A stretch of 64,000 bases of DNA from Dichotomocladium elegans (taxonomy: Eukaryota > Mucoromycota > Mucoromycetes > Mucorales > Lichtheimiaceae): contig JAIXMN010000024.1 in the NCBI GenBank assembly GCA_025716815.1, positions 124,001-188,000 of the forward strand, in the 5' to 3' direction. This document shows positions 1 through 64,000 of this stretch, piece by piece (position 1 is the stretch's first letter; each line of letters begins with the position of its first letter). The translations under genes were made by a program, and so were the position numbers. The notes beneath the pieces are model-generated. The model worked only from the letters and a program-made list of their open reading frames with translations, did not search any database and was not told the DNA's origin.

Positions 1-959
1 TGCTATGTTCCACGCTGAAATAAGAACGAAAACGGGTATAATCGAGAAAAGAGAGAACCGAGTGAAATACGGAGGGAAATAAAACATGCACCGATGCAAC
101 TGTGGATCCATTTACAAGGCAATAGGATCGGCAAAATGACACATATAAACATATTGCCATGTATCAATATGCCTGTATGAAGTCCATTGTGCCGCTGATG
201 CTTGCCGCCTAATTATCCCTTCCTGATATGTGGAATGCCTTTTGTTGCTGTTTCAAGAATGAATTGAAACATCCGCCTGGCCTTATACTACGTTTCGAAA
301 GTGAGAAACCTCCAAAAGGAGGCAAGGACCCAACTTGCAATAATACGGGAGTTGAGATATTCATCGAGATTAACCTGCCAAGAATATTCGCCTACTACAA
401 TGCGCAACGTTGTATCGGACACTAACTTCTATCTCCCTCTTGTCAAACGAACTAAATCCTAATTATTTGTACGCAATACCATAAACAGCATTTTACGCAC
501 GCCGCCTCGTATTTTTCTCCTTTCCTTTTTAACTTCCCTAGCATGACTATTCGCACCCGATCAGCAACTTTAACTATCCAATACAGTATATGGCAATGAA
601 CCTGGCTGAACTGCACAACATCTCCCCCGTTTAGCCCTGTTTATTTTTTTATTTTTTTTGCAGAATATATAACTTTAGTCTGTCAAAAGAGGTGCAAACA
701 TGAGGACTTCTAATGATCCACCACTCCGGTGGATATATGTCATTCGCAACGTCTGCTAACTTTTAAGGGACAACAATGCAGAAATTTTCGGGATCATATA
801 AAGCATACACTATTTCCGGAATCGCAGGATCACAAAAATAAATTCGATTTGCCCAGAACACGCGTGATGGCAAATCGAATATCACATCCATCCACCGGAA
901 GAGGACGCTTGGTAAATCCATCTCTTCCTTTTGACTCTTTCTCTTTTATACGCTTTTAC
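1..959. other. Intergenic, no gene supported
   Basis: Only short open frames without recognisable domains or convincing splice structure. A T-rich run lies near 645-660. The right edge runs into the first transposase-derived segment. Confidence 0.5.
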
Positions 960-2260
960 ATTCTGAAATGAGCAACCTATTTCATTACGAAGATGGCCAG
1001 GTCATAACGTTGATGACATTGGCTGTTCTGAACCTATGGACTATCTGGTTGATGAAGAAATGTACTCTGCAATCCGTTTGTTCCCGCACTGACTATATGC
1101 GTAGCATACGTATTTGCAAAGATAGCTCTGATCTTACTACCACAGACATTCCCAAGCGAAAGGATACACATACAGTATCTTGATGAAAGAAGCGGGGATC
1201 AAGCACAGTTACACGGCGTGCACTGACCAAGGCAAAGTCGGATTTTTCAAACGGATATTTCAGAAGGCCTTGAGTGCATCATCAGCTGCAAAACAGCTAC
1301 GAATCTATGTTTGTTCAGCCCAGCGATGGATGTTACAGTACGTGAAAGACCCTGAAAGCATCTTTAAGAAATCTTGCGCGACGGGTCGTTCGCGTATTCT
1401 CAATGAAGAGCATAAAAGCGCTATTTTAGAATGCGTTGATAAAAATGCATCCATTGCCCGAAAGCAGTAGATGGGGAAACTGCTCTAGATATTTGAGGGC
1501 CTTCAAGTCTCGAAAACGACGCTCTATCGATTTATGAAAAACAAATGCCACCTGCCATTGAAAATAACTCGCTTTCGACCTGTAGACTGATTGGATGCGC
1601 AGATTGGACATGACCGACATAGACGTTAGAAAGAAAACTGCGTTTTTCTTTATGAATCTGGATTTTATATTAACGTGAAGCGCAGAATGCTATGGCCCAA
1701 GCAAGGGATTCCGGCAGTGGTTACAGCACCAAAGACAAGAGTAAAGACAACTACAATCTTGGAAGCAATCTCAACATCCGACATCATCAAATTGTAGCTT
1801 GAGACTCCCGCAGCCACCAACCAAGGAAAGAAAAGAGGCAGGTCAATTTGAAGTTGCGAGCAGAGGAACTGTAGCTGGACATTATCTCAGCTTCCTTAAG
1901 GCTACAATAAACGAGAAGGGTAAGTATGAACATATGAAAGGCCATTATTTGGTAATGGATATTGGACCTATCCATAAGGCTAAGGATATCTCTAAATATG
2001 TCTCCAGAGACTATATGCAAGAAATTAGTTATTAACTAATTAAGACATTGTTCAGTATTGATTGAGTTTCGAGGATGTCGATGTGCTTATCTTCCACCAT
2101 ACTCGCCTGAACTTTATCCGATTGAGCAGGTTTGGTCATTCATCAAGCGCAAAGAAAATCCAACAAGTTCTTGGAAAGCGAGACGTAGATGACCCGAATC
2201 AATGAAGCATCCAATATATTAAAGCTGAGTGATTTCTAAGGTCTCATTTCTCATTCTTAC
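960..2260 (+). mobile_element. Degenerate IS630/Tc1-like DNA transposon, copy 1
   Basis: Translated fragments in several frames give, in order, an N-terminal region, a helix-turn-helix segment around 1250-1350 (SSAAKQLRIYVCSAQRW), a DDE-like segment around 1930-2000 (GHYLVMDIGPIHKAKD) and a C-terminal signature around 2100-2160 (PYSPELYPIEQVWSFIKRK). This order is typical of IS630/Tc1/mariner transposases. Stops and frame changes separate the blocks, so the copy is dead. The N-terminal half matches the minus-strand segment at 24,560-25,020, and the DDE half matches 10,200-10,560. The exact ends were not found. Confidence 0.8.
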
Positions 2261-4600
2261 AGATGTTTAGCCAACTGTCGTAACAGCCAGTGACTGTGAT
2301 GTGTCTTTCCAGGTATATAGCAAAAGTAAGTAGAGTATGCGACATTGCTATTGCTATGATATCTCCGCGTTGATACCAGCTAAAGACGTGAACAATGTAA
2401 AAGCATATATTGCAATAATGAGCTTAATAAGTCAGTTAGCTCTCGGCAGTGGTTATTACGAGTATGTGTGATGGCATTGATGGAGGACGACGGCGAATTA
2501 CGTGGCTATGGGTGTACCAATGAATACTAATAAGAGTCGATGGTATGCACAAGACAGTCATGGTGTCTGAAGGCGCAAAGGAGCGTGATTGCGGGGGCTG
2601 ATGGTTGATGAAAGAGTGTTTTCATCAATGTCGAAAGCGGAGTCGAATGGTAGACTGATGTTGCTTCAAAGCCGAGTGTCGTGTAGAGAAAGGGAAGGGT
2701 GATTTCTGGAAGTCTTTATCCGAGTTCAAGGAAGTCTGTTTCTACGATGGAGGATGGATATTTTTGAGAGGCTTTGACGTGGCGTTTGGGTTGGTAGGAT
2801 GAAAGTTTTATTATGAAGTCAACCGAAGGATACCCTCGAGGAACAAATCGTAAGGCGAGAGAAGGGCAAAATTGATACCAGGAAGAGAAACCAATTATTG
2901 ATCACAGCATGGCTTTTCGATACTGAGCACTTACGGTATTGTATATCGTAAAATAAAGTTAATCATGATAAATAATAGGACTTCGTAACAAGGAAATAAA
3001 ACAAGAACTGATCTTTATCGTTGCTAACTAATGGAATGTTTATACTAGCTTGAATGGTTAAGGGTATGTGTATGATTTCTGATGGACAAGTTGGTTTATA
3101 ATATGTGTAAGTAAGTTTGGTTTCGGGAAAGTATTGTTCGGTAAGGCCATCGAATCTCTTAGTAATCCGGTTGAAGTTTTTCTTGGTAATCAAGGCCACA
3201 TAGATGTTGGTCGGACTATCACAAAGCGCTACAATGGCCGCCCGTTATAGTAATAACCTTGGTCACAGGAAATCGCATCACTATAACGAATTGGAATAAG
3301 CCCTATCTGGCAATTTTGTTCTGATAAAGTGTAGCGCTATAATGAATTATCATTATAACGAATATCACTATAACGGGCGGTCACTGCATTGCCCTACGCG
3401 TTAATACTTGGTATTCGGCTAAAGCATTACAGTTTGTAACAAAGAAGTGGTATCAGTGGTGACAATGTGATTGGATACACTCCTTAATGTGCCTGCATGT
3501 GATTATTTCTGGGTTGATTTTATTGTAAATAACGGGGACTTGGCAACTGATTTTATTTACCAAATCCATATCCTTCTCTCTTGTGCCTTGAGCGGTATAC
3601 ATCCTTATCATACCGACCTGTTCCATTCTGCAATATTAGCCTGACTCAAGTGTCTGGAGAGGAGAAGATATGGGCTTTGGTGGGACTGTGGTTTGGCTGT
3701 ATTCGCGCATGTCTCCCACCATGCCTTTGTCGAGGTGCTTTTATACGTCTGTTTCCCCCGTTGCTTCGCTCGGTGCTTCTCTCGGTGCTTCTGCCGCTGC
3801 TGGTGCCGTTGGTTCCGTTGTCGCCTTTCCTCGTTCCTTCCTCCAAAACTTCCGCCGTCGCGTCCGCCGTCGACAATCAGCAACTCCAGGTCCTTCCTTT
3901 CCTCGCTCTTCCAGCATTGTCATCGCATTCGTTCACCTAGCTACCTTCGGGTAAGTTGAAGAGTAAGAAGGGGGTTGGTATTTTCTGTTGACTAACGGGT
4001 TATGTCTCCCGCCTTCTTTATCCATGAGAAATTATTTGAAAATTAAATATATGCGGATGTGTATACATCTTCGCTTCACTTTGATGAAATATTCGACATA
4101 CCTACTGTATTCATATCCTTTCAGACTTGCATGGGAAGAAAGTTGTCACAGACTGAAAACCTCTATATTGATTTTTTTTTCCAATACGAGGAATGTTCAA
4201 CGAAGTTTATTTCTACAGGCAGTCAGACATTGATAGTGTCAATCACCCGAGTGGGTACAGCGTCAGCGGTTGTCGTTTCCATGCAAGCTTTCGAAAGCAT
4301 AACTATTTATAATATAGTTACCATATGAATGGCATGTATCAACTATCTAAGAGCATAATGGAGAATTATGGAGAGGAATTGATTATCCGCTGTACCATAA
4401 CTAGTAAATGGAAATGTTAAGGCCGAGATGGTTGATTACTCAGGTCAAAAGTGAGAATTTCTTTCGAACCTCCATTTGAGAAGTCACATGATAAGCGGAC
4501 CGAGATTAGTGATACAAATCCCACGCGCTATCATCGTACATGGGTTTGTGAAAAATATGATTTTATGTAATAGAATGATACAATAAGCACGTGATGCAAT
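2261..4600. other. Intergenic with one small inverted-repeat element
   Basis: Apart from the inverted-repeat element at 3232-3391 no feature is supported. The stretch 3740-3880 is C/T-rich and repetitive (gcttctcggtgcttct-like units). It produces overlapping open frames on both strands that look compositional rather than coding. Confidence 0.45.
3232..3391. mobile_element. MITE-like element with terminal inverted repeats
   Basis: The left end carries ccgcccgttatagt and the right end its near-perfect reverse complement actataacgggcgg, with further imperfect pairing inside. The element is about 160 bases long and has no coding capacity. The right end read inward (CAGTGACCGCCCGTTATAG) resembles the CAGTG-type ends of pogo/Fot1-like DNA transposons. 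That family link is an inference. No obvious full-length partner lies in the window. Confidence 0.6.
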
Positions 4601-4636
4601 GGGGATGTCTACAACTGCAAATGTGGGGGTAGGGTG

Positions 4637-5953
4637 TTATGCAACAATGCGAAGGTCTTGCTTACGGTCCTTCGCATAAACGTCTTTATATTTGTCGTAG
4701 ATTGTCATTAAGCCTTTGATGTACTCTTCTTGCACAGCAAGAAGTTGTTCCTTGGTAGGTTCACTTTGACCATCCTCCAACTCGGGAACCGTGATAGGAC
4801 TGCCCACTACAATAATCATTCCACAATTAGCATGTGTCCATGATCCGAATATAATAATGAGAGTATCAGTACATGCCTACAGTTGCAATAGGATGGCGGA
4901 ATGGCAATACACCGTAGTCATCTATATGCAAGTAGGGCAGAACCATGTGAGCGTCAAAACTACTTTTTGTATCTAATAGGAATCTGTCTTGCGCTTACAG
5001 TTGAAGACACCGCGGGCATGGAACAAGGGGAGCGTGAAGCCGAGTGCAGCCTGCATCCTTTTCTGAAACTTCCACACGGCTGAGCCCCTTTTGTTTTCAA
5101 GCTGATCAAACAATTCGTTCTCACCAAAGGAGAAGACTGGCACCAGCGATGCACGTTGCTTGATCGCCATTCGTATAAAACCAAGACGGCGCTTCAAGGT
5201 CAAGTCCGCAATGCCTGGACGGGCATCTAGTGACTCTGACGCACCGCCAATCACAATTACAATCGAGCGTCCTGGTCCGGACGAGAGAATGGCTTTGCAC
5301 GACTCGCGTGAGACGGACGCAATGCCCATAGAGAGTATTAAGTCCCGGTAAAGTGGGATCCGGAAATTGCTGGTGGAACATCACATATGAATATAATCTG
5401 AGAAATAAAACCGCGCTAATATGTATACCTCGTCAACGTCAACAAGGAAGGAACGATGCCGGGAAATTGTTTGGAGAATCCGGTTGCTTCGGTTGCAAAG
5501 CTAGCGACTGCGCCCATAGAAATAATACCATGCGGATGGTAACCAAAAATGTAATTTCCTTTTGGATCTAGTTCACTTTCCTATGGGACGAACAATGGTA
5601 GGTCAATATATCTGGCCCACGTGCATCTTCGCTTCTGGTTTTGAGCAAACCTTGATCAATGTTGCTGGAAAATAATTTGCAAAGTATTTCCATACACCCC
5701 AATGACGAACCCATTCAATTCGGCGCCCGCCTGTCTCGGGCGCCTTGTCAAATGTGATGTATGTGATGTACAAAAGGAGCATCGGCCATAACCACCGAAT
5801 TGTCATCAAGTATATAAAGATGATAGGACAAATCCACACCATAAAGAACCATGTAATTGTTACAAGCATTTGCAGGCGACGTTCGAGCGGGACATTGAGA
5901 GGAGCCCAGTGAACATGGTGTTTGTCGTTTTCAGCTGTTTCGCTGGCTGTCAT
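4637..5953 (-). CDS. Diacylglycerol O-acyltransferase type 2 (DGAT2)
   Basis: Catalyses the last step of triacylglycerol synthesis from diacylglycerol and acyl-CoA, at the ER and lipid droplets. Five exons: 5621-5953, 5429-5580, 4999-5369, 4877-4921 and 4637-4806, encoding 356 residues. Near residues 35-75 lies a hydrophobic hairpin of two membrane segments. Exon 2 encodes the family's catalytic motif FGYHPHGI, and exon 3 carries the RKGF-like RLGFIRMA and the FSFGENE motif. Exon 4 reads FNYDYGVLPFR, and the C-terminus holds TVVGSPITVPE followed by an amphipathic tail. Length is normal for fungal DGAT2. The last intron (4807-4876) needs a GC donor (GTAG|GCATGT) to restore TVVGSP; no GT alternative keeps the frame. 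The start is the ATG after an in-frame upstream ATG at 5986; either is possible. Confidence 0.93.
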
Positions 5954-5989
5954 TTTCGAAGAGAAAGGATGAGACCGAATAATCAACCG

Positions 5990-8900
5990 TGATGAGCGAT
6001 AGGGAAAGGAAGAGAGAGGGTAAATAAGATGTGGAAGAATAAGGAGCGTGTAGATAAGGCATAATACTTATATATAGTTTGAGCAAAAGTCAACTCATTG
6101 CTTGGTTACATTGAGTGTCAAGTTCCCATTTTCACATGATTCTTATTTCAGACAAGAGAAAAAGAACTCGTGCGTCAACCATTGTCGTGCGGAATTAATT
6201 CTATCTCAGCATCTTCCATAGCAGCTCATGGTTGTTGCAGAAGATACATATCACCTTACGCTGAATTAAGTAATCGACAGAAAAAAGGAAATAAATATAA
6301 TTAGATTTACATGTGTAAGCTGTAACATGTGTAAATTCTACGGCTGGAGAATAATGAGAACAGACAGAGAGAGATACTGCGAGACTCAGTAACGGAATAA
6401 GAGGGGGTCGAACAGTTCCTATTTAATACTGCTTTCTAAAAGCCAAATACATCTCGTCCACCTTTTTAGCCTTTTTGACCCTTACTGTTTTATAAACATT
6501 TTACCGAGCTGTTCGTAGCTTCCAAGGTACGTTTCTTGTGTTTATCTTCCAGGATAGGCTTTGGGCCGCGCTTTTCGCTCCTCTCGGATATCGCATCGGG
6601 TTCATCCTCATATTTCTTTTTGCCCTGCGCTGGCAAACGCGGGTATAAGAACTTCGCGGAGATCATTTAAAAAAGTAAAATAAATGAAAACCTCTTTTGT
6701 ACGTACAGTATCGCTACGATCTTTGATTACGTCCTCCACTGTGTACGCATCACACGTCCCCAACGTTGGCTATATCTTCGCAATCGCTTCTCTCTCGTTC
6801 AGGAAAATTAGGATTCTATATAAGACCCAAATAATATGCATCAAACTGGTCGCCTGTCCGCAATCGTAGCTATGGTATGACCGGTCTCCCGTCAGGTCAA
6901 GTACGATCACCTGTCATGATATATGATTCTGTTGACACGGTTCCGCAATGAGAGTAATGATCAGATCTCTCATGACGATCTAGTATGAAAATGTTTGTTG
7001 CTGTCCGAAACCCGTAAACCCCTCCTAACGTGACTCATTCTCCGTTGCCATTATCCTTCAGCGAGATGCGGACTTCCTCAAGCAACCATCCAATTTCCCT
7101 ACATACCACGGCTAGGCTTTGGGCCATCAAACAGGTAGATTTCCGCTACACTTGCGGGCCAGCATCAAGGATGACCATCGCTTCATCAACTGACCAACGC
7201 ATGGGCTCCTGGTCTATCCCCTTCAAAGCTGTCATTCGGCGAGGACGATAGCGGGCTCTCTCCAGGAGGACGTGGTTTGTTTATTTTCATTGATTGTTAT
7301 GCACTCTCATCCTTACAAAGTTTCACACACCACTCGGATATGATATGTTATCTTCAGTTACCCTTCCTCTCACACAGACGCAACACAGTGACCATAACCA
7401 CGTGGGTTCCTCATACTCCAGACGCACGGTCAACGAAGCTTGACACACGCAATTCTCCACTGTTAATAAACGAATGATCGAGGTGTATCAACCATGACAA
7501 ATGAGAATTGGTCACGACCAATGCAGGAAGATTACGCAGCTCAGCTTTTCTCTTCCGCAATGCCCTGTTTGCAGGATTTTCGAGAAGAAGTTTGCCACAA
7601 AGTTTAGTTGTTCGCAGCCGAATTTTTCTTCGCAGGTCTGGGGAGGAGTTTGGGCAATGGACCGTCCTGCTTCGCAACGAGCGGTGGTTGAAAACGATGA
7701 GAAATTGGAGCTTTTTCGAATCAGGTTTCCAATTCGAATTACTTCCTGTAATCGAAACAGCCATAGATTGAAATCGCAGCCGCAGTACTGAATTTTCGAA
7801 AAAAGCGGTTTTATTATGGAATAGCTAGAGAACGCTTTCGACAAGAGATAGTGATTATTCCGTTCCTCTGAAAGACATTTAGTTTCGGCAAAATTAAAAC
7901 CAAACGGGACCTGAACCATTTTCGTGTGGAGTCTCCATCTTACACGTGCTACTTGCAAGCATTTCGTTCCCGACATGGGCATTCGTACAGGTGCATTGAG
8001 TATTCGAAAGGTTGGACAGATATTCGCATAGCCACCATATTTATCGGAAAACGCTGAACAGCTTGCATTAAATCTTTCCGACTGATCCATCTCTGTTGTT
8101 CAACCTTCTCGTTCTGCGATTCAACGTGATGTGATGTGATCTCTCAATAAAAAAAGGTATGCCACAGATTTAAAAATGGACAAACACCGCTGTTGTCAGC
8201 AAGAAGAAGAGGACAGGAGGTGGGAGCACAGTTTAGCTTAAAGGAAAGCGTCTAAAAAAATCTTGCGTGCATCACTGCACCTTCCGTCTATCCAAAAAAC
8301 AGAGAACGAAAAACGCCTTGCATCTTAACGCCCACAACAGCACGCTGAATCGCAATCAACGTAATCTGTGCTGTCATATTCAACGGCGATGTGTATAAAG
8401 CAACGAATTCAAGGACTTCGGTGAGCGTGAGAGATCACGGTCGTAATGCACGTTATTGTAATTGCGGGTAGTATGTCGAACTAAATATTTTTACCATATT
8501 AGCGATACCTATCACTTCTTACTCTCATCTCAACGGCTATGTTTACTTCTTATATCTTAGTAAGCAGTCCATGGCAGAAACGCGAGCCTTTCGTGGCTGC
8601 AAACATTGCGATGCAACATTAGTGGCGCATATCTGGGATTCGCTCGAGCAAATTCCTTTCCTATCTGTTGGCATAAACGTTCTGATCATCGAGATATATG
8701 CAGTCAACGTGTCATCTAATGACAAAAAGTTGTAGTCATCATTGAGGTCATTAACTTCTTTGAGAGAGCTGCAAGGAGCAAACATACCAGTACAATGAAA
8801 AGCGGCTGCCGACGAAGTGGAAAGCGAGGATATTGCTATACGTAGTCTCAAGCGCACTTTGACGAACAATATAAACTGTTTATCTGTTAAATCTGCGAGA

Positions 8901-9240
8901 TGGCTATCAAAACATGAAAGCTGTGCTTCTGGAGGGAGCAAATGAGTAACTGGTAAAGCAAGTGAGCAGACTAGGAGTCACTATACGAGGGTCGGTTATG
9001 AACTACTAGTTCTGGACCGCTTTGGTATATAGAGATAGCTGTTATCTTGGTTTCGAATTCCAAAAGGATTGGAGAATAAACACAGGATTCACATGCGGCT
9101 AGTGAGTCAACGAATGATAGTATATAACACTTTACCAGCAACGTACAAAAATCAGTGACCATTGTATCACATGGATCGCGTGGTCTCAACTCAAGCCCAA
9201 AGGTTTTCATCGTTTCAAGTGTTTCTCTTTCCAGTGATTT
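5990..9240. other. Long intergenic stretch, no gene recognised
   Basis: Several open frames exist, the longest being 192 codons on the minus strand at 7512-8090. None shows a domain, sensible splice sites or typical composition. The overlapping plus-strand frames at 7501-7791 are equally anonymous. The stretch may hold old transposon debris, but I could not place it. Confidence 0.4.
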
Positions 9241-9253
9241 ATCGCGTTACATA

Positions 9254-9872
9254 ATGGCGACTTCAAAAAGAAACAACACTTCAATGCCCACCTCGGGCAA
9301 AGTTTTGAAACGTGCATATCGACCAGTTGTCCGTTCTCGGATTCCTAGCATACGATCCTCAATCCGTGTGCAGGGCTTAACCAGCGCTTTGAGATCTTTA
9401 CAGCTTTGTAAAGGCACTTCTGATGATGGTAAGCATAGTTCCAACTGAGGGGTTTTATGGTTATTGATACATATCCAGAGAATGCAATGAATAGCGACCA
9501 TCAAGAAGGTGTGTGCAATGCGAATGCTTGGTATGCATTTAATTACGCCTAACTTGATTTTTATAGTCGTGGAAGCTATGAGTGAGGACAACTTGGACGA
9601 TGAAGACGAAGACAATGTCGGGAACAACATGAGACAGCCTTTTCGAAGTATCGCTTCAAGCTAGATGAATCCGAAAGCGATTACAGCAACGAAAGCGATG
9701 CCGACGATAACGATAGCAGCTGCGATAGTTCAAACGTCAATGTGAGAAAGCAGTTGCACCTCGCTCGTCAACCACCGCCAATGCAATCGCTCTTGCCAAA
9801 TGGAAGCCCTTTGGTCGGACAAACCGTGTATTCGGGCGCGGCCGACATGCCGCGTACTATTATTGTCTGCTG
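9254..9872 (+). CDS. Uncharacterised basic/acidic protein, possibly broken
   Basis: Exon 1 runs 9254-9428 and starts MATSKRNNTSMP. It is Arg/Ser-rich (KRAYRPVVRSRIPSIRSS) and ends at a good GTAAGC donor. The next exon begins at 9567 after ...ttatag and encodes an acidic run (SEDNLDDEDEDNVG). The frame then hits a stop at 9662-9664. A second frame starting near 9635 continues open to a stop near 9872 with a Ser/Asp-rich segment (ESESDYSNESDADDN) and a Pro-rich tail. The similar composition on both sides suggests one protein interrupted by a single-base frameshift, or a missed small intron. I recognise no domain, and no neighbour suggests a role. Confidence 0.35.
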
Positions 9873-10199
9873 ACTCCTGGTAATCTGTAGTTACTCTTGG
9901 CCTTTTGCGTTACCCTTGGTTTCGGCCTTGTCCGCAAGGACTCGCTGGCTCCTCGGCAATCCGCAGTTTCTGTTGGCCAGTTGCATTTACCCTATCACTT
10001 ATACAATATAATCTATGATCCAATATCTTCTCATATTCACTCTTTTTACTCTTTTTTTTACATACATAGCCATATACATATGATGATGATCGCTATAGAA
10101 TTACCGTATGTAGGATCATAGGTTTTCTTCATCATGTCGGTTAACTAGTCATCTACAAGAATGAGAGACAAATCCTTTACAATCGCTCATCTTTAAGCT

Positions 10200-11110
10200 A
10201 TCAGATGCTTCGCTGATTCGGCTCATCAGTGCCGCGTTTTCCAAGAATTTATTGTGTTTTACTTGCTTTTCACAATTGATGAAAACTGTTCAATAGATTC
10301 TGAGTTCACGCGAGTAGGATGGAAGACAGATGCATCGATATCCTCGAGACTCGATGTATGATGTGCGTATTTAAAGTTATCCTCAGCCTTATTTATAGGT
10401 TCATTATCCATTACCAAATAATAACCCTTTGTATGTTCATACATACATTCTCATTTCATCCATGATAGCCGCAAATTGGTCCGGTTACGTACAGTTCCCT
10501 TAGAACCTTAGATTGGCTCGCCGTTTTTGTTCTCTTGGCTGGTGGTTGTGGGAACCTCAAGCTACTTTTAGTAAATCCAACGCTGATATGGGTCGCAATA
10601 TTGTAGTTGGTGTAGTTCTTGTTGTTCTCACAAGAAGTACATACAGCAGAAGTCTCTTCTAATATGGGTTATATTCCCCATTAACATAACCAATCAAATC
10701 GCTCTTTCCTATCTACAATACTCGCTGAATCGAGACCCCCTTTTTATGACAAGTTGCATTCATTTTCGATACTTAAGACCTATGCTTCTGTTGTTCCTAT
10801 CAACTGCTCTACACCATTGGCTTAATTCCCAGTGACGCATTCTGAACACTCTAGTATACTCTTCATTGAGAAGAACTCTTCTTTTACTCACTTAGAAATG
10901 CTGTAATACCCATCTCTGTACTGAATGAACATGATTCCTAGCTGTTTGCTGCTGCTAACCCACTCAAGCCTTCTTAAGCATCACCTTGAAGAATTTGATC
11001 TTATCGTGGTCAGTGTACTTTTGCGTAGCCGCGTACGGGACTTGCTTCCTTCATTGGGGAGTCTGTGTATGGTCATCGTACGAAATAGTCCACAGGTGCA
11101 GGACAGTCAT
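10200..11110 (-). mobile_element. Degenerate IS630/Tc1-like transposon, copy 2
   Basis: Reading the minus strand, the segment near 10,900-11,040 matches the N-terminal/HTH part of the copies at 960 and 24,600. The segment 10,259-10,560 matches the catalytic part (TKGYYLVMDNEPINKAED, then ESIEQFSSIVKSK). The middle is missing or too decayed to align by eye. It belongs to the same family as copies 1 and 3. Confidence 0.7.
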
Positions 11111-11233
11111 GCTATCAAACGTTATGTTCCCTGTTAATCTCCGTACAAGGAAAAATGAGAATCTGCCATAGCAGTTTAGCTCTTGAAATGGCTCCCGGGA
11201 ATAGCTGATTTATTGCCAAGATATAAACATTCA

Positions 11234-12750
11234 TCAATGGAAGGTGTTGGTGTAGATCACCTCCGACTTTCTAAACCCATTGAATTGGGAAGCGGCACAA
11301 ATGGTGTAGGCACCCATATTTTCCCAGTACAACCAGTCACCGACATCGAGCATTGGAAGACGCATCTCCTTAACTAAACAATCGATGGAGTCGCAAGTGG
11401 GACCCCAGACACTGCATTCGTATTTGGTATCCTGCGCCTGAAATCCGTACTGGAATTCGCCACCGCGGAACAGGATTTTGGGAACGACAACCTGATGATC
11501 GAACAGGATGCAGTTGAATGATCCATACATGCCGTCATTGACATAGTCTGAACACAGAAATCAGATTAGTATAGAACGATGCACTTCATATCGCTGATAT
11601 TCACATACACATGTACTTGTTCTCCCCTTCGGCGTCCACCGTCCTTCTACCAATCACTCCAGTACAAACAGTGAATGCAGAAGCTACAAAATAACGACCA
11701 GGCTCTGCAATAACGCGGACCTCTGGGGGGAACATAGTGTCTACAGCAGGGCCAAGGACTGCCGCAACTTTCTCAAATGTGATGCCATCCTGGACATCCG
11801 CACCAGGAAAGCCACCACCCACATCAAGGAGGGTAAAATTGAAACCTTTGCTAAGACCAATGTCAAAGGCTTGTCTTGCACGCGCAACAGCATCGGAGAA
11901 CGCATATTCATCCAAGCAGCCACTACCAACATGAAAGCTATAAGAAAAAAGGGGATGAGCAAATTATAAGAAAATACCTCAGGTTAGGGCGCGACATCTT
12001 CGTTTCCTGTGACACTCACCTGACACCAATCACATTTAGGCCCAAATCCTTCGCTGTTTGCAGCAGATGGTCAACCGTGTGCATCGGCGCACCAAACTTA
12101 AGGCCGAGCTGACAAAGAGACTTTGAGTCGTCAGTCAAGATTCGAAGAACGAGCTCTGCACTAGGGTAGAGCTTCTTAATCTTGTACAATTCTTCCGCGT
12201 TGTCAAACGTCATTTTCGCAACATTGTTCTGGGCAGCAAACCGGATGAAGGATGCTTGCTTGCAGGGATTCGCATAAATGATTCTTGTAGGATCTACGCC
12301 GGTATTGATGACCTGCTGAATCTCTGACTTGCTCGCACAATCGAACCCAAGGCCGAGTGCCGCCAAAAGCTTGACAACCATTGGATCAGGGTTCGATTTG
12401 ACAGCTATGTACATGTTATACATGATGAGAAACAAGGTGGGAAGGAAATTTTACACAGACATACCAAAGAAAGGATCGATCCTCGGTAGCAGCGACTTCC
12501 AGCGCAAATGCTGACGGTAGACTTCGCCAAGATCACCGACAAAAAAAGCGTTACCTTGATCTGCATCAAGCTTTTCAAGGGCCATCGCCTCAAGCTTTTG
12601 TTTGATTACTTTTTGGACGGGAAGACTATGAATAACGTCATCTTGATCCACGGCAGCAATAGTAGAAGTAGTCTTGGAGACTTTGGGAGTCGACGCAGGT
12701 GCGGTCTTGCAAACTTGATTGAGAACCATGGTCTCCAATGTCGTGTGCAT
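11234..12750 (-). CDS. Ornithine decarboxylase
   Basis: PLP-dependent enzyme that converts ornithine to putrescine, the committed step of polyamine synthesis; cytosolic homodimer. Four exons: 12465-12750, 12020-12404, 11609-11937 and 11234-11547, encoding 437 residues. The PLP lysine lies in AVKSN at the exon 1/2 junction. The substrate/PLP-binding SFHVGSGC follows, then the glycine loop DVGGGFPG and EPGRYFVA. The dimer-interface motif is YYVNDGMYGSFN, and the catalytic cysteine sits in WGPTCDSID. An in-frame ATG at 12729 would give a protein 7 residues shorter. Length and all key residues are those of fungal ODC, and all introns are GT-AG. The gene stands alone between transposon remnants. 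Confidence 0.96.
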
Positions 12751-14450
12751 GATAACTTTGTGTGGTAATGTGGAAGACAAAGAGAAAAGCGATAGAGGTG
12801 AGGTGTAGTGTAAGTGGAACAAGAAGGGGAGCTAATGCTGCCGAGCGTGTTGTATAAGCGATGCGATGCGAGATGGTTATATGTGCGCAGATAATAATAT
12901 GCCTCAGTCAGCAAAGTTTCAGGCAAGCCAAGGAGGAAAGCCCCGCCGGTTGTATAAGCTGAAAACAAGCCTTGTTTCTGAAGTCGTGATGGGCGACAAC
13001 GGGTCTGACTAGGGACAGCCCGCGAGAAGGGAAAACAGGTAAAGAAGTTTAAACAGAAAAAGTCTTGCTGAAGTCGAGAAAAATGTACTTCAGCAAACAG
13101 ATTGGGTGAAGATGAATAATTAATTAAAGAGTTTGCTATGAAAAGCAGGAAATGAAGAGACCGTGATGAAGTTCAGGAATGTGAAAGAAGAAAATACCCT
13201 TCTACTCTTGCCTCAAGCGAAATTTTTTTTCGTGACCATCCAAACTCCGCAGCACTTTAGCTGCTGATCTTCAATCAGTCATCGCCAACCAATAACCATG
13301 TTTCAAAACGCCCGGTCCGGTATAATGCTCTCTCTTACCATAAAAGGCTTTGTAAGACAATAACCACAATAAGCGCGACTGTCAAAGGTCCAGCCGTTGA
13401 ATTTTAGCATTAATGCTACTTATATTATCAAGATGTTATGGCCTAATTCTGAGTTAACAGGTGATTACTGTTCATAATGCGGAACAAGTGCGAGGCTTTT
13501 GTCCAGAGTCGAAACACTGGATTCATCGATACTACCAACTGTATCAAAAGAAAGGGATCTACGCCGATGGAACTGGTGTGACTTTGGCAACGATGAAAAG
13601 ATCTTGAGGGAAGCGTCTTCGTGTGGTCGAGAGGAGGATCTGGACCATACGACTGGCGATACACTCTAGCAACTCGAGGATCTTATCGCCATTGTCAACA
13701 CACATCGCTCACGTTCCTCGAATACGAAGGTGACGTTTGGAAAATTGAAAGGAATTGGCGTCCAGTACATTAAAACGACTGTTACCCTGATTTTAGTTTC
13801 CATGACATCTGGCATTTTCATTTATCAGACGTTACGATCATGCGAAATACCAACCGAATTCACTCCTTAACCATAGGTCATGCACCGATCATGGTGTACC
13901 GCGATTGCAGATCGATGTGTGTGTTACCAGATGCAGGGTTCAATGTTTTGACCGGTTATAACAAACTGAAATTTGAAAACAGTAATTACCTACACTGTAT
14001 TTCACAGCGATAAAGAAGCGGTATCCCTTGCCAGTCACTTATCAATAAAATTAGTTTAGCATCATTGTCCACGGCCAATGTTTTTAGCTAATCCCAGCAC
14101 TGACGGTGGCTTTCGCCGTACAGGTGTTACGGAAGTTCGCAAATGGACAACAGTTTTTGACACGCATTTTGGCCACTTCCAGTATAATGTGATGCTTAGA
14201 CTAGCATTTTATGGAATCTGAATGTACTACAATAGTTGTTATTACGTACCACTATATGCTATTTTGCATTCTCTACGATATATTCATCTTCCAAGTGTGT
14301 TGTTCCATTGTTAAGCACTATTATCAACACAATCACGTGAGTTCAAACGTTATCAATTTTTTTCCTAATAAAACTAAGCGAATAATAAAGTATGAAAACC
14401 TTGATCATCTCTTTCGCTCGCCAGGCAGTTTCCGCAGCTTTGATTTACTC
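12751..14450. other. Intergenic, no confident gene
   Basis: Bases 12,760-12,970 are the probable ODC promoter and leader (C/T-rich on the coding strand). Around 13,450-14,000 the plus strand has scattered open segments broken by stops, possibly an old element or gene relic. I could not name it. Confidence 0.4.
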
Positions 14451-14453
14451 GCA

Positions 14454-16520
14454 ATGGCGCCTCATTCTCAAGAACTTAGCTCAGCACATATTCAAAAATT
14501 AACCCACCAAGTTTCCCAACAACAAGCCTTATTGGAGCAGCTGCTGGCGGCGCAGAGTCCCGTTGCATCATCTTTGGGCGCAGGATTTGCGCGGTCTACC
14601 AGCTCGTCTGCGCTATGATTGGCAACCCTCGCCACAGCTGTATGAGTAGATTCCTACCTTTTAGAACAGCGTTTTCGGGGTCCCCCTCACGGATGGGGAC
14701 CACAGGGCTATTATCAATCATCATCCACGTCTTACGTGCCTGGCTCATAGGCATCCTACGACGTTGCCCGAGACGGAACATCGTTTCAAATTTAGTCATC
14801 GCCAGGAAGGTCGTTCTCTTCGTGCCATGCAATACGCCACCTATGCAATTCTTCGATCAACTGGCGAGAATTAAAGGCAATTCAATCGACATTTCAGACC
14901 TTCAGAGCTCTCAGGAACATCACACCCTCGGTGCGCTCGGACAACATCGCGGCTACCGCAGATGTGAACAAGCAGGGCGCCTTTCCTTCCTTTCTCTTGA
15001 CTAGACTGGCAACGGAACTGTGGGAGATGTGTCTTTCTCACAGCCTTTAAATCAAGGCCCAACATATCCTGAGAGTCAACAACACACCGGCGGACGAGGC
15101 CCGGTGTGAGTTCAAGAAAAGTGAACGCTGGCGTCTTCTGCCCTCGAATTTTTTGCATATACAGAAAATACTCGGGCCTCATGATGTGAATCTCTTCGCT
15201 GACCGAGTGATTCCTCGGTATTTCGCTCAATATCCCGACCCCGACGCTATAGCTATGGAAGTGATATCTCTTACTTGGATCTCCTTCAATGGTCCATTGA
15301 TCCATCCGCCTTGGAATCTGATCATGGAGTGGTTGAGCAAGATCGCCAAGGATAGGATCACCGCGACATTAGTGGTTCCTTACTGGAAGTCGGCTTTGTG
15401 GTTTCCACTGCTTTAAGACTCGGCGTTTGCCCTCCTCTTCTACTCGTCCGGCTCGCCACATAGTGTTGGTATCTCCCTTCGTCACATCCCATGGAAGAAT
15501 CCGCTAAGGAAGCTGAGCGTGGGGCAGCTATCCAGAACCTTTTCGCAGAGAAAAGCTATTTGGAGGCAGCTCTCAACCGCCTCTACGTTCCGCTTTTGAA
15601 GTTATCGGCGACAGCAACGCAAGTATTTTCCGGTCGGCAGCCTTCGTGTACTGGCGTACAAAACGCAACGGATTCTCAGCAACGAACTCGGTGAATTTCT
15701 TTTGACCGCGCATGACCAACGGTATAGTGAGAGTTCGGTTAAGATTCTTCGTTCTGCGGTCCTACTACTCCATCGGGACGAGGCCACGGTTCGCTCCACC
15801 CCGATCTGGTGGCTTTACCTCGGCGTCTTACATGGGACGCTTCAGCATGTTCATTATCCCGGCCTTCTCTAGATATCACTCCGACCCTCCGTTATTTAGG
15901 CACCATTCCCTCCAGCTCCTCCACAATACTAGTCGCACTCAATCAGAAGGTTGGGTTCCTTTGGCGACAGCCGCATTCGTTTGCCCATCCGACCTACATC
16001 GCCTACGACTATCTCAGTGTCAAGTCGATTCTGAGGGGCTTTTACACCTTTAAAATGTTTCACCAAAAGAAACCCGAAGCGGACGCCGGATTATCGAAAC
16101 GCTGATTGACCATCCTTTGTGCGATGCCTCTATCGACCTCCACCCAGTTCGCGTCTTCATGATCTTGCGTGACCATCTGGAGATTTCCGTCAGCCTGCTT
16201 GATGCACTTTTTGTCAACAGCATTCGGACATCATCGCTCATAATAACGGCAACCATTTCCGGTAGGATACAGCGCATGATGCATTTTTCGGTTGGTGACG
16301 GCCTTTCTTCGGCAGACCCGGTCCCATCCCTTCGATCAGTGGCCTCAGACTTGGCACTGACTCGCGGTACAGGCGTGAAAGGAGTCTTTACCATGGGCAA
16401 TTGATATTTCGGCACGGTGTTCGACACATATCGTCGCCAAAATCGACAACACACGGACCATCTCTCTAGTCGGGTGCTGCAAGTTCGCGAGCATGGTTCG
16501 ACACGCTGACTATTGGTATT
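14454..16520 (+). mobile_element. Internally deleted DIRS-type (tyrosine-recombinase) retrotransposon
   Basis: A gag-like start (ATG at 14454, with a Gln-rich coiled segment) is followed by a short Gly/Tyr/Ser-rich remnant. It then jumps into the RNase H-like region (about 14,850-15,415), recognisable by SDNIAATADVNKQG, HDVNLFADR and PPWNLIMEWLSKIA. After 15,490 come fragments of a tyrosine recombinase, including VNSIRTSSLIITATISG and VPSLRSVASDLALTRG near 16,215-16,370 and a final segment near 16,395-16,500. This order is that of DIRS/Ngaro elements. Nearly all of the reverse transcriptase core is missing, and several stops and frameshifts are present, so the copy is inactive. Terminal repeats were not delimited. 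Confidence 0.8.
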
Positions 16521-17900
16521 TCTCCCATTCTTCGTCGTAGTATTTTCACTTACCTTTCCTTTCTTTGCTAGTTTTCGCTGCTTCTCAATGCACGTCGGCG
16601 ACAAATATCTCAATATTGACTGGAGTCATCAGGAATGCTGGTTTCTGTCTTTGTCGCCGGCAACGAGGCAATCGAATACTGTATCCAATCTATCGAACGA
16701 TGAGGATGCAGATATGCTGGTTGCATATCCGGAGCTTCGCCACTGTACCACAATACTGTAATATCCGTATAGTTTTCGTTACATGAACCCGCTGGGAACA
16801 AAATGAAATGATTGTCGAACTTCAGAAAAAAAAGGCGCTGGAGCTATCCAAGTAGATAAATAGAATACCATGAGATGCTTATGCTGAAGGATTTATCATC
16901 AAGTTGTCCTGAAGACAGTAATAAACGGCACTAAATCCTTTTACTTTTACTTTTCTCCAGTTTTGTATAGTGTAGGTATTTTGCTCCTTAAAAGCATTAT
17001 CTCCAAAGAAAGGTCTTTTTTCCTAGCGTTAATTACATCTTCGAAACACCCCTGCTTTTTCTGTGCTCCGAGCTAGGCTTGGAGAATTCCATATATATAA
17101 ATCAGACTCTGTGATCAACAAGTCTATAAAACATCGTATACAGCGGATTCAACGACTCCATCCCTATCTACTCCATGAGTGAATAATTTCATGGCAGGTC
17201 GAAACATGTGCGGATTTGATATTGGATCTCATCTATCAGAACATTTTCTGCCACATTCTGCAAAAACATGTTACCTATAAGACGATACTCATTTGAACGC
17301 ACCCTTTATCACGTGAATCGTCATCCATGTGTATATACCCTAGCATACATGAAGGACGAGGAAACCTGGCGGGATAAGATGCTGTAATTCGGTATATGCA
17401 AATGAGACTATGTCAAAAGCGATGGGGGACTGAGCGAGTTCGAATTTTAGACGTATGACACATTTTAAAGTGAGAAACTTGAGCGAGAATACGGCTGAGA
17501 GGAGTAGGCGCGGTGAAGGACAGTACGGCGGTGAGAACATCTCAAGACATGGACAATTTTGAAAAGAATTGCCACACCATATTATATATACATATCGCAA
17601 CATCCTGTACTCGTACTAATGGTTTTCTGGGGAGATTGATGGTATTGTAATTTAAGAGTATAATTCTGATAAAAGAAAAAGGTTGAGAAATATGCACTAA
17701 AAGGGGGGCGGATCATAAGCGGAAGATTATAGATGAAATGAATACATAGCACAACGGGAAAGTCGGTCCTGTAGAGAGATCTTAATGAGTTACTTGGGAA
17801 GATGGCTCGGAGAAAACTTTTCCCCTGCAGGTATCTAGTGTATTACCTATGTGCGCCTGTTGGGCGCTAAAGAGACGCAAGAAACCGTCATCACTGGTGC
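16521..17900. other. Intergenic, A/T-rich
   Basis: No supported gene. From about 17,340 onward the sequence resembles 25,370-25,800. It is therefore the downstream flank of the kelch gene and belongs to the duplicated unit. Confidence 0.5.
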
Positions 17901-17913
17901 TTGGCGAGGGTTA

Positions 17914-20849
17914 CTATAATTTCTCAAGAGACGTGAAGAGGCCCTCATTCACGCCGTGGTCTGGATCATGCGGTGCGTGCCGACGCCGGAGACGTTCAAA
18001 CTCGTCTCCGCTGCCGCGGCGGGCATTGTCGAGTGATCGGAAGACTTCGTCATTCACGTAATAGGCCTTGAAGAGCAGCTCAAGTACCTGCATGCGCTCC
18101 TCAACGCGTCCTATACGCTCTTCCTCAGACTCTGGGACGGTCATCATGTCCTTTGAACGGTCGTCATCGTATAATACACTGAAGCGCCGGTGCACAGGAT
18201 TGATGAGCGGGATACCCGTTTCCGGACTGGTCTTGAATTTATTGCTGAGTCCCCGCAGCAGCGATTGCCGCATATTGCCCACCGACCATCGCTGGACGAC
18301 GCCCCACGGCGACCGCGGACGGTAACCGAACATCCAGCTCTGGATAGCAACGAGAAGACCAAAGATACCGCCAACAAAGCCAAGAGCGTTTACCAGCGTA
18401 TAGACTTTAACCTCACGGTCGGTGATGAGCGCAAAAATATTAGGCGATACAACGATGATACCCAAGTCGGCATGGGTCATAGCGTAGTTTGGGTTCGGAG
18501 CCTCCTGACGGAAAGTAGTCTCCACCTCGGGCGTATGGTTAGCATTCGGCAGGAAGCCGACATAGTTCCAACCTGATTGCTGAAGATAGCGATGGTCAAT
18601 GAGGTTGTAGGTCATGACGCTGTATGTGAAAGGTTCGATGGTGAAAATGTTGTTCGCCTCAAAATCGTTCCGAGCAAGGTTTCTCCAGTTTGAAACGGCC
18701 TCGTCGCTAAGCAAGTAGGGAGTATCATCAGTGATATTGTAGATGCGGATGTTCGGGTCCATAGCCTTGGGGTAGGCGGATACATGGATACGCGCATTGG
18801 TGATGGACGTATCGGCGAAAGGAGAAAACAAAAGCCGGGTACCATTGTTTATGCCGGATGTCTGGGAGAGCTTGAAGTCAGACGGGGGGCGGAAAAGGAA
18901 GCATGTTACAGGGCCAAGGTAGTCCGCAAAGACTGGAACAAATACTGAATTATCGAGCTTGGTGATGAAATCAGTACATGTATATCCAGTATCGGTTCTG
19001 CATGTCACAGTGATGTTTCGTGGATCATCGAAGGGATAGATGTCTTCATAACCATCAAAACAAAAGCGAATATCTAAAAAAAGTACATGTGAACGAGCTG
19101 TGGAAGGCCACGCGTAACAAGGAGTTCATGTCTACCTGGCATATCGACCTCGGAGGCGGGCACAATGGTGCGCTGTGTTATATTGGGACTAGTAATGGCT
19201 TGACGGATGATGAACGCAAGACACAGCGCGAAGATGAATAAGAGGAAGACCTCGAAGCAAAAGCGAGCTGTTTCTGCCCAGAGAGGCTCGCCAGCTCTAT
19301 TTGCATTGTAAGTGGATTGCTCAAGGAACTCTTGATGTTCTATGTATTTACCTGGGACGCCAGAGATCTTGATGAATTCTGGTAATCAACCAGCGAAGGT
19401 ACGCTCTGAATCGCCAGATTAAGAATAGGGCCAAGGAAACGAAAGCAATCGATGCGACTACGATACCGGCAATAACTTCACCCGACAGCTTGGAAGAAGG
19501 AGTAGTGAACTGATTGGGGTCATAGCTCTGAAGCCAGGTAAAATGGTCGAGATCTAATACATTGATGTCGTGGTATCTTTGGTCCACATGTGTACCTAGA
19601 GTTTAATATATCCGTCAATAGATTCCAGTGGTGTAATGCGACAACATATTACCAAACGCCACGGTCAAATACTGGCCGGTCAGAATGGCAGCCGAAGCGT
19701 AGGAGCGCCTGAAGGCTGCAATACCTTCCGTGGCAGGACTGGTCCAAACCCAGTTCGTGTCGAGGACACCGATACTGCTGGTATAGGCTTTGGTGCGTAT
19801 CGGCTGTTCGTTACTGCCTCCAAAGATAACAATTCTGTCTCTAGAGGCTATACAAATGTAAAAAAAAATGACAATGAGCCACCTCGTGTTATAGCGAGCT
19901 GGTGAAGTCCATACCAACAACGGCAACGTGATCCGATCGAGTCGACGGGTACCTGCTCTCAAGGCCGAAGCTGGTGTTCTGGAGAATCCAGGATCCTTTG
20001 GTCAAATCGAAGACGTAAAGGGCATCGAGGGGAGCTAGCCCAAACGAGACCCGCCCAGAGGTTGGATCTAGTGTTGCCCGTACGCCTCCGACAACTACCA
20101 TTTTCCCCGTGCTATAAATATACACACGCAGTCAATCACACAGCGCTGCACACAATCTCTCTCTCTTTTTTTTTTCTTTTTGCTCTCCTGCACTACCGGT
20201 CCCAAAGTCCTCGTACCACCCTAATCTACCTTAGAAGAGACATGGTATGACCGTAGTGTGCGATGTTTGTGGTCGGGGGTAGCTGGGTAAATGTCATAGT
20301 GGTGGTATCCCAGGCCCAAAAGTCGTTCATTGCAGAAGAGTTGAATACACCGCCATAGATAAACATGGTTGCACTTGCCTGGTCAATGGCTACGCTGTGC
20401 TCTTGCCGATTGACTGGCAAAGAAATGGTGGTGTTAATAACCGAGTTAGTCGGAGCAGCGATCCACGTCTGATTGCTAAAGTAGTATACGTAGATTTGTA
20501 GCGGTGCGGACTGGAACGCAGTGGTTGCGGTGATGCCACCCACGATCACAAAGCTATCAGCCTTTTCAACGTATACGCCCTGCGCTTTGCTCGTAGCGGG
20601 TGGAGGGTTGTTTTGAGTCAACACGACCCAGTCGAAGGATGAGTCAGTAGCTGTGAGCTGGTATAGGTCAGTCGTGAATGGCTCCGTTGCATTTTCACCA
20701 CCAAAGAGGATCATCGAATTGTTTCGCGCCGCAGTGGCCATCATGGACTTTAACGGCAACTGAACCATTATGTCAGTAGAAAAGTATGAATGGACTCTGC
20801 TGCTGGTGAAAGCCAACATAGCCGATAGTATACATAGAAAATACGCCAT
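17914..20849 (-). CDS. Kelch-repeat transmembrane protein, copy A (C-terminally truncated)
   Basis: Six exons: 20230-20849, 19915-20111, 19653-19847, 19352-19595, 19136-19296 and 17914-19073, encoding 858 residues. A signal peptide opens the protein. Kelch/beta-propeller blades with typical RIVIFGGSN and FVIVGG strands and many N-glycosylation sites fill about residues 25-330. A first membrane helix (AGIVVASIAFVSLALFL) is followed by WAETARFCFEVFLLFIF, a second helix. A conserved ectodomain with paired cysteines (CRTDTGYTC) and a third hydrophobic helix (LVNALGFVGGIFGLLVAI) lead into an Arg-rich cytoplasmic tail with a coiled segment. Related fused kelch-membrane proteins are a Mucorales-type family; molecular function is unknown. 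Compared with copy B, a TTA TAG TAA at the 3' end removes about 40 residues, although the frame beyond stays recognisable. Confidence 0.88.
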
Positions 20850-20870
20850 CCTTAATGTGAATAGATACAT

Positions 20871-21835
20871 AAGGAAGAAAAAAGATCAAAGTTAGTGGCA
20901 GGATTGTTGAGAATCGTTGTAAATAAAGTGACGGCGCACCGACAGGTTAAAACTTAACGCATTCGATTCTGCTGCCTATTTTGATGTTCCTTTTGCATTC
21001 ATATCCTTCATTTTTGGTGCTGTGTCGACCGACGATGCGCATAGTATTGCCTACCAGTCAAGAATATACGGCTTTATCTTGGCCGCGTTCATTGCTTATC
21101 ATACAGATCAACCTATCGTTCCACTTAAACAGCAACCCTTTTATACATCATTTCTAAGATACTACATCTATTCTGGTAAAACTTGCAGATCCTACACCGT
21201 CCATCCCCACGCGGTTGTAAAGGAAAAACTGATTGCTACCACGATGGTCGTTGAAAAATGATCCACTATGATACTAACGTTTAAGATTATGCATAATCTT
21301 TAAAATCCGTAACACATTCGAGGAGGCATGTTATATTGTAGAGATCACAAAAGGAAAAAATAAACAAATGCTAAGCCCAAATGTCTTAAGAGACAGGAGG
21401 GGATCCTCAGAATCAGTTTAGCAAAGGGATATATATGTATATATGGTTGGGCGAGCGGTCACATTGTTGGACAGAAAGGAATATCTTATACTTTGAGATT
21501 CTTTTTTTTTCTTGCAGCAGTGGGATCACACTGTAAACACGATGCGGAAAAAGAATCCACGTGATTTTGAAGTACATAGAACAGATGTTTTAATATAAAA
21601 TCGAAGTTCAATCTGGAGAGGCAATCAAATGTTGCGGCAGAATTCTTGTGAATGCTGTAGACTGCTGAAAGATAGTCGCTCATACTTTATTTTCAAAAAT
21701 ATATGTCGTACAAAAGACAAGAAAAATGTCGCATAGAATTATATAAATTTGTCGTATCAATAGGTAAAAAGATTTCGCATCCATGGATCAAACCCTGTTA
21801 GTCAGCAGAAAACACTACGCCTTCTCCCAATCCCG
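20871..21835. other. Intergenic between kelch copy A and the Fanzor relic
   Basis: About 100 bases upstream of kelch A probably hold its promoter. The rest is A/T-rich with no recognisable gene. Confidence 0.5.
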
Positions 21836-21842
21836 TTAACTT

Positions 21843-21925
21843 ACAACACACAGTCCTTCCAAAGGAAGGGGGCTTGCCCCGAAGGGCTGTGGTTATCCTG
21901 GGTGCGTCAGCGATAACTGACGCGG
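21843..21925 (-). ncRNA. Folded RNA candidate, probable Fanzor guide-RNA scaffold
   Basis: Directly 3' of the Fanzor stop codon (21943) on the same strand. Read on the minus strand it has a perfect 7-bp hairpin (GCGTCAG, 6-base loop, CTGACGC; 21904-21923). It is followed by an enclosing stem CACAG...CTGTG (21887-21891 with 21849-21853). That stem surrounds a CCC-UUCG-GGG tetraloop hairpin (21877-21886) and a CCTTCC/GGAAGG hairpin (21855-21869). An alternative GGGG/CCCC pairing overlaps the tetraloop stem. Such compact GC-rich structure is out of place in the A/T-rich surroundings. TnpB and Fanzor proteins are known to use an RNA encoded at or just after the 3' end of their gene. That this is such an RNA is inference; expression is unknown. 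Confidence 0.55.
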
Positions 21926-21942
21926 AAAATTCTTGGTCGGGG

Positions 21943-24103
21943 TTACGATCGTCTCGACCCGCCAGAGCGTGCACCGCGTGGCCTTCCTGGCCTTGCCCGT
22001 CGTGGTCTCACGCTGCGCTGCTCTGGTTCAGGTGAGTGTGGCCTTCCACCAGCTGCGGACGCTTGTGCAGCATTTCTTCTCTGAAACCTTGTTGGGATGA
22101 TACCATCTTCCCGAAGACCCCGGAGGATATGATGCATGTTGAGAGTCGCCGCCAGATCCCGGTTCCATAACCTTGGTTGACGAACACCCTCTGCCATGCC
22201 TGCTGTGCAGTTTTGATTTGTGCATCTATTGAAACATCAAAATATTAAAATCTTCTGGAAATATAACACAACATGCCCGTCCTTCATACCGTAGCAGGCC
22301 ATGGCAGATCGTGAGCGGATTGTCAGGTCGTCAATATGGGCGTGGATTAGGAACCATTTTAATGGTAGCAAGGCTTTCATTGTCACATACACGGCAGCAC
22401 TTGCTTGTCTTGTATTCGTCGATTAAATAAATATTGCAATTGTTCTTCTTCAACAGCCGCCGGAAGCCGACACCACGGACAGGCTCATGATATCTGGTAT
22501 GCGGCGCAGACTAATTTCCCATCACGAAAACGGACTTACTGCCAAACTTCGCATTCAAAGAGTCGAGAAGCTTTTCATCTGCTTGCTGCTTCTTATAAAA
22601 TGCTGACAGGCGAAGTTTTCGAAAAAGAAATTGCGGGTTCGGGTGGTTCGTAGTGGTTGTCGCGTAGAAAGACTTGAGAACTACAGAGGCCCGGTACTTG
22701 GCGGCGAGGTATGTATCCGTCGTAATTGTGCACGGAAAACGTATGACTTTGAAATTGAGATAGATTCTGCTCAGCCAACGCGACCTCGGGTCGCTCTAAC
22801 TTGAGTCGTTCTCGGAGTCTGCGGTACCGTTTGGTCTTTCGTGTATGATCTTGAAGCTGCTTTGTATATCGGAAGGTCTGGTGGTTGTCGGGTGAAGAGT
22901 TCTCATGAACGCAATACAACAGGTCCCTCCTGTCAGGATCAATGGTGACCCATTGTCCTCTATAGTCTTCGTTCCGGACTATCTGTGGGTTGACGTACTC
23001 GATATCTTCGCTCTGGATGCCAAATCTCTATCCGAAACCCGATTGAAGGCCATTTGTCTTCTTGAACACAGTAACACCGACGCCGTCAGTGTGAATAGTG
23101 CCATGGAATTGGAGCAGCTCGGATTCTTGGGGTTTGAAAGCTCTTGATTTCAGGTTTACAACCCGTCTCCAGTACTCCATATTGCTTGTGTGGGATCCCA
23201 TTTTGCAGCCCAAGATACGGTAGCAAAGGATTTTCGTATCGATCTCCATGTAGCATGGTGACCACGAGCGACGAATGGAAAACAGTTGAATCCGCGTATT
23301 TCGTTCTGTTGACAAACACGTGCAAGCTGGAAGAAGGCGTTGAAATGCTTAACGGGATTGGCCTTGGCGTCATAATAGATACTCTGGTGTTGGAATTGGT
23401 GGTTTCGGGGGTAAGCGTTTAAGACAGGCTGTAGGATATCGTATGCTTCCCGAAGAAACCCAGGCTTGGCATTAATGTCTTCCCTCAAAACACCTCGACG
23501 GGCAATTGCTAGCTTGAATCCTGTGGCATGCCGGGTGATGGTTTCATAAAGGTCCTGGCGTACTTGATCGGGGTTTAGGCCCTGTGCGATTAACTCCTGC
23601 TTGCGGTCGGCTTTTCGCTGGCGAAGATTCAGGATGACATTGATGACACGCCGAAGGTGTTGCCCGAACCGCATCTGGGCATTATTCACGTAAGCAGTAT
23701 AAATCTTGGTGCCTTCGTAAGAAGACCATTGTTGGGAATAAGGGAACGCAGGCCTTTCGTATCCGGATATCCGAAGGTACTCATCCTTGTGGCGATTAAT
23801 TAGTTCTCGGATGCGGGCAGTTTCACCTTGGGTGCGGCGTTCGGCTTTGTTAACCATGGAGAGCCAAACTTCTGGAAAGGACTTCTCCGTGATGTTTTCC
23901 TGGATGTTAAAATTTGGATCGCGCGCTGCCTCGTTGATGAAAATATATTTGGCGAACGCGTACGTCTGTGCTGTGGTGTTGTGGACAAGGTCGACCAGCT
24001 GATACAGACGTTCATGGTACTGCTGTCGCCAGCCGATGCCCCGTATGGACGATTTCACCCCTATTATACGGCCAGTGCGGTCAATGTTGTGGCCAATGCG
24101 CAT
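21943..24103 (-). pseudogene. Fanzor (eukaryotic TnpB-like RNA-guided nuclease), decayed
   Basis: Minus-strand segments in changing frames form one Fanzor-like protein. The N-terminal helical part (about 23,290-24,103) includes MRFGQHLRRVINVILNLRQRK. Next comes IRRSWSPCYMEIDTK and TDGVGVTVFKK. The RuvC-I-like TIDPDRRDLLYC lies near 22,940. A stretch with SAPHTRYHEPVRG and the Glu-bearing LIDEYKTSKCCRVC leads into a zinc cluster. The last exon carries CTNQNC and the RuvC-III motif RLWNRDLAATLN, then an Arg-rich tail. An intron at 22226-22289 joins the last two parts. Lesions: frameshifts near 23,278, between 22,990 and 23,040, and near 22,708; TAG at 22511-22513 where Trp is expected; TGA at 22331-22333 where Arg is expected. 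The acidic active-site positions survive. It is probably a recently inactivated copy. The N-terminal exon or start upstream of 24,103 is uncertain. Confidence 0.85.
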
Positions 24104-24559
24104 GCCTTCGGAATGACGGGGCGGTGGGGTTGGGCCATTTGGTGGGTGAAGACCTAGGGTATATTATTTCTTAGTATCGCAGAGCCGAGTATGAAAGCGG
24201 CCGTATTACCTTTCAACAGTAAATGTGGTGCTGTGTTATTTTCTGTAGGCTGTATGGGCTCTAGTTTTATATGTGGATAGTGGAAAGGAACAGTTTGCTT
24301 AAGCATCCCTATTTATAGTGTCAGCAATGATTGCTCATACTTTGAGTACTGCTTGTGGCATAGGTAATTATTGAGAACAATGGAGCTATTATGATGCAAT
24401 ATTCCAGATGCATCTCCATAGTCTTTTTCCCACTGGGTTCTTTAATGAGGTTTTACCGACGTGAGGGCGGTCTGAAATCAACATGAAAATCCTAAACAAT
24501 TCCAAGAAGTAATTCCAAGAGATTATCTTAAGAATACTCCGATATATATCCGGCACTTG

Positions 24560-25020
24560 TGTGGTGTAGGAAGATTGTACTTCTTTTCGTACTCTCTCAG
24601 TCTTTTAAAACACAACAAACACGGAACTGCTGCCAGGGTTCTTTTCGCACTGTAATTCTTATCGCTGTGCTGAACGAACATGGATTCCTAGCTGTTTTGC
24701 TGCAGCTGATGCATTCAATACCTCCTCAAACACCAGTTTGAAAAATCTGACTTTGTCTTAGTCAGTGTACGCTGTGTACTGCGCTTGATCCCCGCTTCTT
24801 TCATCCGAATGTCTGGATTCTTTCGCTTGGGAATGTCCGTGGCAGTAAGCTCAGGGTTATCTTTGCACGATATGCTACGCAGATATTCAATGTAAGAACG
24901 AACGGATTGAAGTGAGTACATTTCCTCATCAATGACATAGTCCATAGATTCAGGTCAGCCACGCTCATCAACGACATGATCTTGGCCATCTTATGTAGAA
25001 AAATAGATTGCTCGTTTCAG
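24560..25020 (-). mobile_element. IS630/Tc1-like transposon fragment, copy 3
   Basis: The minus strand gives the N-terminal part of the same transposase as copies 1 and 2 (YVIDEEMYSLQSVRSYIEYL, then ATDIPKRKNPDIRMKEAGIK and an HTH start). The catalytic half is absent. It lies between the Fanzor relic and the downstream flank of kelch copy B. Copy 1 at 960-1480 aligns to it nearly base by base. Confidence 0.75.
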
Positions 25021-25844
25021 AATGTAAAAGTTTACAAAGAGAAAGAGTCATAAGGATGGGATGGGTTTGCGACATCTTTCCGTGCGACTTTGATTTTGAA
25101 AAATATTGAATATTAAAATGCATAAAAAAGGTCCAGAAATTGGGGAGGGTAGGGTTCAACTGCAAAAGACACGCTTGTAGGTACTGGATAGGCACTCGGT
25201 TATAGATCTCCTCTTGACTAAGAAGATATAACCAATGCAATCCTGGCGGTCCTTCGCATATTCCGCTGCTACAGTAGTCGTGCACGGAATCTGGCGCCCG
25301 CACAGATTAGCGAGATAGGTCGTGGAGATCTGGCCGCATGCTTTTTTGGGGGATTAGGGTTGGTTAGACGGTCACCATTCGCAGCTATATCGCAAGAAAT
25401 TGCTGCAAGCAAGATTGTGCCAAAAGCGATGGGAAACTAAGGGGGTTTGAACTATGAACGTATGAAACATGCAATAAATTTCTTTGAAACTTAGTGTGAA
25501 CAGAATAGGTAGATTAATACATCCTGCAAAGGTCAAGTAATACGGGAATGAATACAAAAAGTGGTCATCCCCATCTCAGGACATGAATAAGGTTTGAACA
25601 AATTGACACGCCGATTTGGAAGACTGTATTTGTATATCACACAAGCCGGCACTTATATTAATGGGGTTTTTTATTTTCTTCTTCCTCGGAGAGATTGGTG
25701 GTATTGAGAGTATAATGGTGATAAAAGAAAAAGGTAGGGGAATATGTACTAAAAGGCGGAGGGGGGCGTTATAAGCAGAAGAGTATAAATGAAATGAAAA
25801 AACAGCGCAAACATTTGGTCTGCAGAGAGAGCGATCCTAACGAA

Positions 25845-28800
25845 TTACTCGTGAAGATGGCTTGGAGCAAGATTCTTCCTGGAGGTTTCCGAAGTATTAT
25901 CGATGCTTGTCTGTTGGGCGCTAAAGAGATGCGAGAATCCATCGTCGCTGGTGCTTGGCGAGGCGTGTTGTGGTTTCTCGAGCGACGTGAAGAGGCCCTC
26001 ATTCACGCCGCGCTCCGGGTCCTGTGGCACGTGTCGGCGCCGGAGACGTTCAAACTCGTCTCCGCTCCTGTTGCTGCCACCGCCGCCGCCGCCGCCGCGG
26101 CGGGCATTGTCGAGTGATCGGAAGACTTCGTCATTCACGTAATAGGCCTTGAAGAGCAGCTCAAGCACCTGCATGCGCTCCTCAACGCGTCCGATACGCT
26201 CCTCCTCAGACTCTGGGACGGTCATCATGTCCTTTGAACGGTCGTCATCGTATAATACACTGAAGCGCCGGTGCACAGGATTGATGAGCGGGATACCCGT
26301 TTCCGGACTGGTCTTGAATTTATTGCTGAGTCCCCGCAGCAGCGATTGCCGCATATTGCCCACCGACCATCGCTGGACGACGCCCCACGGCGACCGCGGA
26401 CGATAACCGAACATCCAGGTCTGGACAGCGACGAGAATTCCAAAGATACCGCCGACAAAACCAAGAGCGTTCAGGAGTGTGTAGACCTTAACCTCACGAT
26501 CGGTGATGAGCGCAAAAATATTAGGCGATACAACGATGATACCCAAGTCGGCATGGGTCATAGCGTAGTTTGGGTTCGGAGCCTCCTGACGGAAAGTAGT
26601 CTCCACCTCGGGCGTATGGTTAGCATTCGGCAGGAAGCCGACATAGTTCCAACCTGATTGCTGAAGATAGCGATGGTCAATGAGGTTGTAGGTCATGACG
26701 CTGTATGTGAAAGGTTCGATGGTGAAAATGTTGTTCGCCTCAAAATCGTTCCGAGCAAGGTTTCTCCAGTTTGAAACGGCCTCGTCGCTAAGCAAGTAGG
26801 GAGTATCATCAGTGATATTGTAGATGCGGATGTTCGGGTCCATAGCCTTGGGGTAGGCGGATACATGGATACGCGCATTGGTGATGGACGTATCGGCGAA
26901 AGGAGAAAACAAAAGCCGGGTACCATTGTTTATGCCGGATGTCTGGGAGAGCTTGAAGTCAGACGGGGGGCGGAAAAGGAAGCATGTTACAGGGCCAAGG
27001 TAGTCCGCAAAGACTGGAACAAATACTGAATTATCGAGCTTGGTGATGAAATCAGTACATGTATATCCAGTATCGGTTCTGCATGTCACAGTGATGTTTC
27101 GTGGATCATCGAAGGGATAGATGTCTTCATAACCATCAAAACAAAAGCGAATATCTAAAAAAAGTACATGTGAACGAGCTGTGGAAGGCCACGCGTAACA
27201 AGGAGTTCATGTCTACCTGGCATATCGACCTCGGAGGCGGGCACAATGGTGCGCTGTGTTATATTGGGACTAGTAATGGCTTGACGGATGATGAACGCAA
27301 GACACAGCGCGAAGATGAATAAGAGGAAGACCTCGAAGCAAAAGCGAGCTGTTTCTGCCCAGAGAGGCTCGCCAGCTCTGTTTGCATTGTAAGTGGATTG
27401 CTCAAAGAACTCTTGATGCTCTATGTATTTACCTGGGACGCCAGAGATCTTGATGAATTCTGGTAATCAACCAGCGAAGGTACGTTCTGAATCGCCAGAC
27501 TAAGAATAGAGCCAAGGAAACGAAAGCGATCGATGCGACTACGATACCGGCAATAACTCCACCCGACAGCTTGGAAGAAGGAGTAGTGAACTGATTGGGG
27601 TCATAGCTCATAAGCCAGGTAAAATGGTCGAGATCCAATACATTGATGTCGTTGTATCTTTGGTCAGCATGCGCCCCTGGAGTTGATATACATATAGGTT
27701 AGCATATGCTGGTGATATGACGTGATATCATATTTACCAAATGCCACGGTCAAATACTGGCCTGTCAGAATGGCAGCCGAAGCGTATGCCCGCCTGGAGG
27801 GTTGGATACCTCCCACGGCAGGACTGGTCCAAACCCAGTTCGTGTCGAGGACACCGATACTATTGGTATAGGCTCTGGTGCGTGCCGGCTGGCCGTTACT
27901 GCCTCCAAAGATAACAATTCTGTCTCCAGAGGCTATACAAAAGCAAAAAAAGACAATGAGCCACCTCGTGTTTAGCGAGCTGGTGTAGTCCATACCAACA
28001 ACGGCAACGTGATCTGATCGGGTCGACGGGTACCTGCTCTCAGGGTCGAAGCTGGTAGTCTGAAGAACCCAGGATCTTGTGGCCAAATCGAAGACATAAA
28101 GGGCATCAAGGGGAGCTAGCCCAAGCGAGACCCGCCCAGAGGTTGGATCTAGCGTTCCCCGTACGCCTCCGACAACGACCATTTTCCCCGTGCTATAAAT
28201 ATACCCACGCAGTCAGTCGCACAGCACTACACGCAGTCTCTCTCTCTTTTCTTTTTGCTCTCCTGCACTACCGGTCCCAAAGTCCTTGTCCCACCCTAAC
28301 CTACCTTAGAAGAGACATGGTATGACCGTAGTGTGCGATGTTTGTAGTCGGAGGCAGCTGGGTAAATGTCATAGTGGTGGTATCCCAGGCCCAAAAATCG
28401 TTCATTGGAGTGGAGTTGAATGCACCGCCATAGATAAAGATGGTCGAGGTTGCCTGATCAATGGCTACGCTGTGCTGTTCCCGATTCTGTGGCAAAGGAA
28501 CGGTGGTGTTGACAACCGCATTGGTCGGGGCGGCGACCCAGGTCTGGTTGCCAAAGTAGTAAACGTAGATTTGTAACGGCGCCGACTGGCTCGCAGTGGT
28601 TGCGGTGAAGCCACCCACGATCACAAAGCTATCACTTTTTTCAACGTACACGCCGTGCGCTTTAGTCATAGGTGGCGGAGGGTTGTTTTGAGTCAATACG
28701 GCCCAGTCGAATGATGTGTCAGTCGCTGTGAGTTGGTAAAGATCAGCGGTATATAATGCCGTTGCATTTTCACCGCCAAAGAGGATCATCGAATTGTTTC

Positions 28801-28924
28801 GCGCCGCAGTGGCCATCATGGACTTAAACGGCAGCTGAACCTGTATTTCAGTGGAGAAGTAAGCATGGGCCGGGCTGCTGATGAAGGCCACCATAGCCGG
28901 TAGCATCCATAGAAGATGAGGCAT
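25845..28924 (-). CDS. Kelch-repeat transmembrane protein, copy B
   Basis: Six exons: 28305-28924, 27996-28192, 27738-27932, 27433-27676, 27217-27377 and 25845-27154, encoding 908 residues. Architecture is that of copy A: signal peptide (MPHLLWMLPAMVAF...), kelch blades, membrane helix, second helix (FCFEVFLLFIF), Cys-containing ectodomain, third helix and basic cytoplasmic tail. The start at 28924 matches copy A; an ATG two codons earlier (28930) is also possible. A Gly-rich insertion (about 26,070-26,100) and an intact Ser/Thr-rich C-terminal extension of about 40 residues distinguish it from copy A. It may be the functional parent. A role as a wall or surface sensor is plausible from topology only. 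Confidence 0.9.
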
Positions 28925-28989
28925 CCTCATTGTGGATAGAAAAGAAAGAAAGCTGAGGAAAGCCGGATCGTTGTCCCCACATCGCACCG

Positions 28990-29866
28990 AACGTATTTAT
29001 AGGGAAGAAGATGAAGATACTTTATTTGGGAATATGTAAAAATAGGCGGGTGGTGGAGCACCACCCGTCGAAAGTAACCGTAACGAAGATCAGAAGCGAT
29101 TTGAATTAAAAATAACGCCTATCCGAAAAGCTCCTTTTGTACACATACTCGTTCACACCGGATGCATAAGCTTCGTCGATGTTGTCTTTCACCAATCAAT
29201 CCCATCCGCTCCGGCTAAGATAATTGGTCCCTTGTGTACGTGCTTTTCTAAAATGTTCCAGCGATTTCGAGGCAATCTACAGTAACCCCATTACAATGTG
29301 GCTGAAAAGAAAAATCTGAAAGTGTCACCAAACGGTGACTGTCGAACAATGGTCTTTTATGCTACGATTCAGTACTGTAAAGCCTCGTACATGAGATGTC
29401 AGAGGACTATGTAGTCACAGGCTCTCAGGGTCATTAATAACCTGTTAATACCAGGTATCCTTTTTCAGGACGTCTGTTTGGCACACCATGTTGCTCCATA
29501 TGGTGTTCAATCAAGCGGATACCCTCTTTGTTTACTGTCACAAGCACAGCACTTTAAAAAACCCCTTCGCTGAACGTGCCCGATTGTTTCAAAATAATGG
29601 GTGCTTAAGGGGTAATCCCGCAACCGCGCATTGACATACACTTCGCGGTATAACCTCACTAACGTGCTTTCGAGCGCTTGAGCTGTTGTAGCATATGCGG
29701 AATCGAAATAAGCATGATTCCCATTAACGGGGGCTTTCCTTTATTCTTTTATATACAGGGATAATACGTTGTGCTAATATACCTTGTTGCTCGCCTGAAC
29801 ACGGATCATGGTTGCCTGCAAATAAATGTCGAGACTAAAAGTGGGAAGTCTTTCTTTTCCTTTGCT
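28990..29866. other. Intergenic, no gene supported
   Basis: Nothing coding is recognisable. The left part is upstream of kelch copy B. The right part is downstream of a minus-strand gene. Confidence 0.5.
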
Positions 29867-30806
29867 CTACTCCTTTTTAGTAGATGTGTCGTCGGATCGG
29901 GCATCGTCCTCCTGATCGGATTCTTGGTTGATTGTCACAGTGCTACATTCGCTCGTCAACACACTTTCGCGTTCGGAGGTATTAGTTTCGGCAATGGCTT
30001 CTTCCGAGCTTTGGGTGGTCCCGCTTTGCTCGCATAGACCAGAGGAGCTGCCTGAATCACCAAAGCTTATCGAGGGAAGATCTTTTGCATACTCCCTGGT
30101 TAGTGGAAGCGTGCGGTCCTCTTCGGTGCGGAATATCGCCGGGTGGATCTCTCTTATTCTGTCGCTGTAGCGCCATAGACCGGGCCCATCTCTCATCGGG
30201 GCGCTATTGAATCTTCGCCACTGCTTATATCGGCCCTGATTATTTATGAGTCCACTGTCTGACAAAGACCTTTTAAAAGGCGAATTAGTGCCTGCAGTAT
30301 CAGGAGAATTGGTCAATTCTAGTATGGAAGGCAACAAGCCTCTCTCCTCGCGTATCGATGTAATCAGACGCTCTGATGAGGAGTCTAGAGAGGGGTATGA
30401 GTCACTAACAGAACAAAAAAAATTGTTGCCAAAGTTTGAGAGTTAGTTTATCATATATAGCCCAGTGTAATGGGTGTGTGGGTGGTGAGTTTGTTTAGGA
30501 TCTGATGCCATACGACTGGGATTGGTATTGGGATTGCACTTCATCCAGAGTGTAATTGTCGTTAGTTGAGCCTGAAGACACCTCGCTCCCAGATACGATG
30601 GAGAATACCAGCTGATCAGTACTACCACGCTTAGGGCTATTTGACAAATCAGATTGTGGTTCATCAAACGACTGATCCGAGTGGCGCTGATGTTGCTCCG
30701 TTAGGGATGATGGTTGAGATTCCTCAGATACGTAGTCGCTTGGCAAAGAAGGAGGGATGTCATTCTCACATCCGGAACGGGAAGTTCCATCGTCTGAACC
30801 CGTCAT
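29867..30806 (-). CDS. Serine-rich disordered protein, unknown function
   Basis: Two coding blocks on the minus strand. The first starts at ATG 30806 (MTGSDDGTSRSG) and is Ser/Gln/Glu-rich, running to about 30,510 where a GTATGG donor follows CAGTC. The second runs from about 30,347 to a stop at 29867. It contains a more conserved-looking core with Trp/Arg residues (YKQWRRFNSAPMRDGPGLWR) before an acidic Ser/Thr-rich tail ending STKKE. An acceptor at about 30,348 (gcgag) fits the phase, but another acceptor (gttag near 30,405) gives a different frame, so the junction is unresolved. No known domain is seen. Composition suggests a largely disordered, possibly phosphorylated protein. Confidence 0.55.
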
Positions 30807-30990
30807 AGTGAGAAAGTGATGCTGCGGATAGAGAAAAAAAAATAAAATGCATAGTTTAAATTTTTTCTCTCGATTTCCGATTCGGGGAAATGACCGATGA
30901 TTTTTCTTTTTCACATTATTTACCAAACAAAATTTTTTGAAAGTTTTATTTACATAAGGGAACGAAAAAGAAAAGACGATAGCTAGCTAA

Positions 30991-31536
30991 CTATGGCATG
31001 GTACGTCCGCTGGCAAGATCCTCTCCGTGAGCCACCTTTTCGACATTACCCGTGACTTTGCCAGAGATCTTCTCAAATGTGCCCTTGATCTTGTCGCCTG
31101 CGGATGGCTTACGTGCAGTGGGCTGATACTGCTGCGACGGGTTGTTGTATGTGTCGCCCGTGAAAGCCGAGTTCTGGTTGGTACCATACGAGCCCTGTTG
31201 CTGGGAAGAATCCATGCGACCACCCGATGTTTGCGTCGTATCATAGTTGCTTCCGCCCATGCCAGAGTTACTGTAGCTCGATGTCTGATTGTAGCCTTGT
31301 CCTCCAAGACCCGACTGCTGGCTGGAGTCATATGCAGTAGAGCTATATGACGTGTCTGTATTGGTCTGGCCCATGCTGCCGGTGTTCGTAGTAGCGTATG
31401 GCTGGCCTGACTGGTCTGACATGACTTTGCCGGCGTTAAATCCTTGATCAGATCCAGTATTTGGAATGGTCTGGATGTTTGGATTGTTATTGCTATATGG
31501 CGGAATACCGCCACGGAGATCTTGATTATAAGACAT
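30991..31536 (-). CDS. CsbD-like / hydrophilin-type stress protein
   Basis: Single exon of 181 residues starting MSYNQDLRGG. Residues 1-145 are Gly/Gln/Ser/Tyr/Asn-rich and low complexity, without hydrophobic segments. The last 35 residues (AGDKIKGTFEKISGKVTGN) resemble the lysine-rich amphipathic CsbD-type motif found in small fungal stress proteins. Such proteins are often induced by desiccation or starvation; that is family knowledge, and no regulatory site is visible here. The preceding in-frame ATG at 31614 would add 26 residues, but MSYNQ is the more natural start. It could also be a plain hydrophilin unrelated to CsbD. Confidence 0.65.
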   Translation of the reverse strand: MSYNQDLRGGIPPYSNNNPNIQTIPNTGSDQGFNAGKVMSDQSGQPYATTNTGSMGQTNTDTSYSSTAYDSSQQSGLGGQGYNQTSSYSNSGMGGSNYDTTQTSGGRMDSSQQQGSYGTNQNSAFTGDTYNNPSQQYQPTARKPSAGDKIKGTFEKISGKVTGNVEKVAHGEDLASGRTMP

Positions 31537-31875
31537 GATGAATTTTTTGCTGCTGCTCTGCAACGCATCCGGGAAGTATTTATATACGAATTCGTCTTCC
31601 CAGAACGCCGTCATGATAGCCCATGCTGTTTCGTAAAGTGTGTATCATTATCAATTGGCAATGTCACACTATGTAGCATGAACTGCTCCCATGATTTGTT
31701 GCTTATTTTCCATATCATCAATCAAAGTGACGTTAGATACAAGTATTACATCATGCATAAATCATGCATGATCGGGCAGCCTTGTCTGACTTGGGTATTC
31801 CCGCCCCCAAGGGGAGATGTTTTACTATCGAATACAAGAGAGAATTTTGCTATTGATTATTTTTGTAATAGAACT

Positions 31876-34800
31876 TTATGGGAGCCCAAAAGAAGGAACT
31901 ACTGCATGAAAAGGGCAGGAAGATTAGTTTGTAACACACACAAATGCTTAGATCAGGAAGAAATACATACCGAGATTCTTTTTACAGTTTTTACTTCGTT
32001 TCTTTATCAGCCTTTCGACTGCTTCAGGGTCCATGTCCTGCAGAGCAAGTGTATGCGATAAGAGTGCTTGATTCTCGCAAAGCGCTCGTTGCTCTTGCGG
32101 CGTCAATCCTAAAGCAAGCGAATATTTCCTGATGTTCTCAACCTGTGGATGGTTCTCCAGTGAGACACCGCCAAGGTGGTCGGGTCTATTCCATGTAATC
32201 TCCGGTACACTCTGACTTCGGCTCGAGTCAGGCTGGCCGTGCAGGTCCTGTCGGCCACGGTTGTAGATCTTTGCAGAAAAGACCCACTACATAGGTTTTC
32301 CTATTAGTGTTTTGCAGGGTTCTTCTTGAGCAGATGAAAATGATACTTGCATCATAGGACGGCTGCTGGTCTTTTACTTTCGGAGGGCATGAGAATGCAA
32401 GCTTCTTACAGCCTTCATGACAAATAAGCGCGCACACCTCGCAAAAGATGGTTTGTGATTTGATAAGTTCGCCGCATACTTTACACTCGACAGCTGAAGA
32501 GAAAGCAATTAGCAAAATGAAAGAAAGCAGCACAATGGGGGGGGGAGCCACACCTTTTCCAAAAGACGTATGAACAAATCGGTGGGTGGTATAATCTTCA
32601 TCTATTAGACCGCTGTCCGCTTCGATCAAGGTGTGCTCATGCACTGGTCGTGAGGTTGACACTTGCTCTTTGTGAGCAGTTCGTTGGTGCTGTGGATCCA
32701 ATGGATGGCAGGATTCTTTATGTGCTGGTGATGGAGTCGTGACTCCTGACGAAGTGCGGCGTTTCCGATGATGATGATGTTTGGAGGACCGCTGTCTTTG
32801 CTCGAGGTAGCTCGTAAGCGTCGACGACTTTTTCATGCGCCGCTGATGATTCTTGAGCCAAGTATGCTCTTTAAGCTGAGTCGCAGTCGGCCGGTCGTCG
32901 GGATTCTTTTGGAAACAGCAGAGCAAAAAGCTATGCATCTCCTGTGACATTGACTTTGGCAACGGCGGGTAATTGTCCTCGACGATATGAAACATGGCCG
33001 ACATGGCAATCATGTCTGCATAGGGCGGTTTCCCGGTGATAAGCTCGACAAGGGTACAACCAAGCGACCAGATATCCGATTTTGGAGATGCGCCCCTGAG
33101 CTCGATGACTTCGGGCGCCATCCAGTTGGGTGTGCCAGACACGGTACCTGTATCGGCGCCCTTGATCTTGAGATTGAGAGAAACACCAAAGTCGGAAAGC
33201 TTGACATCGCCCGTCTTGGTTGTTAGTATGTTAGCTGCCTTGAGGTCACAATGCACGACGTCGTTAGCATGCAGATATTCGAGACCATTGAGGATCTTGA
33301 TACAGAAGGAGGCGACTAGCTTCTCGGGGAACGCACCGAATGCTTTGAGGGTTGACATGAGCGACCCGTTCTCGACGTACCTATAGTAAATAGGGAGATT
33401 ACGCATTATTTAGAATATTCATACGAGCAGCAACGAGCAGTAAGAAAACTGCGGATGGAAGGGGGAAGGGGTCAAGGCGGATAGATCGAGGAACGGTATT
33501 TACTCGAGCACAATATTCATATGGTTGCGGCTTTTAATGAATCCAAGATATTGAATCACATTGGAATGGCTCAGGGTCTTGAGCAGCGCAACCTCCTTCA
33601 TAATTTCCTGATCGATGTCAGGGTCCTCGAGCTTGATACGCTTGACCGCCACTGTTTCGCCTGTGGTCAGGTCTAGGGCCCGGTACACGGACCCAAACTG
33701 GCCTTTGCCGATACAGTTGCCGAGCTGATACTGAATGCGCGTCTGCCCATCCTTGCTCTTAAGAAGCAGTTTCTCGCCTATTTTGGTCTCCTCCTCAATT
33801 GTGCCAGCATACTCGAATAACTGTTGATCGAGTTTATGCCGGAGGCTGTCAGACTTTTGCTGTGGGGGTTGATGCAGGGGAGAATTCCTGCTTTGTTCAA
33901 AATCGGTGCTCTTGCGATGACGCTGGCTTGTGGTCGAGGGCGGGGTTGTCGGAGGTGTTTCAGAGGCGATGGAGGTGGCCGAGGAAATGTATGAGCGACA
34001 GGACGATGCCGATGATGTGCGCGACATGCAAGGGACAACCGTAACATCACGGTGCGCTTTGCTTTGTGACGAAAATGCTGGCGCTGATGGCCTCCGTTGA
34101 GTCGCGCGAAGATCTTCGGCGCTCTTTCGTCGCTGATGTTGGCGGTGGTCGCTGGATTGTCGCCGTTGAGCCTTGGGCATCGGCCGCAAAGGTGATCTCG
34201 GAGGTCGAACAAACATGTCATTGTCATGTTCTGCTCTACCAGAACCGAAAACGTCACGTACATCACGGTATCCTCCTGCACTTGATACAGTAAACTCTAT
34301 GCTAATAGCATCATCTTCCTCTTCATGAGCAGCTGATGTGCAGTCAGAAGTTGCAGCCGCATCTACAGTATGAACTCCTACACGTAAGCTCCTATGTCTG
34401 TGCATAGAAATGATTTTGTTCCATGTTAATCTACCGTTTAGCATCTCCTTTATCACGGGTTGCTGCGGCTGCAGCAGCAATGAAATCTCCTTTCCGCCTG
34501 GATGCTCATCGAACTCCTTTGATCCGTCTTGCTCCCTGTCAGTGCCAGATTTATGGTACCTCCGCGCGATGACGAGTATCGTGCGAATGACCTGATGTTT
34601 ACGTTAGTATGCATATATGTATTATTCAAGGCTCAGCAAGGCCCAGACAAAAACCGGGGGGAGGCCAAAATCACCCGCTCCAGGAACTTCACTTTTTTCA
34701 TCCTTTTACTTACGGCTTGCATATCCTTTGCTTCGAAAAGATCGATAGTCTCAAACAATTGAGAGTCGTTTAGGCCAAGCTACAGATAATATTTTTTGAA

Positions 34801-35351
34801 CATACTGATTGTCAGTCAAAATAAACAGGACACCAACCTGACGAGCACCTTGCAGGAAACGGGTTATGTTATCCATCTGTAGAGATTATGTGTCAACATA
34901 AGGGCAATAAACCAGAGGGGTTCAGTGAAGGTCACCTTGACAAAAGATAGATCGCGTTGCCCAACATGCTTGATTGTTCCCGGCCGAAGCTTGTTTACCA
35001 AACTAACAAACATTTATGAATGATCATTTCTTCTTCTTTTTCCAGCAAAAGTATGATGCGGCTAAGAATGAAGACTGTAGGTTGTGGCAAAGCTTTTACT
35101 CACTTGCATAATAAGACTCCATCCTTCAATTCGTCGTGTAGATTTTCGCAGTTTAATATTACGTATTCACCGAGAATCTCGTTTAGAAAATCAAGGGCTT
35201 CGTGTTCGTCAAACTGTCGCTGTTCTTGTTTTATTCTTCCCACCAAATTATCCGGCCCATCCTTCGACCGAGAGATGCGGCCGGAAGCGTTGCTGATGGG
35301 CGAAGCAACGGTATTTTTTTTTGAATTGGCAGTGGTGACGGTCATTGGCAT
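31876..35351 (-). CDS. CH domain - Ser/Thr kinase (Cdc7/SepH-like) - C1 domain protein
   Basis: Nine exons: 35104-35351, 34936-35002, 34838-34876, 34714-34779, 33504-34591, 32554-33380, 32378-32493, 31971-32286 and 31876-31901, encoding 930 residues. Residues about 25-145 form a calponin-type CH domain (LVNKLRPGTIKHVGQRDLSF, TIDLFEAKDMQAV). A Ser/Arg-rich linker follows. The kinase domain (about 425-690) has the glycine loop GKGQFGSVY, VAVKRI, HCDLKAAN, DFGVS and GTPNWMAPEV, closest to the Cdc7/SepH/MAP3K-epsilon group that drives septation. Near 770-815 is a C1 zinc finger with complete His/Cys ligands (CKVCG, FCEVCALICHEGC). The CH domain is unexpected in this group and suggests actin-cytoskeleton anchoring. 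The last two junctions rest on phase and splice consensus. Confidence 0.88.
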
Positions 35352-35504
35352 AGATATCGAGCAGCGGTGGCAGCTTGGTCAGTGTAGATCGGAAGAAGTA
35401 TTGCAGATATATAATAAAGGATGTTGCGGTGCACGGACACCCGTGGATGGAAATAGAAAAAAAGAATGTCTTCTACTGTCGATGATGAGAAGAAAAAGAG
35501 AGCA

Positions 35505-35685
35505 AGAGAAAGAGAGAGAGAGAAAAGGAGGGGGGAAGGAAATGCTCTGTTTTTAAGCATATCTTCTTTTGACTGTCACCATCTATTGCTGCGAACATTA
35601 GCAGGGAGCTCCAAGGGGAGAGGAAGAGGGAGAGGAAGCGGAAGAGGGAGAGGGAGAGGGAGAGGGAGAGGGGCAGGTTCAAGTG
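35505..35685. repeat. Purine-rich (GA/GGA) low-complexity tract
   Basis: Runs of agagag and gggagagggaga units between 35,505 and 35,680, just upstream of the CH-kinase gene start. They generate open frames on both strands (Arg/Gly-rich, or Leu/Ser-rich in reverse) that are compositional artefacts. Confidence 0.8.
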
Positions 35686-35699
35686 ATCAACACCTCCTG

Positions 35700-36640
35700 A
35701 GAGGAATACATAGCAAAAATGAGGGTGTACATAGCTCACATCCGCCGGGTCGAATAGTAACTGTCAAGAACAAAGATATTGGAACATGCGTTGTGTGTCT
35801 AGCACTTTGTGTTGATTCTTTATGAATAATCATTGCCCAACGCTGCAATTCCATCTTCTTCTTTTTACGTTAGCTTTTACTTCGTAGCTGCATCGGCTCG
35901 CATTCCATCAGAACGCATAAAGTTTTGACAACGCTTAAGCATCCACGTTTGTGTGCAAGCAGCATATTGAACCCTAGTGGAGACAAGCAAAATATACACA
36001 GCCACGCTCCCTCAAATATCCTCAGGAGCATTTGTTATTTTTTCTCTCTCTTGTGTAGACGCACAAACAGTGAGAATACAGGATATTGCATTCACCCCTT
36101 GACGAATAGCATTGTGTCGGAAAATGGGAATGGTCTTCGTGTCGCCACTAAGAGCACATATGTCGTCCAACCTATCAAGCCCTCTTATTTCATCCTCGAA
36201 TTCTGTTTCTGCGCTTGTGAACTCCAACCAAACACCGATGCTACTTTAGAGAGATGCTATATGCCGTATATGAATTACACATACAGAACCCTCTAAATAG
36301 AGCATATTCCTAAGGGAACGGGACTGAGACAGGACCTCGAGATTGAGCGGCCAGCATGGCAATCTTTAATATGTGAAGTGTGGCGTAAGGCAGGTGGTCT
36401 CTTTTTTTCATATAGTTGCAACGTGTCGGCATGGTCTTTTTTGGAAAGAGCAAATGGGCTTAGAGGTCTTCTTTATATCCATCCCTTACTACGATCATTT
36501 CGCAAGATCTGCTCCTGACACCCGGGCCATTTACTTATAGGCCTGTTATACAGACCGCTTGTGATCGTGCGGATGGAAACGTTGGTACAGTAGCCATTAA
36601 ACCCATGGGGAGGAAGGGTAAATATTGCCTGCCATCTTTA
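35700..36640. other. Intergenic, no gene supported
   Basis: Small frames only. It lies between the 5' side of the kinase gene and the 3' end of the Snu23 gene. Confidence 0.5.
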
Positions 36641-37547
36641 TTACCCAGCCTTTGATGATCCAAATCCGGAAAAGCCCATCATCTTCGCCATGTCATCTTC
36701 GCCGCCTTCCCCTCCCATGACTACAACTTCGCCGTCGCCATCACCGTGTTTATCGTGTTTTTTCTTTTTGGCTTCCTTCTTTTGCCGTTTTCGCTCCCGT
36801 CGCTTTTGTCGCTCTTCTTCCTCTTGCTGCTTCAAAGCCGCAACGCGCTGGTCAAGATCTAACCCCGAGGAGAAAAGAAGTTATTACAACCAGCAGATCT
36901 CCTTATCGCAAAACCACACAGCTCGCTCACCGTATTCTTCCTCAGGTGATTCCTTTTTGCGTTTCAACATTGCTAACCGTTCCTTTACTGAAGCAACAGA
37001 GGACCGCTCGACTTTCATCTCCTTGCCAACATTACGTTGATCTAATTGATCGCCTCCGTGAGTTTCCCATCTATCGTCATCGCCAATAGACGCTTACGCT
37101 TGCGACCATTCACATGGTCAAGATAATTGGCGCTGTCCTTTACAACAATATCGCACGCAGCACAATAAAAGCCGGGTTGTCGAGATGCTTCGCCTGCGGC
37201 TCCACTCTGGATGATTTGAACCTTTCCAAGGTTCGATTCGAAATCAATTTTTTTTTCTCGATTCTTCAGCATGTCTAACGGCTCGGCATCTTCCTTTTTA
37301 GCACGGATCGGCGGAAGACCCATGCGTTTTCGCTCGTCATTGCGTTCAGCTGCGCGATCGCGTGCCTCGCGTGCCCGCGCTCGCTCAGCGTATTCTGCCT
37401 TGTCCCATTTGCGTCGGAAATCAGTGTCTCCCTTAACACAGTGAAAGAGAGAATCGTGCGTTTAATAGACGGAAAAGGACCAGGACGCTCTATAACCATG
37501 TCTGTATCCAATGTACTCACGGCTTTGCCCGCTCCGTATGCACTCAT
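36641..37547 (-). CDS. Snu23/ZMAT2, U4/U6.U5 tri-snRNP zinc-finger protein
   Basis: Spliceosomal protein of the tri-snRNP and B complex, needed for activation at the 5' splice site. Four exons: 37521-37547, 37098-37431, 36931-37041 and 36641-36858, encoding 229 residues. The N-terminus (TDFRRKWDKAEYAERAR) and LPPIRAKKEDA are family hallmarks. A matrin-type C2H2 zinc finger reads YCAACDIVVKDSANYLDH and continues NGRKHQRNVG across intron 2. ERSSVASVKERLAMLK and a Lys/Glu-rich coiled coil follow. Exon 1 encodes only nine residues. Length fits the family (human ZMAT2 about 199). It lies 177 bases downstream of the helicase gene on the same strand. Confidence 0.93.
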
Positions 37548-37724
37548 TGACCCAAGGGAAAATGTAATAAAAAAGGAGCCGAACCGGTTCGAATTACTTT
37601 ATGGCAGTCGATTGCTATAAGGGGGAGTGACTTGATTACCATAAATGGGAGGGCAATGCATTGATTTAAAGAAATAGGCTCTGGTGTCATGCAAAACGAT
37701 GTATATCCAAAGACGCCAAGTCAA

Positions 37725-39710
37725 CTAGTACCAGAGATCTGGGGGTATAAAATGAACGGGCGCAGTAGCAAAGAAGGGTACAACAAGTGGCGGAGGAGGA
37801 TATTGCTGCCGGGATTGAGGAGGTGGACGTGCAATTTGAATAAACGGCGGTGGATAAAACGTTGATGGTAGTGGTGGAAGAAAAGAGCCTTCAACATATG
37901 TGTTGCTTAAATGGGGTGTGGTTCTTTGTGCATATGCCGTCTTTTTCTTCGTTGCTGCGGCTTTCTGTGATTTACTGTGTTTCTTTTCATGGGCGTGATC
38001 TTTTGCTGTTGATTGTGCATTCTGCACGCTGTTGTCTGCATGGCTAATTTTTCGATCTAGTTTTGTGAACTTCGCAGGCCTTTCATCCTGTTTTTCACGG
38101 TTGATCTCATGGTTCTTGAGGAGCTTCTGCTCATTGTCCGATAGCATTTTCCGAAATTCGCTATAGGAGACATTGTCCGGGAGTGGTGTTATATGAATCC
38201 CTGAGCTTTTCAAATGATCAAGAAAGGCTTCGTCGCCCGGCCCCACGAGGTTGACAGCAATACCCGATGTGCCAAATCGACCGGTCCGTCCAACACGGTG
38301 CATGTAAGTTTCCATATCATGTGGATACTCAATATTGATGACTAGGTTCACGCGGTCGATGTCAATGCCCCGCGCAATCTGCCGAACCAAGTCAGTGAAT
38401 AAAATGAGCAAGTCCTGTTGATCTTTCTTCTCCATCCTACCAAGTCGCTGCAAACAAGCACACGAAATTTGAAATCACGCATCGATTCCATCACCTTCAT
38501 GCGCTGCTCCTGCGTCAACCCGCCGCTGATAAAACCGGACATCCACCCCATCTCCGTTAACCATTCGGATAGCTCCATAGCCCTAAGATTCAAGAGATGT
38601 TAAACAAGTCGAGCAAGCCCTATTTCGTCTTCACCTTGACACGCTATTGATGAAAACCATGCACTGATGAAAAGGAATCTTGCTCAAAATATCTGCAGTG
38701 GCCTCAAACTTGGCCTTGTACGCTTGAAGCTTCTGCTTAAACATATTATCGTCCTTGTCCACCTTGATCTTCTTGTAGTACTGCTGTACCTCTACAAAAT
38801 GAATTGGTCAGTAAATTACGCCCACCTCATTATTTTGTCATCCGCATGCCTTCAAGTTCGGGTACATCAGAAGTTAAGCGCACCGTTTGAGGACTCTCCA
38901 TGAAATCGCCGAGCATATCAAAAAGGTGTCCGGAAAAGGTTGCCGAGAATGCAATGCACTGCTTGCGGCTGGGGAGTTTGTGATGAATATACCTAAAGTA
39001 TGAATGTAGGATGAGCAGGTAGCATGGCGCGGGCAAATGGCTCTTCCTTTACTCACTTGACTTGCTTTATAAAGCTCTCCGACATGAGCCGGTCTGCCTC
39101 GTCAAGTACAAGCAGCTTAATCTCGCGTACGTTGAGCATCTTCTCGTTTATTAGTTGACTTAACCGACCTTAATTGTCCAATGAATATCGCTTTGTTTTT
39201 TCACCGAAATAGCCTTTTCCCCGTTTACCAGGTGTGCCAACCACGATTTGGCAGCGCTGCAGCTTCTGGACATCCGCCTTGACAGAAAGGCCACCAATAA
39301 ATGCATCGCAATGAAAACCGTTGACATGCTGACCCACATTACGCACAACATCCCTAATTTGAATTGCAATCTCGCGAGTTGGCGCCACCATGATCACCTG
39401 TGTCATCCATGATCAGCGACAGACTAAGATACCCCAAAAGGTGCAAGATTAACGAACGGACCTGCGGTTGTTTGAGTTCGATCTGGATTGACTCGATGGC
39501 AATCACGCTAAAGACCACAGTCTTGCCTGTGCCGGACTTTGCTTGCGCGATGAGATCACTGCCAAGACGGCCAAGAGGAATTGCTTGCAACTGAATTGGA
39601 GATGGACGATCATAACCTGCGTGCAAAAGACCTTTAAGGAGACTTTTGTTGGCGACAAGCGATTCAAAATCGACGTCCTCATCAATACGGACATCACGCG
39701 ATCGCTTCAT
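37725..39710 (-). CDS. DEAD-box RNA helicase, Gemin3/DDX20-like
   Basis: ATP-dependent RNA helicase. DDX20 is part of the SMN complex that assembles spliceosomal snRNPs. Seven exons: 39462-39710, 39229-39397, 39057-39168, 38850-38992, 38635-38791, 38441-38582 and 37725-38378, encoding 541 residues. Motifs in order: Q motif ([16 protein letters not shown]), [24 protein letters not shown] ([10 protein letters not shown]), [13 protein letters not shown] and [10 protein letters not shown]. The wording around these motifs ([25 protein letters not shown]) is closer to DDX20 than to Dbp5 or eIF4A. The C-terminal tail is Lys- then Pro-rich. Intron 4 (38792-38849) appears to use a GC donor (AAG|GCATGC). 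Start at [15 protein letters not shown]; an upstream in-frame ATG at 39833 is less likely. Confidence 0.9.
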
Positions 39711-39833
39711 TCTTGATTTTAAGGTTGTTCGAGGAGAAAATACAAAATTGGGATTTTTGAAAAGGGCTCCTTTTTTCAAAACGTTTTTTAGTCTCTGCAG
39801 CCTCTGACGGAGGTTACATTCTTCAAAGATCAA

Positions 39834-40830
39834 TAGGATCGTCTATCGAGAAAAGAGGGAGAGGCAGATAATACGGATTTCCCGTGTTCCTTTGCCCCCG
39901 AAATACTGCATCTATTTCATATCTTCCGGATGTGCCCGAGTTGTGTCGATGGGTAAGGATAATACATCCAAGTATTAAAATTCTGTCTGTGGGCCGTGGA
40001 TAGCACCAATAGCATACCAATAGCTTCCTGATTGAACAATTGATACAGTGAGAAAGAAAAATGCACCTTTTGGCCGAGTCTTTCTCTCCAACGCATCAGC
40101 ACATAAACATTTACTCGTGATACTGCGGAAAAAGCGAAATATTAAATCTTCCCTTTCAGCCAAGGAAAAATTAATATGAGTAACGCGAAAGGAAGATCCC
40201 GATCCATGGGATATTTGGTGGGTATTCGACCAACCCTCTTGGTAATCGAAAATTGAATGCAGCTCTCTCTGCGCGCCTCTTAGATTACACAGATGAGAAA
40301 ACAGGGACCGATATGCGCCCCCCAAAAAATAACCATTGACGGGGAAGCGGCAGGCAAGATATCCAAGAACAGAATAGACTGTCTGCCGAGTCACGTTGCT
40401 AGAGGGTGTGACAGTTGCAGTCTATGCTATTTTTCCATCATGCATCTTCAGTGGTTTTGGGGGGAAACAATGAAGTCCTAATTATTGCAACCGCTCTTGA
40501 TCCGCCCGTTGCATTCTTACATCAACAAACACCGACACCGTGGGGATGGTGGGGATGCTTTGTCAACACGAGGGATAAAGTGACCATATATGGTTTGCTG
40601 GAGCGGCAATATTTGTCATATTGTGTTGCCATTTGTCATTTAGGTCTGGGACTAAGAATCTTATCATTATCCAAAGCGTGGCACAAGTTTTGATCGGAGT
40701 ACGCCTGCCGATTGACAAGTTTGGACAAAGGCCAAAAAGAAAGAGCGATCTGAAATCGACAAAGTTCAAAATTTCTCTTTTTTCCTCCCTCTTTTTTTTG
40801 TTTGTTTCGCTACCTGCCAAAACGTCATCG
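39834..40830. other. Divergent promoter region between helicase and permease
   Basis: No coding feature recognised. A poly-pyrimidine stretch (cttttttcctccctcttttttt, 40,776-40,800) precedes the permease ATG by about 30 bases, a common fungal promoter/leader feature. Confidence 0.45.
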
Positions 40831-43059
40831 ATGGCTAGCGACCTTAGAAAGGACAATGCGATAACAACCGAAGAAACTGGAGTTGTCATGGCTATAGACG
40901 AACAAGTCATGGCGTCGTTTGGCTACAAACAGGCACGTTTTACAATACAACGCAACTCCACCAAGTTTAGCACATATGCGCACAACGCTCGAAAGAGAGC
41001 ACCGGCATACCATCGATGAAACTGATGCTTTATACGATATCAGGAAATGAACAAGTCCATCTCGGTGATTTCTAACTTCTCAATTGCTTTTGGCTGTTGT
41101 TCGATCCTTTCTGGTCTGACGCCTGTAAATAATTTTTTTTTCATTTTTTCCCTTTCACTCCCTTTTTTGGTAGTTTAACCCAGTCCATTTGAAACATAGC
41201 TTTGGGGCGACGCCATGATGTCCGGCGGTTCGATTGCCATTGTTGAAGGCTTCTTATTGGTGGCAATTTTCTCCTTTTGCGTCGGCCTATCGCTCGCAGA
41301 GATTTGCAGCGCGTATCCTGTGACGGGCGGCTTGTACATTTGGGTAGCAAAGCTAGCTCCACCCGAGTGGGTCCCACTGGCCTGTTGGTTGACAGGCTGG
41401 TGCAACTGGCTTGGCCTGGTACGTGTGTGGACTATTGTATCATAGATCTATCGGTTATTATTACAATACTAACATGAAGATCAATGTTTATGTAGACAGG
41501 TACGGGCGTATACTAACGATATTCTGCATTCTATACATGCATGATCAACTGATCACTCTAAAATCTTGCAGTCGCCGTTACATCGACGGATCTCGGCCTG
41601 GCTCAGTTTGTATCTTCCATCATCGGCATCACCAACCCCGACTATGATGCCGGTGTTTATTGGCAATATGGGATTTTCCTTGTGATTGCGTTTATCCACG
41701 GTGTCATCAACTCTGCCAGTATCAAATATAATGGTTTCTTTAATCAAGTCTCGCTATGGTGGCACTTGATCGGCACGCTTATTATCGTGATCGTCGGCCT
41801 AGTCCTGACGCCTAATAAGGCCAGTGCCAGATGGGTGGTACGTTATACATGAAAGAACGCGCAGATCAAACCGGTCGCACATGCATGTTGTGCAAAATCT
41901 CACGATACCCTTCTTTCGCCTCCCCCCCCATTTCGCAGTTCACCTATTTTGAAAACGACACAGGCTTCTCTTCCAATGGTTACGCCTTCCTTATTGGTCT
42001 TCTGCAGTCCCAGTATACTATTTCGGGCTTTGACAGCGCCGCTCAAATGTCCGAGGAAACCCGAGACGCCGCACGGAGCGCACCGCGCGGGATTCTCTAT
42101 GCCATCGCTACTGCTGGTGTCTTTGGTTTCATGTTCATGGTTGCCGTCAACTTTTGCGTGCAGGATTTCCAGGCCCAGATTGTGGAGACGACCATCAGCC
42201 CTCAGATGACAAAGGTTTTTCTCGACGGTGTTGGCTATCGATGGACTGTGGTCTTTTGCGTGATCATCATGGGTGCCATGTTCTTTTGCGGGTCGGCCCT
42301 CACTCTCGGAAGCTCCCGTCTAGTCTATGCATTCTCGAGAGACCGTGCTATGGTAAATAGGCCGTGAAAGTTATCCGTCCCTACATTCAGCATATTGTCT
42401 GACCAATTCGTTCTCTCATACATAGCCTTTTAGCAAGTACCTCAGCCGCATCAATAAGCACACCAAAACACCCATCTACGCTGTATGGGCCAATATCCTC
42501 TTTGCGGTCGTCATTGGGATCTTGGTATGTGTCTTTTGCTTTGTTTTTTCTGTTTCTTGTCAGGGATTAGGACTGATCGCTCTTCCCTTTCTAGTCCATT
42601 ATCAACTCCACTGCGTTCAATGCCATCGTGTCAGTCAACACCATCGCATCGTCTCTTGCCTACCTGGTCCCTATCGCCCTCCGGATGACCATTGCACGCA
42701 AGAAATTTAAGCGAGGTCCTTTTCATCTCGGTCCATTCTCACCACTTATCAATGCCATTAGTTGCATGTGGATTATCTTCACATCCGCCCTCTTTCTCTG
42801 CCCTACTGAATACCCCGTCACTGCTGACAACATGAACTATGCCATTGTCCCTCTCGCCTTTGTTCTCGGTGGCTCGGTCTTGTACTATCGCTTCCATGCA
42901 CGCAAGTATTTCCATGGCCCTGGCAAGAGCATGGAACCCGATCCCTACCTTGACGATGTGTCCTTCACATCCAACCATAGCGTCGAGTCGCATCCTGATG
43001 ACTTGGCTGAAGCCGTCAAAAAGTCGGACATCATGAACATCTCTAGCCGGAAACGTTGA
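40831..43059 (+). CDS. Amino acid/GABA/choline-type permease (APC superfamily)
   Basis: Plasma- or vacuolar-membrane transporter for amino acids or related amines. Eight exons: 40831-40932, 41044-41124, 41200-41418, 41496-41499, 41572-41837, 41939-42352, 42426-42524 and 42595-43059, encoding 549 residues. About 12 hydrophobic segments. The N-terminus has ASFGYKQ followed by EMNKSISVISNFSIAFG, then the first-loop GLTPLWGDAMMSGG, SLAEICSAYPVTGGLY and the QYTISGFDSAAQMSEET motif near the centre. These are typical of the Uga4/Hnm1 group of fungal permeases. Substrate cannot be told from sequence. The first intron needs a GC donor (CAG|GCACGT). A 4-base exon ACAG at 41496-41499 keeps the frame; using GTAC|GTGTGT as a single donor would also work. 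Confidence 0.9.
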
Positions 43060-43317
43060 ACAAAAGAATGATACCTCTTCTTCCCCTTTCATCCTCCTAC
43101 ACATCCTTCTCTCATACTCTTGGAAATCAAATGATGCTCCCCTCTCCCCTTCTCCTCTTCTCCTCTAATGTAGATACAGGTTTCTTCTTCTTCTTCAAAA
43201 GGTTACCTTTTGCTCATCACGTCCCAATCCCTTGTCCTTTGGACGTGAAGGATTAGGATGTACGTTACCCTTTTATTCAAATACACTTACAAATATGTCA
43301 ACTGTATTTTAAAAAGG

Positions 43318-43333
43318 ACACAGACACATACAA

Positions 43334-43368
<35 letters not shown>
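43318..43368. repeat. CA/GA microsatellite
   Basis: Cacaca units followed by a perfect gagaga run, located between the permease stop and the next ATG. Confidence 0.9.
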
Positions 43369-43469
43369 CATGAGCGATCCCAACGCATTCCAGACTGGAC
43401 TATTTGACCCGAAATTCCTAAGCGAACAAACATTACTTCTTTCTTTTGTTCCTGACTCTGTTTAAAAGA

Positions 43470-44554
43470 ATGCCGCCCCATCGTCGTCTCTTGAACTGGT
43501 TTGACCGCCTCCCCAATGCTACTAGAAGTCAGGCACTAGCATCCGTAAAGACCGTTGACGGCTGGGTCAAGGTGTGCCTTCTAGGTCAAAATATCTTCCA
43601 GCAGGTAAAAAAGTAGCCAAACACTACACTCTCTTCCTCTCCTTAATCAAAGGACTCGTGTTGAATCTTCTTTTTTTCCCTCGCAACCTCCAGATCAATG
43701 CTTATCACACAGTATACACGACTTTGAGAGGATTCATCTATGGTTTGCAACTTATGCTGAAACTTCTGCCTAGCAGGCGTTCATACTGTACTCATTGTCA
43801 CACGCTCATCTCTCTCTCTCTCTCGTTTGATATATATATCCTAGATCACCGACTGGCAAGTTTACAAGAAGTGATTGCTCTTGGTGCGTCGAGCTTGATG
43901 CTGGCTGCGTTATTGATCGATCTGTTTGTATTTACATCCGTACGTATCGCACGTGAAAAAATAACACTCTCAAATCTCAATGCGGATACGTTTACTGTAG
44001 AACAAATCCGCCATGCTCCAGTCGCCCCATTGGATTCCCGGTATCGGGTTCTTTTTCTTCTCATTCGTAGCCGAATCAACAAAAATGTCCATCCTCTTCT
44101 GGGATGGCGATGCCTTCAAGCACGAGTGCCAGCAGACCCTAGCCGGATACCACCATACCGCCCTTCCTCCAGACAACTATACACGTCTCTTGTGTGACCT
44201 CAAACGTGATGTTGCTCAGATATCCGGCTCCTTTGGCTTCTTTTTACAGACTCTTTTGATAGCAAGTGATCCTTCTTCTCCTTCTTCTTCTTCTTCTTCT
44301 TCTACAGTCCCAGCCAGCCCACAATAAGTGTAATGTATACTTATCTTTCTCTTTATCAGGTGGCCTACGTCATAACCGCACGCCTGTACATGGCGAGACG
44401 TACAACCCTCCTCGGCAATCAGGGTCAGAACATGTCTCTGTACAATGTCAATCGAAGCTCCATCGAGATTGAGCACAATACGGAATTACCCGCCGCACCG
44501 CCCTATAGACAAGTTGATCCGCTGAACCACGGATCCAATGCTGCAAATAGCTGA
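43470..44554 (+). CDS. Uncharacterised membrane protein
   Basis: Five exons: 43470-43604, 43694-43787, 43845-43939, 44001-44261 and 44360-44554, encoding 259 residues. Start MPPHRRLLNWFDRLP. Hydrophobic segments occur around LGASSLMLAALLIDLFVF, IPGIGFFFFSFVA and GFFLQTLLIVAYVITARLY. The C-terminal 55 residues are polar and look cytoplasmic. Intron 4 starts with GCAAGT, a canonical GC donor; the first GT (GTGATC) does not keep the frame. I recognise no family. It is convergent with the PPIL4 gene, with 110 bases between the stops. The exon 2/3 junction rests on phase only. Confidence 0.7.
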
Positions 44555-44664
44555 AACTTAATCCAATGCACTGCTTCCTTCCAAATTTGCGTAGTTGTTT
44601 AATACTTTTTTCGTTCCATATATATATAAATATATATATATTTTGAGTGGGTAGCAGAAAGCAG

Positions 44665-46171
44665 TTACCGTCTTCGGTTTCGCGGCGGGGACCGTGAACG
44701 CGAAGAGCGACGACGGTCATCGCGAGAATGTCTCCGTGGCTCATCTGGACGCCTTCGATCATCCGACTTGTAGTAGCTGCTGTCAGACCGGTGCTGGTGC
44801 CGGTGTTGAGACCGGTGCCTGGCGCGCTCATCCTGTTGTCTTGCTGATCCATTATCATCGCCACCGACGCTACTAGTGGCACTTCCCCTTCGCTTTCTTG
44901 ACCTTGAATGCTCAAACACGAGATCATAGTCATCCCCGCGGCGTCTTGAATCGCCTTCACGATATCGTGTTCGTTTTTCCAACTTCTCAAAACCACCGAT
45001 CGTTTCGCCGTTGCCACGCATACGCGTTGAAACCCAGTCCCGATGCAGCTTTGAAACGGATTGTGAGAAATCAACATGGATACGACGATCATCGATCAAC
45101 ACCGACTGCATTTTAAAATAAGCCTAACAGGGTTGCAGGGAGAGGGAGAGAGAGAGAGAGTTAGTTATTATGATGAATATCGCTCACTTGCGGAATGGGT
45201 TTTATACCTCCTCAGCATCCTCTTTGTTTTCAAACTCTATAAACGCGTAGGAGAGCGAGTCGCCCGTCTGGCGATCGCGGATGATTTCGCAGCTGTTGAT
45301 TTTGCCGAAGCGTGAAAAGATCATTTCTAGATCCTCATCCCGCGTCACTGGATTGAGTTTGCATACAAAGAGCACATTCTCCGGGGGCTTGACCTCAGCA
45401 AACGGCAAATCGCCAACCATCTCAAGCGTCAACGCTTGTGCTTTGGCCTCCCTGGCCTTGCGCCTCTTCTCGAGCTCTTCAGGATCTCCTTGCTCCTCAA
45501 TATCCTCGTCTTCTCCTATCCGCATACTCTCAAGCTGTTCTTTGGTTGGCACGGGCGACGCGTCAGGAACCTGCAGGCCCTCAGGGTCAGGAAAAGGATC
45601 ATCGAGAATGACCGTGTGGCGGATACGAATGTCGCGAAACGGCCGGCCTTGCTCATCGCAGTAGGCCTCATTCATCTTGTCAAGGACTTCGAATCCCTCC
45701 GCGACCTCGCCAAACACCGTGTATTTGCCATCCAAATAGTCGAGATCATCACCTAAGGTGATGAAGAACTGACTGCCACTCACACCACCGCTTTCGATGG
45801 ACGCATCGGGCGCAACTGCCATGGACACCGTGCCGCGATGTTTGTGTTTCAGTTTGGGCTTAATTTCAGCAGGAAAGTAGCGTTGGGTGGGTCCGTTCAG
45901 TATGCCATACACCGACTCGCCCCTATCGCCACGACCGGTTGGATCACCCGTCTGCGCCATGAAATCCTTTTGCACATTGTGGAATGGCGAAAAGTTATAA
46001 TATTTGATCTTGCAGAGTTTGAGGAAATTGAGCGTCGTCTTTGGACAATCTTCAGTAAAAAGATCAATTACAATGTCCCCTAAAGATGTTTCTAATAATA
46101 CAGACTTTGGACATAAAAAAAATAGCAGTCGGATTAGAATCGATTTGAGAACCTCTATTAGCGCATACCAT
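44665..46171 (-). CDS. PPIL4-type cyclophilin with RRM domain
   Basis: Nuclear peptidyl-prolyl isomerase associated with the spliceosome. Three exons: 46169-46171 (only the ATG), 45208-46104 and 44665-45123, encoding 452 residues. The cyclophilin domain (about 1-165) includes [46 protein letters not shown] and [14 protein letters not shown]. The usual catalytic Arg of FHR.I is replaced by Asn-Val (FHNVQ), as in PPIL4 proteins with weak activity. The RRM (about 235-320) has [17 protein letters not shown] and [13 protein letters not shown]. The C-terminus is an RS/DR-rich tail. The single-codon first exon is inferred: ATG|GTATGC is the only nearby start that joins in frame to the acceptor before SVLLET. 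Confidence 0.92.
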
Positions 46172-47021
46172 TTAACGAAGAGATCTTCCTTTTTTGAAGC
46201 GCGCACGGAAAGGGAAAAGCAGGAGCAGCAGCTCTGGGAATGGGCTAATTTAAACGCAGAGACGGTGAATTCACTGCGCGCGCGCAATTTCTCTCTCAGC
46301 AAAACATGCACTGGGCTCAAAGTTACTACAACATCGAGTTGGTGACCCCTATTCCCCATCTCCCTCAAAGAAAACACATGGATCACATTCCTGTAGGGTA
46401 CGTTTGAATGGACTAACAACCCTTTATTCAACATGGTTTCTTTCTCTCGGGGGCCACACGCACTCATGCAAGCCTTAAAAATAAGCGCGACAAGCCACTT
46501 ATCACCTAAAAAAATAAAATTATCGGGCGCTTGTCAGGCTGAGATGTGTGAGAGCACAGATACCTCGGCCCAGGCGGCGACTTTTTTTGTGTCTTGTTGC
46601 CTTTTTGTGGAACAAGTAATGCGGGGTGCCTGGAAAGACGAATCGGGCGGTTCTCTCATCGCCCCCCCATTGTTTTCACAGCTCTGATATGAGTTAGGCA
46701 AGAAGTAGGACCATGGTATGTGACATTTGTGCGGCCCAAGAAAACTGGAGCACAGGGCAAAAGTGGCTTGTTCGTCCTCATCCTAGGCAGCGCTTTTCCT
46801 TCCATCTTCTGGGCAAAACGCCCATTGTGCCGGGAACAAAAAGTGCATTCAGTTCATCTGCGGTGGACCTACAACGCATTGATGCCTTGCTCAGGGGAGG
46901 AAATAACATGTTACCAAAGCATGAAGGTGGATGATGATATTAACGGAAGAGGTCGGAGGGTTGCTACTGGACCGCATTAGGCAATAAAGTTATGGGTCCG
47001 GGGGCTCAAACATTATCCAGA

Positions 47022-47024
<3 letters not shown>

Positions 47025-47056
<32 letters not shown>
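47025..47056. repeat. CTG/CAG trinucleotide repeat
   Basis: About 10.5 perfect CTG units in a non-coding interval upstream of the gene at 47312. Confidence 0.95.
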
Positions 47057-47057
<1 letters not shown>

Positions 47058-47311
47058 GGGCTTTGTGGAGAGAAATAAGCGGGGGTGGGAACGGATCAAT
47101 CTTTCTCTTCCTCTTTTCCTCCCCGCTTGTCCGAGCTTACGTTCTTGGTAGTCGGTAAACTATGGCGAAATCTCTAACTTCTATCAACGCAAAGACCAAC
47201 CTTGCCCAATCTTTATCGTTTGATCCATAATTCCTGGCAACAAAAGGGACCATCTCTCTCTCTCTCTCTTTCGCTTCACTGCAAGACAAAAAAAAAAGGA
47301 AGGAAAACACC

Positions 47312-47800
47312 ATGGCGACTCAATCTAACAAACGAAGTCTTTCACCTGACCTGGAAGAAGCAGATTCTGCATCCAAGCGATCCCGGTCGAATAACAGCCA
47401 TCTTCTTACCGAACTTACGGACGTCCTCGCAGAGATCAAATCAACGCCTTCCTCAGGCGAGATCAGCGCAGAGCTGCTTGCTAATCTCAAATTGCTTATG
47501 CTCCAAATCGAGCATCTCTCTGCGGACCAGACTAACACAGAGGCCGTGCAAATGAAGCTTGAGAGTGATCGATGCTTGGAATCATGGTTTGATGATTTAG
47601 TTGCCCAGTGCGAGGCAGACGGCGAGCTTGACCTCGACACCCTCGAGGATCAATTGCAAGCTGGGGACGATAGTGACGATGATTACGATATCGAGGCCGC
47701 CTTAAGTTTAGCTCTTGCGTTGCAAGACGGCCAGGAGCAAGAGCAAGAGAAGCTGGATAAGGAGGATGCAAACGGTCCTGCCGTGCAACTCTTGGCGTAA
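47312..47800 (+). CDS. Small acidic protein with a possible ubiquitin-interacting motif
   Basis: Single exon, 162 residues. The ATG has a good context (caccATGGCG) just after an A-rich leader. The N-terminus is Ser/Arg-rich with a nuclear-localisation-like SKRSRS. The middle is helical and Leu-rich (AELLANLKLLMLQIEHLSAD). The C-terminal third is strongly acidic and contains DDYDIEAALSLALALQD. This fits the acidic-x-x-Ala-x-x-x-Ser/Ala pattern of a ubiquitin-interacting motif; that reading is tentative. No family recognised. Reverse-strand open frames over the same region are shadows. Confidence 0.7.
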   Translation: MATQSNKRSLSPDLEEADSASKRSRSNNSHLLTELTDVLAEIKSTPSSGEISAELLANLKLLMLQIEHLSADQTNTEAVQMKLESDRCLESWFDDLVAQCEADGELDLDTLEDQLQAGDDSDDDYDIEAALSLALALQDGQEQEQEKLDKEDANGPAVQLLA

Positions 47801-48388
47801 AACCAGCATAAGATCTATATCCCTTCTCCCCTCGTGTTTCTTGACATATCCTCTTTTTTTCTTATGCTTTATCTCCCATAGTCCTCTCTCCCAACCTCTC
47901 CTCTTCCTTCCTTTCCACATCCCCATTATGTATGTATATATATGGACTTCCTCTCTTTTTCGTTTTACAAAACGCCAAAAACGGAGTGTTTGGCCTCATC
48001 GTCCGTGTCTTTTCTTTATGGTGGTCTTGAGTTGGATAAACCAATTGGCGGAGATACCCGCACACCATCTATAAGGGTAAGAGGGCTGGGAAGGGGATTC
48101 AAGTCATACTGCTCGATTACGTGCTAACCAGGCGCGATTGCCGTGTTTTACAAAAGAAGATGAAGACTTAGTGTACAAAGAGTTGCGTATAACTAAAGCC
48201 TAGAATTATTATATGACACAAAAGAAAGAGGAAGGAAGGAAGGACGGACGGAAGGAAGGCGGCGGCAGGGTGGTGTGTGTTATTGTTACTGTTGTTGGTT
48301 GTGTAGTGTAGGATGGTGTCTTCTCCCTCATTCTTTCTCTCTCTCTTTCTCTCCCTTTCACTTTTATATGATACCTTCCTTCCTTCTC

Positions 48389-49070
48389 TTAAAAGCTCTC
48401 GAGGGTCATCTGCTTGGCAACGTCGGTGTTTTCAACCATGATCATGAACTCCTCAAAACTGATCTTGCCGTCCATGTCCTTATCTGCCTCCATGATGGTC
48501 TTGTCGACGATCTGTTGGAGTTGGTTATCCTTGAGGTTATTGCCGACCATCATCTTGAGCACCAAAAACAGCTCGCCGTTAGATATGTAGCCATCACGAT
48601 CCATGTCGTAGACCTTGAAGGCAACTAGTGGGAGTTGGGTGGGAAGGAGAGAAAGGGAAGGAGAAGGGATAAAAAAATAATCCCCAGTCAACACAAATGC
48701 TGTGTGTTTTGTTTCTCGTTGATATAGGCTTACACTTCAGCTTTTCTGTCTTGTTCCCTCGTGCACTAAACGCACTCAATCCCTTGATGAACTCGTGGAA
48801 ATCCACATCGCCTCCACCGTCTTCGTCAAAGATAGCAATCATGCGTGACGCCAGTGGGTTGTTGGCGATTTGGGGGATAGACAGGAATTCTTCCTTGTCG
48901 ATGGATCCAGAGTTATCCTTGTCGAGTTTCATAAACCGCTTGTAAAGACGCTGGATTTCCTCGGCGGAAACTATGCCCACGGGGTTATTTCAGGTTTTAT
49001 TAGGGCCCTTTATTCACATACAGTTCGACGTGTTAACCATGTCCTCGAGATGAGATCCTGCCTGGCCCAT
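48389..49070 (-). CDS. Calcineurin regulatory subunit B
   Basis: Ca2+-binding subunit of the Ser/Thr phosphatase calcineurin, which controls stress responses and morphology in fungi. Three exons: 49022-49070, 48734-48970 and 48389-48624, encoding 173 residues. The N-terminal MGQAGS carries a myristoylation-type glycine. Four EF-hands follow: [42 protein letters not shown] and [14 protein letters not shown], all with intact calcium-liganding positions. The C-terminus is [10 protein letters not shown]. Length and order are those of fungal CnaB/Cnb1. Exon 1 encodes only the first 16 residues. Confidence 0.97.
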
Positions 49071-49309
49071 GGCGATGCTATCAAGAATTGGAGAAAGCGA
49101 GAAAAAAAAATATGCAATCCTTATTTCACCCGCCGCTTTTTTATCGAGGGAAATTGGACCGCATGACGTCGGCTTTCGACAACACCCCTTCCTCTCTCTC
49201 ACTCTCTCTCTGTCTCCCTCCCTTCTCCTGCCATACTTTCTCAGTTTAATAAAAAAAACAACAGATACCCCTTTACTTTTCTCACGTAATCTACCTCTAC
49301 GTCGCATTG

Positions 49310-51950
49310 TTGCTGTTACAAAAAAAGGCGACTGTATCGACTTGACCGTCTGCGCACATGCGATGTGCTAGCCCCCCCCACCACCACCACCTGGTAATAC
49401 TGTTGCTGGGGTTGCACTGCGTAGTCCGGGGTCGCACGAGCTGGTGATTTTCGATGAAGTTTTTGGGCGGCGAGCTGTGTGCGTTTATGTATGTGTGTGC
49501 GTGTGCGTGCGTGTGTGTGTGTGTGTGTGCGTAGGCGCAAATCGGCGCGGTGGCGGTGTTCGAGTGATCAAATACCAAAAAAGGTAGAAATGCACATCGG
49601 AGCAATAAAACGCGAACGTCTCACCATGCCTTTCACACACGCCCTTTACACCCTCCCAAAAAAGCCGGGGAAAAAGGAAGAACAAGCCAGAGGGCCGTAG
49701 ATCATAGGGGCCAGTCATAAAACCACTTTCCCCCCGTTAGAAGATGACTGATATCTTCTTTCTTTGTCTCAAGCGCTCCTCTCTCTCTTTTTCCGTTCTA
49801 CACCCTGATGGAGTCATCCTTTCTATATGAAACAAATGTAACGTTCTTTTCACTATCCGCCGATACAAAAAGAGTTTGAGCCGACCTATTGAAGTCATTG
49901 TCAAAGTTGGCCTGTATACGACTTATCTTTGCATGCTACGTAAAGCAATGCATCTTCGTCACATAAGCTAAAATTCCAAAGCTTTTATGAGGCATTTTGA
50001 GCTTGCAAAGTAAATCCATCCAGCCACACATTACCCACCCAATAACGATGCCACGTTCACATAAAGTATTTAATTCGACGCGTATTCATTGTCTTAACCA
50101 AGTACGCGAGCTGTATGGGATACAGATCGCAATGCTATAGCAATTATCTCTGCACAATCCATCATGTACCCAGTTGCAGAAGCATCCTTCGTTGGTGTGG
50201 TTGTTCGTAACCATAATAAACAATGAATTACATTCCGGGAATAGATACATTTTCTCCCTTGTTCACTCGATCCTGGTTTCAATCCATATCATACTGAAAG
50301 CAGTCGTGTTCCATATCAAGGTGCCACGATCCGGTTTTTTTACTGGAAAGGAGAGAGCAAATGTAAATTAAGGAGTCGAACACATTGCCAGGAAATCCAG
50401 TCATTGGTTGAGCCCGTTAAGTACTTTGGTTATATCTCTCAGACTACGTTCCTATGACATGACTGGTACGATCTTCAGGAAACAAAGTACAGTATGATAC
50501 TGAGCTTTATTTCCTCTAGTGTAACTACAGACATATATATTTAAGCTGTCTATACTCTCTTTTCTGGAATCGGCCCGGAATTTCTCTTGACGACCCTCCA
50601 GAAGGTGCACATAGAACCGGGAGCTGATGCCCGAACCCTCCCCAACCCCCAAATTCAGATAGCCTATCCACAATTCCTCTAAACGATCAAGAAATCCCCC
50701 ACAAGAAGCTACCATGTATTAGGGGAAATGCTTAACAATTCAGAGAACTCATGCTGCTACAATATATGGAAGCAGATACATAGGACAGTAGCATTTTTTT
50801 TGGTTACACCGGCCTATGTAAACTGTGCTCAGTAACACAACGAAACTTTACACCATTGTCCTCTCCTCGAAAGAAAGGGAATGTCCAATAGTAGTAGCAT
50901 ACTATACTCGGGTATATTTCTGTCATGGGAATCAGTTCCATTGAGATACAGTAGTATGTGCCTCCCCATCCTATTAGGAAGACGCTTTGTTCCGTTTAAT
51001 GCTTCTATCACCAAAAATATTAGCAGATTTGCGAGTGTTTATGTTTTCTTCGTCTCGAGGGGTTGCGGCAGATTTCTCATGCCATCAATTGATTGAGCGA
51101 GTGTCCTGGCACGAACGATCGTGATCATGTACTGTGTTGTTGGCAGTTTGTGGGTAAAATGATGACAGCAAGGATGACCTTTCTCAGGCCAGACCAGACC
51201 CGCGCCTGTTGCACACCACCATGACATCCGGCACGCTACAACCAATATATCGAGATGTTAAAAAAATACCGAAGATCCAACCTTTTCCCCATTGCGTACA
51301 AATTCGAATGGTCATTTCTTTCTGGACGCACGCAACGACATTTTGCCCCCCTTCCTCAGGTATACACGCACTGGCCTGATATCATAAGAGCTACGTATGA
51401 AACGCTGTGTTTGGCAGTTGCCGTGATCTTCCGTCATACGCCCAATCACATGGGGGCTGGAGGCGATGTCAAAGCCAGGAACCACAAACAAACATCCTAC
51501 ATACCCTCCCCCCACTGGTACCAATCCCCCACCCTTCCACATACCACTATCACTATTGATAAATACCTACACTATTTTTTATCCGCAATTGACGGCAGTA
51601 TGTGCAGGTTATTCTACATGTACAGTAGTAGTGGTGATATTAGCAGAAGGCTTCGCAGTGCTCATGAAGTGTGATGATGTAATAATGCACATGGTTGGTT
51701 GTGTACTAATTTAGTAGTCTAGTAACTTGTCTTGTAGTAATGTGGACAACCACCCCACACTCTTCTCTCTGCGCAATAAGGTTCTGATGGGCGAGCTACT
51801 TTATCAGGAGGTGGGGGAAATGTTAAACGCTCCAATGAACGACTGCAAAAACTTTCTCACGATACCTTTTAAGTTGCCTTTTCCTTTCCGTCTTTGCGAG
51901 CGGCCATCCAGGAAGGGCATCCCTTTTTCTTTCTCTCTTTTCATCCGTAT
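49310..51950. other. Intergenic, no gene supported
   Basis: Contains a TG/CG dinucleotide tract (49,492-49,532) that creates His/Thr-rich and Val/Cys-rich artefact frames on both strands. The rest (to about 51,950) has only short anonymous frames. Confidence 0.5.
49492..49532. repeat. TG/CG dinucleotide repeat
   Basis: Interrupted gtgtgcgtgtg array of about 40 bases, lying upstream of the calcineurin B gene. Confidence 0.9.
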
Positions 51951-51954
51951 AGTC

Positions 51955-53515
51955 ATGTCGGACTCCACCTGTGAGTGACATAACCTAAACAGAATCTCTT
52001 CTTTTAATACTCATATCATTCTTCTTTGAAGCACATCCTCCGGCAACTGCATGTGCAGTCTCTGGATTGGTAGCTGGTAAAAAAAAAAGCGTGCCTGATC
52101 GCAGGTTTATCTTTTATTATCGCCTCAGTCTCACCTTAAGTATCTAATAAATATAGGCTTAGCCGGCCTTGCTACTGGGCATCCTTTTGGTATGTAAAGA
52201 ACATCAGTCGGGTTCTTCTGAAAAGAAATGAGGTTGGGCTAACTCTTCAACTGCTGTTAGATACACGTAAGGAATCAGTTACATATCGCACGCACGCACG
52301 AATACATGTATATTTTATATACATCCGCATCCACATAGTCCAAGTTTGCTTATCCACTGTTTTACATTTTCATGCAGTCAAAGTCCGTTTGCAAACCCCG
52401 GCTGGAGAGTACCGTGGCTTCCTAGATTGTCTACGTGTTACGCTCCGACAAGAAAAGGTGAGGACACACATAAAAAACACGAAGGAAAAATGCTAACGAC
52501 TCCTGATTTTGTGTGTCTTTGTATGTTGAAATACAGGTGTATGGATTATACAAGGGAATGGTAAATCTGGGTGGGTGGGGAAAGTCGTGTGAATCTTTAA
52601 CTAAGTATAATAAAAATAGGCATCGCCTGCGGTAAGGAATGTTAGAACAAGTCAAATGAGAATGAATCGACCGTTGATTTTTTTTTTTTTTTGCTTTTCT
52701 CTATCTCTGTTCGCTCTCCGAAACCATTAGGCTGGCGTTGCTTTTATCAATGCTATTGTTTTCGGTACCTACAATAGAATATTGAAGTTCCAGCAGGACA
52801 ACACGAGCCTGAAGGCGATCATGATCGCCGGCATGGGAGCTGGTGTAGTTTCCAGGTATTTACATAGACCACTCCATTCTATAAAGACACAATCCTCGCA
52901 ACGAAACACACAAGTAATATCCAGCCCTTGGATAGTTTCATTACATGCCCTATGGAACTCGTCAAGGTCCAACTGCAGAATGAGACTGTCGGCCACACTG
53001 GACCGATTGATTGTTTACGGCGCATCTATGCCACAGGTGGCATAAGAGCGTGCTTCACGGGTTTGGTACCCACCGCAATTCGGGAATTGAGTTTCGGGCC
53101 TTACTTCGTTACGTATGCGGTTACCAGCGGCTTTGGGTCAATCTTGGGAGGCGGATTGGCGGGCATAGCAGCATGGTGCTCAACCTATCCTGCAGGTATA
53201 GAATCACCCCAGTGCTTGCGACATCGGATAACTCATTCATTTGGTGCGTGCTCTCTTTAACCAACAGATGTTATCAAGACGCGGATACAAGCAGAACCAA
53301 ATAAATATAAGGGAATGATAGATTGTTTTCGGATCTGTTATCAGACCGAGGGCTATCGTGTCTTCTTTCGTGGACTTACACCTACCCTACTGCGTGCCTT
53401 CCCCTCCAATGCCGCAACGTTTTTCGCATATACATGGACGATGCGTCTGCTCGTCCATGATCAAGAGAAAGAACGTATATCTGTATTTGAAGAAAAGAAT
53501 GTAGCTGCGATATAA
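51955..53515 (+). CDS. Mitochondrial carrier (SLC25 family)
   Basis: Inner-membrane metabolite carrier with three repeated two-helix modules. Ten exons: 51955-51970, 52032-52076, 52157-52189, 52261-52266, 52378-52457, 52537-52560, 52620-52631, 52731-52855, 52936-53195 and 53268-53515, encoding 282 residues. Signature motifs: GHPFDTLKVRLQ (repeat 1), CPMELVKVQLQ (repeat 2) and TYPADVIKTRIQ (repeat 3). Each is followed by a YRGFLDC, GPIDCLR or YKGMIDC helper motif. The pattern is closest to the carnitine/basic amino acid branch (SLC25A29/A45/A48, Crc1-like); substrate is uncertain. Two micro-exons, of 6 bases (ATACAC) and 12 bases (GCATCGCCTGCG), supply residues of PFDT and KGMASPA that are otherwise missing. 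Without them the motifs break. Confidence 0.9.
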
Positions 53516-53932
53516 GGTCCAACAGAAACAAGTAGCTTTGTCTTACCTCGATCATCCGCCCTCCCCGCACCTCCCAGTTCACGGATATGACTCCCTACAA
53601 AAGAGACGACGTCTGTCAGTCTTACCCTCCTGCACAGTTTATCATTAAAGCGCACAATCTTGCACATCCCAGCAGTGACACTAAGTAATTTAGACTCTGT
53701 CCATTTGAAGATACAGTATTATTTTATTTGCAGCAATTTTCTGGCAGCTTTACCGTATTGCTAATTGGATGGCTATGCATAATTGGTACATGCATCTCCC
53801 AGATACAAATGTGGGATATGTGCGCATGACACATTGCTCTTTCTACCCCTTTCCCATTCAACTTGACGGAAATATAAATATCAAGACACTTTGGTTAAAT
53901 CAAACGAAATCCAACCGATATCAAAAACATCG

Positions 53933-54202
53933 ATGCCATACGGCTTACATTCGACGACGCTTATCACTTTCTATGCCGTTATATTTTGTTTCCTAACTCT
54001 GGTCCAGGCCGCTCAGAACCTCCAGTGTCCGATTCCCGGCGGCAAGTCTAAGGCTGCAGTCCCAGGAAGCTATTGCACCAGCTACTACTCTTGTAACGGA
54101 AACACACCACAAAGCCCCGTTGGCTGTCCAGGCGGCTCCCAGTTTGATAACGAGAAACAAAAATGCGATGTAGTCCCAAATTTCCAGTGCAGTTCTACAT
54201 AA
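53933..54202 (+). CDS. Small secreted cysteine-rich chitin-binding-type peptide
   Basis: Single exon, 89 residues, from MPYGLHSTTLITFY. A hydrophobic signal peptide ends near LVQA. The mature part has six cysteines in the order C-x10-15-C-x5-C-x9-10-C-x12-C-x9-C, with aromatic residues around CTSYYSCNG and GGSQFDNEKQKCD. This matches the CBM14/peritrophin-A chitin-binding fold by spacing. It probably acts outside the cell at the wall. An upstream in-frame ATG at 53891 would bury the signal peptide. It is followed on the same strand by NDUFA13, 282 bases away. Confidence 0.7.
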   Translation: MPYGLHSTTLITFYAVIFCFLTLVQAAQNLQCPIPGGKSKAAVPGSYCTSYYSCNGNTPQSPVGCPGGSQFDNEKQKCDVVPNFQCSST

Positions 54203-54484
54203 TAAAAAGATCCAGGCTTAAAAAAGTACTTGCTCATCCCGTTGTTCTGTATCAGTGAATCAAAAGGAGAAAAAAAAGGGTAGTGCTCTTGAAAAGGTGG
54301 CGTTTAATTATGGGCTGCTGTACATTAAATGGGTGGGTTTTTGGTGGCGGAACGTGTGGGTCGACTGGGCGGTAGAGATAGATACGTCACAATTTTTTGA
54401 GGGCCAGCCTGAGTAAACAATTTTGCTTGTTCAAAGAAGGGCGTCGCACCTAGCAATCTCCACTCCCCACTCTTCATTAACATC

Positions 54485-54985
54485 ATGTCCGCGCGCGGCA
54501 CACAAGATTTGCCCCCTGCTGGAGGTTACGGCCAAGTGCGGTACCGTCGTTATCTTCCCAATCGCGGTCCCTCCGGTCTCGTCATTATGGCCGGCATCAC
54601 CGCCTTCTGCGCGTTCGGTTTTTACCGAGTGGGTCAAGGCAACCTCGAGAGAAGGTGAGACCAAACGGAACTACTCAAAGAGAGAGGAACTGCTTTACAG
54701 TATACGATCGGCCGTTTCTCCATTATTACGGACGTCATGATGTTTACTTTTTTTCCTTTTACTTATAGAGAGCTCAAGCGCGAAAACTTGTGGTCTCGCA
54801 TTCACCTCATTCCCTTGTTGACGGCTGAGAGCGACCGCGACATGTACCGCCGCACTCTGGCTGCCAAGAACCGTGAAGCCGAGATCATGAAGGATGTCAA
54901 GGACTGGAAGGCTGGCGAGTCGGTTTACAACAACACCAAATTCTTTACGCCACCCTCCTACGTTATTGTTCCCGAAGACAATTAG
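54485..54985 (+). CDS. NDUFA13/GRIM-19 subunit of respiratory complex I
   Basis: Accessory subunit of mitochondrial NADH:ubiquinone oxidoreductase. Two exons: 54485-54654 and 54769-54985, encoding 128 residues. The N-terminus has QDLPPAGGYGQVRYRR, the family hallmark, followed by one membrane helix (SGLVIMAGITAFCAFGFYRVG). After the intron come RENLWSRIHLIPLLTAESDR and a charged C-terminal part. Length is normal. Presence of the subunit implies the organism has complex I. Confidence 0.95.
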
Positions 54986-56488
54986 AGACACTTAGAATAT
55001 CGCGCGACCTCCCGGAATGACTTAAACATTCACATTCACATTCATTCCCTCACACCCACACACCCACACACACACACACAATTTCTTCTCTGCATCTGTA
55101 AGGAGGGAGGGAAATTGAAAAAGAAGAATAATGAACAGCGCCTACACGGACACGCACACGCACCATCGTATCCTATCTATTGGGTTTTCTTTTTTTTTCT
55201 TCCGCTCGATCGCCCTCTTTCTCATGAAAAAAAAACGACTCCACCTCGGAATGCATATTTATAGTCATGTCCGGCGTTGAGGGTGATAATGGATTGGTAT
55301 GAACGAGAAGAAAATGTGTTTTTTAAGCCCGAGAGACGGGGTTCCCTTTAGTGAATTGTCGAACCTCAATCGTGGTGAAGCGACTGTAAAATATCCTGAG
55401 CGGCTAGAATGATTCGTGCCTATTTGGCTATAGTATCTGCGTGGGTGAATGGATACGTATGATGCCTAATCTGCGACTGCCCACCACCGCTGTGATACTA
55501 TAGCAGTTGAAAGAACCACACACCGTTAATATGCATGATTGAGGAGAGCTGATACGTAGGTGGCGTAGTTGATGGAGCAAGTGGATTCCTTAAATGCCCT
55601 TGTTTTTACCACTGGATATCTGCGTGCGTAGTATGCCTTGCAAGAGAAAATACCGAAATTCAGAGAGGATGGAGCGTGGAACACTGATACCAGTGTGAAA
55701 TACTGCATGTACTCTGTTTATTGTTTTCAAACATGGAAGACGAAAAGGGAACAGTTCGAGCGATATATATATGTATATATACCTAGGAATGGGTGAGTTT
55801 TAGCTGAGAAGGGGACTACAGTACCTCGATTGCCAAGAGACAGGCCAAAACTTCCAACGCCAATTCTTGTTTCTCGAAAACCTCGATCGATGTGGGATGC
55901 GCGTTCAAGCAGATCAAGACAACCGCAACTTCCAATAGTTGACTCCGCTCAGAATGGCAGCAACAACCATTTGTTCGAGTTGTAATAGTATTTTCGATAG
56001 GCTAGCAAATTTCAATCCATGAATTTGTGATTCCTAAGTGGCATGCCATTTTTATGCTTAGGACTGTGAGAACGCCGATCACCATTGTTGTCCCTCCACG
56101 CGGGGCAACGTGGTTTTCTAAGACCATCCAACCGAGATCGACTTTGATTGGCTAATGGTATCTTGAAAATTTTGAATGGGCGCTGAGCACGCGGGCGGAA
56201 TATTAAAGTGAGGCGAACATCATGCTTTGGGATTCCTCCTTCTTTCTTCATCCACTCCTTCGAAACGTGGTCAGCTCGTCTACTTCTTGCTCTCGTAAAT
56301 CTCCAGGGTGCAGTTACTAGATACTAACGCTACGCATACTTCAGGCGACTGGACTAGCAACTTTGATCCTTCAAACACATCATTGTTCCGCCGACGATAG
56401 CTTTGCGATAAAAGGAACAACAGAAGCAGCAGCGGAGCAGTAGCAGTGGAAATTCCTCCTATCGATATCCTTTATTACTTTTCATACC
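54986..56488. other. Intergenic with a CA microsatellite
   Basis: A CA repeat lies at 55,051-55,080, just after the NDUFA13 gene. The minus-strand frame at 56,012-56,251 (79 codons, Arg/Pro-rich) has no supporting feature. The right end is the presumed promoter of the COP1 gene. Confidence 0.5.
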
Positions 56489-59091
56489 ATGTATAACTAT
56501 TGGCGCTATATATCAAAACCGATCGCAACGTTGTTTGGTCGACCAGAAAACGTCACCACCGCTCCCGCTAGGGGTGCTACAAGCGCCAGCGTTAGTGGTC
56601 TTGAGAGACCGGAACCCTCCAACCACGCTCTAACCATGCATGCGTCATCCTCACACACCAAAAAATATGAAATCAAAGAAGACGAAGATGCGGTTCTAGA
56701 AAGCATGCGATGGTATGAATAACAGAAAACATACGAGCACACACTGATTTTCATACTTTTTTGTGGCACCATAAATTTCACACTCCACACTGTCTCTGGA
56801 TAGTCCAATATGCCTGGACATTTTTACAAACGCAGCCACTGCAGCATGCGGTCACAGCTTTTGGTAGAGTAACCCACATGCTTGATCTGTAAAGCACACG
56901 GGGAAACCGGCTCTCATATAACAAAAAAAACAGCAACGAATGTATTATAAAACATATGTCTCGAGGGGTTGATTGTCCAATATGCCGTTCGCCGCTAAAT
57001 CCAGGGCATTTAATCCCAAACTTCCAGCGCAAGTATCAATTTCTTTTCTTCTTCCCTTCCGTGCTTTTTGTAATGTTTATTTCTAGTGAACAATATTATT
57101 GAGCATTATCAGAAAAACAAGGACGGCAATCGACGACGGATTCGACTATCAGAAGTAGGCGCCCATGACAAGCATATTCGGACCATCGATGATTTGATAA
57201 AGGAAATTTCATATGATGGTAACGACATTCAGTAGCTTAATAACGTCAGAGCATATTCTTATTCTTCTGTCAAGATATCTTCAATATTGTCATGCCTGCA
57301 CTGGAGGAGAGAAGAAGGGAAGAGGAGCAAAAGGAAGTCGAAGACATGGTGTTTAAAGCATTCCTCAACCAAATGAAGAGCGACCAAGATAAGGCAAGCA
57401 TCGGAACATGTATTATAGATGACAGGCAATTAAATCAAACAAGTCTGACATGTCATATGCAGCAAATTGCTCGTATCAAGGAACAAATTGAAGTCATCCA
57501 AAAAGATTTGGCGGACACGAATGCGAGGTTACGCGGGTACAAGAGGTCTAGTAACAGCGAAGCAGCATCCGCTGCTCAAGGTAATCAAATAAACGCGGTT
57601 GAGAGCGCTTACAACAGGAGAAAGCGCAAATTCCAGGCAAGTGGGCTTTCTGAAAAAAGGATCCTAAATCTAAATATTCTTTACATTTCAGGAGATCCTT
57701 GACGCCGAACCATTGGAGGATGACCAACAAGCAGGCACCGAAATCCAACAAAAGCGTCGACAAATTTATAAACGATTCCAAGAGCTCCAGGAATCTTACA
57801 TCAACTCATCTTGCACAGGTTCAAGGAACCTTTTGGCGGACAACATATACCAGGCTGTCAAATATAGCTCCTTCCGTGCTTTAGGTACCATCAGCCGAGC
57901 TGATTCTGCTGCGAGCACGTCAATCATCTCATCGATTGAATTTGATTGCGACAATAAGTACTTTGCTGTTGCCAGTGTCTCGAAAGGAATCCAAGTATTC
58001 GACTACGACACTGTTGCTGAAACATTCGATACAGACGAGGATTGCGTTGAGAATAACAGCAGTTACCTGAATAGACAACCCGGGTTCATTGGTGACGAAC
58101 GTCTCCCACGCCCCGTCCATCCCCACTGGACCATCATGACAAATCACAAACTTAGCTGTCTTGTATGGAATACATACTTTAAATCTCACCTACTCAGTTC
58201 GGACTACAACGGTGTTATCAGTCTTTGGGATATTAACGAATTAAATTGGCTTAATACGTTTTCCGAACATGCGAGTCGAGTATGGAGTGTCGATGTCTCA
58301 GCAGCAAATCCGACTCTTGCCGCATCAGCGAGTGATGATGGCACAGTCAAGATCTGGTCCACGTCAACGTCCAAGTCCACGATGACCCTCCGTGTTGGTG
58401 TGAACGTATGCTCTGCAAAGTTTGCTCCATCCGTTGCCAATTACGTTGCGGTTGGTGCTGCGGGTGAGCTGGGGAACAGCGAGGTGGAATCCATGTAACC
58501 GATTTCTCCCAATTAACTATTAAGCATATGCAACAGACCACTTAGTATCGTATTATGACCTTCGTTATCCCAACAATCCAGTCCGGACCTTTCCAGGTCA
58601 CAAACGATCCGTCTCGTATGTTCGCTGGTTAAACGACACCGAAATCATTTCAGCGTATGTGACGACCCCATGTGTGTATAAAGCTAAACGGGACTAACAT
58701 ATAAACGATGTAGTTCCACAGACAGCACCCTCCGTCGCTGGGACATTTCTTCATCTGATTCTACCACCATCTACATCGGGCACAAAAACGAAAAAAACTT
58801 CGTAGGGCTATCTGTGAGCAGTAACTGGATCTCGTGCGGTAGCGAAGACAATTCCGTCTATGCGTATCACAGAGACCTCCGGTCCCCAATTGCTAACTAT
58901 AGATTTGCAAATGATAGCCAGGTAAGCAGCCTCATGATAAGGTCTCATCAGAGAGGTCTACTCACTGAAATGAAATTTAGAACTCGAATAACAACGCATT
59001 TTCTACCTCTTCATGTTGGAAAGGGGATTCTAACATCCTCTTAGCGGCCAATAGCAAGGGCGTCATCAGAGCCCTCCAGCTTGATGATTAG
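56489..59091 (+). CDS. COP1-type E3 ubiquitin ligase (RING, coiled coil, WD40)
   Basis: Targets transcription factors for ubiquitination in plants and animals. Nine exons: 56489-56712, 56804-56863, 56934-57028, 57087-57218, 57275-57636, 57692-58463, 58537-58654, 58714-58921 and 58981-59091, encoding 693 residues. The RING finger is built across exons 1-3: MRCPICLDIFTNAATAACGH, SFCNEC and DCPICRSPLN, ending in GHLIPNFQ as in known COP1 proteins. A coiled coil follows (exon 5), then WD40 repeats with DDGTVKIWS, YYDLRYPNNPVRTFPGHK, STDSTLRRWD and the COP1-like end NFVGLSVSSNWISCGSEDN. Introns 3 and 5 both start with GCAAGT. Length is close to plant and animal COP1. Its substrates in a fungus are unknown. 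Confidence 0.93.
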
Positions 59092-59316
59092 CTTATGCAT
59101 ACGGTACATCCCCCAAAATAAAAGCTGATCCAATTCCGGATTACGATAAAACCAATATGATCGAATATGCCATCACAGGAAAATGCTTTGCAAGCTCTGA
59201 AATATGTAGAAATCCCTAAATGCACAATAGTGAACCTTCATATCTAATATTATGCTGTCCTCTTCCTTTAAACTCCTAAACATTTCGACGTTTTTATCAC
59301 TTGCTGCTGTATTATT

Positions 59317-59568
59317 TTATCCATCCTTTTTTAACTTTGACAGATCCTGGGTTACATATTGAACAAGCTGGTGACATTTCTCGCGCAAAGGGCCTTTGCT
59401 GGTAACAACAGGTTTTAATGGAGTGTCTCTTGAGTATGGCCGATTTCCTAGACTTTTTCTTTCGTCTCTTTTTTTTCGAGGAGAAGTACGATATACTGGA
59501 TGATCAGCTATCATAATGAACACCACTTCTTTCTTGGCAGAACCCACGCTTGTTAACCACTTAATGAG
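59317..59568 (-). CDS. 3' exon of an uncharacterised small basic protein
   Basis: After the acceptor ...tttttag a 252-base open segment encodes LIKWLTSVGSAKKEVVFIMI and then a Lys/Arg/Pro-rich part (YRTSPRKKRDERKSLG) ending LSKLKKDG. The clean acceptor and regular composition suggest a real exon. The upstream exon was not fixed; a candidate lies around 59,720-59,812 (MLSLYLKEYVMAIKQRNNVP). I recognise no family. It is convergent with COP1, with 225 bases between the stops. Confidence 0.4.
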   Translation of the reverse strand, partial: LIKWLTSVGSAKKEVVFIMIADHPVYRTSPRKKRDERKSLGNRPYSRDTPLKPVVTSKGPLREKCHQLVQYVTQDLSKLKKDG

Positions 59569-59887
59569 CTAAAAACAAAAGACCAGACACAAAACTACAT
59601 CACAAAAAGCCACTCTTTTTTTCCAGTGCTGGTAGGAGGGAAAGGAGCAAGCCCAGGTCCAAGCGCCACAGACACACACACACACTCAAGCTTGTCGACT
59701 TGTGCCAGCTTGTGCTCCTGCCCGGTATATATACATGTATCGACTTGGGCACGTTGTTTCTCTGCTTTATTGCCATGACATACTCCTTCAGATACAGTGA
59801 AAGCATCCAAGAAGACTCATCCAAGATGCGACCAAAATGTCCGAGCCACCAAAGCCAGTTTCTTTATTGGGAAAGAGCATGACTTTA

Positions 59888-60328
59888 TCACTCGACGACA
59901 TCCTCTTTGTGGTCTTGGTGATGATGATGATGGTGATGATGGCCATGAAGTTTTCTTGCGCGCCTTGCCGTCCGCTTCGCGCCTTGAATGTTGTTAACCA
60001 ACTTGTCACTCCAGTTAAAGCATTCCTGGCAACCGACTTCCTTGTGTGCTATACAACCCGGTTTCCCGTTTGACAGCTTGGTCCACATATGTGCGACAGA
60101 GAAGGGCTCGCGGTCATCGCCTTTCCACTTTGTGTTTAGCACCTCCTCATCTACTTTGTCATGCAGAACGTCTTCAACCATCATGTTGTTTGCACCACGG
60201 TTATCGGTTGGGCATTTCTCGCACACCTCAAGGCCATGACGGGTGCAGAAGGAAAAACCGTTGAGTGTGACCGTATACGCGTCTAGAGTATTGTTGGTGT
60301 CATCTACTTCAGCAAATTGGGAATCCAT
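59888..60328 (-). CDS. Cys/His-containing small protein with poly-His tail
   Basis: Single exon, 146 residues including a His-rich C-terminus. Start at MDSQFAEVDDTNN; an ATG 42 codons upstream is in frame but less likely. A zinc-binding-like segment FCTRHGLEVCEKCPTDNRGA resembles short C-x-x-H/C-x-x-C modules found in fungal proteins of unknown function. A second pair lies in CIAHKEVGCQECF. Near the end are an Arg/Lys stretch and eight consecutive histidines (HGHHHHHHHHQDH), suggestive of metal binding. No recognised family and no operon-like context. Confidence 0.65.
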   Translation of the reverse strand: MDSQFAEVDDTNNTLDAYTVTLNGFSFCTRHGLEVCEKCPTDNRGANNMMVEDVLHDKVDEEVLNTKWKGDDREPFSVAHMWTKLSNGKPGCIAHKEVGCQECFNWSDKLVNNIQGAKRTARRARKLHGHHHHHHHHQDHKEDVVE

Positions 60329-60454
60329 GCGGGTTTGAAAGAAGGTTAAGTTCCTCCCTCGCACCCCACCCCCTATTTTATAATATGCATCCTCGATAGA
60401 AATTAATGCCGCGGGAATAGTCTGTTTATCCGTTTGTTTATTTTTTTCCCCCAA

Positions 60455-61740
60455 TTACACAGGAAATCACAGATTCACTATTTGATTGACAATGGAAAAG
60501 GTCCTGTCATCGAAAAACAAAGCTTCGTCTTGGAAACGTCGAGCCCTCATTTACACATTAATTGACTGCAATTTCTCTTGCAAAAACGGAGGAAGAAGAA
60601 GAAGGAGGAGGAGGCAATGCAAACAAAAAAAAGGAGCCTAGGCCTAGCAATGATGTGTTTGTCATAAGTGGAACGAATTTATTATTATTTTTTAGATCAA
60701 ACAAATCTGCTTTTTTCCATACCTATTGATTTGATAACGTAGTAGCATGGTATGGTCCAAAAAAGGCCGCACCGGCAGTGGTCACACTCCCAAGCATGAA
60801 CAACAACAACAACAACAACAATAACAACGATCTAATCAAATGCTGCCTTATACTGACTTCCATTTCATTAAAAAAGGAGAGAAATGGTTATCAATGGAAT
60901 AGTGACAAGACATGAATGTCAGCTTCCATTAATGTCCGCATATTTACATATATTTGCCTCCATATTCTCCGAACCTCACCCAATTGAACAATTCTATAAA
61001 GGTATTTAATACAATGAAACTTGATATTAGCTCTTTGATTGGGTCAGTGCCTGGGGGAGGGGGAGGGGGAGATATCGCATTGGACTGAATGGTGATGTCG
61101 GCGCCAGAGATCAGTACGAGGGTGAGCCAACTATGTAAAGAACTGACATTATTGGTACTGCTATGTAGGTTTCCTAGTAATTGTACAGTACCAGGAAACT
61201 CTAATATGGAAGTATAGACGGGATTGATACTGTACTATGGAGGAATGAGATACATGAGGTGCGAAGATGGAAGCACGAGGTTATGCACGATAATACCGAA
61301 TTGGTACGTATGATATACATACCAAGAAGCAACAGTGACAGGGTTTTGTGCTAGCATCGCATAACCTGATACATAAACAGTGCGGTAATATGGCGCCTTC
61401 AATTCCAAGATGCCGGGTTACCATTTGCATAAAGCGCTCAGCCTTTCATTCAAGCAAATCAATGTTTACACTCCATTTCCAAAAAGGAGATCATGTCATA
61501 CCACGTTTCCATGTCTGCGTCATCATCATCATCACCACCACCACCTGATTTCCGAACCCAATCCAAGTGCTCATGATTCATTTTCATCGCTATTCGGTCT
61601 ATGGGCTGTAGTCGAAGACGTTTTGCGGGGTTGGAATACATATTCGCGTACCTTTTTTTTTTTATTTCAGAAAGTCGGGTTGGGGGAGGGGAAGGAGGGG
61701 GCGCGCGTGCGACAATTTCGGTTTGCCGGTTTCACTCAGG
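60455..61740. other. Intergenic with a CAA repeat
   Basis: A CAA/CAAT repeat lies at 60,798-60,828, and homopolymer runs occur near 61,652 (T). No gene is supported. Confidence 0.5.
60798..60828. repeat. CAA trinucleotide repeat
   Basis: About eight caa units with one interruption (aataac) in non-coding sequence. Confidence 0.9.
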
Positions 61741-62893
61741 ATGGAACAAGTTCAAGAACTTATCAAGTTACGTCGTTATCAACGTGAATATAAAAGCAAG
61801 TTGACTATTCATCGACTCGCCCTCACCGCCCCCCCCCAACCTGTTCGCTTACTCACTTGCTCTTCGTAATTTTAGAACTTCGCCAAATTCACAATGACGA
61901 TCGAGTATCAATCGAGATACAAAAAATGCGTATCGAAGGCAAGCATTTCTTTCAGTTGTCGCTTACAGGTCCACTGGTCCAGGCGCAGGTTCTGAACACA
62001 ATATAAAACAGAATGTGAAAAGATTATTGCAAATCTCAAGGCCAGCGAGGAAGAACTCCTCGAAACGATAGAGAAGCAAAAGGAATCGCTTCAGGAAAAA
62101 GACGAGACAATCGCTCGGCTGCGTGAGTTGTACGATCATCTTTGCCGCAGACTATCCAACGTAGTCCTAATCGAACAGAGTAGCATTGTTGAGCGTATTG
62201 GCGTGTTTGGCCTCGAAGCATTCGATCGACGGATACCATTGGCATGGGAGAATCACGAAACCGACGACGACGATATGACACAAGCATCAGCGACACCAAT
62301 ACGGGATCGTCTTTTGCGTATGGCTCATCACAACCATCCTAGTTCTCCTGATTTCTCTAGTCAAGAATGTCCGTCGAGATTTGACCACCGATCGCCTGAG
62401 CAGGACGGGAACACGTTCACGGGAGCACAGCAATGCGCGTAAGAGGAAAGGTCGGGACGTGCTTGTGGATATACCCTGACTGGAGTAATAGTTATCGACG
62501 CGCCAGCTGCGCAGATGGCCGATCATCGGTTACAGAGGAAGAGCAACCATATGTAGAAGCGGTACGGACAAAGCGTGAACGCGCACAGCTCAAGGGTGAG
62601 GCTTGCAGCTGCTGCGAAAAGGTAAAGAGCAGATTGATGCAATACAGAAGGGGGAGTTAACTGCGGCTCTTGCATTCATCCAGTTTTATCATGCTACGGG
62701 TGCTCTGCCGGGCTTCAACGGAGAACTCATCACACCCGAAGAACGGATTCAACAATCATCGAGGCATCGCACTCGTTTTCAACGACCCAAGACACCTCCA
62801 GGCTTTTGGGACCTCGACTTTATTCCCTCCCAGCATGCTGCCAACGAGGACAGCAGCCCTCACCGGCATCTCCCAAATTCTCTTTCCCAGTAA
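61741..62893 (+). CDS. Ctp1/CtIP/Sae2-type DNA-end resection factor
   Basis: Cofactor that activates the Mre11 nuclease to start resection of double-strand breaks. Five exons: 61741-61795, 61876-61938, 62012-62438, 62492-62621 and 62684-62893, encoding 294 residues. The N-terminal 90 residues form a coiled coil (ASEEELLETIEKQKESLQEK), the likely tetramerisation part. An acidic, disordered middle follows. The C-terminal conserved block has YVEAVRTKRERAQLKG, a CxxC (CSCCEK) and the diagnostic QQSSRHRTRFQRPKTPPGFW. The Thr of KTPPGFW sits where CDK-regulated sites occur in the family. The first two introns both need GC donors (GCAAGT, GCAAGC). An additional upstream exon cannot be excluded. Confidence 0.87.
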
Positions 62894-63509
62894 CCGATGC
62901 TCTGTATCCCTGTCCATGAATGTCTCCTTTGTATTCCCGTGCCTGTGATCTACAGGTCCTTTTGTTCTCTATTCATCGTACGAGTTGAAACATCCTTGCC
63001 CCATCCGCAAATGACTCAGTCGAGGAAAATATCTCCCACGTTGGCTACGAGGGGGGTGGCAAACGCATCCGGGCGAATACAAAATTCATCTTCAAAGCAA
63101 GTGCGATGAAGTGGGCAAGGTGCACAAATTGTGTAAGACTGTAGATTTGTACGGTCAGAGTCATTAGCCTATATCACCCAAGTGCGTTATGCAGCCTCAT
63201 GACAGCGAACCACAGCTGGAAATAAAGCAATCTGGATCGGGTATGTAACCTTATCCAAAAGGTAGTCGCTTGCATTCGCATCTTTCATATTTTATCTGTC
63301 CGTTTGTTCACTACGAAGGGCGTGGTCCATGCTCCAAGAGAGGATGCATTTCTGAGGCTGCTTTATGCTATGGAATGGGAGGCGAAAAACGAAAAGGCAA
63401 CTCCGATAGAAAAAAAAAAGAGTCTTCTGGGGGGGGAGGGGTGGCGGGGGAGTAAAAGAGGCGCGTGCGCGCAGGATTCCCCCGTATACAATCTCTGCCT
63501 GACTTTGAC

Positions 63510-64000
63510 ATGGATCAACAAACCGCCAATGCACTTTTCGAAGCCGGCGGGATTTTACTTTTTCTCGACGCTCCGCCGAACCTAGAGTTTGGAATCGATT
63601 ACAATGCATGGTCGATTGGGCCCTTATTTAAAGGAGTAAAGATGATTCCGCCCGGGCTCCACTTTGTCTATTTTTCGTAATACCGCCATAGCTGCGATCA
63701 GATCCGATGAACAAAGGCTGATCCTGCTATCTTTGTAGCGTAACGAGCAAGGAAGGCGTCCAAGGGTTGAGGACTGGTTTTTTTCATTATTTTGAGCCTG
63801 GCGAGGTCGAGCATCTCAGTTATCCGATCCCCTCCCTGAAGTGGTCCAAGTTAACCCCAATGCTTTGTATCGAGTAGATTATTGTCCGCGAATGGAATCC
63901 ACATGCGGAGGACCTTCGCGAAGAGACAGCAATGGACCCAGATCAAGTTGAGCGGTACAAACTAAGTAAAGATATCCCATACATACATCTCTTTGTTTCG
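63510..64000 (+). CDS. AAR2 splicing factor homologue, 5' part
   Basis: Assembly factor of the U5 snRNP that binds Prp8. Three exons are visible: 63510-63676, 63739-63805 and 63878-63965, giving about 107 residues before the window ends. The start is MDQQTANALFEAGGILLFLD, followed by EFGIDYNAWSIGPLFKG, KMIPPGLHFVYFS and TGFFHYFEPGE, all typical of the AAR2 N-terminal domain. The next exon begins IIVREWNP. The gene continues beyond base 64,000, where an intron (GTAAAG) has just begun. An Arg/Gly artefact frame precedes it. Confidence 0.88.

Follow-up and report, generated by a model that had tools for sequence, protein, structure and literature searches.

The compact fold on the minus strand at 21843-21925 of the window (the whole 64-kb stretch of Dichotomocladium elegans DNA analysed here) is, at a probability of roughly 0.86, the 5′ portion of an omegaRNA scaffold whose Fanzor1 is carried by a Tc1/mariner-like transposon. 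The basis for this reading is the position of the fold, its 7-bp stem, compensatory change in that stem, the match of its leader and loop to known scaffolds, and the relationship of the adjoining gene to Fanzor1. Transcription, the 3′ end of the scaffold, use of a guide and cutting would follow by analogy with known systems. The earlier note had proposed that the fold could define an undescribed guide-RNA family; we read it instead as a Fanzor1 omegaRNA, though a search of the window against Rfam gave no family at the gathering score. A tRNA search over the window also found none.

The central feature, stem-loop 1 (SL1), is a perfect stem of seven pairs closed by the hexaloop UUAUCG (GCGTCAG-TTATCG-CTGACGC at 21923-21904, minus strand), and it is the perfect hairpin that the earlier note had placed near the Fanzor stop on the same strand. 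It is the sole site with seven of seven pairs around TTRTCG on either strand of the window, three others having six. Immediately 5′ of SL1 is a UCC leader (21924-21926, minus strand; alignment A2), which begins at 21926, 16 nt after the Fanzor stop codon at 21945-21943. On the 3′ side, all on the minus strand, SL1 is followed by a linker, ACCCAGGAUAACCACA (21888-21903), whose GAUAA is complementary to the SL1 loop, then by SL2, GCCC-UUCG-GGGC (21876-21887), and by a third hairpin, CCUUCC-UUU-GGAAGG (21855-21869). The third hairpin is kept across family A, to which the window copy belongs, and was seen in that class alone, being absent from the rows of classes B, C and D. In the window copy SL2 and the third hairpin are enclosed by a stem of CACAG (21891-21887) with CTGTG (21852-21848), which spans 21848-21891 on the minus strand.

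The 83 nt of 21843-21925, a stretch chosen for the folding test because it looked folded to begin with, have a folding energy of -35.3 kcal/mol, whereas dinucleotide shuffles average -22.9 (z -4.1) and not one of 200 folded as stably. The shuffle check proposed in the earlier note thus supports its view that the fold is unlikely by chance. The enclosing stem, which that note had also described, is exact in the window and broken in every other copy that was aligned, since the T in the CTGTG arm of the window is a G in 20 of 20 other family-A copies and leaves an A-G mismatch there. Because the stem is exact only in the window copy, part of the folding energy of the window comes from one private base. 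The same stretch of a sibling, L012, gave z -2.4 (3 of 200 shuffles as good), the class B scaffold z -3.0 (1 of 200), the class D scaffold z -2.2 (5 of 200) and two class F copies z -2.0 each (5 and 8 of 200); the sibling, D and F scaffolds beat their shuffles by a moderate margin (z -2.0 to -2.4). The folding of the whole 281-nt 3′ region of L012 was unremarkable (z -1.3, 20 of 200 shuffles as good).

The fold belongs to a decayed copy of a Fanzor-bearing Tc1/mariner-like element at 21683-25112 on the minus strand, near whose ends the homology to 20 genomic copies stops, the left end being placed by eye. Its Fanzor1 gene (21943-24138, minus strand) is broken, the window frame stopping after 24 amino acids; with the gene dead, the one role left to the window locus would be to supply a scaffold for Fanzor protein produced elsewhere. 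In the 39.4-Mb host genome the element that holds this Fanzor region is repeated, with at least 40 matches to the 3′ region (40 of 366 candidates scored), and twenty copies were fetched. The reference copy, L012, has an element at 1634-5583 with TATACACCATTTTTCAAAATC at its left end and TTTTTGAAAATAAAGTA at its right; the readable ends of other copies carry TATACACCATTTTTCAAAATC or a near variant on the left and TTTTTGAAAATAAAGTA on the right, and the flanks beyond them vary between copies. The fetched copies have TA at both ends and imperfect inverted ends. The gene block that is duplicated around the element was inspected for an empty insertion site that would prove TA duplication, and none was found, because the element sits between the duplicates. 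That block, with a Kelch-type gene, lies on both sides of the Fanzor element at window positions 18008-20865 and 26089-28940, and its two copies are 93-98% identical.

The L012 Fanzor is a protein of 709 aa with one inferred 69-nt intron and an intact frame, and this 709-aa Fanzor1 frame is kept in 10 of the 20 fetched siblings and lost in five, a landmark being missing in the remaining five. A PDB search matched the protein to the Fanzor1 of Parasitella parasitica (E 4.4e-130) and to SpuFz1 (2.5e-52), and in alignment the catalytic D, E and D positions of SpuFz1 are present as IDPG, DEYKT and NRD. We found 106 protein relatives, the best named ones from Syncephalis, Mucor and Rhizopus; Pfam-A gave no match to the 709-aa protein, fragments of it giving weak TNB matches alone, and a scan of viral contigs with the Fanzor alignment found no relative. 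The transposase of family A survives as an N-terminal remnant, recognised by resemblance, and a related 475-aa transposase at L076 contains a DDE_3 domain (E 1.8e-30). By our own sorting, six Fanzor lineages (A, B, D, E, F and G) occur in this one genome, in which a single Fanzor fragment has 151 matches.

The core of UCC, SL1 and UUAUCG recurs in five scaffold classes (A, B, C, D and F) in the host genome, and the genome pattern GTTATYG..ACCCNGGA gave 145 matches against 7 for the reversed control. Class A, with SL1 arms GCGTCAG/CTGACGC and UCC 16 nt past the Fanzor stop, is nearly invariant among 20 siblings. In another set, of 20 fetched right ends, one (L032) lacks the fold, a result against the omegaRNA reading. 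Class B (GTCCCGG-TTATCG-CCGGGAC) has its right end in common with class A and a different upstream region. Its scaffold stands at the right end of Tc1/mariner-like elements, and its Fanzor is inverted where seen, which counts against the omegaRNA reading. In class D (GTGTCGG-TTATCG-CCGGCAC) UCC begins 3 or 9 nt past the stop in four copies, and the Fanzor is about 47% identical to that of class B over the query fragment. Class F accompanies a separate Fanzor lineage and has the main form GGCCCTG-TTATCG-CAGGRTT (majority arm CAGGGTT); of the eight copies fetched, six have a coding end overlapping SL1, one has it 47 nt short of SL1 and one far beyond. Class C (L052-L054) is decayed, with 4 or 5 of the 7 plain SL1 pairs. 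All seven pairs form in the predominant A, B and D sequences and in 9 of the 20 class F copies L096-L115, and the loop TTATCG is present in 24 of 28 F copies aligned by DNA similarity (L077 being the same locus as L088). SL1 thus lies 3′ of the stop in A and D and overlaps the gene end in F, the position at which Fanzor guide RNAs arise, as the earlier note had claimed.

Other parts of the scaffold are kept to differing degrees. UCC is unchanged in all 11 rows of alignment A2, which covers classes A-D, and outside A2 it is altered in L052, L055, L059, L067, L086 and some F copies. A UUCG hairpin like SL2 is also possible in B and D, not in C or F, and the minimum-energy fold of class D pairs the SL2 stretch otherwise; the body of class F contains other hairpins, without covariation support. 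The linker motif GGATA is invariant in A2, and GATAA is found in 14 of the 20 F copies L096-L115 and is absent from the Fanzor-bearing F copies. The linker GAUAA and the SL1 loop may form a pseudoknot; their letters are too constant for covariation. The pseudoknot is described as lost in Fanzor1 in the text of PMC10711439, and a Fanzor1 pseudoknot is mentioned in that of PMC12248019. As to class F itself, seven of the eight Fanzor-bearing copies L088-L095 read CAGGATT, a C-A mismatch in SL1, and the scaffold-only copies mostly read CAGGGTT; the mismatch base falls inside the Fanzor frame end in six of the eight Fanzor-bearing copies. Past the Fanzor stops of lineages E and G, whose genes appear convergent with a transposase, such a hairpin was not found, which counts against the omegaRNA reading, nor was the right end of lineage E found, its C44 copy appearing truncated. 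An intact 475-aa Tc1-type transposase frame is convergent with the lineage E Fanzor at L070/L074 (C57:1660062-1664634) and at L076 (C44:468248-469672), and these copies look identical over the fetched part.

The covariation check across paralogous loci that the earlier note had called for shows SL1 kept beside other Fanzor lineages with compensatory changes. Among 22 distinct SL1 sequences of classes A-D, 18 of which come from A or B copies within one genome, the proportion of paired cells is 81.2%, compared with 68.7% after shuffling, and the covariation score is 0.422 against 0.214 (0 of 500 shuffles in both cases). Two of five measures were unremarkable in this set, the count of pairs with changes on both sides (5, reached by 192 of 500 shuffles) and that of further pair types (11, reached by 291 of 500). 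Because copies inside a class are related, the analysis was repeated on a single representative of each class (A, B, C, D and F). The proportion of paired cells was then 94.3% against 68.8% shuffled and the covariation score 0.886 against 0.305 (0 of 500 for each), and both sides change in five of the seven SL1 pairs, which 5 of 500 shuffles matched; slid controls were 20-57% paired. The hexaloop is identical in all five class rows, a constancy that is partly built in for class C and for A1 because the loop was part of the search: a list entry required the loop motif with either five pairs or a downstream GGATA (L014, L015 and L028, with TTATYG away from the fold, were dropped), class C was found with a loop-containing pattern, and the class F hairpin was first spotted with a loop pattern. 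The loops of B and D were not preselected, since right-end similarity led to B and protein similarity to D, and class A too was reached without the loop pattern. Absence of the stems beside other Fanzor copies, or folding no better than shuffled sequence, had been named beforehand as results that would speak against the proposal, and we found neither. A chance hairpin in a decaying transposon, for which the broken Fanzor frame of the window and the private outer stem could be cited, is hardly credible given that 0 of 200 shuffles folded as well and that the structure recurs, with compensatory changes, in A, B, D and F.

The published descriptions of Fanzor1 scaffolds agree with the kept part of the structure. 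The SpuFz1 scaffold starts with U5 C6 C7, of which C6 pairs with G20 of stem-loop 1, and U16 G17 U18 C19 G20 contact RuvC and NUC (PMC10432273); numbered from UCC by comparison with that text description, the host RNA reads U16 A17 U18 C19 G20. According to the text of PMC11423790, GtFz1, SpuFz1 and PpFz1 share an SL1 of seven pairs, and the region past it may be unconstrained. SL1 is likewise kept here while the scaffold body varies between A, B, D and F. By analogy, RNA transcribed through the 3′ end of Fanzor and out of the element at its right end would consist of UCC, SL1, linker, variable body and terminal repeat in that order, and about 15 nt of flanking DNA beyond the right end would serve as guide. 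In the window copy this predicted 15-nt guide region, the first bases past the right end on the minus strand, is 21682-21668, placed by analogy with SpuFz1. Fanzor would grip SL1 by a surface of RuvC and the zinc ribbon, and the flank-derived guide would direct a cut at a matching site adjoining a TAM.

The less certain part of the scaffold is its 3′ portion, and we hold the detailed boundaries with confidence only somewhat better than even. The right-end segment (21683-21847, minus strand) contains GTCGYA-type repeats, identified by eye, a terminal hairpin at 21701-21688 and TA at 21684-21683; the terminal hairpin has 7 bp in the consensus of 15 copies and 5 bp in the window. The class A reference measures 265 nt between UCC and the right end, and the 15 copies, selected because their right ends could be read, span 179-265 nt (deletion copies, L068 among them, have less). 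Published omegaRNAs are 150 nt in GtFz1, 90 nt in SpuFz1 and 75 nt in PpFz1 (PMC11423790), and that our span exceeds this range of 75-150 nt counts against the omegaRNA reading. One could propose that the omegaRNA proper occupies the final 75-150 nt of the right end and that SL1 is no more than a structure of the upstream 3′ UTR, since published Fanzor1 omegaRNAs span the terminal repeat (PMC11423790, PMC10711439, PMC10432273) and the consensus 7-bp terminal-repeat hairpin directly precedes the flank. We regard this as very improbable, as the only consensus structures in the full segment of the 15 copies are SL1 and the terminal-repeat hairpin, with no shared hairpin in the interval, where near-identical siblings vary by 22-nt deletions. 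The same consensus fold shows no pairing between linker and right end.

Two further features of the right end were observed. In each of L013, L015, L019 and the window, 22 nt of the right-end repeats are missing relative to most siblings, which suggests slippage or recombination between GTCGYA repeats. In a comparison of 47 distinct right flanks (L009-L083 and the window from 21682), 28 of 30 class A or D copies have T as the first base past the right end (18 of 30 have TA), against 4 of 17 class B copies; this bias exists despite shared ends, and 17 left flanks show no matching pattern. Target preference, a duplication boundary or an effect of the guide may be its cause.

Many scaffolds stand apart from any Fanzor gene. 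With the class F 3′ end as query, 41 matches were obtained (40 of 89 candidates scored), of which 18 are full-length or nearly so, 22 cover roughly the 100-nt scaffold alone and one is a coding remnant; among the matches listed, 20 of the 22 scaffold-only loci have no Fanzor match nearby and two have one. For class B, a same-strand transposase match lies upstream within 1.2 kb at 16 of 52 listed loci and at 1.5-2.5 kb at 19, giving 35 of 52 scaffolds with a transposase match upstream, and the other 17 have none among the matches listed, which is not to be taken as absence. None of 45 class A loci has a transposase match among those listed, the query being C-terminal, a part missing from family A. 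This comparison covers 100 of the 145 pattern sites, classed by eye, and 150 of 909 transposase candidates scored. Many of the transposase frames are interrupted. The element at L051 (3883-5806) has transposase frames and the fold with no Fanzor seen, and at L049 a truncated, inverted Fanzor lies between the transposase and the fold.

The nearness of fold and transposase raises the question of whether the fold is simply part of the transposon's right end and serves transposition or mRNA ending, by transposase binding, a cruciform or 3′ UTR stability, rather than serving Fanzor. The fold does lie near the terminal repeat, and at 16 class B loci the transposase match, 1.2 kb or less upstream, leaves no room for a full Fanzor. 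Class F, however, has the UCC-SL1-UUAUCG core at the 3′ end of its Fanzor, and the right end shared by A and B was not found in its fetched 3′ stretch. Moreover, the UCC, the stem length and the loop letters agree with the text on Fanzor1 omegaRNAs (PMC11423790, PMC10432273), and compensatory changes around a constant loop suggest structured RNA and not a sequence-bound DNA site. We thus consider a purely right-end function improbable and retain the Fanzor1 omegaRNA.

If these scaffolds are omegaRNAs, elements with a Tc1/mariner transposase might carry Fanzor-less omegaRNA scaffolds under structural selection, and Fanzors of other elements might load them in trans and cut the emptied or allelic site. 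We offer this tentatively, at somewhat less than even odds; if true, one Fanzor serves a whole set of transposons sharing ends. A trans-acting role was proposed for the ghost loci of Spizellomyces, in the available text without a location (PMC10432273), and class B would be the physical link that the ghost-locus idea of Saito et al. requires. Our literature search found no published account of Fanzor-less scaffolds tied to a transposase closer than PMC10432273. Because the ghost scaffolds are physically linked to transposase sequences, the role of Fanzors for transposons becomes directly testable. From cryo-EM of three species, SL1 was inferred to be fixed and the rest of the Fanzor1 scaffold free (text of PMC11423790); here one genome repeats the fixed-SL1 pattern across five scaffold classes with compensatory changes. 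The searchable signature of UCC, seven pairs and UURUCG could help to find Fanzor guide RNAs from sequence.

Among known systems, GtFz1 has an omegaRNA that overlaps the coding end of its Fanzor by 17 aa (PMC10432273), comparable to class F, and a seven-pair SL1 like the one here, with a different body of three further stem-loops (PMC11423790); its locus seems, from the text of PMC10432273, to be without repeats. The Parasitella parasitica PpFz1 (PDB 9cf0-9cf3) is the closest solved relative of the protein and also has a seven-pair SL1, and its 75-nt omegaRNA, shorter than the span found here, is likened to ours by length and stem, not by letters (PMC11423790). The Fanzor1 genes in Tc/mariner elements reported in PMC3627910 have terminal repeats and a TA duplication, with or without a transposase, an arrangement that the elements here may share, and the available portion of that article describes no guide RNA or conserved right-end structure. 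SpuFz1 of Spizellomyces punctatus, as described in PMC10432273, has the same UCC leader, stem-loop 1, U-x-U-C-G register and 3′ position, and differs in its loop (G17 there, A17 here) and in its scaffold of 75 nt, the 15 copies here having 179-265 nt between UCC and the right end. Its Spu-1 repeats, within which that text reports no transposase, also include ghost loci without a Fanzor gene, as in the present genome, where a transposase match lies upstream of 35 of the 52 listed class B scaffolds.
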